A stretch of DNA of 64,000 nt. Source: Nitrospira tepida. GTDB lineage: Bacteria > Nitrospirota > Nitrospiria > Nitrospirales > Nitrospiraceae. Below the pieces are notes generated by a model, which saw only the letters and a list, made by a program, of their open reading frames with translations, was not told the origin of the DNA and searched no databases. A program made the translations under genes and the position numbers. The stretch is taken from the NCBI RefSeq assembly GCF_947241125.1, contig NZ_OX365700.1, positions 2,822,001 to 2,886,000 on the forward strand, given 5' to 3'. Position 1 is the stretch's first letter. Every line of letters starts with the position of its first letter. Below are positions 1 to 64,000 of this stretch, in pieces.

Positions 1-138
1 AGACCTCTGTCTCTCTTCATCATGTTGCGCTCCCTTCTGAATTGGTTAGAACGACTGTAGACCTGTCAGGAACGGGAGGGACTATACGAAGAATCCCAAA
101 CTAAAAATATGATTCACGTCATGTTTTGAGAGAATCTG
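1..138. other. Gene-free window edge
   Basis: No reading frame with coding character and no RNA gene was recognised here. It lies downstream of the minus-strand regulator gene, and its AT-rich stretch around positions 100-130 could hold the end of that transcript or a promoter of a gene outside the window. Confidence 0.4.
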
Positions 139-843
139 CTACGGAAGGACGCTGGAGGGATCGGAGGCAAACGAGCGGAGCGCGGGAAGATCGAGAATCA
201 TCAATTGTTTGGCGGTTCCCGAGACCAGCTTGGCCTGCTTAAAGCGGCTCATGATGCGGATCGTCGTCTCCGGCGTGATCCCCACCATGTCGGCCAGGTC
301 CTGTCTGGTCAACCGGACATCGAGTCGGATGCCTTGCGGCTCGCTCACGCCGATGCGTTCGGCCAGACCGACCAGCAGCGAGGCCAGCCGCTGATCGGAA
401 CGGTCCAGCGCAAGGATCTTGGCGCGTTCCTGGACTTCCGTCAGCCGCTTGCCGAGATATTTGATGACTTCAAGCGCCGCCTCGGGATTCTTCTTCAAGA
501 TATTGAAATACTGTTCCTTATTTAGCCGGAGAATGCTGACATCTCCCATGGGTGCCGCCGTCCCAGGATGCTGCCCTCCGTCGAACACCGCCGCTTCGCA
601 GCAGAACAAATCGCCCGGCATCAACACCTTGAGTGTACATTCCTTGCCGGCGGAGGTTGCTCTGACGCACTTGACCGTCCCTTCCTTCAGGATATGGAAG
701 TACTCGGCGCGGTCACCCTCCCGAAAGATGTACTCGCCCTTTCGGTAGTGCTCTTCTTTGACTTGTTTCCAAATCTCGCGGCGATCCTGCTCTTGCAGCA
801 GGTCGATGAGCGGCAACTCTCGCCGGGAAGGGGGAGGGTTCAC
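139..843 (-). CDS. Crp/Fnr-family transcriptional regulator
   Basis: Cytoplasmic DNA-binding regulator of 234 residues, the usual Crp/Fnr length. A cyclic-nucleotide-binding-type beta barrel covers about residues 25-135 (FREGDRAEYFHILKEG, then PGDLF), a dimerisation helix follows, and a winged helix lies at about 180-212 (LTRQDLADMVGITPETTIRI). There is no N-terminal cysteine cluster, so an oxygen-sensing Fnr iron-sulfur cluster is unlikely. In the recognition helix the Fnr pattern E-x-x-S-R reads ETTIR, so the operator may differ from a classical Fnr box. It begins 8 bases after the transketolase stop codon, so the two are probably co-transcribed. The ligand is unknown. Confidence 0.9.
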   Translation of the reverse strand: MNPPPSRRELPLIDLLQEQDRREIWKQVKEEHYRKGEYIFREGDRAEYFHILKEGTVKCVRATSAGKECTLKVLMPGDLFCCEAAVFDGGQHPGTAAPMGDVSILRLNKEQYFNILKKNPEAALEVIKYLGKRLTEVQERAKILALDRSDQRLASLLVGLAERIGVSEPQGIRLDVRLTRQDLADMVGITPETTIRIMSRFKQAKLVSGTAKQLMILDLPALRSFASDPSSVLP

Positions 844-851
844 GGAGTTGG

Positions 852-2726
852 TTACAGCTTCAACAGGTCCTTGACGGCCTGCACGATGGACCGGACCCCG
901 ATGCCGAAATGGTCGATGAGTTCATCGGGCTTGCCGCTGCGCGGAATATCGCGGACGGCGAGTTTCGTGACCCGCACGCCTTCGTTGGACAGGGCCCCCA
1001 GCACCGCGTCGCCGAGTCCGCCATGGGCATAGTGGTCCTCGACCGTCACCACCCGCTTCTGGGTGGCGTGCGCGCAGTCCGCCAACGTCGCGCGGTCGAC
1101 CGGGACGACACTGTACAGATCCACTACGCGGGTCTGAATGCCTTGCGCCTTCAACTGGTCATGCGCCTTCAGCGCCTCACACAACGTCACGCCGGCCGCC
1201 ACGATCGTCACCTGATCCTGCTGGCTCTTGCGCAGCACCTTCGATCCGCCGATCGAGAACGGTTCATCCGGTCCATAGATGACCGGCGATTTGGGACGGC
1301 CGGCCCGCAGATAGACCATCCCGCTCTGCCTCGCCGCCGCCTCGACCAAGCGGTACATGCTCGTCCCATCGGACGGATACAGCACCGTGACGCCCGGCTG
1401 GGCCGCCATCATCGCCAGGTCTTCAAGTCCCATTTGAGAGGCCCCGTCCTCGCCGATGCTCACCCCGACGTGCGTCCCGACCAGCTTTACATTGGCCTGG
1501 CTGATCGCCGCCATGCGGATGAAGTCATAGGCTCGGGTCAAGAACGCCGCAAAGGTCGCCGCGAAGGGAACCTTCCCGCAGGTCGAGAGCCCCACCGCCG
1601 CGCCGATCATGTTTTGTTCCGCGATGAAGTTCTCAAAGAACCGCGACGGGAATTGCTTGCCGAATTTGTCGGTATAGGTCGAATTTTTGACATCTGCATC
1701 CAGCGCGACAACGCTCGGATCAGCCTCGCCCAACGCCTGCAATGCCACGCCGAACGCCTCTCGCGTCGCGACCATGTCGCCGATCTTGTAAGAAGGCGCG
1801 GCCAGCGTCTTCCTGCCCGCCTCTTCCTTTTTGGCCAGAGTTGGGCTTGGAATGACCGGGGCCGCCCCATTCCCCGAGACGAACTGTTGCGACAATTCGG
1901 CGATGGCGCGATCGGCCTCCTCGCCCTTCTTGAGCGGCTTGCCGTGCCAATCCGGCTTGTCTTGAATGAACGAAATGCCCTTGCCCTTGAGGGTCTTGGC
2001 CAGCAACACCGTCGGACGCCCTTTGGTGGCAACCGCTTCGCCGAAGGCTTGAACCAACGCCGCGATGTCATGCCCGTCCACCACGATCGCATGCCAGCCG
2101 AAACCGGACCAACGGGCGCGATAGGCCTCCAGATCGTGCTGGAGCATCGTTGGATCGCTCTGTCCGAGCCGGTTGATATCGACGATCGCGCAAAGGTTGT
2201 CCAACTGGTGCTGCCGGGCGATTTCGACCGCCTCCCAGACCGATCCCTCGACGGACTCGCCGTCGCCCAGGACCACATAAGTCCGATAGTCGCTGCGATC
2301 GAGATACTTGGCGTTCAAGGCCATGCCTACGCCGGCCGCCAACCCCTGACCGAGCGAACCCGTCGCCACGTCGACGAAGGACAGCCGGGGAGTCGGATGG
2401 CCTTCCAGATCAGAGCGCAGCAACCGGAGCGTGAGCAGCTCGCTCTTGGGAAACAGGCCTGCCTCGGCCCAGGCCGCATAGAGCAGCGGGGCGGCATGGC
2501 CCTTCGAGAGAATGAACCGGTCCCGATTGGGATGGCGTGGCTGTTTGGGATCGTACCGCATCACATGAAAAAACAAGGTTGCGACGATGTCGGCGGCCGA
2601 ACAGCAGCTCGTCGGATGGCCGCTTCCCGCCTCGGTGGTGGCGCGCACGCTCTCGATCCGCAGGCTGGTCGCCTTATTTCGAAGCATGGTCAAGAGATCC
2701 GATGACAGGGTCGTGCTCCCAGACAT
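852..2726 (-). CDS. tkt: Transketolase, single-chain short (animal-like) type
   Basis: Thiamine-diphosphate enzyme moving two-carbon units between sugar phosphates in the pentose phosphate pathway or Calvin cycle. The 624 residues are shorter than typical bacterial TktA (about 660). The ThDP-binding part holds GDGESVEGSVWEA and DINRLGQSDP; the Pyr domain holds the glutamate segment IAEQNMIGAAVG, and a C-terminal transketolase domain ends the chain. Motifs such as SGHPTSCCSAA, SKGHAAP, DINRLGQSDP and SIGEDGASQM resemble the vertebrate enzyme more than E. coli TktA (from memory of those proteins). I chose the ATG at 2726 because GAGGA precedes it; an in-frame TTG lies six bases upstream. The regulator gene follows after 8 bases. 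Confidence 0.95.
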   Translation of the reverse strand: MSGSTTLSSDLLTMLRNKATSLRIESVRATTEAGSGHPTSCCSAADIVATLFFHVMRYDPKQPRHPNRDRFILSKGHAAPLLYAAWAEAGLFPKSELLTLRLLRSDLEGHPTPRLSFVDVATGSLGQGLAAGVGMALNAKYLDRSDYRTYVVLGDGESVEGSVWEAVEIARQHQLDNLCAIVDINRLGQSDPTMLQHDLEAYRARWSGFGWHAIVVDGHDIAALVQAFGEAVATKGRPTVLLAKTLKGKGISFIQDKPDWHGKPLKKGEEADRAIAELSQQFVSGNGAAPVIPSPTLAKKEEAGRKTLAAPSYKIGDMVATREAFGVALQALGEADPSVVALDADVKNSTYTDKFGKQFPSRFFENFIAEQNMIGAAVGLSTCGKVPFAATFAAFLTRAYDFIRMAAISQANVKLVGTHVGVSIGEDGASQMGLEDLAMMAAQPGVTVLYPSDGTSMYRLVEAAARQSGMVYLRAGRPKSPVIYGPDEPFSIGGSKVLRKSQQDQVTIVAAGVTLCEALKAHDQLKAQGIQTRVVDLYSVVPVDRATLADCAHATQKRVVTVEDHYAHGGLGDAVLGALSNEGVRVTKLAVRDIPRSGKPDELIDHFGIGVRSIVQAVKDLLKL

Positions 2727-2898
2727 GAACAATCCTCTTTCGTGGATGGGTGGAGGCGGATGATCGACAACTCAACGCGACATGAAGGTGGTCAGCAAAG
2801 GCTAGCAAAAGCGGAGCGAATGAGTCAACGCGACGATCTCCACGGCATGCTCATCGACGTTGGCGCGCCAAAGATCCGAACGTGGCCATGCGGCATTC

Positions 2899-4236
2899 TC
2901 AGAAAAACCGCAGCCAGAGATACAGATGGCTGATCAGGATCGAGCCGAACATCACGGGCAGGCCGAAGAGCGAGAATCGCCAGAAGCTGATCGGATAGCC
3001 GGCCCGCCTTGCGATATCGACAATCACGACGTTGGCCGATGCGCCGATGATCGTCCCGTTGCCGCCAAGGCAGGCGCCCAGGGCCAAGGCCCACCAGATC
3101 GGCATGACATCTGGTTGATGGACCAGATCCGTATACTCCGTCACCGTCGGATGGAGCGAGCGGGCCAAATCCACGATCAAGGGATTCATGGCCGCCACAT
3201 AGGGGATATTGTCCACGATGGCCGAGAGGACCGCCGACCCCCACAGGACCACGAACGTCGTCCCCGCCGTATTGCCTCGCGTGAATTCGACCAATTGATT
3301 CGCCAGTTCCCGAATCGCGCCCACCTTCACGAGCGCCCCAACCAGGATGAACAGCCCGATGAAGAAAAAAATCGTCTTCCATTCCACGTCCGTCAGGTAG
3401 TGGAGGTCCTCCAGGCCCTTCTCCTTGGTCTTGGCATGGCCGGCCAGCATGAAGAGGCTCGCTCCCAACAGAGCCACGGTGGCCGGCTCCAGATGGAGCC
3501 AGCCGTGAAAGCAAAAGCCCACGTTCACCAGCGCGAGCAACCAGACGCATCGCCGCAACAGGGAGCGGTCCCGCACCGCCTCCAGCTCCTTGAGCGCCAT
3601 CATGGACTCGCGCAGGTGCGGCGCCACGGTCAGCGTGCGTCCGAAGATGAACCAGAGCCCGCCGAGGAACACCGCCATGATGATCATGGCCACCGGTCCC
3701 AACACAAACAGGAATTCGAGATAACTCAAGTCCGCCTTGCTCGCGATCATGATGTTGGGCGGATCACCGACCAACGTGCCGGTGCCGCCGATATTGGACG
3801 CCATGGCTTGAGGAACCAAAAAGGGAATGGGGTTCAACTCCAGCCGTTTGGTGATTTCCAACGTGACCGGCGCCATCAGCAACACCGTGGTCACATTGTC
3901 CAGCATGGCCGACAGGACCGCCGTGATCGCCGACAGGAGCAGGATCATGCGAAAGGGCTGAGCCTTGGCCCGCTTGGCAGACCAGATCGCCAAGACCTCG
4001 AACAGCCCGGTCTCGCGGGTGATGTTGATGATCACCATCATGCCGATCAGGAGAAAGATCACGTTGTAGTCGACGCCGAATTCGTGCGAGTAGAACGCCT
4101 CCTCCTGCGTGACCACGCCCAAACTGATCATTAAGGCTGCGCCGAACAGCGCCACGATCGTCTTGTGGATGCGTTCGGTGACGATCGCGAGGTAACAGGC
4201 GCCGAAAATGAGCAGGGCGAGTGTCGTGGGATTCAT
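2899..4236 (-). CDS. ArsB/NhaD/SLC13-type (IT superfamily) permease
   Basis: Inner-membrane secondary transporter of about 445 residues with some ten to twelve hydrophobic segments. Two internal repeats are visible, each with a polar re-entrant motif: MASNIGGTGTLVGDPPN in the first half and LGACLGGNGTIIGASAN in the second, as in the ion transporter superfamily (ArsB, NhaD, P protein, SLC13). The substrate cannot be fixed: arsenite, sodium/proton exchange or dicarboxylate/sulfate are all used by relatives. It lies upstream of the sulfate importer genes on the same strand, with no arsenic genes beside it. The ATG at 4236 is preferred to the TTG at 4245. Confidence 0.8.
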   Translation of the reverse strand: MNPTTLALLIFGACYLAIVTERIHKTIVALFGAALMISLGVVTQEEAFYSHEFGVDYNVIFLLIGMMVIINITRETGLFEVLAIWSAKRAKAQPFRMILLLSAITAVLSAMLDNVTTVLLMAPVTLEITKRLELNPIPFLVPQAMASNIGGTGTLVGDPPNIMIASKADLSYLEFLFVLGPVAMIIMAVFLGGLWFIFGRTLTVAPHLRESMMALKELEAVRDRSLLRRCVWLLALVNVGFCFHGWLHLEPATVALLGASLFMLAGHAKTKEKGLEDLHYLTDVEWKTIFFFIGLFILVGALVKVGAIRELANQLVEFTRGNTAGTTFVVLWGSAVLSAIVDNIPYVAAMNPLIVDLARSLHPTVTEYTDLVHQPDVMPIWWALALGACLGGNGTIIGASANVVIVDIARRAGYPISFWRFSLFGLPVMFGSILISHLYLWLRFF

Positions 4237-4402
4237 GGGCTCCAATAGTCCGTAGTAGAGGGACAGACGCGCAAGGTTCGCACTGTACCGATCACGAGAG
4301 GCCTGCGCAACAGACTTCGTATCAGACGGTTGTGATGGCCACCGTTATCGGACGAAAGGAATGACGACGCCCACCGTACAATGACGAGGGGTCCCGCAAG
4401 GA

Positions 4403-5497
4403 TCACGGCGGGAGCAACACCTTGCCGAACAAGTCGCCAGCCTCCGGGAGCGGCCCTGCGCCTGCCTCGGGCAGGATGCGAAACTGGGTGATGGCATAGG
4501 AGACCGGCTTGCCGACTTCGAGCCGGCTTCGGCGAAAGTCTTCCTTGTTCAGGCGAGAACGAAGGATCAACCCCTCCGGCGTTTCGATCTCCAACCGGTA
4601 GGCGACGCCAAGGAAGTAGATGTGCCGGAGGCGCGCCTGCAGCCGATAGAGCGCCGGGTCCTCGGAGACCTTGACGTAATAGGGGCGGAAACCGATTTGC
4701 AGTTGCTTGCCATCCTGAAACCCCGGCGCGGGGAACTCCAGCGCGCCGATGCGGATAAGTCCGCCCCGCACCTGCCCGGAGACGATATTCATCGCGCCGA
4801 TGAACCGGGCGACAAACTCCGTGGCCGGTTCCTCGTAAATCTCCGCGGGCGTGCCGATCTGCTCCAGCCGGCCCTTCGAGAACACGAGGATGCGGTCGGA
4901 GACTTCCATGGCCTCTTCTTGATCGTGGGTCACGAACAGGCTGGTGACATCCAATTCATCGTGGAGCCGGATGAGCCATTCGCGCAGCTCCTGCCGCACC
5001 AACGCATCGACGGCGCCGAACGGCTCGTCCAGCAACAGCACGCTCGGACGGGGAGCCAAGGCCCTTGCGATCGCGACCCGCTGTCGTTGCCCGCCGGAGA
5101 GTTGGCCGGGATAGCGCGCGTCGAGGCCGGAGAGCCCCAGGAGATGCATCAGCTCGTTGACGCGCTCCGCCTGGTTCTTCCGAGGCCATTTGCGTATCTT
5201 GAGACCGAACGCGATGTTCTCGAACAGGGTCAGGTGTTTGAACAGCGCGTAGTGCTGAAAAACAAATCCGATATTCCGCTGTTGGACCGGCAGATCGTTG
5301 ACCAGCTTGCCGTCGATGTAGATTTCTCCCGTGGTCGGAGTTTCCAGCCCGGCCAACATCCGCAGCACCGTGGTTTTCCCGCTGCCGCTGGGGCCCAGGA
5401 TACCCATCAATTCGCCTTCGCGGACGGCAAAGGAGACCGAGGAAACGACCTCCACCGATCCGAAACGTTTGGACAGATGTCGAATATCGATCTTCAT
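4403..5497 (-). CDS. cysA: Sulfate/thiosulfate ABC importer, ATP-binding subunit
   Basis: ATPase that powers sulfate/thiosulfate uptake with CysT and CysW. In 364 residues it shows Walker A GPSGSGKTT (residues 35-43), the Q-loop in FVFQHYALF, the signature LSGGQRQR, Walker B LLLDEPFGAVD and the switch histidine in VTHDQEEA, followed by a TOBE-type C-terminal regulatory domain from about residue 240. It is the last gene of a five-gene run, starting 7 bases after cysW ends, so it is probably translated from the same mRNA. Confidence 0.95.
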   Translation of the reverse strand: MKIDIRHLSKRFGSVEVVSSVSFAVREGELMGILGPSGSGKTTVLRMLAGLETPTTGEIYIDGKLVNDLPVQQRNIGFVFQHYALFKHLTLFENIAFGLKIRKWPRKNQAERVNELMHLLGLSGLDARYPGQLSGGQRQRVAIARALAPRPSVLLLDEPFGAVDALVRQELREWLIRLHDELDVTSLFVTHDQEEAMEVSDRILVFSKGRLEQIGTPAEIYEEPATEFVARFIGAMNIVSGQVRGGLIRIGALEFPAPGFQDGKQLQIGFRPYYVKVSEDPALYRLQARLRHIYFLGVAYRLEIETPEGLILRSRLNKEDFRRSRLEVGKPVSYAITQFRILPEAGAGPLPEAGDLFGKVLLPP

Positions 5498-5504
5498 CGA
5501 TTGA

Positions 5505-6305
5505 TTACAAGGTCGCCCTGGCGGCCCGCGCCTTGGCGATCTCCAGCACGATCAGGATGAGGAACGACACCGCCAGCAAGGTCGTGGCCACCGCATAGGC
5601 TCCCGCGTAGTTGAAATCGACGTAACTTTGATAGATATGCAAGGTCGCGGTCTGCGTCAGCATCAGGACATTGCCCGACACAACCAGGACCGCGCCGAAC
5701 TCGCCGATCGCCCGGGCCACGGTCAACGTTACGCCGTAGATCAAGCCCCAGCGAATCGCCGGCAGGGTCACCTTGAGGAACACCTGCCACTCCTTGGCGC
5801 CCAGCGTCCTGGCTGCCTCCTCGCTCTCGGTCCCGATCGTCTGGAGCACCGGAGTCAGCTCCCGCACGACGAACGGGTAGGTGACAAACAGCGTGGCCAG
5901 CACCATCGCCGGCTTGGCGAAGAGGATCTGGACGCCCGCCGCTCCAAAGAATTGTCCGAGCAATGTTTCGGGCCCGAACAGGAGGATCAGCATGAAGCCC
6001 GCGATGACCGGAGACACGGCAAAGGGCAGGTCGATGACGCCGCTCAGGAACGCGCGGCCCCAAAACCGTTGCCGGACCAGGACGAACGCGGTGATGGTGC
6101 CGAACAGGACGTTGAGCAGGACGACGATGGCGGTGATTTCCGCGGTCAACGCGAAGCCATGCAGCGCCTCCGGTCTGGTCACTTCGTTCCAAAACGCGGC
6201 GAGCCCGTCGCCGAATGCCTGCGACGAGACATAGACGATCGGCCCCACCAACAGCACCAGGAAGTAGGCCCATACGAGCGCGATGAGCAGGCGGCGCATG
6301 GTCAC
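5505..6305 (-). CDS. cysW: Sulfate ABC importer permease CysW
   Basis: Inner-membrane channel subunit (266 residues, about six membrane helices) pairing with CysT. The cytoplasmic coupling loop is seen as EEAARTLGAKEWQVFLKVTLP, the EAA motif contacting CysA. The GTG at 6305 overlaps the TGA of cysT (GTGA), a translational coupling arrangement; an ATG two codons on is an alternative. Confidence 0.93.
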   Translation of the reverse strand: MTMRRLLIALVWAYFLVLLVGPIVYVSSQAFGDGLAAFWNEVTRPEALHGFALTAEITAIVVLLNVLFGTITAFVLVRQRFWGRAFLSGVIDLPFAVSPVIAGFMLILLFGPETLLGQFFGAAGVQILFAKPAMVLATLFVTYPFVVRELTPVLQTIGTESEEAARTLGAKEWQVFLKVTLPAIRWGLIYGVTLTVARAIGEFGAVLVVSGNVLMLTQTATLHIYQSYVDFNYAGAYAVATTLLAVSFLILIVLEIAKARAARATL

Positions 6306-7177
6306 GACGGCAGCACCCGGGAAGGGGCTGCAGCTTCGATGCGGAAAGGAAGCCGCCGGAGCCAGGGCGGGAGCCGCTCGCCCGGAGGCCTGACCAGACG
6401 CTCCAGCAGCAGGAGCGCGACAAACGACAGGATCAGCATCAGGACGGAGACCGACGTGGCTCCGCGCGGGTTATAGCTTTCGATCTCCCCGTAGACGTAG
6501 ACCGAGGCCACCTGTGTCTTCATCGGAATATTCCCTGCCGCGATCACGATCGCGCCGAATTCCCCGAGCGCGCGCACGAAAGTCAGAAACACTCCGGTCA
6601 ACAGGCCCGGCAAGGTCGCGGGGACGGTGACCCTCCAGAACGTCACCCAGGCGCTCGCTCCCAAAGTGAAGGCCGCCTCCTCCTGCTCCCGCTCCAGCTC
6701 CATCAAGACCGGCTGAAGCGCGCGCACGACGAAGGGCATGGTCACGAACACCATCGCGAGCACGATGCCGGGCCGTTCGTAAATAACGGACAGCCCGAGC
6801 GGCTGCAATCCGCTCCCGATGAAACTGGTCGGGCCGTACACGGCCACGATCATGAGACCGGCCACCAGGGTCGGGATCGCGAACGGGAGGTCCACCAGAG
6901 AATTGAGCAGCCAGCGGCCGGGGAACTCATAGCGCACCAAGACGACGGCCGTCATCGTGCCGAAGACGGCGTTGATGACGGTAGTCAGAAGGGCGGCGCC
7001 GATCGTCAGCTTCACCGCGGCCCAGGCCTGGGGCTGAAAGATATCGTCGAGAAAACCGACCAAGCCGTTCGTGAACGAGGCCTGGACAATGACCGCCAGG
7101 GGGAGCACGATCAAGGCGAACACATAGCCGATGCTCGTGACGCGGAGCGCAATCTTGACGAGGGAGCGGGACGGCAT
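6302..7177 (-). CDS. cysT: Sulfate ABC importer permease CysT (CysU)
   Basis: First permease of the sulfate importer, 291 residues with about six hydrophobic helices and the EAA coupling loop EEAAFTLGASAWVTFWRVTVP. It overlaps cysW by four bases and lies 80 bases after the binding-protein gene. Family length and gene order (binding protein, T, W, A) are typical. Confidence 0.93.
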   Translation of the reverse strand: MPSRSLVKIALRVTSIGYVFALIVLPLAVIVQASFTNGLVGFLDDIFQPQAWAAVKLTIGAALLTTVINAVFGTMTAVVLVRYEFPGRWLLNSLVDLPFAIPTLVAGLMIVAVYGPTSFIGSGLQPLGLSVIYERPGIVLAMVFVTMPFVVRALQPVLMELEREQEEAAFTLGASAWVTFWRVTVPATLPGLLTGVFLTFVRALGEFGAIVIAAGNIPMKTQVASVYVYGEIESYNPRGATSVSVLMLILSFVALLLLERLVRPPGERLPPWLRRLPFRIEAAAPSRVLPS

Positions 7178-7257
7178 TCAACCCTCACGGTCGCTTCAAA
7201 AACACCTGTTCGATTCTTCGCCGGGAGAGGATCGTCCCGAGGCAGCGCCGCGCCGAT

Positions 7258-8316
7258 TCATCGGGAACGGGCCAACTCTTCAACCGCCTTGGTCCAGGCG
7301 CCTTGTGGACCGAACACCTGGGCAGAGGCGGACTCCCAGCCTCCCAAGTCTTCGATAGAGAAGATCTGCGGCGCAGCGGCCGTGGCCTTGCCGGCAGAAG
7401 GCTGGTCAAGAGGACGTTCGGCCGCCGAGCGGAATCCCAGTTCCGCGAAGGCCCGTTGCGCCTGCGCTTCATGCAAGAACGCCACGAAGGCCTCGGCGAC
7501 ATCCCTGGCCCGATGCTTGTCGGCATACCGGTCCACGACCGCCACCGGGTTTTCAATCAGGATCGTGGCGGGCGGCATGACGATCTCGTAGGGGCGGCCG
7601 ATCTTTACGCGAGGCACCAGCTCGTTTTCATAGGTCACGATCACGTCTCCGATGCCCCGTTCGAACGTCGTCACCGACTCGCGTCCGCTCTTGTCCATCA
7701 CCTTCACGTTCTTCTGAATCCGTTTCAGCAGATCCGCCGCGTAGGATGGCGGGTTGGCCGTCCCAGGCGGAGGCTGCCGAAGACCCGCACCGTAGATCGC
7801 CAGGATGTCCCACATGGCGCCGCCGGAGGTCTTGGGGTTGGGATAGAGCACGTCGATCCCGCCCTTCGCCAGATCCTCCCACGTCTTGATCCCCTTGGGA
7901 TTCCCCTTTCTGGTTCCCCATACCACGAGCGACGTGGTGACGATGCCGCGGTTGGGGCCTTTTTTCCAGTCGTGCGTGATCAGGCCGGCCTTGACGATCT
8001 GGGCCAGGTCGCCTTCGAGCGAGAGGGCGGCGACATCGGCTTCAAACCCGCCGAGGATGGCCCTGGTTTGCGCGCCGGAGGCGCTGTAGGAAGTCCGGAT
8101 TCGAAGGTCCTGCCCGGTCTTGGCCTTCCAATGAGCCTGGAATGCCGGAATGATCTGCTTTTCATAGGCTTCCTTGGGAACGCTGTAGGAGGCAATGACC
8201 AGTTCCCTTGTCTCGGCAATCGCCATGGTGTCGGAGAACAGGAGCAGGCCGATGCCCCAGAGAAGCCCGAACCAGGCTCCATGCCGACCGCGCCCGACGG
8301 GAAAATCACCTGACAT
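7258..8316 (-). CDS. Periplasmic sulfate-binding protein (Sbp/CysP)
   Basis: Solute receptor delivering sulfate or thiosulfate to CysTWA. It has 352 residues with a signal peptide (basic n-region, hydrophobic stretch at about 14-30, cleavage likely after MAIAE-like residues) and the Sbp family motifs YSVPKEAYEKQIIPAF, GFEADVAALS and the later ENELV/ARDVAEAF segments. The ATG at 8316 comes directly after the regulator stop codon, with AGGAGG upstream inside that gene. Sulfate versus thiosulfate preference cannot be told. Confidence 0.92.
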   Translation of the reverse strand: MSGDFPVGRGRHGAWFGLLWGIGLLLFSDTMAIAETRELVIASYSVPKEAYEKQIIPAFQAHWKAKTGQDLRIRTSYSASGAQTRAILGGFEADVAALSLEGDLAQIVKAGLITHDWKKGPNRGIVTTSLVVWGTRKGNPKGIKTWEDLAKGGIDVLYPNPKTSGGAMWDILAIYGAGLRQPPPGTANPPSYAADLLKRIQKNVKVMDKSGRESVTTFERGIGDVIVTYENELVPRVKIGRPYEIVMPPATILIENPVAVVDRYADKHRARDVAEAFVAFLHEAQAQRAFAELGFRSAAERPLDQPSAGKATAAAPQIFSIEDLGGWESASAQVFGPQGAWTKAVEELARSR

Positions 8317-8317
8317 C

Positions 8318-8755
8318 TCAGCGGCCTCCTTTCACGCCCTTGGCAAAATCCTGGAGCGTGTAGTTGTCGAGGATCGAGGCGATTGCATTGCGCACCTCGC
8401 CCATCGCGTCCTGCAGAGGGCAGAATTCCTTTCTCGCATAGGGGCAGTCATGGCATTTCTGGTAGGCCGTCTTGCTCACGCAGCCGATCGGCGCCAAGGG
8501 ACCGTCCAGCAACCGGATGACTTGCCCCAACGTGATGTCTTTCGGCGGCTTGATCAGCTCGTACCCGCCATGGATCCCCCGCCGGCTGGCCAGGAATCCG
8601 GCCCGTTTGAGCGCCAACAGGATCTGCTCCAGAAATTCGACCGGAATCCGCTGCCGCTGGCCGATTTCATGGCGCTGGATCAGCCGCTCGTTATAGTGCA
8701 GGGCCAGTTCCAGCAAGGCCCGCAATCCGTATTCGCTTTTCTTGGAGAACTTCAT
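8318..8755 (-). CDS. Rrf2-family regulator, probable sulfur regulator (CysR/CymR/IscR-like)
   Basis: DNA-binding protein of 145 residues. An N-terminal winged helix (MKFSKKSEYGLRALLELA, then a wing with RGIHGGYEL) is followed by a cysteine-rich loop with the order C-x9-C-x2-C-x6-C at about residues 92-112, suitable for an iron-sulfur cluster. It is the first gene of the sulfate importer operon (next start codon two bases after its stop), so it probably controls sulfate uptake and its own promoter. An inverted repeat lies just upstream (8767-8782). Specific signal (cluster state, cysteine or O-acetylserine) is unknown. Confidence 0.88.
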   Translation of the reverse strand: MKFSKKSEYGLRALLELALHYNERLIQRHEIGQRQRIPVEFLEQILLALKRAGFLASRRGIHGGYELIKPPKDITLGQVIRLLDGPLAPIGCVSKTAYQKCHDCPYARKEFCPLQDAMGEVRNAIASILDNYTLQDFAKGVKGGR

Positions 8756-8766
8756 CGCCGAAGCTA

Positions 8767-8782
8767 TAACTAGAGTGAGTTA
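8767..8782 (-). promoter_or_regulatory. Inverted repeat upstream of the Rrf2-sulfate operon
   Basis: TAACT and AGTTA face each other across six bases, 12-27 bases upstream of the regulator start codon, overlapping the expected core promoter (TTGACT lies directly beside it on the minus strand). This is a good candidate operator for the Rrf2 protein. Binding is inferred only from position and symmetry. Confidence 0.5.
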
Positions 8783-8936
8783 GTCAACTTGGACGAGAAG
8801 TACTCCATCACCCTGCCATTGTCAAGCCGCAGGACGTGCGCCCGACAAGGTTCGCCGCCGCCGGCCACAGATTCGATGCCCTTGCTCCCGGACGGGCGGC
8901 GGTCCTGCTTCTTGCCGAAGGTCATTGATCGCCCGC

Positions 8937-8965
8937 TTGACAGGGTAGTGCGTTCTTGTTACGTT
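8937..8965 (+). promoter_or_regulatory. Sigma-70-type promoter for glyQS
   Basis: TTGACA at 8937-8942 and TACGTT at 8960-8965 are separated by 17 bases, 55 bases before the glyQ start. The -35 box is a perfect match; the -10 box keeps the key TA and T. Confidence 0.6.
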
Positions 8966-9019
8966 CGCTGCTCTGAAACACGTTGATCGACAAGGGTTTT
9001 TGAAGGATTTTGTGAGTCT

Positions 9020-9970
9020 GTGACCTTCCAGGACGTGATCCTCTCGCTCCACCGTTTTTGGGCCGATCAAGGCTGCGTCGTCCATCAACCGTACGACCTC
9101 GAAATGGGGGCCGGTACGTTCCATCCGGCCACCTTTCTCCGCGCGCTGGGACCGGAGCCCTGGCGCTCGGCCTACGCGCAGCCCTGCCGCCGCCCGACCG
9201 ACGGGCGATATGGTGAGAATCCCAACCGGTTGCAGCACTACTATCAATATCAGGTGGTGCTCAAGCCCGCTCCCGCCGACATTCAGGATCTCTACCTCAA
9301 GAGCCTGGCCTTTTTAGGGATCGACCCGAAAGAACACGACATCCGCTTCATGCAGGACGACTGGGAATCGCCGACATTGGGGGCCTGGGGGCTGGGTTGG
9401 GAAGTCCGGCTGGACGGCATGGAGATCACCCAGTTCACCTATTTTCAGGAAATCGGCGGCATCGAGCTTCAACCGATCACCGTCGAGTTGACCTACGGCA
9501 CGGAACGGATCGCCATGTACTTGCAGGGCGTGGACAATGTCTTCGATCTGGCCTGGAACGAGTCGGTCTCGTACGGAGACATTCACCATCGCACCGAGGT
9601 GGAGTTCTCCAAGCACAATTTCGAGGAGGCGAACGTCTCCATGCTGATGACTGGATTTCAGGCCTACGAAGCCGAATGCCGGTCACTGCTGGCAAAGCGA
9701 CTGACCTTGCCCGCCTATGACTACTGCATCAAGTCGTCGCACCTGTTCAATCTGTTGGACGCCAGAGGCGCAATCAGCGTGACCGAGCGGACCGGCTACA
9801 TCGCGCGGGTCCGCGCCTTGGCCCGACAATGTGCGGAACAATATGTGCAGGATCGGGAATCGATGGGCTTTCCACTGCTGGCCCGCGCGGAGCGGGGACC
9901 GGCAGGGGGCGGCGCGAAAGACCGGAGCCGCTCGCGTCCATCGCGCAAACGACCAAGGTCAGACCGATAA
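9020..9970 (+). CDS. glyQ: Glycyl-tRNA synthetase alpha subunit
   Basis: Catalytic subunit of the bacterial alpha2beta2 glycyl-tRNA synthetase, charging tRNA-Gly in the cytoplasm. The start [19 protein letters not shown] and the stretch [17 protein letters not shown] are family hallmarks. The start codon is a GTG with GAAGGA upstream. The usual fold ends near residue 290; a strongly basic tail ([15 protein letters not shown] at the very end) follows, like tails on PpdK and AroQ in this window. glyS follows after 36 bases. Confidence 0.96.
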
Positions 9971-10006
9971 AGCCGACAACCGACTGAATTTCAACGCACA
10001 GGACTC

Positions 10007-12223
10007 ATGGCCTCCTCATCCCGATCATCATCTCAACGGAAGCGTTCGCGCCCAAAGGTGACGGAGTCGCGTCGAGACTTCGTGCTGGAAATCGGCACGG
10101 AAGAGTTGCCCTATCAATTCATTGCGCCGGCGCTCCGCTTGCTCCAGGATCTGACCGAGCGGCTGCTCGCCGAGCAACGGCTGGCCTTCGAGGCCCTCTC
10201 AACCGCCGGCACCCCGCGGCGGCTGGCGGTGGAAGTGCGGGGCCTGGCCACCGGACAAGCCTCGGCCGTCAAGGAAGCCATGGGACCGCCCAAATCCGCC
10301 GCCTATGACAGCACCGGGCAACCGACCAAGGCCGCGCTGGGCTTCGCGGCTTCTCAGGGTGTTTCCGTCTCGGATCTTGAAGTGCGCCGGATGCCCAAGG
10401 GCGAGTATCTCTTCGCCGTCAAACAGGAGACGGGCGAGCCGACTGAATCGGTCCTGCGTGCACAACTGCCCCATCTGATTCAAAGCCTGTCGTTTCCCAA
10501 GGCGATGAAATGGAACGAGACCGGCTTCCGTTTCGCCCGGCCCATCCGGTGGGCCCTGGCCCTCTTCGGGGAGAAGGTGATTCCGTTCGAGGTCGGCGGC
10601 ATCGAGTCCGGCCGGCTGACCTACGGCCATCGCTTTCTCGGCGGACCGGCGACGGCAGGATCATCCGGCATCGTGGTCAAACAGGCCTCCTCCTACCGGT
10701 CGTTGTTGGAGAAACAGGGCGTCGTCGCCGATCCCGGCCGGCGCCGCTCGTTGATCGAGGAGCAGCTTCAGGGCCTGGCCCGCAAGGCGAAGGCGGAGTT
10801 GCGCATGGACCACGAACTGCTCGAACAGGCGACCTATGCCGTCGAATATCCTTCCGCCATCCTCGGCGAGTTCGATGCGCGCTATCTGAAACTGCCGCCC
10901 GAGATCATTGAAACCGCCATGCGGGAACACCAGGGCTTCTTCACGCTCCGCAACCAGCAGGGGGGCCTGCGGCCGCAGTTCCTCGCGGTGACGAACATCA
11001 GGCCGCGCGACCCGTCGCTGATCCGCAAGGGCAACGAGCGCGTGCTGGCCGCGCGCCTCGCGGACGCGGCGTTCTATTTCACCGAAGATCAGAAAACCAA
11101 GCTCGCGGATCGGGTCGAGAAACTGAAGAGCGTCGTGTTCCATCAAAAGCTGGGCACGCTCTATCAGAAGACCCAACGGTTGATCGCGCTCGCCGGTTAT
11201 CTGGCCGAGCGTCTCGGACGGAACCATTTGGTGGACACCTGCCGGCGCGCGGCCCTGTTGAGCAAGGCCGACCTGCTGACCGGCGTGGTCGGCGAATTTC
11301 CGACCTTGCAGGGACTGATGGGCCGCGAGTATGCCACGCACGACGGGGAGTCGCCGGAGGTCGCCCTGGCCCTACAGGAACAGTATTGGCCCCGCACGAT
11401 GGAGGACACCGGTCCCGCCAGCGCCACCGGACAAATTCTCGCGCTCGCAGACCGGCTCGACAACGTCGCGGCTTTTTTCTCCGTCGGCCTGATCCCGACG
11501 GGATCGGAGGACCCCTTCGCGCTGAGACGCCAGGCCGCGGGGCTGGTCCGCCTCCTCGTCGAAGGAGACCTGCGCCTCGATCTGGCCCAGGCGCTGGCGC
11601 AGGCAACCGATCTTGTCCGCGAGCAGGGGTTCGGCTCGCAGGCTCTGGGGTCCGCCAAGGCCGGGCGGACCGAAACTCTCCAGGCCGACCCGCTGGAATT
11701 CGTCCTGGAACGGTTCCGCTACTATGGGCAGACGGCGGAGGGGCTCCGGGATGATGTGATGCAGGCGGTGGTGAAGACGCCCGGGCTCAAGGAGTATGAC
11801 CTGAGCGACCTGCTCGCACGGATCAAATCGTTGCAAGCCCTGACGGTCAAACCCGATTTCGATCCGCTGATCGTCGGATTCAAGCGAGCTCATCGGCTCG
11901 TCGAAAAGGAGCGCTGGACGTCGGATCAGGTGAATCCCGACCTGTTCGAGCACGACGCCGAAAGGCGGCTGTACGAGGCCTTGCTTCGGGCAAAGCAGCG
12001 GGTTCCGGGCTTGCTCCAAGCCCAGAACTACGCACAGGCCCTGGGCGAACTGGTCGCGCTCAAACCCTCCATCGATGAATTCTTTGCCGGAGTGATGGTC
12101 AACACGGAGCATTCTGGGTTACGATCGAATCGACTGTCGTTGCTCTACGTGATCGACGTGCTGTTTCTCTCGTATGCCGACTTGTCGTTGATCGCCGCGC
12201 AGGGAAGCGAGCGAGGGACCTGA
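10007..12223 (+). CDS. glyS: Glycyl-tRNA synthetase beta subunit
   Basis: tRNA-binding subunit of the two-subunit glycyl-tRNA synthetase, 738 residues. After a basic N-terminal leader of about 20 residues the family start FVLEIGTEELPYQFI is clear, followed by GPPKSAAYD and the HD-like region around MGREYATHDGES, with the anticodon-binding DALR-type domain at the C-terminus (FDPLIVGFKRAHRLVEK). It follows glyQ and probably shares its promoter. Confidence 0.96.
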   Translation: MASSSRSSSQRKRSRPKVTESRRDFVLEIGTEELPYQFIAPALRLLQDLTERLLAEQRLAFEALSTAGTPRRLAVEVRGLATGQASAVKEAMGPPKSAAYDSTGQPTKAALGFAASQGVSVSDLEVRRMPKGEYLFAVKQETGEPTESVLRAQLPHLIQSLSFPKAMKWNETGFRFARPIRWALALFGEKVIPFEVGGIESGRLTYGHRFLGGPATAGSSGIVVKQASSYRSLLEKQGVVADPGRRRSLIEEQLQGLARKAKAELRMDHELLEQATYAVEYPSAILGEFDARYLKLPPEIIETAMREHQGFFTLRNQQGGLRPQFLAVTNIRPRDPSLIRKGNERVLAARLADAAFYFTEDQKTKLADRVEKLKSVVFHQKLGTLYQKTQRLIALAGYLAERLGRNHLVDTCRRAALLSKADLLTGVVGEFPTLQGLMGREYATHDGESPEVALALQEQYWPRTMEDTGPASATGQILALADRLDNVAAFFSVGLIPTGSEDPFALRRQAAGLVRLLVEGDLRLDLAQALAQATDLVREQGFGSQALGSAKAGRTETLQADPLEFVLERFRYYGQTAEGLRDDVMQAVVKTPGLKEYDLSDLLARIKSLQALTVKPDFDPLIVGFKRAHRLVEKERWTSDQVNPDLFEHDAERRLYEALLRAKQRVPGLLQAQNYAQALGELVALKPSIDEFFAGVMVNTEHSGLRSNRLSLLYVIDVLFLSYADLSLIAAQGSERGT

Positions 12224-12252
12224 CGAGATAACCAGGTCGAGGGAGGTCGGGG

Positions 12253-12816
12253 ATGGATTCGCGCGACGCCTCGGTCAATCCGCGCCCGGCGCCGGATGAC
12301 GCGCCGCATCCAGCGCCGCCGCACGCATCTCAGTCATCCGACGGAGACCGGCGGGCCCGTCTCGTCCGGCGGTATGCAACCCGCGTCACGGTGGCGCTGA
12401 TGATCCTCTGTCCCGCCCTGTTCTTGTTCGGCCTCTGGGTCAGCGGCATCCGCACCGACCAGTTGTTCCGGCTTCCCGACGTGTTTCATCCAACCAGCGA
12501 TGTCTGCCTCCGGTTGGGTTGGCAACAGGTCTTAGGCAAGGACGAGCTCGTCCAGGTCTGTTCCGAGTGGATTCGCCTGGCGGATCCTTCCGGAGAAACT
12601 CACAGATTGAAGCAGGAAACGACGATACGGGAAGGAGCGGACGGCAAGCTCTATTTCGATTATGGTTCGTTGACGGATTGGCGGCTGTTCGCGTATGTCG
12701 GATTGGTGGTCGCGATCCTCGCGTTCGGGTGGTTCGTACGGCGCTACCTCGTCGCCCGATACCGTCTGCGGCTCGAATCCGCCGCCCGACAGACATCCAT
12801 CATGCATTGGTCCTAG
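12253..12816 (+). CDS. Two-helix membrane protein of unknown function
   Basis: Not recognised. In 187 residues: a proline- and histidine-rich cytoplasmic N-terminus (about 1-35), a membrane helix at about 44-62 (VTVALMILCPALFLFGLWV), a soluble middle with two cysteines (CLRLGWQQ, VQVCSEWIRL) that could pair in the periplasm, and a second helix near 143-162 followed by a basic C-terminus. It starts 30 bases after glyS with a GGAGG-like site. Its TAG stop codon is the first triplet of the structured repeat at 12814-13028. Confidence 0.7.
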   Translation: MDSRDASVNPRPAPDDAPHPAPPHASQSSDGDRRARLVRRYATRVTVALMILCPALFLFGLWVSGIRTDQLFRLPDVFHPTSDVCLRLGWQQVLGKDELVQVCSEWIRLADPSGETHRLKQETTIREGADGKLYFDYGSLTDWRLFAYVGLVVAILAFGWFVRRYLVARYRLRLESAARQTSIMHWS

Positions 12817-13028
12817 CGCGCATTATTCATGACGGTTCGTGACGAAACCGCCAAGACGCCATGCGAGACGGGCACGCGGAGCTGTGAGGAAGGAAGGCAT
12901 ACTTGAAATAGTATGTCGACCGACCGAGCGGCGAGCCTGCCCGCTTGGCTTCGGGAACCTGGCAGCCAAGCTTGTCGCAGCGGCGTATCGGCGGTTACAG
13001 TAGGAGCGGCCATGAATAATGCGCGCTA
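12814..13028 (+). repeat. 215-bp structured palindromic element, copy 1
   Basis: Bounded by a perfect 18-bp inverted repeat (12814-12831 with 13011-13028). The interior folds into nested helices: 12846-12852/12990-12996, 12856-12860/12982-12986, 12869-12874/12938-12943, hairpin 12898-12902/12911-12915, and hairpin 12944-12950/12964-12970. A second copy lies at 20501-20717 in the same orientation. Between copies paired positions change together (for example AACCGCC/GGCGGTT here, AACCACC/GGTGGTT there). The first three bases are the stop codon of the preceding gene. It lies 21 bases before the ppdK start. Nature unknown: structured RNA, MITE-like element, or both. Confidence 0.85.
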
Positions 13029-13049
13029 AGAGGGAAGGAGCACAAGACC

Positions 13050-15854
13050 GTGGGAGCCAAGAAGAAATACGTCTATTTTTTCGGCGATGGAAAGGCCGAA
13101 GGCAAGGGCGACATGAAGAACCTGCTGGGCGGCAAGGGCGCCGGCCTGGCCGAGATGACCAACCTGGGGATTTCCGTGCCGGCCGGCTTCACGATCACCA
13201 CCGAGGCCTGCGTTGAGTACTACAAGCGAGGCAAGACCTATCCGCCGGGCATGTGGGAGGAGGCGCTCCAGGCCTTGAAGCGGGTGGAGCGGTCCATGGG
13301 AGCCAAATTCGGCGATCCCGTGAATCCCTTGTTGGTGTCGGTGCGGTCCGGCGCCCGAGCCTCGATGCCCGGCATGATGGACACGGTGCTGAACGTCGGC
13401 TTGACGACCAAGACAGTCGAGGGTCTGGCGGCCAAGACCCGCAACGAACGATTTGCCCAGGACAGTTACCGGCGGTTTGTCACGATGTTCGGCAGCATCG
13501 TGATGGGCGTCACGCGCGAGCACTTCGAGGAAATCCTGGCCCATAAGAAAGCCGAGCTGGGCGTGACCCAGGATACCCATTTGGACGCGAAAGCGCTCCG
13601 CGAACTGGTGGCGAGCTTCAAGGAACTGATCCAGCACGATACCGGCGAGACCTTCCCGGACGATCCGATCGAGCAATTGCGGATGGCGACCAATGCCGTG
13701 TTTTCATCCTGGTACGGGGCGCGCGCCATCACCTACCGCAAGCTCTACAACATTCCCGATACCTGGGGCACCGCCGTCAACGTGGTCGCGATGGTGTTCG
13801 GCAACATGGGCGAAACGAGCGGCACCGGCGTGGCATTCACCAGAGATCCCTCCACCGGGGAAAAACGGTTCTTCGGCGAATGCCTGATGAACGCGCAGGG
13901 CGAGGACGTGGTCGCCGGCATCCGCACGCCGCTGCCGGTGGCCGAATTGGGAAAAACGGTCCCGCACGCCTTTCGGGACCTGGAAGCGACCTATAAGAAG
14001 CTGGAGAAACACTACCGCGACATGCTCGACATCGAGTTCACGATCCAGGAGGGCAAGCTCTACATGTTGCAGACCAGGGTCGGGAAACGGACCGGCATCG
14101 CCGCGGTCCGGATCGCCGCCGACATGGTCAGGGAAGGACTGATCACGAAGGAGGAGGCGGTCAGGCGGGTCGAGCCGGACCATCTCTCGCAATACCTTTA
14201 TCCAATCTTCGACCTGGCGGAAGAGTCCAAGCGCTCGCCGCTCGGCAAGGGCTTGCCGGCCGGGCCAGGGGCCGCCGCGGGAAAGATCGCGCTCACGCCG
14301 GATCGCGCCGTCGAAATGCAGGCGGCGGGCAACCGGGTGATCCTGGTCAGGCAGGAAACCAGCCCGGACGATATTCACGGCATGAACGCCTCGCTCGGCT
14401 TTCTCACCGCGCGCGGCGGCATGACGTCCCACGCCGCTGTCGTCGCCCGGCAGATGGGCAAGGTTTGCGTGGCCGGCTGCGAGGGCGTGGAGGTGGAGGG
14501 CAGTCAAAGCGTGCGCATCGGCAACAAAGTGTTCCGCGAGGGAGACTACCTTTCGATCAACGGATCGACCGGCAACGTCTACGAGGGCGATATTCCGGTC
14601 GTCGCGTCGGAGGTGATTCAAGTTCTGGAAGGGAAACTCGCTCCGGCTCAGTCCGACAAGTACCAGCGGTTCGAGACGATCCTGAAATGGGCGGACGAGA
14701 TCCGCTCGCTCAAGATCCGGGCCAACGCGGATGTCCCGGATCAGGCCCGCATCGCGCGCGGCTTCGGCGCGGAAGGGATCGGCCTCTGTCGTACGGAGCA
14801 CATGTTCTTCGCCGAGGACCGCATCCCGATCATGCAGAAGATGATCCTGGCCCGGTCGTCCCAGGACCGAGAACGGTACCTGGAACAACTGCTGCCGCTG
14901 CAAAAGCAGGACTTCCTCGGGCTCTACCGGGAGATGAAGGGCTACCCGGTGACGATCCGGCTGCTCGATCCGCCGTTGCACGAGTTCCTGCCGAAGCGGG
15001 AGGAACTGATGGTGGAGATCGCGAAACATGAACTGACCGGCGGCAACCCCGCGGTGCTGGAGGAGAAGCGGAAGCTGCTGGCCCGCGTCGAAGAACTGCA
15101 CGAGTTCAATCCGATGCTGGGACTCCGCGGCTGCCGACTCGGCATCACCATGCCGGAGATCACGCGCATGCAGGTGCGCGCGATCATCGAAGCCGCCTGC
15201 GAAATCGCCAAGGAAGGCAAGAAGATCGTGCCCGAGATCATGATCCCGCTCGTCGGCATGATCACGGAAATGAAGGCGCAGAAGGATCTCGTCCGCGAAG
15301 TGGCGCAAGAAACCATGAAACGGCACGGGGTCAAGCTGAACTACCTGGTCGGCACGATGATCGAGTTGCCGCGCGCGGCCGTCACCGCCGGCCAGATCGC
15401 CCAGGAAGCCGAGTTCTTCTCCTTCGGGACGAATGACCTGACACAAACCACGTTCGGATTTTCCCGCGACGATGCCGCGAAGTTCGTCGGCATCTACAAG
15501 GATCAAAAGATCCTCGACGCTGATCCCTTTGAGACGATCGACCGGGAGGGTGTCGGCGAGATGATGCGCCTGGCCATCGGAGCGGGACGCAAGACCCGAG
15601 CGGATCTCAAGCTGGGCATCTGCGGAGAGCACGGCGGCGATCCGAGATCGATTGAGTTTTGCCACCAACTGGGGCTCGACTACGTGAGCTGTTCTCCCTA
15701 CCGGGTCGCCATAGCCAGGTTGGCGGCGGCGCACTCGGCCTTGAACGGCCGGTCGGCCGGAAAGACACAGGCCAAAGAGAGAAAGAGCGGCGCGCCCGCT
15801 CGCGCCAAGACACCGGCCAGCCGTGCCAAAAAGGCGCGTGCCGCAAAGCGGTGA
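13050..15854 (+). CDS. ppdK: Pyruvate, phosphate dikinase
   Basis: Interconverts pyruvate, ATP and phosphate with PEP, AMP and pyrophosphate; links gluconeogenesis with central carbon flow. 934 residues: N-terminal ATP-grasp domain (YVYFFGDGKAEGKGDMKNLLGGKG at the start), swivelling phosphohistidine domain with GGMTSHAAVVARQMGK (the catalytic histidine follows MTS), and C-terminal TIM barrel with GTNDLTQTTFGFSRDD and the catalytic cysteine in GICGEHGGDP. The family ends near residue 890; a lysine/arginine/alanine-rich tail of about 40 residues follows. GTG start with GGAAGGAGC upstream. Directly downstream of the structured repeat. Confidence 0.96.
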   Translation: MGAKKKYVYFFGDGKAEGKGDMKNLLGGKGAGLAEMTNLGISVPAGFTITTEACVEYYKRGKTYPPGMWEEALQALKRVERSMGAKFGDPVNPLLVSVRSGARASMPGMMDTVLNVGLTTKTVEGLAAKTRNERFAQDSYRRFVTMFGSIVMGVTREHFEEILAHKKAELGVTQDTHLDAKALRELVASFKELIQHDTGETFPDDPIEQLRMATNAVFSSWYGARAITYRKLYNIPDTWGTAVNVVAMVFGNMGETSGTGVAFTRDPSTGEKRFFGECLMNAQGEDVVAGIRTPLPVAELGKTVPHAFRDLEATYKKLEKHYRDMLDIEFTIQEGKLYMLQTRVGKRTGIAAVRIAADMVREGLITKEEAVRRVEPDHLSQYLYPIFDLAEESKRSPLGKGLPAGPGAAAGKIALTPDRAVEMQAAGNRVILVRQETSPDDIHGMNASLGFLTARGGMTSHAAVVARQMGKVCVAGCEGVEVEGSQSVRIGNKVFREGDYLSINGSTGNVYEGDIPVVASEVIQVLEGKLAPAQSDKYQRFETILKWADEIRSLKIRANADVPDQARIARGFGAEGIGLCRTEHMFFAEDRIPIMQKMILARSSQDRERYLEQLLPLQKQDFLGLYREMKGYPVTIRLLDPPLHEFLPKREELMVEIAKHELTGGNPAVLEEKRKLLARVEELHEFNPMLGLRGCRLGITMPEITRMQVRAIIEAACEIAKEGKKIVPEIMIPLVGMITEMKAQKDLVREVAQETMKRHGVKLNYLVGTMIELPRAAVTAGQIAQEAEFFSFGTNDLTQTTFGFSRDDAAKFVGIYKDQKILDADPFETIDREGVGEMMRLAIGAGRKTRADLKLGICGEHGGDPRSIEFCHQLGLDYVSCSPYRVAIARLAAAHSALNGRSAGKTQAKERKSGAPARAKTPASRAKKARAAKR

Positions 15855-17005
15855 CTCACTCGGAGACCGACCGTCGCTTCATGGGTCTGGCCCTCAGACT
15901 CGCGACGCGCGGGAAGGGCCGGACCAGTCCCAACCCGATGGTGGGGGCCGTGGTCGTCTCCGGCGGACGCATCGTCGGGCGGGCCTACCATCGAAAAGCC
16001 GGCGAGCCCCATGCCGAGGTGTTGGCGCTGCATCAGGCCGGCCCGCGCGCGCGAGGCGCCACCCTCTATCTCACGCTCGAACCCTGCTGCCACCACGCCA
16101 AACGCACGCCGCCCTGCGTGCCGCTGCTGATCGCCGCTCAGCTTCGCCGCGTCGTCGTGGCCATGAAGGATCCGAACCCGTCGGTCCATGGACGGGGCCT
16201 CCAAGCCCTCAGGCGAGCCGGGATCTCCGTCTCGGTCGGGTGCCTCGAAGAAGAAGCGACAGCGCTCAACAGGATCTATTGTCATTGGGTGACAACCGGC
16301 AGACCCTGGGTCATCCTCAAGGCCGGCATGACGCTTGACGGCAAGATCGCCACGGCCCGCGGAGAATCACAATGGATCACCAGCCCGGAGGCGCGCCGCG
16401 AAGCACACCGGCTCCGCGGCGAGGTGGACGCGATTCTGGTGGGAGTGGGGACCGTGCAGGCTGATGATCCCAAGCTCACGGTGCGAGTGCCAAGGCGGGC
16501 AGGGATGACCGACATGGTTCGACCGTGGCAGCCGCTGCGGGTCATTGCGGACAGCAACCTAACGATTCCCTCGACCGCGGCGGTTCTCTCGCGTCGAAGC
16601 TTGGCCAAAACCTTGATCGCCACGACGACGAAGGCTCCGCTCCGGCGGGTACGGAATCTCCGGAACGCCGGCATCGAGGTGCTGCCACTGGAGCCTCAAC
16701 AGGGGCGCGTGCCGATGGGAAATCTGCTTCGGGAATTGGGCCGGCGCGGGATTGCGTCCCTCCTCGTGGAAGGAGGCGGCACACTCAACGCCGCTCTCTG
16801 GAAGGAAGGCCTGGTGAATGAGGTGCGGCTCTTTGTGTCGCCGCTGCTGCTCGGAGGACAGGATGCCAAGTCGGTCATCGGCGGTGCCTCGCCGGCCCGG
16901 CTGGCCGACGCGGTCAAGCTACAGGGCTTGCGTGTTCGTCAGGTAGGATCGGATTTCCTCGTGCAGGGATTGGTCCCGCCACAATCAACGTCCCGCCGCC
17001 ATTGA
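15851..17005 (+). CDS. ribD: Bifunctional riboflavin biosynthesis deaminase/reductase
   Basis: Carries out two successive steps of riboflavin synthesis: deamination of the pyrimidine intermediate and reduction of its ribosyl chain. 384 residues: N-terminal CMP/dCMP-deaminase zinc domain (HAEVLAL, then LEPCCHHAKRTPPC) and C-terminal RibD/DHFR-like reductase (AGMTLDGKIAT, LRGEVDAILVGVGTV, LLVEGGGTLNAALW). The start is GTG at 15851, overlapping the ppdK stop as GTGA; a longer in-frame upstream frame is only read-through of ppdK. ribE is 5.6 kb downstream, separated by accessory genes. Confidence 0.95.
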   Translation: MTHSETDRRFMGLALRLATRGKGRTSPNPMVGAVVVSGGRIVGRAYHRKAGEPHAEVLALHQAGPRARGATLYLTLEPCCHHAKRTPPCVPLLIAAQLRRVVVAMKDPNPSVHGRGLQALRRAGISVSVGCLEEEATALNRIYCHWVTTGRPWVILKAGMTLDGKIATARGESQWITSPEARREAHRLRGEVDAILVGVGTVQADDPKLTVRVPRRAGMTDMVRPWQPLRVIADSNLTIPSTAAVLSRRSLAKTLIATTTKAPLRRVRNLRNAGIEVLPLEPQQGRVPMGNLLRELGRRGIASLLVEGGGTLNAALWKEGLVNEVRLFVSPLLLGGQDAKSVIGGASPARLADAVKLQGLRVRQVGSDFLVQGLVPPQSTSRRH

Positions 17006-17012
17006 AATCAGA

Positions 17013-18392
17013 ATGCGACCGCACGATCGTCACACATCGCTCTCGATCATCTCCCTCTGGTTAGGCTTCTTGTTGCTCGTTGCGGCGAGTCCCGGCAGCG
17101 CGGAAGAGAGTCCGCCACCTTCCGACAACCTTGTCCGCGAATATCTTGACACGCCGGACGCGGAGCGGGCCGACCACCTGCTCACCACGATCCTGGCAGA
17201 TGATCGGTACAGCCCCGCGGTGGTCCGCGACCTGATCCTGCGCCCTCGGGACTATGGCCCGGCCGCCACCGGCGTCCAACCGAACCTGCCGCTTTCGGTC
17301 GGAGGCAGGCCCTACAGCTTCGCCCTGTCCGTGCCGGAGAACTATCAACCGTCCAGCGACTATGGCTTGGTGATCTGCCTGCACGGTGCCGGGTTCACCG
17401 GCGAAGCCTATCTCGATCGCTGGAAACCGCGCCTGGGAGACGAGTACATCCTGGCCTGCCCGACCTACGGCAGGGGCGCCTGGTGGAATCGGAGCGCCGA
17501 GGAACTCGTGCTCGCCACGATACGCGCGGTCTGGTCCCGCTATCGCATCGACCGCAACCGAGTGTTCCTTACCGGCATGTCGAACGGCGGGATCGGGGCC
17601 TGGATCATCGGGATGCACCACGCCGATCTCTTCGCCGGCCTTGCGCCCATGGCTTCCGGCATCGACGACGTGCTGTATCCGTTTCTGTCGAATCTGCGCA
17701 CGACGCCGGTCTACATAATCCACGGCTCGCAGGACGAAGTCATGCCGGTACGGCTGAGCCGAGAGCTGGCGGCCGAGCTGACCAAACTGGGATACGACTT
17801 CGTCTATCGCGAACATGACCGCACCCATCCGATGGCCGGAGGTCACTTTTTCCCCCGGGAGGAATTGCCGGCGTTGGTGGATTGGATGAACCGGCAGCGG
17901 CGCAGGGTCCTGCCGTCGCATCTCTCGCTGACGCGGGACGCCAGTCATTTGGATGCGTTTGCCTGGGTTCGCATCGATGCGACCGACCGGATCGCGGTCT
18001 TCAGCGAGAATCTCTTCGACGGCACGGATCGGTTCATCACAGACCGTGTCTACGCCAAGTTGGACGTACAGATCGTCGAAGGGAACCGAATCGAGGTCCG
18101 GACGGACCATGTGCTGCGTTATTCGTTGTTCCTGAATGACGAACTGATTGATCTCTCCCGGCCGGTCGTCGTCATCACGAACGGGACAGAAAGTTTCCGC
18201 GGACTCCTCACACCCTCTGTCGAGACGATGCTGCGGCAGGCCCGTCGCCGCGGCGATCCCCCCCGAACCTTTTCCGCCCAGGTCACGATTACAACCACCT
18301 CTTCGGCCGGCCCAGCCGATCGGCCTGAACGGACCGAACCGGTCAAGCCAAGCGCACCGGCCTCGCCCTCTCCCAACCCGGACCTTCCATGA
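17013..18392 (+). CDS. Secreted alpha/beta hydrolase (esterase/PHB-depolymerase-like)
   Basis: Probable exported ester hydrolase, 459 residues. Signal peptide at 1-29 (basic start, LWLGFLLLVAA, cleavage near GSAEES). The fold shows the oxyanion strand VICLHGAGFTG, the nucleophile elbow GMSNGG, the acid in IHGSQDEVMPV, and the histidine in HDRTHPMAGGHFF. From about residue 300 there is a second region of unknown function and a proline-rich tail. It starts 7 bases after ribD and overlaps the MFS gene by four bases. The substrate is unknown. Confidence 0.8.
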   Translation: MRPHDRHTSLSIISLWLGFLLLVAASPGSAEESPPPSDNLVREYLDTPDAERADHLLTTILADDRYSPAVVRDLILRPRDYGPAATGVQPNLPLSVGGRPYSFALSVPENYQPSSDYGLVICLHGAGFTGEAYLDRWKPRLGDEYILACPTYGRGAWWNRSAEELVLATIRAVWSRYRIDRNRVFLTGMSNGGIGAWIIGMHHADLFAGLAPMASGIDDVLYPFLSNLRTTPVYIIHGSQDEVMPVRLSRELAAELTKLGYDFVYREHDRTHPMAGGHFFPREELPALVDWMNRQRRRVLPSHLSLTRDASHLDAFAWVRIDATDRIAVFSENLFDGTDRFITDRVYAKLDVQIVEGNRIEVRTDHVLRYSLFLNDELIDLSRPVVVITNGTESFRGLLTPSVETMLRQARRRGDPPRTFSAQVTITTTSSAGPADRPERTEPVKPSAPASPSPNPDLP

Positions 18393-19567
18393 CCCGCCGG
18401 CAGAGCTATGCCATCCTCTGCGCGGTCGGGGTCTGCTGTTTCATCAGCTATAACCTCGTCCGCATGCCGGTCCTCTCCCTGTTTGCACAGTCGCTCGGAG
18501 CCTCGCCGGAGGAAATCGGCCTGATCGTGTCCGTCTCCACCTTGACCGGTGTGTTGTTGAAACTGCCGGGCGGGGCCCTGTCGGATATCTACGGACGACG
18601 CCTGTTGCTTCGCATCGGCGTCCTGGCCTTCGGACTTCCGCCCTTTGTCTATCCCTTCATCACCGAGACCGGGACCTTGACGGGGTTGCGCTTCGTACAC
18701 GGCCTGGCCACGGCGCTCTTTGCGCCGGCCGCGCTGGCCACGGTGGCGGAGCTCTTCCAGGAACGGCGCGGCGCGGCCTTGGGCGGCTACACCGCATCCA
18801 CCCAAGCCGGGGCCCTGCTTGGCCCGGTCCTCGGCGGCTGGCTGGTCTATGCGGCCGGCTTTCCCACGACCTTCGTCACGGCAGGCCTCTTCGGCGGTCT
18901 CGGCCTGATCTGCTTTCTGGCGCTCCGGCTCAATCCCGCTCCGCCGCTGGGCGAGAAGAGTCTGGGACGCGTCGCACAGGACATGTGGCAAGGATTCCGG
19001 ATCGTCGCCAACAACCGGGCCGTCCTGGTCACGAGCGTCACCGACGGCGCCAAGATGATTGCCAACGGCGCCCTGATGGCGTTCCTTCCGATCTACGGCA
19101 CCTCGGTCGGATTGAATCCGGGGCAGGTCGGCATCCTGTTCGGTGTCCAGGGCGTCACGTCGTTCCTGTCCAAACCGATCATGGGCCGGGCCTCCGACCG
19201 CATCGGCCGGCGGCCGTTGATTCTGATCGGACTGCTGCTCTGTGCCGTCTCGTTCGTCCTGATTCCCCAGGTCGCCGCCTTTCCCACTCTCATTCTCTTG
19301 GCTGCGCTGTTCGGCTACGGCGAGGCGGTGGTCTCGTCATCAACCTCCGCGCTCGTCGCGGACGTCTCCGACATCAAGCGGCTTGGGGCCGGGATGGGGA
19401 TGCAGGGCACGATCATGGACATCGGCCACGCGAGCGGCCCCTTGCTGGCCGGATTCCTGATCACCTTCTTCGGCTATCCGGCAACCTTCGCCGTGATCGC
19501 TGCATTGCAGCTTGTCGCGGCCGGAGTCTTTTGGATGACCGTTCGCCCGGCCCCCGCCGCTTCGTAA
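18389..19567 (+). CDS. MFS transporter
   Basis: Inner-membrane major facilitator protein, 392 residues with about 12 hydrophobic segments. The loop 2-3 motif is seen as GGALSDIYGRRLLL, with a repeat in the second half (GRASDRIGRRPLIL). Resemblance is to drug or sugar efflux-type MFS members. The ATG overlaps the preceding hydrolase stop (ATGA), so the pair is translationally coupled; export of a product of the hydrolase is possible but unproven. Confidence 0.85.
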   Translation: MTRRQSYAILCAVGVCCFISYNLVRMPVLSLFAQSLGASPEEIGLIVSVSTLTGVLLKLPGGALSDIYGRRLLLRIGVLAFGLPPFVYPFITETGTLTGLRFVHGLATALFAPAALATVAELFQERRGAALGGYTASTQAGALLGPVLGGWLVYAAGFPTTFVTAGLFGGLGLICFLALRLNPAPPLGEKSLGRVAQDMWQGFRIVANNRAVLVTSVTDGAKMIANGALMAFLPIYGTSVGLNPGQVGILFGVQGVTSFLSKPIMGRASDRIGRRPLILIGLLLCAVSFVLIPQVAAFPTLILLAALFGYGEAVVSSSTSALVADVSDIKRLGAGMGMQGTIMDIGHASGPLLAGFLITFFGYPATFAVIAALQLVAAGVFWMTVRPAPAAS

Positions 19568-19871
19568 CCTCTGCATCGTCGGCCACACCTTCAGCTCATC
19601 GTGTCTGAGAACGATCCACCGTTATATTTCCCGGACTCGCCACGACCGCGCCCACCTTCCTTGACAGCGCATCGGCACCAGCCTGGATGGATGCGCGAGC
19701 CTGATGCATAAGCCAGCAGAATTGCATCACCTTTGCGAGAGGCGAAATTCACAGCAGCGATTTTCGGCAAGGCATTTCGTCCGCCCTTGGGGCATCCGAC
19801 GGGCTTGGTTGTTGCAACGTAACCTCGTTAGTTCATGAGTTCACAGCGTTCAACGAGCCGGCGAGGACCCT
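19568..19871. promoter_or_regulatory. Intergenic region with imperfect palindrome before the S24 repressor
   Basis: No gene seen in 304 bases. At 19807-19824 a GTTGCAAC core sits between GGTT and AACC arms, an imperfect palindrome 48 bases before the repressor start; it may be that protein's own operator. GAGGA precedes the start codon. Confidence 0.35.
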
Positions 19872-20504
19872 ATGAATCTCAAGGGCCTGATCTATCGTGA
19901 ATTGGGCGAGGGACTGACGGAAAAAGAGCTGGCGGCCGCGGTCGGTGTGTCTCCGGGAACCATCGACAGGATTCTCGCGAATAAGTCGCCGAAGGAACCG
20001 GCCGTCTGGCATCAATTCGCCAAGTACTTTCGGATGGACGCGGATTTTCTTCGGGCCGGCGCTCCAAGAAAGACGCCCGGGCGTTCCAGGAAGGCCGGCA
20101 TCGGCCCGACCGTTCCCATGAGAAAAGTTCCGTTGGTGAGTTGGGAGGCCATCGGACGAATGGCCGCGGGCGAAGCCAATGCGACCGTTCATGACAGCGA
20201 TGCGATGCTTGAGACGGACGTTCAAGGACCCCGCGCCTTTGCCCTGCGGGTGAAGGATGATTCGATGAATCCCCTCTTCGGCGAGGGCGAGATCATCTTT
20301 GTGAACCCGGATCTCGAATGTGAGCCGGGCCATTATGTCGTCGCCGGCCCGCGCCGAACTCCGGAGCAGGCGGTCTTAAGAGAACTGAGAACGATCGGAA
20401 CCCAGTATGTGCTCCATCCTCTCAATCGGCGGCGGAAGGACACCCTGCTGACCCATGACCACTTTCTGTGGGGCAGGGTGGTCCGGTTACGGAAGGATCT
20501 TTAA
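19872..20504 (+). CDS. LexA/CI-like repressor with S24 peptidase fold, catalytic lysine replaced
   Basis: Helix-turn-helix domain at about 15-60 (LTEKELAAAVGVSPGTIDRI) joined to a C-terminal S24 LexA-like domain (about 85-205). The serine nucleophile is Ser131 (KDDSMNP). The position of the general-base lysine, normally in a motif like A-T-F-K-Q-L, reads AVLREL with Arg170. If the alignment is right, RecA-induced self-cleavage would be impaired. 210 residues is normal for the family. Its stop codon is inside the stem of the second structured element. Targets are unknown; no phage genes adjoin. Confidence 0.82.
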   Translation: MNLKGLIYRELGEGLTEKELAAAVGVSPGTIDRILANKSPKEPAVWHQFAKYFRMDADFLRAGAPRKTPGRSRKAGIGPTVPMRKVPLVSWEAIGRMAAGEANATVHDSDAMLETDVQGPRAFALRVKDDSMNPLFGEGEIIFVNPDLECEPGHYVVAGPRRTPEQAVLRELRTIGTQYVLHPLNRRRKDTLLTHDHFLWGRVVRLRKDL

Positions 20505-20717
20505 CCCACATTATTCATGACGGTTCGTGACGAAACCACCAAGACGCCAAGTGAGACGGGCGCGTGGAGCCCCGAGAGGCCGAAGCGTACTTGAAACAGT
20601 ACGTTGAGGCCGCGAAGGGCGAGCCCGCCCGTTGGCATGCCGCCAAGCTGCATGCCAACTTGTCGCAGCGGCGTATCGGTGGTTGCAGTAGAAGCGCTCA
20701 TGAATAATGTGGGTTAA
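20501..20717 (+). repeat. 217-bp structured palindromic element, copy 2
   Basis: Second copy of the element at 12814-13028, same orientation. Its outer stem is a perfect 20-bp inverted repeat (20501-20520 with 20698-20717). The inner 12 bases CATTATTCATGA are shared with copy 1 but the outer arms differ (TTAACCCA here, TAGCGCG there) while staying complementary. Inner helices: 20534-20540/20678-20684, 20544-20548/20670-20674, 20557-20562/20626-20631, hairpin 20586-20590/20599-20603, hairpin 20632-20640/20650-20658. It again starts at the stop codon of the upstream gene and ends 43 bases before the next gene. Confidence 0.85.
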
Positions 20718-20759
20718 ACCTGAGACGCGCTTCAACCCTCTCACAGAAGGGAGTCCATC

Positions 20760-21563
20760 ATGAGACGCCAGACTCTATGGCAGGCAGCCGTTCTCGCAAT
20801 CGGTGTCATCGGGTTGTCCGCATCGACAACCCTTGCCGGTACCGCTCCCGGGGCCGACGCGGATGATCGCCAACTGTTGCCGGGAGACCGGGTTCTCATC
20901 GGCACCGTTGAGAGCATCAGAAGCGACCAGGCCCAAGTCCACACCGGCGAATTGCAGCCGCGGTTCGTGCCCCTTGGGGTACGCAAGGCCAAGGGACTGC
21001 CGGACCTGAAAATAGGCGATCGCCTCGAAATCACCGTCAATGATCAGAACCTCCTGGTGGATGTCCACGTGACCGGCGAATCGAGCTATCATCTGGTCTT
21101 GCATGGCCAACTGGCCCAGCCGTTGATCACCGGCCACGACAAGGCGGTCATCCGGACCCCTGACGGACAAGAGGAGTCGCATTTCGTGCGGCCTGTCGCA
21201 AGGAGCAAGACGGCTTCCATCCCGGTGGGCGTGGATGCAGTCTTTCTCATCGACGAATTGAACCGGATCGTAGACGTGACGTTCGACAACCAGGAAGCCG
21301 TCCATCGTGCGGCCGAACTCTGGCAAAAGAAGACGCCGCTGAAGGGCAATTTCAGCCGCATCAACGTGGTGATATTAAAACCCTTGGAAGCGGACACGAT
21401 TGCGGTTCAGACCGAGAGGGGGGACGAGCGCCGATACGAAGTTCGTCCGCTCGTTCAAAGGCGGATGGCACAGTTATCGAAAGGCGATGAAGCGGTGTTG
21501 CTGATGGACGACGAAAACAAAGTCACGGACGTGGCCATCCCTCGGCATGTCGGAGAGAGGTGA
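20760..21563 (+). CDS. Secreted protein of unknown function
   Basis: Not recognised. 267 residues with a signal peptide (MRRQ, hydrophobic VLAIGVIGLSAS, cleavage near TLAG). The mature part appears to contain two or three beta-rich repeats, each with a pattern like G-x-V-x-x-I-x(5)-V followed by G-D-R/E-x-x-x-x-V/I-x-x-x-N-x-V-x-D-V (for example IGDRLEITVNDQN and KGDEAVLLMDDENKVTDV), suggesting OB/KOW-like small barrels in the periplasm. AAGGGAG precedes the ATG. Its TGA overlaps the following pseudogene start by one base. Confidence 0.65.
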   Translation: MRRQTLWQAAVLAIGVIGLSASTTLAGTAPGADADDRQLLPGDRVLIGTVESIRSDQAQVHTGELQPRFVPLGVRKAKGLPDLKIGDRLEITVNDQNLLVDVHVTGESSYHLVLHGQLAQPLITGHDKAVIRTPDGQEESHFVRPVARSKTASIPVGVDAVFLIDELNRIVDVTFDNQEAVHRAAELWQKKTPLKGNFSRINVVILKPLEADTIAVQTERGDERRYEVRPLVQRRMAQLSKGDEAVLLMDDENKVTDVAIPRHVGER

Positions 21564-22297
21564 TGCAGGTCTCCTGGCCGGACTTCACACCCGCGACGTT
21601 CTCGTTCCACGATGATCCGGTGCTGGTCGTCGAGAACTGCTGGACGGCAGTTGAGCGAAGGCAGTTTCGTGACGCCATGGAGCGATCGTCGTGGCAACTG
21701 TTGCACGAACGTGCCTGGCGTCCACGCTGCCTTCCCCAACTGCGGGAACTGGCGCAAAGGGCGCATGGCCTTTCCGAAGGTCGGCCGGCTGCTCGAACGG
21801 CTCCCTTTTCCCTGCATTAAGCGGTTTATGGAGGCCTTCCCCGGGATTGTCGGGCGCAGCTTGAGGTTTAGATCAAATCCGGCGATGGTCTGCTGACGCA
21901 CGAGGACAGGGCCCAAGCGAATGCCTCCAGCCTGGATAACTCCAGGGTCGGCAGGCACAGGTTGGCTCTGGTCAGCTATGTGCATGAAGAATGGGAAGCG
22001 GATTGGGAAGGGGAGTTGATCATCTACAAGGCCGACCGGCAGACAGGAACAGACCGGCCCAAGCTGGGCATCAGCCACTGCATTGCGCCTGAGCCAGGCT
22101 CGCTTGCACTGTTTACCGTCCCTCGCTATCACCGCGTCTGCCGGGTGAACCCTGCGGCGGGTGACCATGCGCGCCTATCAATCGCCGGATGGCTGCTCAC
22201 CGACCATGCGGTACGGCATCCACCCTGTCGCAGTCCACTCTCGGTACTATCCGAACCGCACAAGAAATCGCCTGCCGCAACTAAGCCGGCCCGTTGA
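21563..22297 (+). pseudogene. Frameshifted 2OG-Fe(II) dioxygenase
   Basis: The coding signal runs in frame from 21563, moves to another frame near 21720, meets a stop at 21894-21896, and returns to the first frame near 21884. The downstream frame reads GLLTHEDRAQ (H-x-D iron ligands), then LALVSYVHEEWEADWEGEL, and ends with YHRVCRVNP and SIAGW, the second histidine and the 2-oxoglutarate arginine segment of the double-stranded beta-helix. The two shifts compensate, so an intact ancestor of about 240 residues is likely; two sequencing errors would look the same. Confidence 0.65.
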
Positions 22298-22390
22298 TGG
22301 GCTCCCATCCGCTCTCGCACAGGATACGAACGACGCTCCACCAAAATTGGGGCCTCATCGCATCCGGAGCGAACTGAGCCTCCGGACTGA

Positions 22391-22399
22391 TGCTATAAT
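22391..22399 (+). promoter_or_regulatory. Extended -10 promoter before the small membrane protein and ribE
   Basis: TGC followed by a perfect TATAAT (22394-22399), an extended -10 element. No good -35 hexamer stands 17 bases upstream, which extended -10 promoters tolerate. It lies 28 bases before the small reading frame. Confidence 0.5.
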
Positions 22400-22426
22400 G
22401 CAGCCGCGCCAGACAGACATCGATGT

Positions 22427-22540
22427 ATGCGTGACTATGCGGCCGAGGATATTGTCATCGGAGTGATCGCCTCGCTCGGCGTGCTGGTGCTCATTGTGGT
22501 GTTCGTGCTGGTGGTTCGGCAGGTGATCAAGAAGTGGTGA
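22427..22540 (+). CDS. 37-residue single-helix membrane protein
   Basis: Short frame starting MRDYAAEDIVIGVIAS, with one strongly hydrophobic segment of about 23 residues (IGVIASLGVLVLIVVFVLVV) and a basic end RQVIKKW, so probably an inner-membrane peptide with the C-terminus in the cytoplasm. An extended -10 promoter lies just upstream and ribE starts 45 bases downstream. No strong ribosome binding site is seen. Function unknown; chance ORF possible, but the clean helix with a positive end argues for a real gene. Confidence 0.5.
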   Translation: MRDYAAEDIVIGVIASLGVLVLIVVFVLVVRQVIKKW

Positions 22541-22585
22541 GAGGACAGAGATAAGCGCATCCCTCTCCGGGAGTTCTTACTGATC

Positions 22586-23242
22586 ATGTTTACCGGCATC
22601 GTGGAAGAGATGGGCGCGGTCAGTGCAATTGAGAAATCCCTCGCAGGCACGCGGCTCACCTTTCTGGCGTCCACCGTGATGAACGACTTGAAGATCGGCG
22701 ACAGCGTCAGCGTCAACGGAACCTGTTTGACGGTCGTGAGCAGGGGAGAGCGGGAGTTCTCGGTCGAGGTTTCGCCGGAAACGCTGGCGGTGACGACGCT
22801 CGGCCAGTTGACCGCCGGCGCGCCGGTGAACCTCGAACGGGCCATGAGACTGAACGAACGGCTCGGCGGGCACATGGTGGCCGGGCATGTGGACGGCATC
22901 GGCACGATCCTCGCCAGACAGCCGGACAGCAACGCAATCATCCTCGAATGCGAAGCGCCCAAGGAGATCTTGCGGTACTGCGTGCCGAAGGGCTCGATCA
23001 CGATGGACGGCATCAGCTTGACGATCAATCAGGTCGCCGACCGGTCGTTTGCCGTCGCGATCATCCCCCACACGGCCAAGGTCACGACCCTGGGTCTCAA
23101 ACAGGTCGGGGATCACGTCAACCTCGAATCGGACCTGATCGGCAAGTATGTCGAACGGCTCCTGCAGGAACGCGGCGTGCTCCCCGCCAAGCCGGCCCCC
23201 GCCATCGACCTGGACTATCTCAAGAAGCGCGGGCTGATTTGA
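22586..23242 (+). CDS. ribE: Riboflavin synthase alpha chain
   Basis: Dismutates two lumazine molecules to riboflavin, the last step of the pathway. 218 residues in two homologous lumazine-binding barrels: the first opens MFTGIVEEMG and has GDSVSVNGTCLTV, the second has NLERAMRLNERLGGHMVAGHVDG and GSITMDGISLTIN. No FMN riboswitch was recognised upstream. Start ATG 22586 matches the family start. Confidence 0.95.
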   Translation: MFTGIVEEMGAVSAIEKSLAGTRLTFLASTVMNDLKIGDSVSVNGTCLTVVSRGEREFSVEVSPETLAVTTLGQLTAGAPVNLERAMRLNERLGGHMVAGHVDGIGTILARQPDSNAIILECEAPKEILRYCVPKGSITMDGISLTINQVADRSFAVAIIPHTAKVTTLGLKQVGDHVNLESDLIGKYVERLLQERGVLPAKPAPAIDLDYLKKRGLI

Positions 23243-23365
23243 GGGGCATCTGCGAATCGCGCCTGCCTCAGTCCGGTGATCCGGGAACGCGCAACAAGAG
23301 GATCACAAGGTAACGGGTGTGGTCTCTGTGCTCACAGAGTCTGGACTGGACGAGACTTAGTGATC

Positions 23366-23387
23366 ATGCTAGCATATTTGCTAGCAT
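23366..23387 (+). promoter_or_regulatory. Paired palindromic operator of the FitAB-like locus
   Basis: ATGCTAGCAT (23366-23375, self-complementary) and TGCTAGCAT (23379-23387) stand in tandem, giving GCTAGC cores 13 bases apart, 13 bases before the antitoxin start. This matches autoregulation by a ribbon-helix-helix antitoxin. GGAGGG follows as ribosome binding site. Confidence 0.6.
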
Positions 23388-23400
23388 TTTGGAGGGACCT

Positions 23401-23631
23401 ATGGGACAGGTCATTGTCCGCAATCTGGATGATCGCGTCATCGACGCTTTGAAAGCCAAGGCGGAATTACACGGCCATTCGCTGGAACAGGAGTTGCGGT
23501 CCATTCTCTCGAAGGCGGCGCTACCCAACGCGCAAGAGCGAGTCGCACTGGCAGACCGTATCCGTAGTCTGACGCCCAAACGACGCCAGACGGATTCCAC
23601 CGCTCTCATTCGCGAGGATCGAGACCGGTAA
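23401..23631 (+). CDS. FitA-like ribbon-helix-helix antitoxin
   Basis: 76 residues: N-terminal ribbon-helix-helix (MGQVIVRNLDDRVIDALKAK, then HGHSLEQELRSIL) and a C-terminal arm rich in arginine that would block the toxin. The start at 23401 is set by GGAGGG at 23391 and the family start MGQVIVRNL. Stop and toxin start overlap as TAATG. Confidence 0.85.
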   Translation: MGQVIVRNLDDRVIDALKAKAELHGHSLEQELRSILSKAALPNAQERVALADRIRSLTPKRRQTDSTALIREDRDR

Positions 23632-24050
23632 TGTGGGTAGTCGATGCCAGCGTGGCCGTGAAATGGTTTATCGAGGAGCCAGGCTGGCCGGCAGCGCGCG
23701 CGGTCCTCGCAAGGGGCGAATCCCTTCTGGCACCAGACCTGATCGTGGTGGAAGCGAGCAACACAGCATGGAAAAAGGTGAAGCGACAGGAGATGACGTC
23801 GGAGCAAGGGGAGGCGATGGTACGAGCCATCCCGCTCTTTTTTGATCGCCTGACGCCCTCCGGCTCGTTGGCCGCGCGAGCTTATGTCTTGGCCAATCAG
23901 TTGAATCATCCGGTGTACGATTGTCTCTACCTCGCGCTGGCGGAAAGCGAGGCAGTCGAGCTGATCACGGATGACGCACGGCTCTTCGCAGCCGTATCCC
24001 GCACGGCTCTCCGGAAGCGAATTCGACTCCTGGCAAAGTTCGAAAGCTAA
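23631..24050 (+). CDS. PIN-domain toxin (VapC/FitB family)
   Basis: Probable RNase toxin of the locus, 139 residues. Acidic metal ligands are visible: Asp5 in VVDASVAVKWF, Glu in VVEASN, and the C-terminal pair in HPVYDCLYLALAE and ITDDARL. Translationally coupled to the antitoxin by a one-base overlap. Probably controlled by the palindromic operator upstream. Confidence 0.88.
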   Translation: MWVVDASVAVKWFIEEPGWPAARAVLARGESLLAPDLIVVEASNTAWKKVKRQEMTSEQGEAMVRAIPLFFDRLTPSGSLAARAYVLANQLNHPVYDCLYLALAESEAVELITDDARLFAAVSRTALRKRIRLLAKFES

Positions 24051-24115
24051 CGATCTGTCGCCACGTTGCGCCGTATTCGTGAGCTGATCGAGGAGTTGGG
24101 AGCCAAGGGGTCACT

Positions 24116-24592
24116 ATGAAGATCCAATCCGTGACCTATAACAACAGCAAAAAGGTATTTCCGGTGAGAGGGACCAAGAAGACGATGCTGCTCCTATTCG
24201 AAGATCGATCCTCAACCCAGCGCCGACGATCCCATTGCTCAACTCTACGTGGACAAGGAACTTGGGCGGGAAGGATTCACCTATGTGCTGGCATCGGGAA
24301 AAGAAGGGACAGTCCATATTGAGCAGGTCCTGGAGTACAACCAGGATCCGAACTATCTGCGAGATGCGCTGTTGTATAAGTTGACGGTTGAGGCGCAGCG
24401 AAGAGCGAAGGCTAGTCCTTTGTCAAAGCGCGAGATCATCCGGAGACTTGGAACCTCTGCCACGCAACTCTATTGCTCGACCAAACCAACTATCGCAAGT
24501 CGATCGATTAACTCTTGGCCCTGCTGCACGTGTTGGATTGCGATGTTGATCTGCTCGTGCGAGCGAAGACCGCATCCGGAAGGGCGGCGTGA
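24116..24592 (+). pseudogene. Frameshifted small HTH-type protein
   Basis: The start MKIQSVTYNNSKKVF lies in one frame; after about 24195 the coding signal moves to the frame with AQLYVDKELGREGFTYVLAS and HIEQVLEYNQDPNYLRDALLYKL, then ARRRL-type HTH text (SKREIIRRLGTSATQLY). Near 24475 it moves again (LLDQTNYRKSID, then a stop, then LALLHVLDCDVDLLV). I read this as one decayed gene for a protein of about 150 residues with a C-terminal helix-turn-helix. Such genes commonly sit in accessory regions with toxin-antitoxin loci. Confidence 0.6.
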
Positions 24593-24687
24593 CCTGGACA
24601 GGCGCGTGCGATCGAAGGTAGGGAGGGAAGTAAGTCACGGCAAGACGGGCAGAGCGGACGGCCGTTTGGCGCAGAGCCAATACATCA

Positions 24688-25257
24688 ATGCAAGGCCCGA
24701 CGCTATTTCTGTATTCTTTAGACTCTGTTTTTTGGATGGATCGAATGGAAGACAGGCTAGACGAGATTGAGGCGGACATCCTCAAAATCCTCCACTCTCT
24801 CCCGCTAAGTGTCCTCGAAGGTGGGTGGAAATCGGATCGGACGTGGACGTCCGAGCTAAAACTCAAAATCGGACTACTTGGTAAAAACCATGGCTACTAT
24901 ATCTGTGCGAGCGGATGGGGGCTACCGGATGGGCAGGGCGAGTGGCTTTACGATCTCGTGTGGCTTTCTATCCGTGGTCAATCAATCGTCGATGTTCCAC
25001 TGGTGCTGGAGTCCGAGTGGGCCATCGATTTGAAGAACATCGACGAAGATTTCAGTAAGCTTCTGCTTGCGCGTGCGCAGCACCGAGTGATGATCTTCCA
25101 GCAGAGGACCCTCTCTGATGTGGAGAAGGTGTTCGATTTCCTCAGTAACCAGATCTCCGTTTTCTCCCGATCTCAACCTGGAGACCGGTATCTCCTTACC
25201 GGCCTCAACTGGACAGACAACCAGACTTTTAGCCATCGACTGGTGATTGCCCGGTAA
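24688..25257 (+). CDS. Hypothetical protein, accessory region
   Basis: Not recognised. 189 residues, soluble, rich in tryptophan and acidic residues (GWKSDRTWTSELKLKIGLL, YYICASGWGLPDGQGEWLYDLVWL). No signal peptide or membrane segment. The start is uncertain: the ATG at 24688 has no good ribosome binding site and ATGs at 24736 and 24745 are possible. It appears less GC-rich than the neighbouring core genes, consistent with recent arrival next to toxin-antitoxin loci. Confidence 0.55.
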   Translation: MQGPTLFLYSLDSVFWMDRMEDRLDEIEADILKILHSLPLSVLEGGWKSDRTWTSELKLKIGLLGKNHGYYICASGWGLPDGQGEWLYDLVWLSIRGQSIVDVPLVLESEWAIDLKNIDEDFSKLLLARAQHRVMIFQQRTLSDVEKVFDFLSNQISVFSRSQPGDRYLLTGLNWTDNQTFSHRLVIAR

Positions 25258-25795
25258 TGCGCCACGTTGTAACCCAACACAGGCTTGAGGGGTCAAAACG
25301 GGGTCGGAAGTAACTTGAGCCGATAAATCCCTGAAAGTTGAATGCTTCAGTTTGCTTTCTCTTTCACCATTCGGCTGCGCCCATCGAAGGAGCACCGCCC
25401 GACGCTGACAATTCTACTTGATCCCGTGTGCGCGTTGCAGGAGCAGGAAGCGGACGCTTGCTTGGACAGGACTTCATCGGCTGGAACGGATGCGCGGTGA
25501 GGATTGCTCCATGGCAGGTGCTGCCGCCGAGGTAGCTCCACTAGTTCCGAGTGCGACGGCATCGCGACGTCGCGTCGCAGTATTACAGGAGCACTCGACC
25601 AAACAGAAAGACTCGCGGGAGCCGTCCAGACGCAATGCATCATGGCGCGACCGAACCCGCGCACCGTTCGTCAGCCGACCACCTTTAGTCTTCCAGCGTC
25701 GAAATATCCCCGGCCTACCGACATGACGCATATGGTCGGCCAAAATAAACGCACGGCGAGATCATCCCACTTCGCTATCCGTTGAAGACTGACCA
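25258..25795. other. Gene-free stretch with duplicated fragments
   Basis: No credible gene in 538 bases. It holds a 62-bp block (25375-25436) that recurs with five differences at 26549-26610, a short shared piece GGCTGGAACGGATG also found near 26437, and near 25693 the bases CAGCGTCGAAATATCCCC that resemble the 3' end of acs. It looks like degraded duplicate sequence. Confidence 0.5.
25375..25436 (+). repeat. 62-bp repeat, copy A
   Basis: Direct repeat with 26549-26610; I count 57 of 62 identical bases. The two copies flank the RelE-type toxin-antitoxin locus. Confidence 0.7.
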
Positions 25796-26082
25796 CTAGC
25801 CTTGCTCATCAAGTCGCCACAGGATATTTTCATACACCATCTTGCGGTGTTGGATGCCCAGAATCCATGCCTGACTTCTTTCGATCTTGTAGACCCTCGG
25901 TAGTCCCCGACGCGCAGTTTCCAGTAGCCCTTCAGAGTCTTGCGAAGGGGAGCCCCATACTGCTGCGGGGCGTGCGTGAGCCGCGTGTCGATGGCCGTGG
26001 CAATTCTTCGATGAAGATTATGTGGGATAAGGGGAATGTCCTCGTCAGCAACAGCAGGATGGTACCGAAGCTCGAAAGGCAC
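25796..26082 (-). pseudogene. Frameshifted RelE/ParE-family toxin
   Basis: Starts GTG at 26082 with MPFELRYHPAV and the RelE core LRKTLKGYWKLRVGDYR. At about 25893-25899 the frame is lost; one base away the text continues VYKIERSQAWILGIQHRKMVYE to a stop at 25796, exactly the family C-terminus. The C-terminal catalytic region is thus out of frame, so the toxin is probably dead unless the shift is a sequencing error or is bypassed. The antitoxin gene is directly upstream. Confidence 0.75.
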
Positions 26083-26331
26083 TTACCGTTTCCGCCGCTT
26101 GAGATGCGCCCAGACCTGGAAGTGGGTCTTGGCTCTGTGTCGGTCGAACGTCTGCTCCCGAGATTCCGCCAGTTGCGCGAGCGCGCGATCTTCCTCGGCT
26201 TCCAACGCCTCCTTGACGAGGTCTCTCACCTTGAGCGAGAGCGAGACTCCCTCTCGCTTAGCCCAGCGACGGAGGCCCTCATAGACGGGTTCTTCGAGAA
26301 CAACATTGACACGAGGATTGATTGCCGGCAT
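26083..26331 (-). CDS. RHH-type antitoxin of the RelE-like locus
   Basis: 82 residues: MPAINPRVNVVLEEPVYEGL opens a ribbon-helix-helix, followed by an acidic and then basic helical tail. Its TAA ends directly before the toxin GTG. The frame is intact although the partner is frameshifted, so it may survive as an orphan antitoxin. Confidence 0.75.
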   Translation of the reverse strand: MPAINPRVNVVLEEPVYEGLRRWAKREGVSLSLKVRDLVKEALEAEEDRALAQLAESREQTFDRHRAKTHFQVWAHLKRRKR

Positions 26332-26649
26332 ATCGCCTCTCCTAAACCACTGTTACATGAGAAAAGTGTAACACATGTGATGGACCTCGGCAAAATCTGA
26401 TAGGCCGTGCCACAGCTCGGATCTCAGATGTTTCATTGGCTGGAACGGATGGGCTACAACTCATAACAAATGCAGGCTTGCATCGGACAAGTCGAGTTCC
26501 CGTTTCTCGCCCATCATTCACCAAGGCGAGCGGCTGGGGGAATCTCGACTGCGCCCATCGAACGAGCACCGCCCGACGCTGAAAATTCTGATTGATCCCG
26601 CGTGCGCGTTCTGGGAGCAAGGAGATTGCTCCAGCCGCTCCGCCACCAC
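26332..26649. other. Gene-free stretch between antitoxin and acs
   Basis: Contains the antitoxin promoter side and the second 62-bp repeat. Otherwise nothing recognised. Confidence 0.4.
26549..26610 (+). repeat. 62-bp repeat, copy B
   Basis: Direct repeat with 25375-25436, located just beyond the 3' end of acs. Confidence 0.7.
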
Positions 26650-28542
26650 CTAATCCTCGAGCGTCGAAATATCCCCCGCGTCCTGGCCTAATTCCTTCGC
26701 CTTCAGCACGCGCCGCATGATCTTGCCGGAACGCGTTTTGGGCAGCGAGGGCACGATGTCGATCTCCGCCGGCACCCCGATCTTGCCCAACTCGGTCAGC
26801 ACATGATTCTTGAGCGATTGAATCAACTCCGGGCTCTCCTGGTGGCCCTGTTTCAGGATCACAAAGGCCTTGATCGATTCGCCGACCGTCGGGTGCGGCT
26901 TGCCGATCACCGCCGCTTCCGCCACGGCCGGATGACTCACGAGCGCGCTTTCCACTTCCGCCGTGCCGATCCGGTTGCCGGCCACTTTAATCACATCGTC
27001 GGCGCGGCCCATGAACCAGAAATACCCGTCTTTATCCTTCCGGCAGACATCCCCCGCCGTATAGCAATTGGGAATCGTGTTCCAATAGACCTGGTAGCGG
27101 TCCGGGTCTTTGTAAATCGTGCGCATCATGGCCGGCCAGGGCTTTTTCACCACGGCAAAACCGCCGGCATTGGCCGGGAGGCTCTTCCCCTCGCGATCCA
27201 CGACGTCCGCCTCCACCCCGAGGAACGGCCTCGTCGCCGAGCCAGGTTTGAGCGGTACCGAGGGGAGGGGAGTCACCAAGATCATGCCGGTCTCTGTCTG
27301 CCACCAGGTATCCATAATCGGCTTTTTTCCGCCCGTGACCCGATGGAACCATTCCCAGGCCTCGGGATTGATCGGCTCACCCACGCTGCCGAGCACCCGC
27401 AAGCTGGTGAGGTCGTACTTCTTCGGCCAATCCTCGCCGTAGCGCATCAGCAACCTGATGGCCGTCGGCGTCGTATAGAATACGGTGACGCCGTACTTCG
27501 CGATGATGTCCCACCAGCGGCCCGGGTTCGGATAGTCCGGCTTGCCCTCGGCCGTGAGGATCGTGGCGCCGTTCAAGAGCGGCCCATAGACGATATAGCT
27601 GTGCCCCGTCACCCAGCCTGGGTCCGCCACGCAAAAGTACAGATCGTCTTCCTTGAGATTAAAGACGTACTTCGTCGTCAAGTAAGTCCCAACCATGTAG
27701 CCGCCGTGCACATGGACCACGCCCTTGGGTTTGCCGGTGGTGCCGGATGTATAGAGAATGTAGAGCGGCGTTTCCGAATCCAGCGGCTCGGCCTCGCAAG
27801 CAACCGGTTGATCCCTGAGCCAGTCCTCCCAATCGATTTCCTTGGGCGCAGAGAGTGTCACGCCCGGTTGCTCACGCCGGACCACCACCACGTGCTCGAC
27901 GGTTCGGCAATGGGCGACTGCTTGATCCACGACCGGTTTGAGGTGAATCGCCTTGCCGCGGTCATACCCGACGTCCGCGGTGATCACCAATCGCGACTCG
28001 GCGTCCTGGATACGGCTTTCGAGGGCCGGGGCGCTGAACCCGGAATAGACCACGCTATGGATCAGACCCAGCCTGGCACAGGCGAGCATCGCTACCATCT
28101 GCTCGGGAATCTTGGGCAGGTAGATCGTGACCCGGTCGCCCTTGCGCAATCCGAGGGACTTCAGCGCGTTCGCGCAGCGGCAGACCTGGCGATAGAGCTC
28201 GGCATAGGTAAAGATTCGCTCCTCGCCCTTTTCACCGACCCAGATCACGGCCACTTTGTGGCGGCGCCAGGTTTTGACGTGACGATCAAGGCAGTTGTAG
28301 GCCATGTTGCAGGTTCCGCCGACGAACCACTTGGCCCAGGGATAGTTCCATTCCAGTACTTTGTTCCAGGGGGTGAACCAGTCGAGTTCCTTGGCGGCCT
28401 GGCCCCAGAAGGCTTCTGGATTCTGGATCGATTCTCGATAGGCCGTCTCGTAGTCCTGGATGTAGGTCGAGGCGACTGTCTCCTGGCTCGGCCGGTAGAC
28501 GCGGCCTTCCTTCAACAGCGAATCCACTTTATCGTCGGCCAT
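26650..28542 (-). CDS. acs: Acetyl-CoA synthetase (AMP-forming)
   Basis: Activates acetate to acetyl-CoA through acetyl-AMP. 630 residues, near the usual 650. ANL-superfamily motifs: YTSGTTGKPKG, DTWWQTETG, TAGDVCRKDKDGYFWFMGR and the C-terminal lysine motif PKTRSGKIMRR, whose lysine is regulated by acetylation in relatives. Nothing in the same direction adjoins it, so it is probably a single-gene unit. Confidence 0.96.
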   Translation of the reverse strand: MADDKVDSLLKEGRVYRPSQETVASTYIQDYETAYRESIQNPEAFWGQAAKELDWFTPWNKVLEWNYPWAKWFVGGTCNMAYNCLDRHVKTWRRHKVAVIWVGEKGEERIFTYAELYRQVCRCANALKSLGLRKGDRVTIYLPKIPEQMVAMLACARLGLIHSVVYSGFSAPALESRIQDAESRLVITADVGYDRGKAIHLKPVVDQAVAHCRTVEHVVVVRREQPGVTLSAPKEIDWEDWLRDQPVACEAEPLDSETPLYILYTSGTTGKPKGVVHVHGGYMVGTYLTTKYVFNLKEDDLYFCVADPGWVTGHSYIVYGPLLNGATILTAEGKPDYPNPGRWWDIIAKYGVTVFYTTPTAIRLLMRYGEDWPKKYDLTSLRVLGSVGEPINPEAWEWFHRVTGGKKPIMDTWWQTETGMILVTPLPSVPLKPGSATRPFLGVEADVVDREGKSLPANAGGFAVVKKPWPAMMRTIYKDPDRYQVYWNTIPNCYTAGDVCRKDKDGYFWFMGRADDVIKVAGNRIGTAEVESALVSHPAVAEAAVIGKPHPTVGESIKAFVILKQGHQESPELIQSLKNHVLTELGKIGVPAEIDIVPSLPKTRSGKIMRRVLKAKELGQDAGDISTLED

Positions 28543-28694
28543 TCCTTGCTCCTTCGGCTGTCGCTGCTCAAAAAATGATGTGACGCCTGCGCCTTCTGCG
28601 TCGAAACGGCGTCATTATGCGCAAGGTCTCGATCGAGCGCAACCCCGTGGCCGCCTCCTGCAGCCGGTCAATCGACCAACGGGCAGCAGGTTTC

Positions 28695-28724
28695 TTGACA
28701 GGCCAGCCGCGCGAAGAGTAGGGT
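28695..28724 (+). promoter_or_regulatory. Candidate promoter of the caspase-fold gene
   Basis: TTGACA (28695-28700), 18 bases, then TAGGGT (28719-28724). The predicted start of transcription falls within a few bases of the ATG at 28733, so the mRNA would be nearly leaderless. Confidence 0.35.
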
Positions 28725-28732
28725 TCATTCAT

Positions 28733-30124
28733 ATGGTGCCCGTCGCCCGCCGTCTGCTCTCGCTGACCGCCCGGACCGTTCGCTCTGGCCTCTTCTTCCT
28801 CGTATGGGTCGCCCTTGTCGCTACCCCCGATTCCGCACAGGCACAAGCGGGGAAGCCCGAAGGGCTCTACTACAAATCCTGGGCCGTCGTGTTCGGCATC
28901 GAAGATTATCTGGTCGCGCCGAAGGTTCCCGGCGCCGCCAGCGACGCCAAGGCCATGGCAGATCTCCTGCGGACGCTCGGCTTCGAGGAAGTGATCGAGC
29001 TCTACGATAAGAAAGTCACGTTCAAACAATTCAACTACATTTTGAACGACGTATTGCCGCGCAAGCTCGGACGAGCCGACCGGCTGGTGCTGTACTTTGC
29101 CGGACATGCCGGCCAGACCACGGACGTGAGTGGAGCCCCGTTGGGTTATTTGGTGCCGTGGGACGCTCAGGTGGGCAGCGTGGCCAAATCCGTCACGTTG
29201 GATCAGTTGAAAGAGTTCAGCCGGCGGGTCATGGCCAAACACATCCTCCTCATTCTGGATACCCCGGTGACCGGCTGGGACGTGACCGCGCCCCAGCAGC
29301 TCTCGCTGGAAGGGCGCATGGCCCCTGAACAGGATACGGAAAAGCGGGCCGTCCAAGTGTTGACAGCGGCCAAGAACGGGGAAGAGGTCGTCCGTTCCGA
29401 CAGCATTGGCCTGTTTATGCAGGTCTTGAAGGAAGGCCTGTCAGGACGAGCCGATCGCAACAAGAACGGCTGGTTGATGGCCACCGAATTGGCCGCGTAC
29501 GTGCAGGAGCAGGTCGAAACCCGATCGAAGGGAAGCCAACATCCGCAATATGCAAGGCTCGACGGAGATGGGGACACGATCCTCATCGAGGGAAGGAAAG
29601 TCGATTTCACGGTCGGGGCTGGCCCCCAGACCGAGGAAGAACGGACGGCGGCAGCCAAGGCCCATTATGAGGAAGCCTTCAACCTCTTGCAGGCCCGTAA
29701 GAATCCGGAAGAAGCCTTGGCCCGGTTGGACAAGGCTATATCCCTGGCCCCTTCCTTCGGCGATGCCTACGTCCTGAAGAGCTATATGCAGTTGGAAGTC
29801 CTCCCAAACGTGGACGAGGCGTTAAAAACCGCGAACTTGGCCGTGGCCCATGCCCCGGCCAATCCGGATTCCCATTATACGCTCGGGCTGATTCAGGAAA
29901 AGAAAGGACAGTACCAAGAGGCAGAACGGGCCTACCTCAAGGCCTTGGAGGTCAATCCCGACTATGCAGACGTGCTGCTTTCCCTTGGCACATTGTATGA
30001 AGACCACTTGAAGCAGGACGAGAAGGCCGCCGACGCCTACCGCCGCTACAATGAATTGGGCGGAACCGATAGACGGGCCTCCAGGTTCCTTGAAGGGCAT
30101 CCACAGCCCCCCGGTTCTCAGTGA
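28733..30124 (+). CDS. Secreted caspase-fold (C14) protein lacking the catalytic cysteine, with TPR repeats
   Basis: 463 residues. Signal peptide 1-38 (FFLVWVALVA, cleavage near AQAQAG). Residues about 46-300 have the caspase/metacaspase fold: VVFGIEDYL, GAASDAKAMADLLRTLGF, and the catalytic His125 in YFAGHAG. The cysteine strand, usually LILD-x-C-x-S-G, reads LILDTPVTG, so Pro178 replaces cysteine: a pseudoenzyme. From about residue 325 three or more TPR repeats follow (EEAFNLLQARKNPEEALARLD, YTLGLIQEKKGQYQEAERAY). A binding or scaffold role in the periplasm is likely. Start chosen for the signal peptide; the open frame continues further upstream. Confidence 0.82.
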   Translation: MVPVARRLLSLTARTVRSGLFFLVWVALVATPDSAQAQAGKPEGLYYKSWAVVFGIEDYLVAPKVPGAASDAKAMADLLRTLGFEEVIELYDKKVTFKQFNYILNDVLPRKLGRADRLVLYFAGHAGQTTDVSGAPLGYLVPWDAQVGSVAKSVTLDQLKEFSRRVMAKHILLILDTPVTGWDVTAPQQLSLEGRMAPEQDTEKRAVQVLTAAKNGEEVVRSDSIGLFMQVLKEGLSGRADRNKNGWLMATELAAYVQEQVETRSKGSQHPQYARLDGDGDTILIEGRKVDFTVGAGPQTEEERTAAAKAHYEEAFNLLQARKNPEEALARLDKAISLAPSFGDAYVLKSYMQLEVLPNVDEALKTANLAVAHAPANPDSHYTLGLIQEKKGQYQEAERAYLKALEVNPDYADVLLSLGTLYEDHLKQDEKAADAYRRYNELGGTDRRASRFLEGHPQPPGSQ

Positions 30125-30155
30125 CGCTCGGCTCCTCTCGCACAGGTTCCACCGG

Positions 30156-30326
30156 TCACTCCTTCGCCCCTCCCTTCATGTAGCCCAATCCGATCTTCAA
30201 GGCCCGCCTGGTGATTTCCGCCCATCGGGCGGCCGGGTACTCGGCCAGCACTGCCGCCGCTTTCGGGTCTTGAACATCAAGTTCCACCACGCGAATGATG
30301 CCGTCTTCGATTTTAATCTCGGCCAC
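30156..30326 (-). CDS. Small hypothetical protein
   Basis: 56 residues, starting at a GTG preceded by GGAGGAGG (VAEIKIEDGIIRVVELDV), which is better than longer in-frame starts. One beta-rich N-terminal half and a helical C-terminal half ending MKGGAKE. No known family recognised. It points away from the lipoprotein operon, sharing the intergenic region. Confidence 0.6.
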   Translation of the reverse strand: MAEIKIEDGIIRVVELDVQDPKAAAVLAEYPAARWAEITRRALKIGLGYMKGGAKE

Positions 30327-30394
30327 GGGAACGCCTCCTCCTGATCGATCACCAATGCCGCCTGACATCAGCCTGTCACTTTGTCTGCGTTGCG

Positions 30395-30423
30395 TTGACA
30401 CCCCTCCAATCGCATGCTAGCAT
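30395..30423 (+). promoter_or_regulatory. Sigma-70-type promoter of the lipoprotein operon
   Basis: TTGACA (30395-30400), 17 bases, TAGCAT (30418-30423), 77 bases before the first gene. Confidence 0.6.
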
Positions 30424-30499
30424 CCGCCTGTGTCTATACTTGGAAATACGGATGCGGCGATCGCTCCCTGATCCGGCTTATTGAGCAAGGAGGAAGCCA

Positions 30500-31072
30500 A
30501 TGGTAACACATGAGATCCCGCTCGCGCGACGACTGAGGGCCCTGTTCGTGGTTCTGCTGGCCTTGGGGCTGGCGGCCTGCGGCGGCCCTCCCAAGTGGGT
30601 CAAACAAGGGTCCGGCGCGTACAATGAAAAGGACTCGAAAAACTTCTATGGAGTGGGGGCCGTGACCGGCGTCCGCAACGAACCCTTGGCCTGGGATACG
30701 GCCGAGAACCGGGCCAGGGCCGAGATTGCCAAAACATTCGACACCTACACCGGCTATCTGATGCGGGATTATGCCGCCTCGACGACCGCCGGGGACTTTA
30801 CCCGCAACACCGAAGAACAGAACGTCGAACGGGCGATCAAGACCATCACGACCACCACCCTGTCCGGCGTGCGCCCCATCGACCGATACAAGGACGACAA
30901 GACCAACCCTCCCACGTACTACGTCCTCACGAAGCTCAGCCTCGACGACATGAAAGAAAACATGATGAAGGCCAAGGAATTGAATGCCGAGGTCCGGGAC
31001 TATGTGCGCAAGAACGCCGATCGTCTGTTCGAGCGACTGGAAAAGGAAGAAGAGAAGCGCGGCATCAGATGA
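30500..31072 (+). CDS. LPP20-family lipoprotein
   Basis: Probable outer-membrane lipoprotein of 190 residues. Lipobox LAAC with Cys27 after a hydrophobic segment. The LPP20 domain is recognised by the opening PKWVKQGSGAYN with FYGVGAVTG and the helical segment AENRARAEIAKTF. First gene of a four-gene run with the LpoB-like and COG3014-like genes. AAGGAGG precedes the ATG. Confidence 0.82.
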   Translation: MVTHEIPLARRLRALFVVLLALGLAACGGPPKWVKQGSGAYNEKDSKNFYGVGAVTGVRNEPLAWDTAENRARAEIAKTFDTYTGYLMRDYAASTTAGDFTRNTEEQNVERAIKTITTTTLSGVRPIDRYKDDKTNPPTYYVLTKLSLDDMKENMMKAKELNAEVRDYVRKNADRLFERLEKEEEKRGIR

Positions 31073-31118
31073 CGCGAGCGATGGCAGGGCCGACCGACGC
31101 GGGCCGACAAATCCTTTC

Positions 31119-31742
31119 ATGATGGACGGTTTCGCACGGCGGATTGGCTATGGGCTTTGGTCGGGCCTCCTTTTCTCGGCGCTGCTGACCGGCTGCGGGC
31201 ATGAGACGAGGGTGACGCGGGTCGATACCGGCGTCGTTACCGATCTCAGTGGTCGGTGGAACGACACCGATTCCCGCATGGTCGCCGAAGAGATGATCAA
31301 GACCTCCCTGGGCAGCCCCTGGCTTGCCTCCTACCAGCAGGCGAAGCACCGGCAACCGGTCGTGATCGTGGGCACTATCGTCAACCGCAGCCACGAGCAC
31401 ATCAACGTGCAGACCTTCATCAACGACCTCTCCCGCGAACTCATCAATTCGGGCAAAGTGAAGTTCGTCTCATCCAAGGGAGAACGGGACGAGATCCGAG
31501 AGGAACGCCGGGACCAGGCCATCCATGCCAGGGAAGACACCCAGAAGGCGCCGGGCAAGGAAACGGGCGCCGACTATATGATGAAGGGCAGTATCTCCAC
31601 GATTCTCGACGAGGCGGACGGCGCCAAGGCCGTCTATTACCAGGTCGATCTGGAGTTGGTGGATCTGGAGAGCAACGAAAAATCCTGGATCGGTCAGCGG
31701 AAGATTAAAAAGGTCGTCGAACGCAAACGGACCGTCTTCTAG
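31119..31742 (+). CDS. LpoB-like lipoprotein (penicillin-binding protein activator family)
   Basis: 207 residues with lipobox LLTGC (Cys26). The mature part has the LpoB/PpbB order: TRVDTGVVTDLSGRWNDTDSR, VVIVGTIVNRSHEHINVQTF, GADYMMKGSIST. In gammaproteobacteria LpoB activates PBP1b; here only family membership is shown. The start codon pair ATG-ATG (31119/31122) follows 46 bases after the LPP20 gene. Confidence 0.82.
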   Translation: MMDGFARRIGYGLWSGLLFSALLTGCGHETRVTRVDTGVVTDLSGRWNDTDSRMVAEEMIKTSLGSPWLASYQQAKHRQPVVIVGTIVNRSHEHINVQTFINDLSRELINSGKVKFVSSKGERDEIREERRDQAIHAREDTQKAPGKETGADYMMKGSISTILDEADGAKAVYYQVDLELVDLESNEKSWIGQRKIKKVVERKRTVF

Positions 31743-31819
31743 CCACCGTTTTCCCATTCAGTCCTTTGACTGTTTTTTCCCCTGCTGTGCCTGCCTGCTC
31801 TCCGCCTGGCCGGAGCCTT

Positions 31820-33289
31820 GTGTTTCGTCGCTTCCCCACAACCGCTTCCGTGCTCCTGCTGCTGATCCTCTGCCTGCTCGCCCCGGCCTGCGCCTCTGGA
31901 CCCAACCGGTATCAGTTGGTCGAGCAAAACCTGCTGGCCGGCAATCCGGTTCAGGCCGACGCCGTGCTGCAACAGGCCGAGGAAGACTACGGGTCCAAGA
32001 GCCTTGTGCTATACGGCATGGATCGCGGGGTAGTGCTGCAATTGGCTGGCCGGTACGAGGACAGCAACCGGCTGCTGAGCCTAGCCGAAGACGAAATCGA
32101 GCGGCTGTACACGAGGAAGATCCGCAACGAAGCCCTGTCTTTTCTGCTCAACGACAATGAGTTGCCGTTCGAGGGAGATCCCTATGAACAGGTCATGCTC
32201 AACGTCGTGAAGGCGGTGAACTACGCGCTCCTGCAAGATTGGTCCGGCGCCCTGGTCGAAGCCCGCCGCATCGATCATCGCTTGAACGTCATCGCCGACC
32301 GGGAGACCGGAAAGACCGCCTATCGCGACGACGGGTTCGCCCGGTATCTCACCGGCATGCTCTACGAAATCGGCGGCGATCAGAACAATGCCTTCGTCGC
32401 CTATCGCCGCGCCTACGACGCCTATCAGGCCAACCGCGGTTGGGCCCGCACCGCTGCTCCGTCCAGCCTCAAATCCGATCTCCTGCGAACGGCCGACGGT
32501 CTGCATCTGACGGCCGAGGCGGAGGAATATCGGCGGCAGTTTCCGGACACCACCTGGGAGCCAGTCAGCAGCCGAGAGCACCTCGCCCAGGTCATCCTGA
32601 TTAGCTATAATGGCCGCGCTCCGTTCCGGCTGGACCAGTTCCTGGACGTTCCGCTCGGCCTCGACGCCGCCCGGCTGGTCCTGCTGGCCAGAGGGTACGG
32701 AGGCGGCTCCCAGCGGACACGCGCCGCCGACAGTCTCTTGTATGGACTCAACGGCCGCATCGTGCGCGTGGCGATCCCACGACTCATCCCGCAACGCAGT
32801 CAGGTGACGGCCGGGCACCTGTCGCTCACAGGGGAATCCGGCACGTTCACGGCGCGAACCGAGATCGTCCACGACCTGACCGCCCTGGCGGAAAAAAGCC
32901 TATCGGATCAACTGCCCGGGATCATGGTTCGCGCCGCAGCCCGCGCCGCCGTGAAGTACGGGCTGGCCGAAGGCATCGAGCAAGGCGTGCGATCCGCCAC
33001 GAGACCACGCAGTCGGAACGGGGAACGGGATGATTTGGAATGGGTGGCATTCGTGGTCGGTTCCCTCCTGAAGACCATGGCGGTCGCGACGGAAGAAGCG
33101 GACAAGCGCTGCTGGCAAACCCTGCCGGCCCAGATTCAGGTGGCGCGGCTATGGGTGCCGGCCGGTGAGTACGATCTCCGGGTCCGATCGCTGACCATGC
33201 AGGGAGGGCTGGCCAAACCGGAAACAGCGACCCACGTCACCCTGCGCGCCGGGGATACCCGGTTCTTCGTGGAGCGCGCACTCCAATGA
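31820..33289 (+). CDS. COG3014-like lipoprotein with TPR-type N-terminus
   Basis: About 489 residues. I place the start at GTG 31820 (VFRRFPTTASVLLLL) because CGGAG precedes it and the signal peptide then begins correctly; an in-frame TTG lies upstream. A lipoprotein-type site (APACAS) follows the hydrophobic segment. Helical repeats with TPR character cover about 40-230; the second half is beta-rich (LWVPAGEYDLRVRSL). Such proteins occur next to LPP20 and LpoB genes in other bacteria. It overlaps the next gene by four bases. Confidence 0.75.
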   Translation: MFRRFPTTASVLLLLILCLLAPACASGPNRYQLVEQNLLAGNPVQADAVLQQAEEDYGSKSLVLYGMDRGVVLQLAGRYEDSNRLLSLAEDEIERLYTRKIRNEALSFLLNDNELPFEGDPYEQVMLNVVKAVNYALLQDWSGALVEARRIDHRLNVIADRETGKTAYRDDGFARYLTGMLYEIGGDQNNAFVAYRRAYDAYQANRGWARTAAPSSLKSDLLRTADGLHLTAEAEEYRRQFPDTTWEPVSSREHLAQVILISYNGRAPFRLDQFLDVPLGLDAARLVLLARGYGGGSQRTRAADSLLYGLNGRIVRVAIPRLIPQRSQVTAGHLSLTGESGTFTARTEIVHDLTALAEKSLSDQLPGIMVRAAARAAVKYGLAEGIEQGVRSATRPRSRNGERDDLEWVAFVVGSLLKTMAVATEEADKRCWQTLPAQIQVARLWVPAGEYDLRVRSLTMQGGLAKPETATHVTLRAGDTRFFVERALQ

Positions 33290-34446
33290 ACGGAGTCACA
33301 CGCGTAGGACGAGAGATTTCTGCAACCGCCTGGCTTGTGCCGCTCATCCTCTCCGGTTGCGGCTGGTGGAGCAGTTCGTCCGACACGGACTGGATGAAAC
33401 GGACGAACGAAGCCTTTCCCCCCGCTCAGTATCTGGTCGGCCATGGCGAGGGAGAATCGCGGACCGTGGCGGCCGAGCGGGCCTATGCGGCGGTCGCGAA
33501 GATTTTCAAGGCTGAGATCAATTCGCAGGCCAAGGAATGGGAATCCTATCTCGTCATCGAGAACAAGGGGCGAAGCCGGGACGAGCGGCGGCTGACCCTC
33601 GACAACGTCACCAGCATTTCTACGGATAAGGTCCTGGCAAACGTCCGGGTGCTTGACGAATGGTACGACGATCAGCGCCGCCTGCACCATGCGCTGGCCG
33701 GGATGAACCGGAGCCAGGCCGAAGCGGCCACACTCGAACGGATCAATGAGCTCGATGCGACGATCGCGCATCACGTCGAGGAGGCCCGACAGGTCGCCGA
33801 TCCCCTCGCGCATGCGCGCAGCCTGAAGCGGGCCATCACCACGCTCATAGTGCGGGAAGCCCACAACGCCGACCTGCGCGTGATCCGGCCGAGCGGACAG
33901 GGGTTGGCGTCGTCCTACCGGGTCGCCGAATTGACGGGTGAATTAGAACGGTTCCTCACCACCGGTCTCCCGCTCGGACTCGCTCTGTCAGGGGACTATG
34001 CGGAACCCATCGGACGCGCGCTGATCGAGGGTCTAGCCCGCGAGGGACTTTCTGTCACCGAGTTCTCGACAGGCGGCGTGCCGGCACGGCGCGAACCGTC
34101 CGATCTGCGGCCGGTCCTGCTCATCAAAGGACTCGTCCGTCTCTGGCCCACTGAAGTCCAGGACCCGGCGTTCCGGTATGTCCGTTGGTGCAGCGACTTC
34201 CTGATCGTGGAGACGGAGACCGGCCGGGTCCTCGGCGCCCTCTCGAAAGGCGACCGGGTCGGCCATGTGTCCACGAAGGAGGCGACGGCCAAAGCCTTGC
34301 GCCTGATGCAGCAGGATCTGTCCGCACAATTGACGAGGCGCCTCACAGATTATATGTATGGAGACCTGGAACCGTCGGGGACTTCGTCTTCAGGAGGGGC
34401 CTGCCCTCGTTCCGCCGAAGCGGATGGCCCCCGACGCGCGCCCTGA
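33286..34446 (+). CDS. Lipoprotein with LPP20-like domain
   Basis: 386 residues, lipobox LSGC (Cys25). The segment YLVGHGEGESRTVAAERAYAAVAKIF has the LPP20-type pattern, followed by a long helical part and a beta-rich C-terminal half. The end is a serine/glycine/proline-rich tail. Last member of the four-gene lipoprotein operon, coupled to the preceding gene by a four-base overlap. Confidence 0.7.
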   Translation: MNGVTRVGREISATAWLVPLILSGCGWWSSSSDTDWMKRTNEAFPPAQYLVGHGEGESRTVAAERAYAAVAKIFKAEINSQAKEWESYLVIENKGRSRDERRLTLDNVTSISTDKVLANVRVLDEWYDDQRRLHHALAGMNRSQAEAATLERINELDATIAHHVEEARQVADPLAHARSLKRAITTLIVREAHNADLRVIRPSGQGLASSYRVAELTGELERFLTTGLPLGLALSGDYAEPIGRALIEGLAREGLSVTEFSTGGVPARREPSDLRPVLLIKGLVRLWPTEVQDPAFRYVRWCSDFLIVETETGRVLGALSKGDRVGHVSTKEATAKALRLMQQDLSAQLTRRLTDYMYGDLEPSGTSSSGGACPRSAEADGPRRAP

Positions 34447-34477
34447 TCCGGATCACCCATTACACCAAGGAGGAGAG

Positions 34478-34771
34478 ATGCCAAAACAGACCGAGAAGCC
34501 CGATGCCCGCCCCAGAGCCACCGGGCGGGGCAGTGTGCGGGACCCCAGGCCCGGCGTGATTTCGGTGACGAAACGGCGCGGCCCCAGCCGGGTCGCCAAG
34601 GCCAATCTGCGCGACCGCATCCGCCGCGACAGCGCATCCATGACGGACGGCTCGTTCCTGGACATGCTGAAGAAGCAGGGGTATGAAGAAGTCCCGTTGG
34701 AGGAGCTGCAGGATCGGCTGTCGAAGCTGCGCGATGAATTGGCACCCTTGATCGTAGCCGGGAGAGGATAA
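34478..34771 (+). CDS. Probable antitoxin of a PIN-domain locus
   Basis: 97 residues, not assigned to a family. A basic, proline-rich N-terminus (about 1-45) is followed by a helical C-terminal part (SFLDMLKKQGYEEVPLEEL). AAGGAGGAG precedes the ATG at 34478. The PIN toxin starts 3 bases after the stop, the typical arrangement of an antitoxin. Confidence 0.6.
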   Translation: MPKQTEKPDARPRATGRGSVRDPRPGVISVTKRRGPSRVAKANLRDRIRRDSASMTDGSFLDMLKKQGYEEVPLEELQDRLSKLRDELAPLIVAGRG

Positions 34772-34774
34772 CCG

Positions 34775-35221
34775 ATGCCGTATTTTTATTTTGATTCAAC
34801 CGCGCTCATCAAACGCTACAGCCGCGAACGCGGCACCCGCATCGTCAATAAGCTCCTGGTCAAACGCGGGAAGGTCATCCTGGTACCCAGCCAGAGTCTG
34901 GTGGAACTCTATGCGATCCTGGCCAATCAGACCAAGAAGGAGTTGCTGACCCGGGACGACTGGTATTCGGCGGTGTTTCGCTTCGAGCAGGAAACGTTAC
35001 AGGGGCTCTATCACTTCGTCACGCCCACGCATGAGACCTACCTGTCCGTCAAAGAACTCTCGTTGCACCATCCGCAACTCCGCGCGGGCCAACTGCTGCA
35101 CTTGGCGCTGGCGATCGAGTTGAAACCGCTCCGCCTGACGATGGTGAGCACCGATACGGCCCTGCTGGAATGTTGCCGCCCCTACGGCATCAAACAGATC
35201 AATCCGGAGGATGATCAGTAG
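34775..35221 (+). CDS. PIN-domain toxin/ribonuclease
   Basis: 148 residues. First acidic ligand Asp7 in YFYFDSTALIKRY, Glu in SLVELYA, and later acidic positions around VSTDTALL; the middle acidic ligand is less clear (RAGQLLHLALAIE). Coupled to the small gene before it. Its last 23 bases overlap the opposite gene at 35199-35804. Confidence 0.78.
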   Translation: MPYFYFDSTALIKRYSRERGTRIVNKLLVKRGKVILVPSQSLVELYAILANQTKKELLTRDDWYSAVFRFEQETLQGLYHFVTPTHETYLSVKELSLHHPQLRAGQLLHLALAIELKPLRLTMVSTDTALLECCRPYGIKQINPEDDQ

Positions 35222-35804
35222 ACGGGCTCGGCTCGGGACATTGAAAGTCCGCCGTCATCGACGCGAGGACGGTGGTCCAGTCATCCGCAGAGGTTCGCAA
35301 CTGTTTGATCCGCGTTGTCTCGGCGGGAGAGAGGGCCTGCAACGTCTGCTCGTCCAGGTTCAGGCTCGCCATGGCCTTGCGTAAGCCGAGGTGTGCGGAT
35401 CGGAGGGTGTGGCAGACGCCGCGCGAGGCCGGAGCCTGTCCCCCAGCCCGGTGAAACAGGGCGAGGGCCCGGTACCCCTGCTCTTGCGCGCGAAACAATG
35501 ATTCGGCGCTGCGGTAGACCAGGGCTGTCGGCTGAGTGCCGAACCGCTTGCCCAACTGCTGGGCCATCAGCGCCGCCCGTCCCATGCTCATCGCCGCGCC
35601 TTCGGCGTCGCCGTTGGCCATGGACTCCTCGGCCCGCGCCTGCAACCGGTCCAGTTCGGCTTCCTCCCCGATGGTTTGCGCCGGCAGCCCGGTTGCCATC
35701 CCCGAGCAGAGCACCAAGACGGACAGGACTCCGCGCCATCGAAGGCCTGCCTCACGAAGCGGTCTTTCCTTGGATGAACCAGCCGTCTTAGTGCTCGATC
35801 CCAT
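35199..35804 (-). CDS. Exported hypothetical protein
   Basis: 201 residues if started at ATG 35804. A hydrophobic segment (GVLSVLVLCSGMATG) preceded by arginines predicts export, with cleavage near LPAQ. The mature part is helical (EAELDRLQARAEESMANGDAEG, a TPR-like start) with a cysteine near the C-terminus. Its 5' end overlaps the HEAT gene by 17 bases, so both form one unit. Function unknown. Confidence 0.65.
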   Translation of the reverse strand: MGSSTKTAGSSKERPLREAGLRWRGVLSVLVLCSGMATGLPAQTIGEEAELDRLQARAEESMANGDAEGAAMSMGRAALMAQQLGKRFGTQPTALVYRSAESLFRAQEQGYRALALFHRAGGQAPASRGVCHTLRSAHLGLRKAMASLNLDEQTLQALSPAETTRIKQLRTSADDWTTVLASMTADFQCPEPSPSTDHPPD

Positions 35805-36885
35805 CAATCTGTTTGAGCGTGTAGTGCAGCGCGTCGTACAGCTTGCCCTCCGGTGATTCACGATCGGACACCCGCTTATCGCCCATCGAGGCCTGCAATT
35901 TCAGCAAGGGCTCGAAGGCCCGTCGATCGGGGAGTTGCCCAAGCGCCCAGACGGCGGCCGTTTGCAACTTTATGTCGCCGGTCTCCATGGCATGGATCAG
36001 CGGCGGGATCACCGTGGCGTCGCCATGGAGCGCTCCGACCTTGCCCAACCCGCGGCAGGCTTCGATCTGCAACTCGGGCGACCCGGTTTGCAGCACGTCC
36101 ACGAGCATCGCGATGCTCTCCCGGTGCCCGATGTTGCCCAGGGCGATGATCGCGGCCTTGGCCACTTCCACATCCGGATCCTTCAGGAGAGGCTTCAGAT
36201 ACGGGACGGCTGATCCGGCAAAGAGATCTCCCAAGGCCTGGATGAGCGCGATCTTCCGGCTCGAGGTCAGGTCCGGCTTCTGGAGCATCTTGAGCAGTCT
36301 CGCCTCCTGACCCCATTCGGTGGTGATAAACACTGGAAATTCATACTTCGCCAGCCTCTCTTTCAGCTTGGCGATAGCAAAGGCTCCTGGGTCGCGTTCG
36401 CCCGCTTCATTGGCCGCCTTGAGGGCGTCCTCAAAGTCCGTGCGTACTTCCTTGGCCCAGGCCATCGGCTTGCCGTCCAACAGGTACCGTAACTGGCAGG
36501 CCGGTCCCTTCCAGACTCGAGAGGGGGAGTCGGGGAGATCCGCATCGCCGCCGGCGGCGACCGTTCCCTCCCAGGTCTTCCGCTGCTCGCATTTCACGCG
36601 AAACACGGCATCGCTCGGATCGGTCGGCTCCTTGACGATCTCATACTCGAACTCCTCCAACTTTTTGGCGACAAGATCGCGGACCGCTGTGGCATCCTCC
36701 TGTCCCTGGTCGGTCAGCACCAGCGCCTGGATCTGGACCTTCTGGATCTTCTCCAGCGCCTGCCGTTCCGCTTCCGTCAAACTCGCCCGGCGCGCCTCCG
36801 CCTCGACGGCCAGCAAACCCACGACACAGATTCCCCCGAGAACCAACGTCACACCATAAATAGGCCTCATGCCCCTGTTGATCAT
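35788..36885 (-). CDS. Exported HEAT-repeat protein
   Basis: 365 residues with a signal peptide (YGVTLVLGGICVVGLL, cleavage near VEAEA). Residues about 30-190 form a domain of unknown function; from about 195 to 345 there are four to five HEAT/PBS-lyase-type repeats of about 30 residues (DPDVEVAKAAIIALGNIGH, LQTAAVWALGQLPD). Probably a periplasmic protein-binding scaffold. AAGGAGGAG precedes the ATG. Confidence 0.8.
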   Translation of the reverse strand: MINRGMRPIYGVTLVLGGICVVGLLAVEAEARRASLTEAERQALEKIQKVQIQALVLTDQGQEDATAVRDLVAKKLEEFEYEIVKEPTDPSDAVFRVKCEQRKTWEGTVAAGGDADLPDSPSRVWKGPACQLRYLLDGKPMAWAKEVRTDFEDALKAANEAGERDPGAFAIAKLKERLAKYEFPVFITTEWGQEARLLKMLQKPDLTSSRKIALIQALGDLFAGSAVPYLKPLLKDPDVEVAKAAIIALGNIGHRESIAMLVDVLQTGSPELQIEACRGLGKVGALHGDATVIPPLIHAMETGDIKLQTAAVWALGQLPDRRAFEPLLKLQASMGDKRVSDRESPEGKLYDALHYTLKQIDGIEH

Positions 36886-36974
36886 CGATGACTCCTCCTT
36901 TCTACCGGCAGGCTGAGGTTCAATGCATCATCGCCTGCCACAGTACTGTACTGCTCCGGCAAAGGCGGTGCAAG

Positions 36975-37003
36975 TTGAAGGCCCGCATGGGCCACAGTAT
37001 AAT
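36975..37003 (+). promoter_or_regulatory. Sigma-70-type promoter of proC, implying a leaderless mRNA
   Basis: TTGAAG (36975-36980), 17 bases, perfect TATAAT (36998-37003). The expected transcription start, about seven bases further, is at or beside the proC ATG (37012), and no Shine-Dalgarno sequence precedes that ATG. Confidence 0.65.
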
Positions 37004-37011
37004 CGCGCCCC

Positions 37012-37839
37012 ATGTTTACCGGACAGCAGATCGCCTTCATCGGCGGCGGCAATATGACCGAGGCCCTGGTGTCGGGTCTTCTCAAGACCGGGCAGGTCGC
37101 TCCCGCCCAGATCATCGCGACCGACATCCGGCCCGAGCGGTTGGAGTACCTCGCTCGCTCCTTTTCGATTCGCGTGTCCTCCGACAATGCGCGCGCCGTG
37201 TCCGGGGCCCACATGATCGTGTTATCAGTCGAACCGCAAATCCTCGATGAGGTGCTCAGGGGCCTCACCCCCTCCCTCGACCCCGACGTGTTGATCGTGT
37301 CGGTGGCGGCCGGCTATCCCCTGTCCCGCCTCAATCGGGTGCTGGCCCGAACCGGGCGATCGGTCCGTGCCATGCCCAACACCCCGTCGATTGTCGGGCG
37401 CGGGGCCACGGCTCTGGCCCTGTCACCGGATCTGTCGCCTCAGGACATCGCGCGCGCCACGGCTCTCTTCGAATCGGTCGGGTCGGTCACCGTGGTCGAG
37501 GAGCGCCTGATGGACGCCGTCACGGGGCTCAGCGGCAGCGGGCCGGCCTATGTGTTCCTGATCATCGAAGCCCTGGCGGACGGCGGCGTCAAAGCCGGGT
37601 TGCCTCGTCCGGTGGCCGCGGCCCTTGCGGCTCAAACGGTGCTGGGCGCCGCCACGATGGTCCTCGAAACCGGCCTTCATCCGGCGGAGTTGAAAGACCG
37701 GGTGGCATCGCCCGGCGGCACCACGATCGCCGGCCTGCATGCGCTGGAACAGGGCGGCTTGAGGGCCGCGCTTATGTCGGCCGTGGAAGCCGCGGCCGAG
37801 CGATCGACAGAACTTGGCTGCGAACCACCTTCACGCTAG
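37012..37839 (+). CDS. proC: Pyrroline-5-carboxylate reductase
   Basis: Last step of proline synthesis, NAD(P)H-dependent. 275 residues: Rossmann motif IAFIGGGNMTEAL at 6-18, conserved RAMPNTPS, then LSGSGPAYVFLIIEALADGGVK and VASPGGTTIAGL in the dimerisation domain. The start is that of the family, so the transcript appears leaderless given the promoter position. The att-site gene follows after nine bases. Confidence 0.95.
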   Translation: MFTGQQIAFIGGGNMTEALVSGLLKTGQVAPAQIIATDIRPERLEYLARSFSIRVSSDNARAVSGAHMIVLSVEPQILDEVLRGLTPSLDPDVLIVSVAAGYPLSRLNRVLARTGRSVRAMPNTPSIVGRGATALALSPDLSPQDIARATALFESVGSVTVVEERLMDAVTGLSGSGPAYVFLIIEALADGGVKAGLPRPVAAALAAQTVLGAATMVLETGLHPAELKDRVASPGGTTIAGLHALEQGGLRAALMSAVEAAAERSTELGCEPPSR

Positions 37840-37848
37840 GAGCATACC

Positions 37849-38043
37849 GTGCAGTATTGGGTCAAAGTCGTCTTCACGGACAACCAAGAACTGATGGTCA
37901 AGGATGCCGTCCGCCACACGATCAGCGAGGACATGGAGGTATTGGAGATCGACACGCCGCGCGAGGTCACGATCATTCCGGTGAAACAGATCAAGTACGT
38001 CTCCTGCGACGCGACCGTGTTCAATAAGAAATCAACTACTTAG
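37849..38043 (+). CDS. Small host gene used as integration site
   Basis: 64 residues (GTG start with AGGAGC upstream): beta-rich, MQYWVKVVFTDNQELMVKD then REVTIIPVKQIKYVSCD. Not assigned to a family; it may be co-transcribed with proC. The 12.2-kb element entered its 3' end. At this end the last residues are VFNKKSTT; the copy of the 3' end at the far side of the element (50186-50240) reads VFNTKTKT in the same frame and length, presumably the ancestral end. Insertion therefore swaps five residues without truncating the protein. Confidence 0.75.
   Translation: MQYWVKVVFTDNQELMVKDAVRHTISEDMEVLEIDTPREVTIIPVKQIKYVSCDATVFNKKSTT
37989..38026 (+). repeat. attL core
   Basis: 38 identical bases with 50186-50223, inside the last 19 codons of the host gene. 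The crossover lies somewhere within it. Confidence 0.88.
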
Positions 38044-39242
38044 ACATTCTCACGGCGGTCACTCCCGGTTTTACTCCCGGTCGCGGCCGCCATTTCTTCT
38101 CGATCCAGCACATCGACCGGTCGATGGGACCCAGTGGCGGGGAGCCAATGCCCGTAGGTATCGACGGTCACGGTGATAGACGCATGGCCGAGTTGAGCCT
38201 GCACGTATTTGATCGGGACTCCTGCGGCGAGGAGCCGGCTGGCGTACGTGTGCCGGGCGGCATGGACAGGCAAGCGGGAGACCTGCGCCTGTTCGAGAAC
38301 CGGGAACCAGATGGTCGAGCGGAAGGCATTTTCGGAGTAGTAGAACGGGGCTTGCCGGGTCCCGCCGAGTCCGCCGGGAAACAGCATCGGCGGACACGGG
38401 TGCTCTCCCATCGCGGCATCCAATTGTGAGACATCCATCCAGGCCCGCAACACGTCCAACAGGTGCGGCGACAGATCGACCTTGCGGCTCTTGCCGCTTT
38501 TGGGGGTGCTCAGGCGCCACTTCGACCAGGTGCGGCGAACATGGAGCGTCCGGGAAACCGTATTGACATCCTCTCGATGGAGCGCGAGCAGTTCACCGAT
38601 CCGAACCCCGGTGCGGAAGAGGGTCAAGATCATCGGATAGGCCGGCCCCGGCTTCGCCTTCGCCGCGGTCAAGATGACATCCTCTTCTGCTGGCGTGAAA
38701 CAGGGCAGTTCCTCGTCTGCGATGGTGGACGGCCGTTTCAACATCGTGCCAAGACGCAACAGGGGATTATGCGAGAGCACCTGATCCTCGACGGCTTGCG
38801 TGAGGATGCCGGAGAGCGTCAGCGCAAGCCCCTTCACCGTGTTGAAATCAAGTCCGTGCTGTAATAAGGCCGCGGCCCACTCCTTGACGGCGGGGCGCGT
38901 GATCGCGTGGAGCGGGCTGCCTCCAAAGGCCGGGACAAGGTGCTTGGTGATCCGCGCGCGATAGGTCGCCACGGTCAACGCCTTCACCCCTCGAAGTGGG
39001 AGTTGTTCGAGGTATCGCGGGACATACTCCTTCAGCCGGACCACAGGGACCGCGGCGGGCTTTGGCAACAGGACCCCCTGCCGGACTTGCTCCTTCAGCC
39101 GATGATAGAGCGCACTGGCCTGCGACTTCGAGTCGCAGCGCGTCCATCGTTCTCGACCGTTTTCATAGAGCCGAACCCACCATTGCCCGCTCCCGGCCGG
39201 CTTCTCAACGATGCCGCGATCTTTGCCGTTTTTTCGTGCCAT
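38040..39242 (-). CDS. int: Tyrosine recombinase (phage-type integrase)
   Basis: Integrates and excises the element. 400 residues from ATG 39242, set by GGGAGG upstream. N-terminal arm-binding part (GSGQWWVRLYENGRERW), SAM-like core-binding domain (YVPRYLEQLPLRGVKALTVATYRARI), and catalytic domain with the arginine in RTGVRIGELLAL, H-x-x-R in HAARHTYASRL, histidine in LGHASI and the tyrosine nucleophile in VDTYGHW. Its stop codon overlaps the stop of the host gene on the other strand. Its start overlaps the zinc-protein gene by 38 bases. Confidence 0.95.
   Translation of the reverse strand: MARKNGKDRGIVEKPAGSGQWWVRLYENGRERWTRCDSKSQASALYHRLKEQVRQGVLLPKPAAVPVVRLKEYVPRYLEQLPLRGVKALTVATYRARITKHLVPAFGGSPLHAITRPAVKEWAAALLQHGLDFNTVKGLALTLSGILTQAVEDQVLSHNPLLRLGTMLKRPSTIADEELPCFTPAEEDVILTAAKAKPGPAYPMILTLFRTGVRIGELLALHREDVNTVSRTLHVRRTWSKWRLSTPKSGKSRKVDLSPHLLDVLRAWMDVSQLDAAMGEHPCPPMLFPGGLGGTRQAPFYYSENAFRSTIWFPVLEQAQVSRLPVHAARHTYASRLLAAGVPIKYVQAQLGHASITVTVDTYGHWLPATGSHRPVDVLDREEMAAATGSKTGSDRRENV
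38064..38081 (+). repeat. Terminal 18-bp repeat, left (possible integrase arm site)
   Basis: The 18 bases CCCGGTTTTACTCCCGGT recur in the same orientation at 50037-50054. The left copy is 38 bases inside attL, the right copy 132 bases inside attR. Position near both ends suggests integrase or excisionase arm-binding sites; this copy also lies within the integrase coding sequence. Confidence 0.45.
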
Positions 39243-39945
39243 GACGCTTGCCTCCCTTCTTGGGCGGGTGATCCACTTTGTATTGCAAGGCCTGGCATGG
39301 CCTTGAGCAATAGGCCTTGTCTGTGCGTCCTGCGAGAAAACAGGTTTTGCAATGCCGGCAGGTGCCGAGGCGGTGCCCGAGCATCCCAAGGAGCTGCCCC
39401 ATGTGGTAGAGAAACCCTGTAGTCAAATCGTCAGCATGGATGGTGACGCCTGGACGCGTGCGGCAGACTTCGAGGCTCACAGTTAGGTTCTCAATAGGAA
39501 GGTGTCCGTCGCGAAGATACTGGTCGAGAAGGCCTCGGACCTTACGCTGTAGCTCGGAGAGGAAATCACTGGGCGCCACTGACAGTGGCGCCATCGTAAC
39601 CGCTGTCAGTGGCGCAATCGTAAGCCTCTTGTCTCTGCCTTCATCATAATTTCCGAGCCCAGGGTTGAAAATGAGCCCACCATCAAAACTGAAGCGAATG
39701 ACTTCCATTAACTTGTCTGTCAACCCTCCGGTACTCAGGGACGCGACATCGGTGCCCCGGAACTTCAAGAGCCAAACCATCGCGCTTTGCGCGGCCCCAC
39801 CATAGACACCACTTTCCGAGGTAATCCGGCCGCCGGCCTTGACGAATTCCATCGCAAACCGAACAGACTCAGGTAGTGGCTCAGGCGTCGGTCGCTTCAG
39901 ATCGACCTTGCCGGTCGCGACATCCGGGTGACGCTGGCTCCTCAT
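39205..39945 (-). CDS. CGNR-like zinc-finger protein of the element
   Basis: 246 residues. The C-terminus has a cysteine cluster (C-x2-C-x2-C, then YCSRPC) about residues 195-218, followed by a very basic tail, resembling CGNR-type zinc-finger proteins. The N-terminal 190 residues have no recognised domain. It is transcribed with the integrase, overlapping its start. A regulator or DNA-binding partner is likely. Inside it, 39572-39592 is a 21-base near-perfect palindrome coding for the repeat APLTAV/APLSVA. Confidence 0.6.
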   Translation of the reverse strand: MRSQRHPDVATGKVDLKRPTPEPLPESVRFAMEFVKAGGRITSESGVYGGAAQSAMVWLLKFRGTDVASLSTGGLTDKLMEVIRFSFDGGLIFNPGLGNYDEGRDKRLTIAPLTAVTMAPLSVAPSDFLSELQRKVRGLLDQYLRDGHLPIENLTVSLEVCRTRPGVTIHADDLTTGFLYHMGQLLGMLGHRLGTCRHCKTCFLAGRTDKAYCSRPCQALQYKVDHPPKKGGKRHGTKKRQRSRHR

Positions 39946-39965
39946 AGGGTAGTCTCCTCGCTTAG

Positions 39966-40024
39966 TTTGCGCTCTTAACGCAATTTCACGATTAGTGTTT
40001 GCGATATTTACTCATATCGCAAAC
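39966..40024. promoter_or_regulatory. Divergent control region of the element
   Basis: Between the leftward integrase unit and the rightward AlpA-like unit. A perfect inverted repeat with 10-base arms GTTTGCGATA/TATCGCAAAC (39997-40006 and 40015-40024, eight bases apart), and a shorter one with arms TTGCG/CGCAA (39967-39971 and 39979-39983). Both share the half-site TTGCG, so one repressor could bind both, as in a phage lysogeny switch. Confidence 0.65.
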
Positions 40025-40081
40025 CATGGTAGCAGTGTATTCAGAAATAGCGTGATAGTCAACTACTAGGAGGTTAATCAG

Positions 40082-40276
40082 ATGCTCGAAAAACAGTTTC
40101 GCTTACCAGAAGTTTCACGCTTGACGGGCTACAGCGTCGCCGCACTGCGGAAGAAATGCGCGCGCCGGGAAGTGGGATTTAGAAAAACGGGAAGGATCGT
40201 TTCGATCCCGGAAAGCGAAGTCGCCCGCCTCCTCGGCGAGTACCGCCCGCCGGTGGGGCTCAAGGAGTCGGCGTGA
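40082..40276 (+). CDS. AlpA/excisionase-like helix-turn-helix protein
   Basis: 64 residues: FRLPEVSRLTGYSVAALRKKC is a MerR/excisionase-type winged HTH and GRIVSIPESEVARLL the wing and second helix. GGAGG precedes the ATG. First gene of the rightward unit, beside the inverted repeats; it may activate excision or the integrase promoter. It overlaps the next gene by four bases. Confidence 0.75.
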   Translation: MLEKQFRLPEVSRLTGYSVAALRKKCARREVGFRKTGRIVSIPESEVARLLGEYRPPVGLKESA

Positions 40277-40734
40277 CGCTCGCGGATTTGCTGCCACGGC
40301 TGGATGCCGTCCGCGCGCGCGGGAACGGCCGATGGTCGGCCCGGTGTCCGGCGCATGCGGACCGTACCCCATCGCTCTCGATCTCGGAGGGGGAGAGGGG
40401 ACTACTACTTAAGTGCTTCGCGGGCTGCTCGCTCGACGAGATCTGCGCTGCGCTCGTGCTCCGGGTCGCGGATCTGTACTACGATCGCCGGCCAGATCCA
40501 GCCGCACTGGCGGAGGCGCGACGGCGGCGGGAAGCACGTGAGCACAAAGATCGGGCGGCTGGCTGTCACGCAGAGACGTTGCGTGACGCGGAGCAAGTGA
40601 TCCTCGCAGCGCGCGGGCTCGACATTGCGCGCTGGAGCAACGAACAACTTGATCAAGCGATGGGCGCAATCGCGGCGGCGCATGCGGTTTTGAGCGAAGA
40701 GGGAGACTACTATGAACGGGTTAGAACGCTTTGA
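40273..40734 (+). CDS. CHC2-like zinc-finger primase fragment
   Basis: 153 residues. Zinc ligands Cys25, His28, Cys48 and Cys52 (RCPAHADRTPSLS, LKCFAGC) as in the zinc finger of DnaG- and phage-type primases. The polymerase part (TOPRIM) is missing; the C-terminal half is a charged helix. Together with the following ATPase it may replace a full primase-helicase. Overlaps the next gene by 23 bases. Confidence 0.72.
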   Translation: MTLADLLPRLDAVRARGNGRWSARCPAHADRTPSLSISEGERGLLLKCFAGCSLDEICAALVLRVADLYYDRRPDPAALAEARRRREAREHKDRAAGCHAETLRDAEQVILAARGLDIARWSNEQLDQAMGAIAAAHAVLSEEGDYYERVRTL

Positions 40735-42088
40735 GGACGCGTGCGGGCAATTTCGCGACTCGCTGCGACGAGCCAACGCGGCGATGGGCATGATCGCCCC
40801 TGAGCCCGAACAGGACAGCGGGTCGGCTCGCATACCTGTCGCTGATGAGTGGCCGGTGCTCGATCCTGCCGCGATGCATGGTCTGGCCGGTGAAGTGGTG
40901 AAGGTCTTGGAGCCGCACACCGAAGCCGATCCTGTAGCGTTATTGGTCTCGTGTCTCGCTGAAGTGGGCGTGATGCTCAATCGAGCCCCTCACTTGATCC
41001 TTGATGGTTCTTATCACCCGCTGCTGTTTTGGCCGGTACTGGTCGGACAGACGAGTAAGAGCCGAAAGGGTACGGCCGGGAAACGTGTCAACGCAGTGCT
41101 GAGTCTCGCTGATCCTATGTGGTCTCGCGGCGAGTACAAGGGCACACTTTCGAGCGGGGAGGGACTCGCCTACGCCGTGCGCGATCCGCAATACCGAGAA
41201 GAGCCCATCAAAGAAAAAGGGCGATTAACCGGGGAGACGGTGACGATTTGTGTTGATCCTGGGGTCGAGGATAAGCGGCTATTCCTGGTTCAGAACGAAT
41301 TCGGCGCCGTGCTTCGGGTCATGGCCCGCGAAGGGAACTCGCTTTCAGGAGTCTTGCGCGATGCTTGGGACGGACTCGACCTTGCGCCGATGACGAAAGC
41401 GAACCGGATTCGTGCGACAAATCCCCACATCTGCATCGTTGGACATGTGACGAAGGACGAACTACTCCGCAACTTGACCGACACCGAATGTTCAAACGGT
41501 TTCGGGAACCGATTCACCTGGTTTGCCGTCAGGCGGTCGAAGGAATTACCCTTCCCATCCGCTCCCGACGACGCGGACCTTCACGATCTAGCGGACAAAC
41601 TTGGGCGCGCGATCCGCCATGGCCGGACGATGGGACTGATCGGTCTGTCACCATCGGCGCGCGAGGGCTGGCGGGCGATCTATTCAGCACTCTCGGCGGA
41701 TCGGCCTGGCCTGGCTGGCGCTCTCCTCGCGCGGGGTGAGGCCCACGTGATGCGCCTCGCCGGGCTCTATGCCGTTCTGGACGAGAAAGTCGAGATTGAC
41801 CTTGTGCATCTGCAAGCCGCGTCCGCGCTGTGGCAATTCGCCGAGGCATCGACTCTGACGATCTTCGGTGATTCAACCGGGGACCACGTGGCTGACACGA
41901 TTCTCCGTGCCGTTCGCACGACGGGCGGGCTCTCAGACTCGCAAATCTCAGACTTGTTCTCTCGAAACGTGCCGGGTTCCAGATTGGAACGAGCGAAGCA
42001 GGTCCTTGTCGATGCGAAGCTGATTCGCTGCGAGAAGATCGAGACTGATGGACGGTCACGGAATGTGTGGCGACCAGGTACGAAATAA
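40712..42088 (+). CDS. DUF3987-like replication ATPase/helicase-type protein
   Basis: 458 residues. A nucleotide-binding-like loop VLVGQTSKSRKGT is followed by EGLAYAVRD, a strand LFLVQNEFGAVL and ICIVGHVTKDEL, the order seen in DUF3987 proteins of phages and integrative elements. The C-terminus has a winged-helix-like part (GGLSDSQISDLFSRNVPG). Probably acts in replication of the excised element with the zinc-finger protein before it. Confidence 0.72.
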   Translation: MNGLERFEDACGQFRDSLRRANAAMGMIAPEPEQDSGSARIPVADEWPVLDPAAMHGLAGEVVKVLEPHTEADPVALLVSCLAEVGVMLNRAPHLILDGSYHPLLFWPVLVGQTSKSRKGTAGKRVNAVLSLADPMWSRGEYKGTLSSGEGLAYAVRDPQYREEPIKEKGRLTGETVTICVDPGVEDKRLFLVQNEFGAVLRVMAREGNSLSGVLRDAWDGLDLAPMTKANRIRATNPHICIVGHVTKDELLRNLTDTECSNGFGNRFTWFAVRRSKELPFPSAPDDADLHDLADKLGRAIRHGRTMGLIGLSPSAREGWRAIYSALSADRPGLAGALLARGEAHVMRLAGLYAVLDEKVEIDLVHLQAASALWQFAEASTLTIFGDSTGDHVADTILRAVRTTGGLSDSQISDLFSRNVPGSRLERAKQVLVDAKLIRCEKIETDGRSRNVWRPGTK

Positions 42089-42171
42089 ACGAATTAAACG
42101 AAAAAAGGGGATGGTGTGAGGGGCTTCTTTCGTTTCTTTCGTTTATTTCGTAACCCGTGAAGGACGCAACC

Positions 42172-42468
42172 ATGAGCTATTTGGACATTCTCCGGCGGGT
42201 TGGACTGGGGCAAAGCCCCCAGCCTGATGCTCGCATCCATCAGGACAAAGGCTCAGCCCCTGGCGGTACGAAATACGAAAAAAGGGAGCGGATCTACTGG
42301 CGGTCCATGGATGGGAAAGTCCGCGGGCCGGCGACCCTCGATCATCTGCACCTGGCGACGGATGCCATGGGGGTTGAAAGGGTGTGGTTGTGCCTGTCCT
42401 ATCGTGGCCGGCTGGTGTGGGTTCGGGAAGACCTGCTTGTCCCTGGCCCGGAAGGAAGGCGGACATGA
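42172..42468 (+). CDS. Small element protein of unknown function
   Basis: 98 residues, ATG with GAAGGA upstream. The central part IYWRSMDGKVRGPATLDHLH and the end LVWVREDLL suggest a small beta fold. Ends in an ATGA overlap with the next gene. Confidence 0.5.
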   Translation: MSYLDILRRVGLGQSPQPDARIHQDKGSAPGGTKYEKRERIYWRSMDGKVRGPATLDHLHLATDAMGVERVWLCLSYRGRLVWVREDLLVPGPEGRRT

Positions 42469-42740
42469 ACCCCTGGCTGCAACGGAAGACCTACCGCTGT
42501 CCGGCCTGTGGGGCAACGTACCTGCATGACCGGGCGCATGCTCATGGCGCCTACGACTGCCCAGCCCGACCAACGGGCCGCCAGGATTCGAATAGGAGCG
42601 ATGATCGCCGCATGGGTGAGCTTCGCATCACCGTTGACCACGAAGCGCATGAAGTCCGGCTCATCGGAGCGGACGGCCGGTACGAGGCCCGCCTGACCTG
42701 GGTGGCTGCGGCGAACCTGGCCAGTTTGCTCAACGAAGCT

Positions 42741-42746
42741 TCGAAG
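42741..42746 (+). repeat. IS21 target-site duplication, left
   Basis: TCGAAG, repeated at 44995-45000 directly beyond the other end of the IS. Confidence 0.85.
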
Positions 42747-42821
42747 TGTCAGCGGTCATCCAATAATCCCCAGGTGTGGTCATTGAATTTTCCCCACCCT
42801 CCTAACTGAAGGAGGAGGGAG

Positions 42822-44159
42822 ATGGGACTTGACGAGACGGGAGCGTCGGCGATCATGCGTGCCCAGGGGGACCAATCTGGGGAGGCATGCATGGTGGATC
42901 AGGAGCGATGGGCGGAGATTCGACGGTTGTTTCACGAGGAGCGGGTGTCCATTTCAGCGATTGGGCGGCGGTTGGATCTGGATCGCAAGACGGTCCGGCG
43001 CAGTCTGCGGCAGACGACGTGGCACCCCTATCGCCGGGCAGCGGTGGCGGAGACGCTGCTCACCGCCCATGCCGACTTTGTGCGGACCCGCGCCCCGCAG
43101 GTGGGGTACTCGGCGCGGATTCTCTACCAGGAACTGCGGGCGAGCCGGAGCTACACCGGCAGTTATGAGACGGTGAAGCGGTGTGTGGCGCCGCTGCGCG
43201 AGGTCCAGCTGCAAGCGGAGCGGGCCCTCCTCCGCTTTGAGACCCCGCCGGGGCAGCAAAGTCAGATTGATTGGGGCCAGGCCACCGTGCCCTTCCGCAC
43301 CGGTCCCGTCGTGGTGCACGTGTTCGTGCTCACCTTAGGGTTCAGTCGCCGCGGCTTCTATCACGCGTGTGCCGATGAGCGCCTGGCGCAATTTCTGGAG
43401 GCCCATGAACGGGCCTTTGCCCATTTCGGCGGGCACACCCGCGAGCATCTCTATGATCGTCCGCGCACCGTGTGCTATGCGGATGAGACCGGCCGACGCC
43501 TCTGGAATCCCACGTTCAAAGCCTTTGCCGACTATTGGGGCTTTGAGCCCCGCGTGTGTCGGCCCTACCGGGCGCAGACCAAAGGCAAAGTGGAATCGGG
43601 CGTGAAGTATGTGAAGCGGAACTTTCTGCCCGGGCGGACGTTTGTCGACGTGGTGGACTTCCAGGCCCAGCTCGACGAATGGAACGTGACGATCGCCGAC
43701 CAGCGCCTGCACGGCACGACTCATGAGCGACCGATCGCGCGGTTTGAGCGAGAACGCGAGCACCTCGTGCCACTGGCGGGCCAGCGCGGCTTCCAGCAGG
43801 AGGCGCGGGTCTCGCGGATCGTGGCTGAAGACTATCTGGTCAGCTTCGACACGAATCGGTATTCCGTGCCCTTCCGCCTGATTGGGCAACGGGTTGAGGC
43901 GCAACGGCGGGGCGACACCATCCATATCTTCCATCGCGACCGCGAGGTGGCCACCCATCCCGTGTTACCCGGCCGCCACCAATTCCGCATTCTGCCGGAG
44001 CACGGCCCCGGCGCCAGTGCCCGCATTGCGCGCCAGCGCCGGTCAACCCTGAGCGAACTGGCCACTCACCCCGGTGCGGTCCCGGAGGTCGAAGTGCGGG
44101 ATCTGGCGTGCTACGAGGCGGTGTGCGGGAGCGCGGCGGCGCACGAGGTGCAGCCATGA
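42822..44159 (+). CDS. istA: IS21 transposase IstA
   Basis: 445 residues, GGAGGAGG before the ATG (an internal ATG at 42891 is possible). N-terminal helix-turn-helix (VSISAIGRRLDLDRKTVRRSL), DDE integrase core with the first Asp in QIDWGQ and the Glu in KGKVESGVKYVK, and a C-terminal beta domain. Overlaps istB by four bases. Confidence 0.93.
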   Translation: MGLDETGASAIMRAQGDQSGEACMVDQERWAEIRRLFHEERVSISAIGRRLDLDRKTVRRSLRQTTWHPYRRAAVAETLLTAHADFVRTRAPQVGYSARILYQELRASRSYTGSYETVKRCVAPLREVQLQAERALLRFETPPGQQSQIDWGQATVPFRTGPVVVHVFVLTLGFSRRGFYHACADERLAQFLEAHERAFAHFGGHTREHLYDRPRTVCYADETGRRLWNPTFKAFADYWGFEPRVCRPYRAQTKGKVESGVKYVKRNFLPGRTFVDVVDFQAQLDEWNVTIADQRLHGTTHERPIARFEREREHLVPLAGQRGFQQEARVSRIVAEDYLVSFDTNRYSVPFRLIGQRVEAQRRGDTIHIFHRDREVATHPVLPGRHQFRILPEHGPGASARIARQRRSTLSELATHPGAVPEVEVRDLACYEAVCGSAAAHEVQP

Positions 44160-44938
44160 ACCCGGCGCAACTGGAACGGCTCCGTGAACAGCTGACGCGG
44201 CTGCGGCTCCTGAAGAGCCGCGAGCGGCTCGACGCCCTCTTACAGGAGGCGGCGGCCAAGGACCTGTCGTATGCGGACTTCCTCGATCAGGTCCTCAGTG
44301 AAGAAGTGACCGCCAAAGCGGAGAAGAACATTACGATGCGCACCAGTCTCGCGCGGTTTCCGTTTGTGAAGAGTCTGGAGGTCTTCGACTTCGCCTACCA
44401 GCCGTCGCTGGATAAGAAGCAGATCCAGCAAGTGGCCACCTGCCACTTCATCGAGCACGGCGAGAATCTCGTGATCTTGGGGCCGCCCGGGGTCGGCAAA
44501 AGCCACCTGGCCATCGGGCTGGGGCTCAAAGCGATCGAGCGAGGCTATCGGGTGTTGTTCACGACGGCCGCCGCCATGATCGCCACACTGACTCGAGCCC
44601 TGACGGAGAATCGGCTGGAGGACAAGCTGAAGCTCTACACGATCCCGCGGTTACTGATCATCGATGAGATCGGCTATCTGCCCATTGACCGCACCGGGGC
44701 CAACTTGTTTTTCCAACTCATCTCGCGTCGCTACGAGAAGGGGCCGATGATTCTCACCAGTAACCAGAGTTTCGGGGCCTGGGGGGAGGTCTTCGGGGAC
44801 CGGGTGCTGGCGACCGCGATCCTGGATCGGGTCCTGCACCACGCCATCACCATCAATATCCGTGGTCATTCGTACCGGCTCAAGGAGAAACTTAAAGCCG
44901 GTTTGGTGCGCGTCGAAGAAGCCGCCACGACCACGTAA
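44156..44938 (+). CDS. istB: IS21 ATPase helper IstB
   Basis: 260 residues. AAA+ DnaC-like ATPase: Walker A GPPGVGKSH, Walker B LLIIDEIGYLP, sensor TSNQSF. It assembles on target DNA and guides IstA. Started at the ATGA overlap with istA. Confidence 0.94.
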   Translation: MNPAQLERLREQLTRLRLLKSRERLDALLQEAAAKDLSYADFLDQVLSEEVTAKAEKNITMRTSLARFPFVKSLEVFDFAYQPSLDKKQIQQVATCHFIEHGENLVILGPPGVGKSHLAIGLGLKAIERGYRVLFTTAAAMIATLTRALTENRLEDKLKLYTIPRLLIIDEIGYLPIDRTGANLFFQLISRRYEKGPMILTSNQSFGAWGEVFGDRVLATAILDRVLHHAITINIRGHSYRLKEKLKAGLVRVEEAATTT

Positions 44939-44994
44939 CCAGGGTGGGGAGTTTTCGATGACCATAACTGGGGAAATTTGGGTGACCCTTGACA

Positions 44995-45000
44995 TCGAAG
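44995..45000 (+). repeat. IS21 target-site duplication, right
   Basis: TCGAAG, matching 42741-42746. Confidence 0.85.
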
Positions 45001-45053
45001 CAGGCCGAGCCGCCTGCGCCGGCTGGCCGGACCTATCAACCGGCGTGTGAACG

Positions 45054-45386
45054 ATGAGGGAGGCCCGATCGTTGCGTGCCAGACTGTGGCGCTTGGCAAC
45101 CTCCAGGCAAACTGAAGGGGCGATGCTGCCAACCTGGTTACTGATGGTCCGTGCTATTTTGTACCCCTGCGACTTCTTTTACTGGTGGATGAACAGCACG
45201 CGCGGCTATCAGGTGGGGACAGATACGTGGATCATTGAAGGCGTCCGCTACTCTGGGCGGGCATTGAAAGAGTTGGCGAACGCACAGGGCGAAACCTACC
45301 GCATCACGCGGTCTGGCGAATGCGTGACATTGACGCGCGTGAAGGATGGAGTTGATCGCCTCTCATCTCACACGAGGAGGAAATGA
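45054..45386 (+). CDS. Small element protein of unknown function
   Basis: 110 residues from the ATGA overlap with the reconstructed zinc-ribbon gene; an internal ATG at 45123 (MLPTWLLMVRAIL) is possible. A hydrophobic, aromatic segment (ILYPCDFFYWWMN) is followed by a basic beta-rich part. The coupling to the interrupted gene means the IS may reduce its expression. Confidence 0.5.
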   Translation: MREARSLRARLWRLATSRQTEGAMLPTWLLMVRAILYPCDFFYWWMNSTRGYQVGTDTWIIEGVRYSGRALKELANAQGETYRITRSGECVTLTRVKDGVDRLSSHTRRK

Positions 45387-45387
45387 C

Positions 45388-45831
45388 ATGCCGGGCAGTG
45401 AGGATTTCGCCCGTGAAGCGGCCGAACTCCGCTGGGCGTGGATCAATGCGGAAGATTCGGCGGAACGGCAACGCCTGCTGGCCATGGTTGCAGACCTGCG
45501 CGCGCGCCAGTTGGCCAGGTTGGCCAACCTCCGGCGGCGCCGACAGCCGACTTCGCGCCTGCCAGCACAGCCGGCGCAGCTCCCGCCGTGCGACCTGCTG
45601 GACGACGACGGCGAAGCCGGGGAGTTGATCGGAGAGGAATACCAGCCGGCGGCGGAAGCGAGGTACCGGCCTGGTGACAGTGTAATCGTGCTGACTGAGG
45701 GCGGGGACCGGCTCGGTGTTGTGCAAGAAGTCTTTGGCGGGTACCGCCTGGCCGTGGCCGTGGAATTGTTTGGTCAACCTGGTCCCGTGCTGGTCGATCC
45801 GCAACACATTCGCGGACATCTGCCCGCATGA
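45388..45831 (+). CDS. Element protein with KOW/SH3-like C-terminus
   Basis: 147 residues. GAGGAGG before the ATG. A basic helical N-terminal half (to about 60), an acidic linker, and a small beta domain (YRPGDSVIVLTEGGDRLGVVQ, then VLVDPQHI). Position directly before the packaging genes suggests a structural or accessory packaging role, unproven. Confidence 0.5.
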   Translation: MPGSEDFAREAAELRWAWINAEDSAERQRLLAMVADLRARQLARLANLRRRRQPTSRLPAQPAQLPPCDLLDDDGEAGELIGEEYQPAAEARYRPGDSVIVLTEGGDRLGVVQEVFGGYRLAVAVELFGQPGPVLVDPQHIRGHLPA

Positions 45832-45932
45832 GGGGAAGGCGGGTGAAAAGTCTGGGGCCTTTACGTATAGACCGCGCGGTCCCCATTCGCGATTTCCCCG
45901 CGAAATTCGCAACTGTTTTTTAGGGAGGCCTT

Positions 45933-46424
45933 ATGAGAGGCAGAAAGCCGAATCCGCAGCGTCTTCGCATCCTACGTGGAAACCCGGGCAAACGCCCGCT
46001 GACCTCCGCGCGAACCTCTCCCTTCGTGGCCGGCACTCCGCAGAAGCCGGCTGATCTCGATGCCGACGCGAGCGCCGAATGGGACCGCTTGGTTCGCCTG
46101 CTCGGTGGAGAACATGGGGTGTTGTGCGAAGCGGACTATGGCATTCTACTTATTGCCGCGACCGCATATTCGATGTTCAAGAGGGCCGAGAGGGCGATTG
46201 CCGAGCACGGCGCCACCTATGAAACGGAACGCGATGGGCTGAAGATGACGAGACCGCGGCCGGAAGTGCGGATCATGCAGCAAGAACGCCGCGCCTATCA
46301 AGCGGCCTTGGCCGAACTGGGTGCCACACCGGCCCAGCATGCCCGCGTGTCGCCGCTTCCGAACGACAGCGAGCCGAAGGGCATCGCAAAGTTCTTCGAA
46401 CCGCAGAGGCCGCGCCGTGGATAG
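45933..46424 (+). CDS. Phage terminase small subunit, P27 family
   Basis: DNA-packaging recognition subunit, 163 residues. The start MRGRKPNPQRLRILRGNPGK and the segment ASAEWDRLVRLLGGEHGVLCEAD are typical of P27-type TerS. GGGAGG precedes the ATG. No large terminase follows; the capsid gene comes next. In satellites a TerS alone can redirect packaging by a helper phage. Confidence 0.85.
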   Translation: MRGRKPNPQRLRILRGNPGKRPLTSARTSPFVAGTPQKPADLDADASAEWDRLVRLLGGEHGVLCEADYGILLIAATAYSMFKRAERAIAEHGATYETERDGLKMTRPRPEVRIMQQERRAYQAALAELGATPAQHARVSPLPNDSEPKGIAKFFEPQRPRRG

Positions 46425-46593
46425 TCTCGATGTGCAATTCCATCGCGCGCTGTTGCGGCAATTGAAAGGGATTTGCTCGATCTATCAGACCTGGATTGAT
46501 GCAAAGATAGAAGCCGCGGTGCGCGATGAACGCGCGGCGCGTGAAACGCGCGAGAAGGTTGATTCATCTAGGAACGATACTGTAAACTTATAA
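46417..46593 (+). CDS. Small coiled-coil-type element protein
   Basis: 58 residues from a GTG overlapping the terminase stop by eight bases. Fully helical and charged (KIEAAVRDERAARETREKV). Possibly a scaffold or assembly peptide by position, between terminase and capsid genes. Confidence 0.45.
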   Translation: MDSLDVQFHRALLRQLKGICSIYQTWIDAKIEAAVRDERAARETREKVDSSRNDTVNL

Positions 46594-46663
46594 ATGACAC
46601 ATTCACCCCCGCACGCTGTCCGCCTCCGCATGTCGCCGCGGCGGACCACCCGCCAGAACGGCG

Positions 46664-46693
46664 AACCTCCGGGGATTTTCAACAACGGAGGTT
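46664..46693 (+). promoter_or_regulatory. Hairpin sequestering the capsid ribosome binding site
   Basis: AACCTCCG (46664-46671) pairs perfectly with CGGAGGTT (46686-46693) over a 14-base loop. The right arm contains the Shine-Dalgarno GGAGG, five bases before the ATG. In RNA this would hide the site and repress translation until melted. Confidence 0.65.
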
Positions 46694-46698
46694 TCGCT

Positions 46699-47937
46699 AT
46701 GTCGTCCTTCACACGTGCACAGCAACTTCGGGAGCAGCGCGGGCGCTTGCTCGACGAGGCCCAAGCGCTCCTCAAACGCGAGCCCTTTACCAAGCAGATC
46801 GAGGCGCGCTTTGACGGGATTATGGTGGAAGTCGATCGTCTGGCCGCGCAGATTCGAGAAGCGGAACTCGGGGATGCGCTGACCGATGCCGGCCGGCGCG
46901 ATCCGAAGATGGATCGCATCCTACGCGGGCTGTCCTCACGGCCGGGACTGTCGGAGGATGAGGGGGAACCGGAGGTCCGGGCCTTTTCGAACTTCCTGAA
47001 ATTCGGGATCAACGGGCTCGATCCAGATGAGCGGGCGATCATGACGAAGCGGCTGCGTCACGATCCGGACATTCGGATGGCGCAAGGCACGTCGCCGGGG
47101 TCGGCAGGCGGGTATGCCGTGCCGGATGCCGGGATGGCCCCCCTGGTGGAAGCGTTGAAACAGATCGGCGGGGTGTTGCCGAACTGCACGATCGTACAGT
47201 CTCAGACCGGGGCCGATCTTCCCATTCCCACGGACAACGAAACGGCGGTTGAGGGCGAGATCATCTCAGAGAACACGACGCACAACGAAGGCGATGTCGT
47301 GCTCTCGCAAGTCGTGTTGCAGAGCTTCCTCTATTCCTCGAAAATCGTGCGTGTCTCGATCCAACTCATGGACGATGCCGGCTTTGACTTCGCGGCCTAC
47401 GTCATGAAGAAGCTCGGGGAGCGCTTGGGGCGGATCACGGCGAAGCACTGGGTGACGGGGGACGGCAGCTCCAAACCGCGCGGGATTGTCACCGCGGCCA
47501 CGGTGGGCAAGACGGCGGCCAGTGCCACGGCGGTCACCTATGACGAGCTGGTGGACCACATGCACAGTGTCGATCCGCTGTATCGCCAGAACGGCAAGTG
47601 GCTCATGAACGACACCACGTTCGGGGCACTGCGAAAATTGAAAGATAGCCAGAATCGTCCCTTGTACGGCGACTTGGCCGCCGGCACGCCGGATTCGCTC
47701 CTCGGCAAGCCGGTCGTCATTGATCCGAACATGCCGAGCATGGCCACAGGGAACAAGGCGATTCTGTTCGGTGATCTGTCTGCCTATTACGTCCGCCTGG
47801 TGAAGGAACCGCGGGTCTTGCGGCTGGAAGAACGGTATGCCGATTACTTGCAACTGGGCTTCCTGGCGTTCATCCGCGCGGATGGCGACCTGGTGGACGG
47901 CGGCGGCGGGGCGGTCAAAGCCTTGCAGATGGCGTAA
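46699..47937 (+). CDS. HK97-fold major capsid protein
   Basis: 412 residues from ATG 46699 (GGAGG upstream, beginning MSSFTRAQQLREQRG); the frame is open further upstream. The helical first 100 residues are the delta/scaffold domain; then SPGSAGGYAVPDAGMAPLVEAL opens the HK97 shell domain, with E-loop, GDGSSKPRGIV, DELVDHMHSVDPLYRQNGKWLMN and LLGKPVVIDPNMP typical of the family. No maturation protease gene is nearby, so cleavage of the delta domain would need another protease. Confidence 0.92.
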   Translation: MSSFTRAQQLREQRGRLLDEAQALLKREPFTKQIEARFDGIMVEVDRLAAQIREAELGDALTDAGRRDPKMDRILRGLSSRPGLSEDEGEPEVRAFSNFLKFGINGLDPDERAIMTKRLRHDPDIRMAQGTSPGSAGGYAVPDAGMAPLVEALKQIGGVLPNCTIVQSQTGADLPIPTDNETAVEGEIISENTTHNEGDVVLSQVVLQSFLYSSKIVRVSIQLMDDAGFDFAAYVMKKLGERLGRITAKHWVTGDGSSKPRGIVTAATVGKTAASATAVTYDELVDHMHSVDPLYRQNGKWLMNDTTFGALRKLKDSQNRPLYGDLAAGTPDSLLGKPVVIDPNMPSMATGNKAILFGDLSAYYVRLVKEPRVLRLEERYADYLQLGFLAFIRADGDLVDGGGGAVKALQMA

Positions 47938-48099
47938 GCGGCTCGCGGGCCTCCACCGGCGGCTTGGGGGCGGCCACGGCGGCACAAACTTGGCGCGGAG
48001 CCCGCGGGACACTCTCGCCGCGCCAAGAGCCCCCACTTTTTCCCGGATGTTCAGGCGCCGGCTCCTCGCGGCCATCGTCAAACACCGGAAGAATCTCGA

Positions 48100-48285
48100 T
48101 TAGCCCTTCCCTTTCGGCAACATCCCCTTCTTCTCCATCTCCTCAAGGTGCGCGGCTGAAAGGTCCATAAGGAGCTGTTTGACCGACTTTCGCTGAACGG
48201 CGGCGGCGATCTTCATTCGATGCATCAGATCCCGGGGAATATCCCGGAAGACCCAAGAGCCCTTCTCGGCTTTTCCTTTTGACAT
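48100..48285 (-). CDS. Small ribbon-helix-helix-like protein
   Basis: 61 residues if started at ATG 48285 (MSKGKAEKGSWVFRDIPRDL). The segment WVFRDIPRDLMHRMKIAAAVQRKSVKQLL resembles plasmid Arc/MetJ-like proteins. Opposite in direction to the small gene at 48382, with a shared control region. Confidence 0.55.
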   Translation of the reverse strand: MSKGKAEKGSWVFRDIPRDLMHRMKIAAAVQRKSVKQLLMDLSAAHLEEMEKKGMLPKGKG

Positions 48286-48329
48286 AGTGCCCAAAGGTAT
48301 CACAGCCCGGCATCTCAAGGATATGACAA

Positions 48330-48358
48330 TTGACATGCTATGCTGTTATTTGATAGCC
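48330..48358 (+). promoter_or_regulatory. Candidate promoter between two small regulators
   Basis: TTGACA at 48330-48335 with an A/T-rich stretch downstream; the -10 box is not clear (GATAGC at 16 bases spacing). Confidence 0.35.
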
Positions 48359-48381
48359 TGCTGTCATCAGGAGGGACGACA

Positions 48382-48522
48382 ATGAAAATGACTCGCCTCG
48401 TTGTCCAATTGCCGAAGAACCTCAAAGCCAAGCTCGACGCCGAACGCAAACGCGGGACCACGGCGGCGGGCCTGATTCGCCACTTGCTGGAGCAGCATTT
48501 CAACAGCCGCAAGGTCACCTAA
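48382..48522 (+). CDS. Small ribbon-helix-helix-like protein
   Basis: 46 residues, GGAGGG before the ATG. TRLVVQLPKNLKAKLDAE with a C-terminal helix fits a minimal RHH DNA-binding protein. May regulate the divergent pair. Confidence 0.55.
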   Translation: MKMTRLVVQLPKNLKAKLDAERKRGTTAAGLIRHLLEQHFNSRKVT

Positions 48523-48542
48523 CCAACAACCAGGGGGACGCC

Positions 48543-48887
48543 ATGAATACGCTTCAGGTCGTCGCAGACAATCCGGTTCGGACTGATGAGAAGCCCGCGC
48601 GCATCTGGCGCGAGCAGCCCCTTTCGGAAGACTGGCTCTTCCAGGCCACGGATGAGCGGGGCTGTGAGGGCTGGTTCCTGCGACTGTGTATCACCGGGCT
48701 CTATCCCCGGCGGGTCGGTCCATTTCCCAGTAGGGCCGAGGCGCTCGCCGTGCTGGAAGACTTCATCCTCACATGCGACCGTGAAGTCTTGTGCGAACTC
48801 CAGAATTCGATGGATGGGAATAGCGTCTACGTGATCGAAGGTATCCCGACGCTGACCGCCGGCCGGACGGAAGGGGGGAGCCGATGA
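48543..48887 (+). CDS. Element protein of unknown function
   Basis: 114 residues. Central pattern WLFQATDERGCEGWFLRLCITGLYPRR and a following helix; no family recognised. Coupled to the next small frame by ATGA. Confidence 0.5.
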   Translation: MNTLQVVADNPVRTDEKPARIWREQPLSEDWLFQATDERGCEGWFLRLCITGLYPRRVGPFPSRAEALAVLEDFILTCDREVLCELQNSMDGNSVYVIEGIPTLTAGRTEGGSR

Positions 48888-49027
48888 ATCTGAAGCAATT
48901 CAGAAGCCCGGCCAACGGGCACAGACGAAGCCAGGGCCGGGGCTACCGGCTGCAATCGAAACTTGGCAAGACCATTTCCTTACGGCGGCTGGAATTCTTG
49001 CTTGCGGCCGCACGCTCGCGCGCGTGA
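48884..49027 (+). CDS. Very small basic protein
   Basis: 47 residues (MNLKQFRSPANGHRRSQGRG to the end SRA). Basic N-terminus, short helix near the C-terminus. The ATGA overlap with the previous gene supports translation; otherwise unsupported. Confidence 0.4.
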   Translation: MNLKQFRSPANGHRRSQGRGYRLQSKLGKTISLRRLEFLLAAARSRA

Positions 49028-49034
49028 GGGAGCC

Positions 49035-49295
49035 ATGCGACGGCGCCGGCCACGCCCGAGACTACCGAACGGGGTTGAGATCAAAAAGCGCATCCTGGCG
49101 GAAGGGCTGGAACTGATCTGGCTCCTCCAACGGCGCCCGAGCAGCCGGGCGCACGTGGAGCAGGTCTTAGGGATCCCGCATCGGGAATTCTATCGCTACC
49201 TCCAGGCGCTTCGCCTGTTGAAAGCCCCACTGACGCGGGACCGGAACCGAGAGACCGGAGGGATTGAATACTCACTGCCGGCCTGGTGGCCGTAA
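49035..49295 (+). CDS. Small winged-helix-like protein
   Basis: 86 residues from ATG 49035. Basic start, then a helix-turn-helix-like part (SSRAHVEQVLGIPHREFYRYLQAL) and a short wing. Probable regulator of the element. Confidence 0.5.
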   Translation: MRRRRPRPRLPNGVEIKKRILAEGLELIWLLQRRPSSRAHVEQVLGIPHREFYRYLQALRLLKAPLTRDRNRETGGIEYSLPAWWP

Positions 49296-49311
49296 CCAAG
49301 GAGGGGGAATC

Positions 49312-49551
49312 ATGACATGCTCATACCGAGTGGACCCATTTGGAGAGTCCCCAGCGCGCAAGAGGGTCACAGTCACACTATCGACGGAGCACAGTCAATC
49401 GAGCTACGGCCAACCCGTCATGGTCCTGCCCGATGGCGGAGTCCTGGATCTCATGTCCTGGGTCGGCTGCGGGTATCGGATTGAACGCGCGACGGCCAAA
49501 GAGCGGGAGGCGGTGGCGAGGATCCTGGGGACGCTGGCGTTTCAGGACTGA
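49312..49551 (+). CDS. Element protein of unknown function
   Basis: 79 residues, GAGGGGG before the ATG. Begins MTCSYRVDPFGE; a C-terminal helix follows GGVLDLMSWVGCGYRIERAT. No family recognised. Confidence 0.45.
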   Translation: MTCSYRVDPFGESPARKRVTVTLSTEHSQSSYGQPVMVLPDGGVLDLMSWVGCGYRIERATAKEREAVARILGTLAFQD

Positions 49552-49659
49552 GGCCGTGGCCTACGATCGGGGGGAAGCCTGGCCTTCCCCCTGTTTGCCA
49601 TGCTGTTGCAGCGGATGACACGACACAGGCTGCTTCGCGAGGAATGAAGGCCGGGGCTC

Positions 49660-49875
49660 TTACCGCGATCGGGGAGCGTTGTCAGATCCCGATGCCGTTT
49701 CTTGCGAGCTGCGGGTGACTTCGAAGGTGACTTTCGCCGTCCCGTGACGGGAAAGGGTGAACCGGCCGTAGAGGTCCGGTTCATTGAGCCAGCCGACGAG
49801 CTTGCGGAACAGGACCGGATACTGCTCGACCAGGCGGCTCAGCGCGGGAGAGACCTGTTCATCCTGCCGGTTCAT
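49660..49875 (-). CDS. Element protein of unknown function, minus strand
   Basis: 71 residues: helical start (ALSRLVEQYPVLFRKLVGWL) and a beta hairpin (GRFTLSRHGTAKVTFEV). No clear ribosome binding site; supported by composition only. Confidence 0.4.
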   Translation of the reverse strand: MNRQDEQVSPALSRLVEQYPVLFRKLVGWLNEPDLYGRFTLSRHGTAKVTFEVTRSSQETASGSDNAPRSR

Positions 49876-50185
49876 CGTGCGCCCCGTTCACGGAACCCGT
49901 TCGCCCGCCGTGCTGTCCGCCACGGCTCGCCACAATCAACGCCGGACCCTACCTGCCCCCTGTCCCGCTCCGAGATCGTGGCTCATATTCGAAATGCGGC
50001 GGTCTGGCCTTCACGGAACCAGGGAAAAACCCTGATCCCGGTTTTACTCCCGGTTCAAAATCATACTCAATCCCACTCCTGCACATGGCAAAAGAGGGGA
50101 AAACTGCCGACAAGTCAGTAAGTTAAGCCCTCTCAGTAGCATTTAATCCCACTCAATCAAATATCAAGGAAATCGGCGTTTTTTC
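49876..50185. other. Gene-free right end of the element
   Basis: Holds the right 18-bp repeat and a rather AT-rich stretch before attR. No gene seen. Confidence 0.5.
50037..50054 (+). repeat. Terminal 18-bp repeat, right
   Basis: Identical to 38064-38081. Confidence 0.45.
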
Positions 50186-50223
50186 GATCAAGTACGTCTC
50201 CTGCGACGCGACCGTGTTCAATA
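50186..50223 (+). repeat. attR core
   Basis: 38 bases identical to attL. Followed in frame by the presumed original end of the host gene, stop at 50238-50240. Confidence 0.88.
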
Positions 50224-50453
50224 CAAAGACAAAGACGTAGGAGTCCACCACCGCCGGGAACGAACAGGTCACAGGCCGATTGAACGGCGTCTCGCGGACA
50301 AATCGTCCGCCAGCCCACGCTCACCGGCCGGGATCCGGTTCCTTGTTTGACCCCCCGCCAATGGATTGTTACAATACCGCCGCCTTCAGATCGCCACACA
50401 GGGATACTTCGTCGCTTAGCCCGTTAACCCCGGCTACAACCAGTGGAGTGCGC
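50224..50453. other. Right junction with aroQ leader
   Basis: Starts with the last five codons and stop of the displaced host-gene end, then has no gene before aroQ. The promoter of the aroQ unit is at 50347-50375. Confidence 0.5.
50347..50375 (+). promoter_or_regulatory. Sigma-70-type promoter for aroQ-efp-accBC
   Basis: TTGACC (50347-50352), 17 bases, TACAAT (50370-50375). Start of aroQ 78 bases on. Confidence 0.65.
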
Positions 50454-50987
50454 ATGCTTCGAGTGCTGGTCTTGCACGGGCCGAACCTGAACCTGCTGGG
50501 AACCCGCGAGCCGTCCCTGTACGGAATGGCGGATTTGGCCGCCATCAACCAGGCCCTCCGCCGGCTGGCAACGCAGGAGGGGATCGGGCTCGAATGCCGG
50601 CAGTCCAACGTGGAAGGGGAGTTGGTGACCTGGATTCAGGAAGCCCGGGGTCGGTTCGACGGCATCGTGATCAATCCCGCGGCCTACACCCATACGAGCG
50701 TCGCCATCCGTGACGCGATCGCGGCCGTCCAGGTCCCGACGGTCGAGGTGCACCTCTCCAACATTCATCAGCGGGAAGAGTTCCGGCGTCATTCGTATAT
50801 CGCCGGGGTGGCGGTGGGCCAGATCGCCGGTTTCGGCCCGGGCAGCTACCTCCTGGGGCTGCGCGGCCTGCTGGACCATCTGAACGGGCTGAACGGACTG
50901 AGCGGGCGAAACGGAGCTCGAGCGACAGGCTCCGCAACCCGTCACGCCAAACGCAAACCTGCAGCCAAGCGGACCCGCATCGCATAA
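50454..50987 (+). CDS. aroQ: 3-dehydroquinate dehydratase, type II
   Basis: Shikimate pathway enzyme forming 3-dehydroshikimate. 177 residues. [17 protein letters not shown] with the catalytic Tyr23, [16 protein letters not shown], and [18 protein letters not shown] with the histidine and arginine positions are all present. The family ends near residue 148; the remaining 30 are glycine/asparagine-rich and then basic ([14 protein letters not shown]). First gene of a unit with efp, accB, accC. Confidence 0.95.
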
Positions 50988-51032
50988 ACGCGGGAACCAA
51001 GTCCGCTGCTGAACGCATGAGGAGTATCCATC

Positions 51033-51593
51033 GTGATTTCGACCGCAGATTTTCGCAACGGGGTCCGGCTGGAGATTGACGGAGAGCCCTTTTACATCGT
51101 GGAATTCCAGCACGTGAAGCCGGGCAAGGGCGGCGCCTTCGTCCGGACCAAGCTCAAGAGTTACAAGACCGGGAACGTGCTCGATCGGACCTTCCGCTCC
51201 GGGGAGAAATTCGACGAGCCCGAATTGGAAGAGCGCGAGATGCAGTTCCTCTATGCCTCGGGGGACCAGTATACCTTCATGGATACGGACACCTACGAGC
51301 AGTTCACCTACGACAAGGCCCACCTGGGTGAAAACGCGGATTTGCTGAAAGAAGACATGCAGGTCAAAATCCTCGTCTATCACCATGCGCCCCTGGCCGT
51401 CGAGTTGCCGATCTTCATCGAACTGAAGGTCGTCGATGCCGATCCCGGCATCAGAGGCGACACGGCCTCCGGCGGCAGCAAACCGGCCAAGGTCGAAACC
51501 GGCGCCACGATCAAGGTGCCGCTCTATCTGGAAGTCGGCGAAACGATCAAGATCGACACGCGAACCCGCGCTTATGTGGAGCGTGTGCGGTGA
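51033..51593 (+). CDS. efp: Elongation factor P
   Basis: Relieves ribosome stalling at proline runs. 186 residues in three domains; the loop KPGKGGAF places the modifiable residue at Lys32. GTG start. No modification enzyme (EpmAB or EarP) lies in the window; a lysine rather than arginine at the tip excludes the EarP rhamnosylation type. Stop overlaps accB start as GTGA. Confidence 0.95.
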
Positions 51594-52150
51594 GCAAGAA
51601 GAAACCTTCTTCGACAGGAGCGGCCTCCGGCCGCAAGGCGCCGATTCTGGTGCCGGACCGGTTCCTGGAATCTGGCCGTTCCCAGCCGACAGAGGACCGG
51701 GCGAAGCTGATCCAGGACCTGGCCGACCTGCTCAGGAAGAACAACCTCAGCGAGTTGGAGTTCGAGCGCGAGGGCCTGCGGGTGCGCCTCCGCCAGGAAC
51801 TGACCGCGAAACCGGCCGGCCCGGTCGCGCAAGAGCCGGTCGCCGGCCAAGCGCCGGCGATTCCCTCCTATGCCGCGGCGCCGCCGGCCGACACGGGCGG
51901 GTTGGTCACGATCACCTCGCCGATCGTCGGGACGTTTTACCGCTCGCCTTCGCCCGATGCCGATCCCTACGTCGAGGAGGGGGACACGGTCAAGAAGGGG
52001 CAGGTGCTCTGCATCGTCGAAGCCATGAAGCTGATGAACGAAATCGAATCGGAAGTCGACGGCCGCGTCGTCAAGATTCTTGTGGAGAGCGCCAAGCCGG
52101 TCGAATATGGGCAACCCTTGTTCCTGATCGAACCCACGCCTGCTGCCTGA
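51590..52150 (+). CDS. accB: Biotin carboxyl carrier protein of acetyl-CoA carboxylase
   Basis: Carries the carboxybiotin arm in malonyl-CoA formation. 186 residues: N-terminal helical domain ([21 protein letters not shown]), flexible Ala/Pro linker, C-terminal biotinyl domain with EAMKLM and the biotinylated Lys147. Coupled to efp by overlap; accC follows after 30 bases. Confidence 0.96.
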
Positions 52151-52180
52151 CGCGCCCATCCACGAATTTCGGAGGCAGCC

Positions 52181-53530
<1,350 letters not shown>

Positions 53531-53576
53531 CCCATCGGCCGGCCCGGCCGATCGAATCTCCCGACGACGACGTTCC

Positions 53577-54233
53577 GTGACAAGCCCCCGCCCCCCGCTC
53601 TCCGGCCTCTATTTGATTCTGGACCCCTCGATCAATCCCGCCCGCGACCTGCTCGCGGTGTTACGGGAGTCGGCGGCCTGCGGCGTCCGGCTGTTTCAGT
53701 ATCGGAACAAACAGGCCTCCATGGGGGAAGCTTACGAGGAAGGCGTCAGGCTGCGGGAGGCCGCGCGACAGGCGCAGGCCTGCTTTATCGTGAACGACAG
53801 ATGCGATCTGGCATTGGCCCTGGAGGCGGACGGGGTGCATCTCGGCCAGGAAGACCTGGCTCTTCTTGATGCGCGGGCGCTGCTGGGACCTGACAGGCTG
53901 ATCGGCATCTCTACGCACAACCCTGAGCAGGTTAGAACGGCAGCAGGGGAGGGGGCTGATTATCTGGGCTTCGGTCCGATCTTCGCCACCTCGAGCAAGC
54001 CGGACCATGAACCGGTGGTGGGAGTGGAAGGGCTAAAGGCAATCCGTCCGCTGACGCCGCTGCCCATCTTCGCGATTGGAGGCATTCAGCCGAGCACCTA
54101 TGGCGCGATTCTCTCGGCGGGAGCGAACGGAGCCGCAGTCATGTCGGCCCTTCTCAACGCTCCCGACATCGGCCGCGCGATCGAGACATTCATGCAGGCG
54201 GCGGCGCAAGCAGGCGGGCCAACTCCTCGATGA
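53577..54233 (+). CDS. thiE: Thiamine-phosphate synthase
   Basis: Couples the thiazole and pyrimidine halves of thiamine. 218 residues, TIM barrel with QYRNKQASMGE, FIVNDRCDLALALEADGVHLGQEDL, and the product-site DYLGFGPIFATSSK and FAIGGI. No TPP riboswitch recognised upstream. Its last 44 bases overlap the 3' end of bioD on the other strand. Confidence 0.94.
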   Translation: MTSPRPPLSGLYLILDPSINPARDLLAVLRESAACGVRLFQYRNKQASMGEAYEEGVRLREAARQAQACFIVNDRCDLALALEADGVHLGQEDLALLDARALLGPDRLIGISTHNPEQVRTAAGEGADYLGFGPIFATSSKPDHEPVVGVEGLKAIRPLTPLPIFAIGGIQPSTYGAILSAGANGAAVMSALLNAPDIGRAIETFMQAAAQAGGPTPR

Positions 54234-54975
54234 CCGGATGGGCCGAGAGCTGTTCGATCCCCGCATCCCAGTCTGCGTTGAGTCGTCGCTCGACGGGAAG
54301 GGGCCCCAGCACCGGTACTCGACTCCGCTCCCGCAGAAGCCGGGCTGTCGAACGTTGTTGCCCCTCTTCCTCTTCATTGCTGGCCTCCCGAATCTGATTG
54401 AGCACCAAGGCCAGGACCGGCAGTGTCCTCCGTGCCAGCGATTCCAGCGTCAAACGGGCATGGTTAAAACCGCCCAGAGAGACACGCCCCACGACAAGCA
54501 CTGCACAGGCCAGCTCGCGGATGAGGTCGCTCATGTCGCGATCTTCCGAAATCGGCACGAGCAGGCCGCCGGCCCCTTCCACGAGCAGAATCTGATGGCG
54601 CTGCTTCAAGGTCTGAAACGCCTCGCGGATGGGCTGCAAGGTCACCACTTGGCCTTCCATTCTGGCCGCATCCACAGGCGCCAAGGGGGCCGCGAACCGA
54701 TAGGGGTTGATGAGGGCCCAGTCGTCCGAGCTGGCGGCGGCCCGCCTTAGGCGGTTTGCATCGCTCCGATCCGGTTCGGCCGGCCGGTGTGCCGGCACGC
54801 CCGTCTCGATCGGCTTCATCACGCCGACTTGATAACCGCGTTGTCTCAAGCAGCGGGCCAGCGCAGCGGTCACGACCGTCTTGCCGACTCCCGTGTCGGT
54901 CCCAGTGACAAAGAGGGTGGCGGCTCCATTGGACATGGAACGCTCGTCGGTCGATGACGGAGGCGCATCTCGCAT
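54190..54975 (-). CDS. bioD: Dethiobiotin synthetase
   Basis: Closes the ureido ring of biotin with CO2 and ATP. 261 residues (or 248 from ATG 54936). P-loop GTDTGVGKT, MKPIETGV, and VEGAGGLLVPI are the family marks. It follows the SDR gene after two bases, so they are co-transcribed. Confidence 0.94.
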   Translation of the reverse strand: MRDAPPSSTDERSMSNGAATLFVTGTDTGVGKTVVTAALARCLRQRGYQVGVMKPIETGVPAHRPAEPDRSDANRLRRAAASSDDWALINPYRFAAPLAPVDAARMEGQVVTLQPIREAFQTLKQRHQILLVEGAGGLLVPISEDRDMSDLIRELACAVLVVGRVSLGGFNHARLTLESLARRTLPVLALVLNQIREASNEEEEGQQRSTARLLRERSRVPVLGPLPVERRLNADWDAGIEQLSAHPVIEELARLLAPPPA

Positions 54976-54977
54976 AG

Positions 54978-55736
54978 TCAGAGGAGACGACTGTCGAGAT
55001 TCCAGACCTGCCCGGAGGTATCTTCCACAGTGGCCAGGCGGTAGATCGACCCAACCACTTCATCGAGATCGGGCGTCCGCCCCAACGCATGGTCGGCCAG
55101 CCAAGGCCCTTCCGGCATCGCCTGTCCTGCCAGATCGGTCCTCTGCCAGCCGGGCAGCACGACATTCACCCTGATGTTGTTCGGCCCCCATTCCCAGGCA
55201 GCGGACCGGGCCAGGGCCAGGAGACCGGCCTTGGAGGCGGAATACGCAGCCTGCCCGCCGGCTCCGTGGAATCCCGCGAAGGACCCGACGACCACGATGT
55301 TGCCGCCATGTTTCTCCAGGAGCTTCGCAGCCTCTCGCAGACAGTGGAAGACCCCGGTCAAGTTCGTGTCGATCACCGTGTTCCATCGATCGAGAGCGGT
55401 CCGGACGATGAGTCCGTCCTCGGCCACGCCGGCGCAGCAGATCAGCGCGTCCAACCGATGCCACCGCTCCTCGATGGATCGTGCGGCCTTGGCCACCTGT
55501 CCGGCGTCGCGCACATCGGCCTGGACGATGAAGGCCTCGCCTCCCGCGGCCTTGACCAGATCCGCGGTGCGCTTCGCCTCCGGCTCGCGCCGGCAATACT
55601 GCACCGCCACCCGCCAGCCCGCTTCGCCGAATCGTCGGGCAACCGCGCGGCCGATGCCCCGCGAACCGCCCGTCACCCAGAGGCAGGGAGACCCGGCGGA
55701 CTCAGGGCTACGCCCTTGTGATCCCTGTCGCTTCAC
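54978..55736 (-). CDS. Short-chain dehydrogenase/reductase (FabG-like)
   Basis: NAD(P)H-dependent oxidoreductase, 252 residues from a GTG with AAAGGA upstream (the open frame runs 21 codons further). Cofactor motif TGGSRGIG, NAG-like CCAGVAEDG, catalytic Ser in VVGSFAGF and Y-x3-K in YSASK. Directly before bioD, so a role in making the pimeloyl chain of biotin is an attractive but unproven idea; a general 3-oxoacyl-ACP reductase-like activity is the safer call. Confidence 0.85.
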   Translation of the reverse strand: MKRQGSQGRSPESAGSPCLWVTGGSRGIGRAVARRFGEAGWRVAVQYCRREPEAKRTADLVKAAGGEAFIVQADVRDAGQVAKAARSIEERWHRLDALICCAGVAEDGLIVRTALDRWNTVIDTNLTGVFHCLREAAKLLEKHGGNIVVVGSFAGFHGAGGQAAYSASKAGLLALARSAAWEWGPNNIRVNVVLPGWQRTDLAGQAMPEGPWLADHALGRTPDLDEVVGSIYRLATVEDTSGQVWNLDSRLL

Positions 55737-55925
55737 GGCTGATCCTTTGATCCTTTTGTCAGGCTGGAGGATTATGGGTAGCCGGCGGACGAAAGGCAAC
55801 GTGCGGGGCCTGAACGTCCTACTCTATCGCGCCGTCACCTCAGCGTTTCATCGCGCGGCCGTCGATTGCCTTGCCCGCCTGTCGGCCCCTGTGATACCGT
55901 CCGACGATTGTCGAAAGGAATCCCT

Positions 55926-56771
55926 ATGGCTTGTTCAGTCCCTCGCATCTGGTTGTCGTTCGGCTTCACTCTACTGACGCTCTCTGCCGGGCCCGGTTGG
56001 GCCGATCCGATGCAGACCGTCGAGGATTCGCCGGCCTATTTTCCCGACGACATCGGCAACCGTTGGTCATACCGGGGCGAAGTGACTGAAGGCCCCGTCC
56101 AATCGATCGACCATAAGGTGTTCGTCAACGAGTCGAAGGTCCTCCGCACCGAGAAGCGGAAGGGTGTGCAGGTGACGGTGTTCCATGACTCGAATGCGGG
56201 CAACCATGGTCCGTCCGACAGTTTCTACCGGCGGGATGCCGTGGGCATCGTCTACCACGGCTCCGAGCCTGGCACGCCGCTCGAACGGCAATTGGTTCCC
56301 TATCAGATCGTGCAGTTTCCGCTTCGGTACCCGTCGAGCTTTCAACAGTTCGACCGGAAACAGTTGGATTTCGGAAACGACTTGGACGGCGACGGCGTCA
56401 ATGAGCGGGTGGACGTGTTGGGCACGGTGTCGGTGGTGGGACGGGACCATGTGACCGTGCCGGCCGGACAGTTCCCGGACTCGGTCCATCTCGAAGCCCG
56501 CATGATGCTGCGGATCACGCTGTCCGCCGACAACCATGCCGTGGTCGGCACGGACGTAATGAATGCCTGGTTCGCGAAGGGCGTCGGGATGGTGAAGTAT
56601 ATCGAGCGCCAGGAACTGCCGCCTCTGCGGCGGGACCGAGGGCTGGTCAGTGAGATTCAGGAGGAGCTGGTGGAATACAAGGTGAAGCCGCCGGCCCACT
56701 CATTCGAGCGGCGCGAATCCCCGCCGAAGGGTGTTCTCGCTCACGACGCGCGCCGTCATGAACTGGAGTAG
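55926..56771 (+). CDS. Exported hypothetical protein
   Basis: 281 residues from ATG 55926 (AAAGGAA upstream). Signal peptide with cleavage near GWADP. The mature part is beta-rich, with FPDDIGNRWSYRGEV and a calcium-binding-like stretch DLDGDGVNERVDV, then VTVPAGQFPDSVHLE. These features occur in uncharacterised exported proteins. The last 72 bases overlap the 3' end of putA on the opposite strand. Confidence 0.7.
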   Translation: MACSVPRIWLSFGFTLLTLSAGPGWADPMQTVEDSPAYFPDDIGNRWSYRGEVTEGPVQSIDHKVFVNESKVLRTEKRKGVQVTVFHDSNAGNHGPSDSFYRRDAVGIVYHGSEPGTPLERQLVPYQIVQFPLRYPSSFQQFDRKQLDFGNDLDGDGVNERVDVLGTVSVVGRDHVTVPAGQFPDSVHLEARMMLRITLSADNHAVVGTDVMNAWFAKGVGMVKYIERQELPPLRRDRGLVSEIQEELVEYKVKPPAHSFERRESPPKGVLAHDARRHELE

Positions 56772-59663
56772 GTAGTCGTCGCCGCCCGCCTTGGCGCCGA
56801 CGCCGGACAGTCTGTGTCCTCCGAATGGTTGCCGGCCGACCAGCGCCCCGGTGATCGGACGGTTGATGTAAAGATTCCCCACGTCGAACCGCTCCCTCGC
56901 AAGCTGGAGATTCTTGGGACTTCGCGAATAGACCCCGCCGGTGAGCGCATAGTCCGTCTCGTTGGCCAGATCCAACGCCTGCACAAAATCCGACGCCCGC
57001 ATCACGGCCAGGACAGGACCGAAGATCTCTTCCTGCGCGAGCCGATGCCCGGGGCGGATCTCGGCCACGATCACCGGTCCTTGGAAATAACCGGGGCCGG
57101 ACATGATCCGGTCGACGATCACGCGGCCTTCGCGCCGGCCGATCTCCACATACTCGCGGACGGTCTTCAGCGCCCGCTCGTCGATCATCGGCCCCATCCG
57201 CGAGCCGGGATCTTCGGGGGGACCGATCGTGACGGCCTGGACGGCGTCGGTCAATCGCTGCACAAACAGATCGTGCACGGCCTCATGCACGATTACGCGC
57301 GAACAGGCCGAGCACTTTTGCCCTTGATAGCCGGTGAACGAGGCCACGACGCCCGAGACCGCTTCGTCGAGGTCCGCCGTCTCATCGACGATGATCGCGT
57401 TCTTCCCGCCCATTTCGGCGATCACGCGCTTGACATGCCGCTGTCCCTTTCCCACTTGCGCCGCTTGCCCGAGAATCCACAATCCCGCATTCTTCGAGCC
57501 GGTGAAGGCAATGATCCCACTGTCCGGATGTTGCACCAGGGCCCGGCCGAGATCCGGACCGCCCGGCAACACCTGTAAGACCCCCGCCGGCAAGCCGGCC
57601 TCCGCAAGGATCTGTCCCAGGAGACAGCCGACGATCGGCGCCCGTTCGGAGGGTTTGAACAGGACCACATTGCCGGTGACCAACGCCGCGGAGACCATCC
57701 CGGTCGGAATCGCCAACGGAAAATTCCAGGGCGCGATCACTGCCGCGATCCCTCGGGCCGTATAACTGAGATGATTGGCCTCTCCCGGTTCACCGCCTAG
57801 CCGGCGAGGCGCTCCCAACTGTTCCATCCGGCGCGCATAAAACAGCAAGAAGTCGATGGCCTCCGCCACGTCCGCATCCGCCTCTCGCCAGGGCTTTCCT
57901 TCCTCCAACACTTCCCAGGCTGCCAGCTCGTACCGCCGCTGCTTCATCAGGGCCGCCGCCCGTCTCATAATCTCGACCCGCTCGGCAGCTGGCCTGTCTT
58001 TCCATGGTCCGATGCGCTGCTTCGCGCCTTCCATCACCGCAGGAAGGTCGGCCGGCAACACCGTCGACACGGTTCCCAGAATTTCATCGGGCCGGCTGGG
58101 ATTTCTTACGACCAGGGGCAGACCGGAGGGCGGCCTATTGGCAGCGAATGGAACGGAAACTGATTGTCCGAGCCTGCCGCGGACCGACTGAATCGCCTCC
58201 GCCATCGAGGCACGGACCGACGCCAGCGAGAAATCGGAATGGGGTTCGTTCCGAAAATCGGCCGGCTCAGCCTGTGTCTCCGGTTGTTCCGACGCAAGAG
58301 AGCCAGACGGCTCCGGCTTGGCCAAGAGCTGGTCGAGCGGCTGGGATTCGACATATTCCTTCCGTAAGAAAGATTCGTTCGAGGTATTTTCGAGCAGCCG
58401 CCGGACCAGATAGGCCATGCCCGGCAGCAATTCGCCCACGGGCGCATAGAGTCTGAGCCGCCGCCCCCGCTGAACGACGGCCGCTTGAAGGGGCTCGGCC
58501 ATGCCGTAGATCATTTGGTATTCCCATGCATGGGCCGGCAGATTCAGCCGGCTTGCGCAGGCTTCAGCATGGGCCAGTGTGCGCAGGTTGTGCGTGCCGA
58601 AGGCCGGTCGAATCACCTGGTGATGGTCCAGCAGCACCCTGCTCAAGGATTCGTAGGCGACATCGGTTTCGGCCTTGTGAACGAACAGGGGGACCGGCCA
58701 TCCCCGCTGGCGGTAGCGGATCGAATCGGAATCCCAATAGGCGCCCTTGACGAGCCGGATCGTGATCGGCGCTCCTCGCTGTTGAGTCCAACCGATCAGC
58801 CTCTCCACATCCCGGGCCGTTTCCCGGTGGTAGGCCTGGATCGCAAGGCCGGCATGGGGAAACGTACGATAGGCCGGCTCCGACAGGAGTCGCGTGAAGA
58901 TGGACAGGGTGAGGTCCTTGAGCTCAGCCTGTTCCATATCGAAGATGATGCCGGCCGGAATGGATTGGGCCAGGTCCAGCAAGGGCCGCAATCGATCAGC
59001 GACCGCCCGATAGCTGCCCTCGGGATCAATGGCGTCGAGTTGCGAATAGAGCGCGGAAATCTTGATGGAGAGTTGAACGCGGGGAATGGGTCCCATCTGG
59101 TCCCGCTCCAGCAAGGGAGAGGCGGGCCAACCGGCGGCGGTCTCCGCCAGCTCGCGCAAGGCGGAGAGACACCGGTCCCGATACCGGTCGGCTTCCACTT
59201 CCGAGACAGTCGCTTCTCCGAGCAGATCGACTGAAGAGGCGCGGCCGTCGTTCCAGAGTCGCGTCAGGATCGAAGCGGCCTGCGCGACGGTCTCCCCGGC
59301 AATGAACAGCCCGGCCATCTGTTCCACCTGCTTGCGAAGCGACCGCGCGACGAGCTTGGCCCCCAAGGTCGAGCCGGCCATGGCTTTCATGCCCCATTGG
59401 AGCAGGCGGCCCAGCCGTTCCTGATCGCTGAAATATTCATCCAGTAAACGGGCAACCTGCTCGTCATGGCGCAACACCGGCAACACATCCACGAACCGGA
59501 ACAGTTGGACCTTAAACTCGGGGTCGCTCATCGCCCAATCCAGCAGCCGGTGCGACCAGCGCTGGCGGTCGAAGAGCGCCGGCGCCGCGCCGGCCGACTC
59601 CTGCGTCATAGCGGTTCCGATTTGATGAATCAGCGGTTCGAGCGAGAGGGGATCGATCGGCAT
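56700..59663 (-). CDS. putA: Proline dehydrogenase / P5C dehydrogenase (PutA-like)
   Basis: Oxidises proline to glutamate in two steps. 987 residues, close to short bifunctional PutA proteins. N-terminal FAD-dependent proline dehydrogenase barrel (about 20-440; RLVKGAYWDSDS, AFGTHNLRTLAH, YQMIYGMAEP) and C-terminal aldehyde dehydrogenase (about 500-980; PWNFPLAIPTGM, FTGSKNAGLWI, catalytic Cys in GQKCSACSRVIVHE, EIFGPVLAVMR). No N-terminal DNA-binding domain, so not a self-regulating PutA of the E. coli type. proC for the opposite direction is at 37012. Confidence 0.95.
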   Translation of the reverse strand: MPIDPLSLEPLIHQIGTAMTQESAGAAPALFDRQRWSHRLLDWAMSDPEFKVQLFRFVDVLPVLRHDEQVARLLDEYFSDQERLGRLLQWGMKAMAGSTLGAKLVARSLRKQVEQMAGLFIAGETVAQAASILTRLWNDGRASSVDLLGEATVSEVEADRYRDRCLSALRELAETAAGWPASPLLERDQMGPIPRVQLSIKISALYSQLDAIDPEGSYRAVADRLRPLLDLAQSIPAGIIFDMEQAELKDLTLSIFTRLLSEPAYRTFPHAGLAIQAYHRETARDVERLIGWTQQRGAPITIRLVKGAYWDSDSIRYRQRGWPVPLFVHKAETDVAYESLSRVLLDHHQVIRPAFGTHNLRTLAHAEACASRLNLPAHAWEYQMIYGMAEPLQAAVVQRGRRLRLYAPVGELLPGMAYLVRRLLENTSNESFLRKEYVESQPLDQLLAKPEPSGSLASEQPETQAEPADFRNEPHSDFSLASVRASMAEAIQSVRGRLGQSVSVPFAANRPPSGLPLVVRNPSRPDEILGTVSTVLPADLPAVMEGAKQRIGPWKDRPAAERVEIMRRAAALMKQRRYELAAWEVLEEGKPWREADADVAEAIDFLLFYARRMEQLGAPRRLGGEPGEANHLSYTARGIAAVIAPWNFPLAIPTGMVSAALVTGNVVLFKPSERAPIVGCLLGQILAEAGLPAGVLQVLPGGPDLGRALVQHPDSGIIAFTGSKNAGLWILGQAAQVGKGQRHVKRVIAEMGGKNAIIVDETADLDEAVSGVVASFTGYQGQKCSACSRVIVHEAVHDLFVQRLTDAVQAVTIGPPEDPGSRMGPMIDERALKTVREYVEIGRREGRVIVDRIMSGPGYFQGPVIVAEIRPGHRLAQEEIFGPVLAVMRASDFVQALDLANETDYALTGGVYSRSPKNLQLARERFDVGNLYINRPITGALVGRQPFGGHRLSGVGAKAGGDDYLLQFMTARVVSENTLRRGFAPLE

Positions 59664-59807
59664 CGCAGCCCCGCGCGTGGGATGAGGTGCTGATTTCAGT
59701 ATACACCGAGCCGGGCAACGGGCCGAACTCGGACGCTGCGTTTTCCGGGACGAGATCGCGGAGACGCCGTGGGTCCATCGGGCCGGTCACTGGGGCGCCC
59801 GCACCAT

Positions 59808-59836
59808 TTCAATTCCATCTGGAGATCGCTTATGAT
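59808..59836 (+). promoter_or_regulatory. Possible promoter before mrp
   Basis: TTCAAT (59808-59813), 17 bases, TATGAT (59831-59836). The rest of 59664-59944 holds no gene; GGAGGATC lies before the mrp start. Confidence 0.35.
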
Positions 59837-59944
59837 GGGACTCGTCGATGCCTGATAGTTCATGGGGCCAATCGTGTGGCTCTGCCGCCCGAGTTGTAGG
59901 CCAAGGGTCCACGTCGGATCAGCATAGATTGTGGAGGATCTCTG

Positions 59945-60829
59945 ATGGCACAAGAACACACAGAACAGCCCGGAGCGGGCGACGGGCCGGCCCGATCCAG
60001 CCTGATCCCCGGCGTGAAGTATGCCCTGGCCGTCAGCAGCGGGAAGGGCGGGGTCGGCAAGTCCACGGTGGCCGTCAACCTGGCGGTTGCGCTCCGGCAG
60101 TCCGGCGCGGCGGTGGGGCTGCTGGATGCCGACATCTATGGGCCCAACATCCCGATGATGATGGGCGTGACCAAGCCGCCGGAGCAGCGGGACGGGAAAA
60201 TCATCCCGGCCGAAAACCACGGTGTGAAACTGATCTCGATGGGGTTCTTTGTGCCGGAGGAAACGGCGGTCGTGTGGCGGGGTCCGATGGTGCATACGGC
60301 CATTCAACAGTTTTTCCGCGACGTGCTGTGGGGAGACCTGGATTACCTGCTCATCGACCTGCCGCCCGGCACCGGAGACGCGCAATTGACCCTGACCCAA
60401 CTGGTTCCGCTCCGGGGCGCCATCACGGTGACCACGCCGCAGAACGTCGCCCTTTATGACGTCCGGAAAGGCATCATGATGTTCCAGAAAGTGAATGTGC
60501 CACTGCTCGGGCTGATCGAGAACATGAGCCACTTCGTCTGCGGCCATTGCGGCGAGAAGACGGAAATCTTTTCCTATGGAGGAGGAGAGCGCGCCGCCCA
60601 GGCCATGGGCATCCCGTTTCTCGGCCGCATCCCGATCGATCCCGCGATCCGCACCGGAGGCGACAGCGGGCTGCCGATCGTCGTCGGACACCCGGACTCT
60701 CCCCAATCGCAGGCATTTCTGGACATCGCCAGGAAGATCCGGGAGGAAGTCGAGGAGGCGAAACCAACGACGGCCCCGCCGCTCGAAAGCCTGTTGAAAA
60801 AGATCAAGGCGCCGTTCGGCAAGGGGTAG
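59945..60829 (+). CDS. mrp: Mrp/ApbC-family iron-sulfur carrier ATPase
   Basis: Scaffold or carrier for iron-sulfur cluster delivery. 294 residues. Deviant Walker A SSGKGGVGKST (31-41), LLDADIYGPNIPMMMG, and the C-terminal CGHCG cysteine pair that holds the bridging cluster in the dimer. It lacks the N-terminal DUF59 domain of longer Mrp proteins. The Rieske gene follows after 42 bases. Confidence 0.93.
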   Translation: MAQEHTEQPGAGDGPARSSLIPGVKYALAVSSGKGGVGKSTVAVNLAVALRQSGAAVGLLDADIYGPNIPMMMGVTKPPEQRDGKIIPAENHGVKLISMGFFVPEETAVVWRGPMVHTAIQQFFRDVLWGDLDYLLIDLPPGTGDAQLTLTQLVPLRGAITVTTPQNVALYDVRKGIMMFQKVNVPLLGLIENMSHFVCGHCGEKTEIFSYGGGERAAQAMGIPFLGRIPIDPAIRTGGDSGLPIVVGHPDSPQSQAFLDIARKIREEVEEAKPTTAPPLESLLKKIKAPFGKG

Positions 60830-60871
60830 TCGGCATCGCACCGGCAGCAACCAACCCAAAGAGAGGATGAC

Positions 60872-61177
60872 ATGGCGGAGTTCGTGAGAGTCGCGAGTAC
60901 TGATGATGTCAAACCGGGCACTGGCATCGTCGCGGAAACGAACGGCAAGGCCCTGGCCCTGTTCAATCTCGACGGCACCATCTATGCCATCGACAACACC
61001 TGCGTGCATCGGGGCGGCCCGCTGGGGGAGGGCGACTTGGAAGGCGAGGTCGTGACCTGCCCCTGGCATGGATGGCAGTTCAACGTGAAGACCGGAGGGT
61101 GCGTGAACAATCCCGCGGCCAAGATCGACACCTATCAGGTGAAGGTGGAAGGAACGGACATCAAAGTCCTGCTGTAG
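60872..61177 (+). CDS. Rieske [2Fe-2S] ferredoxin-like protein
   Basis: 101 residues, a free-standing Rieske domain. Cluster ligands Cys44 and His46 (CVHRGGPL), Cys63 and His66 (CPWHGWQF). Like NirD or the ferredoxin subunits of dioxygenases it lacks a membrane anchor. The partner is unknown; mrp upstream suggests shared cluster biology only. Confidence 0.92.
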   Translation: MAEFVRVASTDDVKPGTGIVAETNGKALALFNLDGTIYAIDNTCVHRGGPLGEGDLEGEVVTCPWHGWQFNVKTGGCVNNPAAKIDTYQVKVEGTDIKVLL

Positions 61178-61238
61178 CCTCGTCGCCTCCTCACCATGAT
61201 CATCCATCTTTATCCTTAACGAGAGGACCATCGACGTC

Positions 61239-61607
61239 ATGAGTCACAATTCCCAGTCGCCCACGCACATCGACCTGACCGAAACGTTCGTCCGGCTGTA
61301 CGTCTTCTTGAGCCAATACCTCGATCGCTGTCTGGACGAAGGACTCAGGCGGAGTTACCCGGAAGAGGAACTGCAGAAACATCTCGCCGACACGCGCTCG
61401 CACCTGCGTGACATCATCTCCATCAATCCGGTCGTTCGTCAAAAGGTCGAGGCCGAATGCGAAGAGATCCTCCGCTTGGGCGAGGTCTGCCTTCGGGAGG
61501 GCAAGACCAAACCCAACGCCGGCGAGCAGGTGCAGACCTCCCGGGCCATGTTGAAGAACAAGGTGATCGCGCTGAGCGATCTGTTGGCCGTCTTTCGCGC
61601 CGTGTGA
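61239..61607 (+). CDS. Helical hypothetical protein
   Basis: 122 residues, all-helical and soluble (FVRLYVFLSQYLDRCLDEGL, VEAECEEILRLGEVCLREGK). No family recognised. GAGAGGA upstream. Three bases separate it from the next gene, so they form a unit with lipA. Confidence 0.65.
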   Translation: MSHNSQSPTHIDLTETFVRLYVFLSQYLDRCLDEGLRRSYPEEELQKHLADTRSHLRDIISINPVVRQKVEAECEEILRLGEVCLREGKTKPNAGEQVQTSRAMLKNKVIALSDLLAVFRAV

Positions 61608-61610
61608 CCC

Positions 61611-61979
61611 ATGGCTGAAGAGGTCGTGGCCCGGTATCAAGTGGCCGGCCTGGACGAGCGGGAACGGGGCTTCAATCGGACGGTCGAAGTCCGCTGCGAA
61701 CAGGGCCGATACCGCGCGCTCCTTCGATACGAGCGGCTTGTCCTGTCTACCGCCTGGCATCCCGCGCATGACGGAACCATCGGCGACTTGATACAATTGC
61801 TACAGGATCGCGGCTATCGTCAGCTCAAGAGCCGCGCAAGCTTTCGTGGCGCGGCCTATTTGGGAAGCCAGGATCCCTGGATCGAGTACCCGGACCCGCC
61901 GCAGCCAGCCGAACGGGGCCATTGGTTCTCGCGGCTGCTCGGCCGGCTGAGCTTCCGCGGTGCGCACGAGGGTCGATGA
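61611..61979 (+). CDS. Hypothetical protein before lipA
   Basis: 122 residues: beta-rich start (ARYQVAGLDERERGFNRTVEV), a helix (IGDLIQLLQDRGYRQLKSR), and a C-terminal WFSRLLGRLSF segment. Not recognised. Its TGA overlaps the lipA ATG (ATGA). Confidence 0.65.
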   Translation: MAEEVVARYQVAGLDERERGFNRTVEVRCEQGRYRALLRYERLVLSTAWHPAHDGTIGDLIQLLQDRGYRQLKSRASFRGAAYLGSQDPWIEYPDPPQPAERGHWFSRLLGRLSFRGAHEGR

Positions 61980-62881
61980 GGCTGATTCCCGCCACAGAGT
62001 TGACGAAATCCAGCCGGCGCCTCCCGGACTGGTTCAAAGTGCGCTTGACGACCGGGGCCGAGTATCAGGAGGTCCGGCGGATCGTGGACCGGCTGGGGCT
62101 GCACACGATCTGTGAAGAAGCCCGCTGCCCGAACCGTTGGGAATGTTGGAACCACCGCACCGCCACCTTCCTTATTCTGGGCGACATCTGCACGAGGCGC
62201 TGCCACTACTGTTCCGTCAGCACCGGCAGGCCCCTCCCGATCGATCGAGACGAGCCGCGCCGCGTGGCGCAGGCGGTGCAGGCGATGGGGCTCCGGCATG
62301 CGGTGATTACCTCGGTAAACCGGGATGAGCTTCCGGACGGAGGCGCCTCGATCTTCGCCGAGACGATCCGGTTGATTCGACAACTCACGCCCTCCTGCGC
62401 GGTCGAAGTGCTGATTCCGGACTTCGAAGGCAGCGAGGCGGCGCTCGAGACCGTGCTCGACGAGCGCCCGGACATCCTCAACCACAATATCGAAACGGTC
62501 CGGCGTCTGTTTCCCTCCATCAGGCCGCAGGGCAAATACGACCGGTCCATCCAACTGCTCGACCGCGCCAAGCGGCTGGGCGCCAGGACCAAGTCCGGCG
62601 TGATTGCGGGGATGGGCGAGACTGCCGATGAAATCCGCGAGGTCATGCGCGATCTCCGGGCAGTCGGTTGCGAGATCCTCACGATCGGGCAATACCTCCA
62701 GCCGAGCGCGCAGCACCTGCCGGTCGCCCATTTCTACCATCCGGACGACTTTGCCACGTTCCGAGCCGACGGCTATGCCATGGGCTTCGCGCATGTGGAA
62801 TCGGGGCCGCTGGTGCGCAGCTCCTACCATGCCGCTGAGCAGGTCGAGGGCTTCGCATCCGATGCCGGCGAGACCGCCTGA
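61976..62881 (+). CDS. lipA: Lipoyl synthase
   Basis: Radical SAM enzyme inserting two sulfurs into octanoyl groups. 301 residues. Auxiliary cluster motif CEEARCPNRWEC, radical SAM motif CTRRCHYC, and the C-terminal RSSYHA serine that ligates the auxiliary cluster. The start at 61976 is set by the ATGA overlap. No lipB is seen adjacent. Confidence 0.96.
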   Translation: MRLIPATELTKSSRRLPDWFKVRLTTGAEYQEVRRIVDRLGLHTICEEARCPNRWECWNHRTATFLILGDICTRRCHYCSVSTGRPLPIDRDEPRRVAQAVQAMGLRHAVITSVNRDELPDGGASIFAETIRLIRQLTPSCAVEVLIPDFEGSEAALETVLDERPDILNHNIETVRRLFPSIRPQGKYDRSIQLLDRAKRLGARTKSGVIAGMGETADEIREVMRDLRAVGCEILTIGQYLQPSAQHLPVAHFYHPDDFATFRADGYAMGFAHVESGPLVRSSYHAAEQVEGFASDAGETA

Positions 62882-62950
62882 GCGACGGGTCGATCGTCAG
62901 CCCATGTCCGGTACAACCTCGGCGACATTCGTTCCTGATCTCGCCTAAAA

Positions 62951-62979
62951 TTGACTCTCCCTTGAGCCGTCACTATAAT
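62951..62979 (+). promoter_or_regulatory. Strong sigma-70-type promoter
   Basis: TTGACT (62951-62956), 17 bases, perfect TATAAT (62974-62979), 72 bases before the gene at 63051. It separates the lipA unit from the next one. Confidence 0.7.
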
Positions 62980-63050
62980 CACCCATCATCGTCCTTGCCT
63001 GTTGTCAGACTTCGCCCCAGCGTGACGCCCCAACGTTGCGATTGACGCCG

Positions 63051-63416
63051 ATGATTCCGCGCCCGAAAGCTTCCTTCGCAGAACGGCTTCGGAAACTCCG
63101 TCCTCAGTTGGCGCATGCCTTTGCCGTTCATCAGGAGAATCGGCCGCTGCCTCAGGAAGACCAGGCTCTGCTCGAACGGTTGGCCGAGACCATCATCGAC
63201 CGCCGCATGGCCACGCCGGCGCTCCTGTTTTTTGAGTCGGTGGGCCCGATGAATTTTCTCGGCAGTCAAGTCCTCCATTTCCTCACGCCCCTGCTCAACC
63301 TGACCTGCCGTGCCACGGAGTTCGACCGCGCCGCCCGCCTGTTGGAGCGCCGCGACACCATCCCCCGCTTGATCGCCCTCATCGAGGCCAAGGCTTCGGT
63401 CGTCGCGACCCGATGA
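63051..63416 (+). CDS. Hypothetical helical protein
   Basis: 121 residues from ATG 63051 (a TTG at 63036 is possible). Helical with a basic start (RPKASFAERLRKLRPQL) and a hydrophobic middle (ALLFFESVGPMNFLGSQVL). The segment around ESVGPMNFLGSQ resembles small proteins found near large metabolic units; no function known. Overlaps the next gene by four bases. Confidence 0.65.
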   Translation: MIPRPKASFAERLRKLRPQLAHAFAVHQENRPLPQEDQALLERLAETIIDRRMATPALLFFESVGPMNFLGSQVLHFLTPLLNLTCRATEFDRAARLLERRDTIPRLIALIEAKASVVATR

Positions 63417-64000
63417 CGGAGCAGCCGTCCACTCACCTCGCCGCGGACCAGCCGCTGTCCGTCATCATCGCCACCGATTGCGGCAGCACGACCACCAAAG
63501 CCATCCTCATCGAAAAAATCGGCGGGGAGTATCGACAGACGTTCCGGGGCGAGGCTCCGACCACCGTCGAGGCTCCGTTCGAGGACGTCACCAGGGGAGT
63601 CCTCAATTCGTTCGCCGAGATCGAAGAACTCTCCGGCCGAAAGATTCTGGACGGCGACCGTCTCATCATCCCGAGCCGGTTCGAACCGGACGGACGGCCG
63701 GCCGGCGTGGACATCTATGTCTCGACCAGCAGCGCGGGAGGCGGCTTGCAGATGGTCGTGACCGGCGTCGTCCGCAACATGACCGGGGAAAGCGCGCAAC
63801 GTTGCGCGCTCGGGGCCGGCGCGATCGTGATCGACGTCCTGGCCTCGAACGACGGGCGATTGCCCCACGAAAAGATCGAGCGCATCCGCTCGCTGCGGCC
63901 CGACATGATCCTGATGGCAGGCGGCACCGACGGCGGCACGGTCAAGCACGTCGTCGCGATGGCCCAATACGTCTCCGCCGCCGAGCCGCGCCCCCGGTTC
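63413..64000 (+). CDS. MutL/GlmL-like ATPase, 3' end outside window
   Basis: First 196 residues of a protein with an ASKHA-type phosphate motif: VIIATDCGSTTTKAILIE near residues 18-35, followed by DIYVSTSSAGGGLQMVV and ILMAGGTDGG. This order fits the glutamate mutase accessory protein family (GlmL/MutL). A mutase is not visible in the window. The gene is cut by the window end. Confidence 0.7.
   Translation, partial: MTEQPSTHLAADQPLSVIIATDCGSTTTKAILIEKIGGEYRQTFRGEAPTTVEAPFEDVTRGVLNSFAEIEELSGRKILDGDRLIIPSRFEPDGRPAGVDIYVSTSSAGGGLQMVVTGVVRNMTGESAQRCALGAGAIVIDVLASNDGRLPHEKIERIRSLRPDMILMAGGTDGGTVKHVVAMAQYVSAAEPRPRF

Follow-up and report, generated by a model that had tools for sequence, protein, structure and literature searches.

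IS1380-type MITEs with direct YTAR target-site duplications and a covarying fold in Nitrospira tepida

In the window, the 64,000-nucleotide stretch of the Nitrospira tepida genome that was analysed, two copies of a 209-bp foldback element without a transposase gene lie on the forward strand, each behind the end of an upstream gene. Copy 1 (12817..13025; 227.7 bits against a covariance model) has a left terminal inverted repeat CGCGCATTATTCATG at 12817..12831, which matches the IS1380-family repeat CCYGNATNATTCAYGA, and, by comparison of the repeats, a right one on the reverse strand at 13011..13025. It is flanked on the forward strand by CTAG (12813..12816), assigned as left target-site duplication by the YTAR rule derived from 62 and 77 copies, and by CTAA (13026..13029), one change away from CTAG. 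Copy 2 (20505..20713; 233.2 bits) carries the repeat CCCACATTATTCATG at each end and lies between forward-strand TTAA duplications at 20501..20504 and 20714..20717. The RNA fold of copy 1 has a predicted energy of -117.7 kcal/mol (z -9.6). With a length of 209 bp, multiple copies, a 15-bp terminal inverted repeat and no transposase open reading frame within, the element has the features of a MITE.

An earlier note had described perfect mirror arms around a shared core. The complementarity is indeed exact, TAGCGCG at 12814-12820 pairing with CGCGCTA at 13022-13028 in copy 1 and TTAACCCA at 20501-20508 with TGGGTTAA at 20710-20717 in copy 2, but the arms are not one structure: four outer base pairs are followed inward by four bases (CCCA, CCCG, CGCG) that form the outermost part of the terminal inverted repeat CCCRCATTATTCATG. 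The element proper spans from CCCR/CGCG to the mirror of CCCR/CGCG at the other end. The outer bases TTAA and CTAG look complementary because these tetramers are palindromes; as copy 1 has CTAG as its left flank and CTAA as its right one, only seven bases match there.

The core CATTATTCATG has four exact matches in the window, where 0.28 would be expected even with one mismatch allowed, and its 11 bases recur with at most one mismatch at 195 places of the genome, one complete 4.73-Mb contig, versus three for the reversed control. Searching the genome with copy 1 gave 45 matching stretches, most of 74-100% identity, and collection by search and by position yielded at least 62 distinct bounded copies, to which 77 from other genomes were added. 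The end sequence is found in 98 of 147 genomes of the host family, which common loci and gene content suggest to be the Nitrospira family, as well as in metagenome-assembled genomes of Nitrospira and many other phyla, and Nitrospira moscoviensis has one copy (L173); matches on plasmids of Agrobacterium, Rhizobium and Pseudorhodobacter are due to chance, with no element there. Five MITE ends about 5-9 kb apart occupy one 32-kb stretch (genome positions 2315010, 2319920, 2328605, 2337386 and 2346819), and three longer variants of about 410-442 bp (L041, L059, L065) have in common an inner segment that ends with GATGAATAAAGAGCGCCATGTCTGTGCGCG.

A direct target-site duplication of the YTAR type accounts for the outer four bases. 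Flank pairs that agree only in direct orientation (TTAG..TTAG or CTAA..CTAA) occur in 11/62 copies of the genome and 11/77 copies from elsewhere, those that agree only when inverted (TTAG..CTAA) in 0/62 and 1/77, and those that agree both ways (CTAG..CTAG, TTAA..TTAA) in 23/62 and 33/77. Compared directly, the flanks have an identity of 0.79-0.92 over exactly four positions, dropping to 0.17-0.24 at the next base to either side. In the inverted comparison, complementarity amounts to 0.79-0.99 at the four tip bases and is at chance past position 8 from the core (0.24-0.34 in the 62 own copies, 0.21-0.34 in the 77 others). The flanks no longer match exactly in 28 of the 62 own copies, just under half. 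When traced on a tree built from the interiors, the duplicated bases have undergone 11-13 changes, as expected if they are reset with each insertion, while the left and right bases agree directly in 41/45 and 43/47 cases. That transposons should give direct duplications, as the earlier note had stated, is correct, and the present element does so.

Empty sites were sought in relatives at both loci. The gene downstream of copy 1 reads as pyruvate phosphate dikinase (ppdK); with the start of ppdK as query, 133 of 147 genomes proved to have the locus, and the element is absent upstream of ppdK in all 29 relatives fetched. The corresponding column reads CATAG in most of the closer relatives and CTAG in L259, the junction being CATTGACCTCATAGCAGAAGGAG in many relatives and CATTGACCTTACTAGCAGAAGGAG in L259, while the window minus the element gives CATTGGTCCTAGGAGGGAAGGAG. 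For copy 2, the empty site is ATCTTTGAAGC in L406 and L407, where the window has ATCTTTAA, the element and TTAAACC (junction compared with L406/L407: ATCTTTAAACC). These relatives belong to other genera and their flanks align at about 65-80% identity, such that the junction is not base-exact. At neither locus is the empty site a palindrome or a hairpin.

The first arm includes the upstream stop codon in both copies, as had been pointed out: the open reading frames at 12253-12816 and 19872-20504 end with TAG and TAA, respectively. In the relatives, the upstream genes of both loci have a TGA stop at, or a few bases from, the insertion point, while the window uses instead the TAG or TAA within the duplicated YTAR. 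As YTAR contains TAA or TAG, the target motif itself brings about the coincidence with the stop codon. In 15 of 29 copies, the duplication holds a stop codon, with about one third expected from frame alone, a comparison that is indicative only as it relies on naive calling of open reading frames.

Within the element, the whole 209-bp foldback covaries. Among 27 copies, both partners have changed in 32 of 66 pairs and 96.3% of 1,683 cells are paired, compared with 29-46% for slid control structures; none of 500 shuffles reached the observed covariation. Where copies diverge by less than 4%, 0% of the changed pairs are changed in both partners; this share climbs to 69% in the 24% bin and stands at 0.40 in the last one, which, by our reading, is dominated by one rearranged copy. 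Single changes therefore come first and double changes later, which argues for stepwise compensation and not for one-step copying between arms. The tips CCCA, CCCG, CGCG and CCTG occur as the same variant at both ends of a copy; the end states change several times on the interior tree and both ends tend to change together, although the pairs are too few for significance. The covarying helix considered in the earlier note holds for the inner four bases and the entire interior, but not for the outer four base pairs.

One strand folds better in 41 of 43 copies and a G-U pair is conserved within the covarying fold. These features would also be displayed if the outer stem were part of an RNA useful to the host, a terminator or 3'-end hairpin, and the copies were a dispersed regulatory RNA and not a transposon, which is also in line with copies sitting directly after stop codons. 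This reading is nevertheless unlikely, since target duplications and empty sites show transposition. Moreover, the orientation to flanking genes is balanced (10 co-directional, 11 opposed), which does not indicate a host function, and a search of positions 12500-13400 with the Rfam 15 covariance models gave no match at E<=1. Departures to G-U and A-C are similarly frequent (27 vs 20 pair-states), which likewise speaks against a host RNA and means that RNA and DNA are not separated as the selected molecule. Lineages of active copies likely keep the fold while resident copies decay.

That fold-back (template-switch) synthesis copies one flank or arm onto the other and thereby keeps the arms identical is very unlikely, and for the flanks it is rejected. 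The rare repeat variants CGCG and CCTG at both ends of one copy, and the joint shifts of the end states on the interior tree, would fit such copying. It predicts, however, the inverted-only flank pairs that are absent from the own genome and seen once elsewhere, against 11 and 11 direct-only pairs. Furthermore, close copies differ one-sidedly with double changes rising only with divergence, no tracts are changed in both arms at once below 4% divergence, and the conserved internal loops have been left unrepaired, loop columns 28-29, 172-175 and 190-192 being nearly invariant.

The fold extends beyond Nitrospira. The covariance model of the 27 copies has full-length matches of 65-104 bits in other phyla, in Krumholzibacteriia (L303), Binatota (L325, L327-L329), Acidobacteriota (L136, L159), Gammaproteobacteria (L191, L220, L225, L314) and Maribacter (Bacteroidota; L317, 35% GC), as well as in L320. 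In alignments fitted to the model, about 79-97% of the ungapped inner pairs are kept in these elements, most of which still show the apical hairpin GGCRTACT..AGTAYGTCGA. Our literature search on the core sequence, IS1380 MITEs and Nitrospira MITEs gave nothing relevant and no description of the fold. Tentatively, and at somewhat less than even probability, we consider the element a pan-phylum structured MITE of which only the ends are of the IS1380 type; its fold of about 175-210 nt, in which internal loops and an apical hairpin are conserved, would then be selected in the folded single-stranded state, as DNA or RNA, for the propagation of the element itself.

With respect to mobilisation, the element is a non-autonomous IS1380-type MITE. 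Among the open reading frames scanned inward of unpaired ends, L321 was the sole match, with a full-length PF13701 (DDE_Tnp_1_4) protein (E 2.1e-148) adjoining an exact 16/16 end (L321/L340). A PF13701 search of 28 genomes showed that most of the strong matches are adjoined by ends that score at least 12/16 and follow a YTAR-like tetramer, and two control end patterns reached 12/16 once and never 13. The transposases with MITE-like ends form one IS1380 branch of about 35-70% mutual identity, to which transposases with other ends, including the IS1380 copies of the own genome, show about 25% identity or less. A search with the Nitrospira transposase (L341), itself a match to the NCBIfam 'IS1380 family transposase' (E 4.7e-118), recovered complete elements, with lengths of 1,675-1,707 bp, from other genomes of the Nitrospira family. 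Duplications of the complete IS1380 elements are CTAG..CTAG four times, TTAG..TTAG once (L396) and ATAG..ATAG once, three further complete elements have YTAR tetramers with one or two differing bases, and the L339 element has CTAG..CTAG; the repeat CCYGNATNATTCAYGA of these IS1380-family relatives is common to the MITE ends.

In the own genome, the Nitrospira transposase has no match at E<=1e-10. The IS1380 copies present there belong only to a distant branch with the repeat CCCTATTCTCCGGCTA and a 5-bp duplication, and were rejected as partner because of wrong or absent ends. They lie at L076-L079 (genome positions 3751557, 1333097, 3139240 and 3238784), with the duplication CAAGG at L076, and a fragment at 2347338 with 99% identity to this branch lies beside a MITE. 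A cognate transposase in the same genome is not required for the membership of old copies; as the ends are those of IS1380 and the search of the genome at this threshold gave no cognate transposase, the local copies are probably stranded. Beyond the ends, the MITE interior has nothing in common with the insertion sequences found, a point against the proposed explanation that leaves descent from them by internal deletion putative.

The long core-to-core pairs L068 and L072, considered as possible seats of an autonomous partner, are actually MITEs split by an IS110-family element, and other long pairs of terminal repeats in contigs of metagenome-assembled genomes (L118, L200, L210, L290) are neighbouring MITEs with no transposase. 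The IS110-family element is the same in both MITEs (L068:1001-2347 and L072:1001-2327; genome 3809324-3810670 and 4054455-4055781) and has inserted at the same point, just past the conserved apical hairpin (after TTTCAAGTACGCCTTG), in opposite chromosomal orientation; it may target this hairpin.

It is highly improbable that IS5 or IS701, as DDE families with YTAR targets, mobilise the ends in place of IS1380. IS5 likewise duplicates YTAR (PMC10359306), the duplication of IS701 has 4 bp (PMC2266710), and the genome harbours several PF01609 insertion sequences with CTAG duplications (L233-L248), but these IS5/IS4-like elements are unrelated, with differing terminal repeats, and none has the MITE terminal repeat, no PF13546 match to IS701 was obtained, and the repeat itself is carried by IS1380 elements. 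The least credible reading, that the element inserts specifically into palindromes such as transcription terminators and that the outer arms are halves of the target, can draw on the palindromic nature of the commonest targets CTAG and TTAA (23/62 own copies) and on two more complementary bases on each side of copy 1 (TC/GA), but beyond a preference for 4-bp YTAR it is rejected, as the flanks of 139 copies are no more complementary past 4 bp than by chance, YTAR targets that are not palindromes also serve and give direct duplications, and the empty sites of relatives lack a hairpin.

We are highly confident that both copies arose by insertion of a 209-bp MITE that would be moved in trans by an IS1380-family transposase. 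The transposase would recognise only the ends of about 15 bp. The 4-bp YTAR target is duplicated directly; where it was CTAG or TTAA, the duplicated bases also form a palindrome and the flanks resemble an extended inverted repeat. The imperfect duplication of copy 1 (CTAG/CTAA) counts against this explanation, as does the loss of exact flank identity in just under half of the own copies. Copies would pile up at gene ends because YTAR contains TAA or TAG and because insertions in genes would be lost. The structure may be needed for the propagation of the element rather than for the host, and the mechanism proposed for the MITE beyond its IS1380-type ends is likewise putative.

Descriptions of bacterial MITEs usually present them as predicted hairpins, and ERIC is a short non-coding bacterial MITE of the same kind as QMITE2, SPRITE and BOX. 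The latter have terminal inverted repeats, direct duplications and a transcript predicted to fold (PMC10969869). The literature consulted gave no IS1380 link for QMITE2, ERIC, SPRITE or BOX, and, unlike in these, the present fold has stepwise compensatory change and is common to several phyla. The terminal repeat CCYGNATNATTCAYGA and the YTAR duplication are those of autonomous relatives in the IS1380 family (ISfinder; PF13701, NCBIfam NF033539), from which the MITE differs by the lack of a transposase and by its structured, unrelated interior; IS1247, a published member, has 1,672 bp and a 5-bp duplication (PMC3281130). By analogy, the 4-bp TTAA-type duplication and the CCC start of the repeat may be likened to the piggyBac superfamily, which, unlike the present element, is eukaryotic; piggyBac duplicates TTAA with the variants TTAG and CTAA, its repeats often begin with CCC, and IS1380 transposases serve as outgroup in piggyBac trees (PMC10813416).

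Cumulatively, the puzzle of the arms is solved by ordinary rules of transposition and does not point to a new mechanism of targeting or copying. What remains novel is a widespread family of structured MITEs whose whole fold evolves by compensatory change, and the age gradient, with single changes followed by double ones, makes the need of the hairpin for the spread of the MITE testable.
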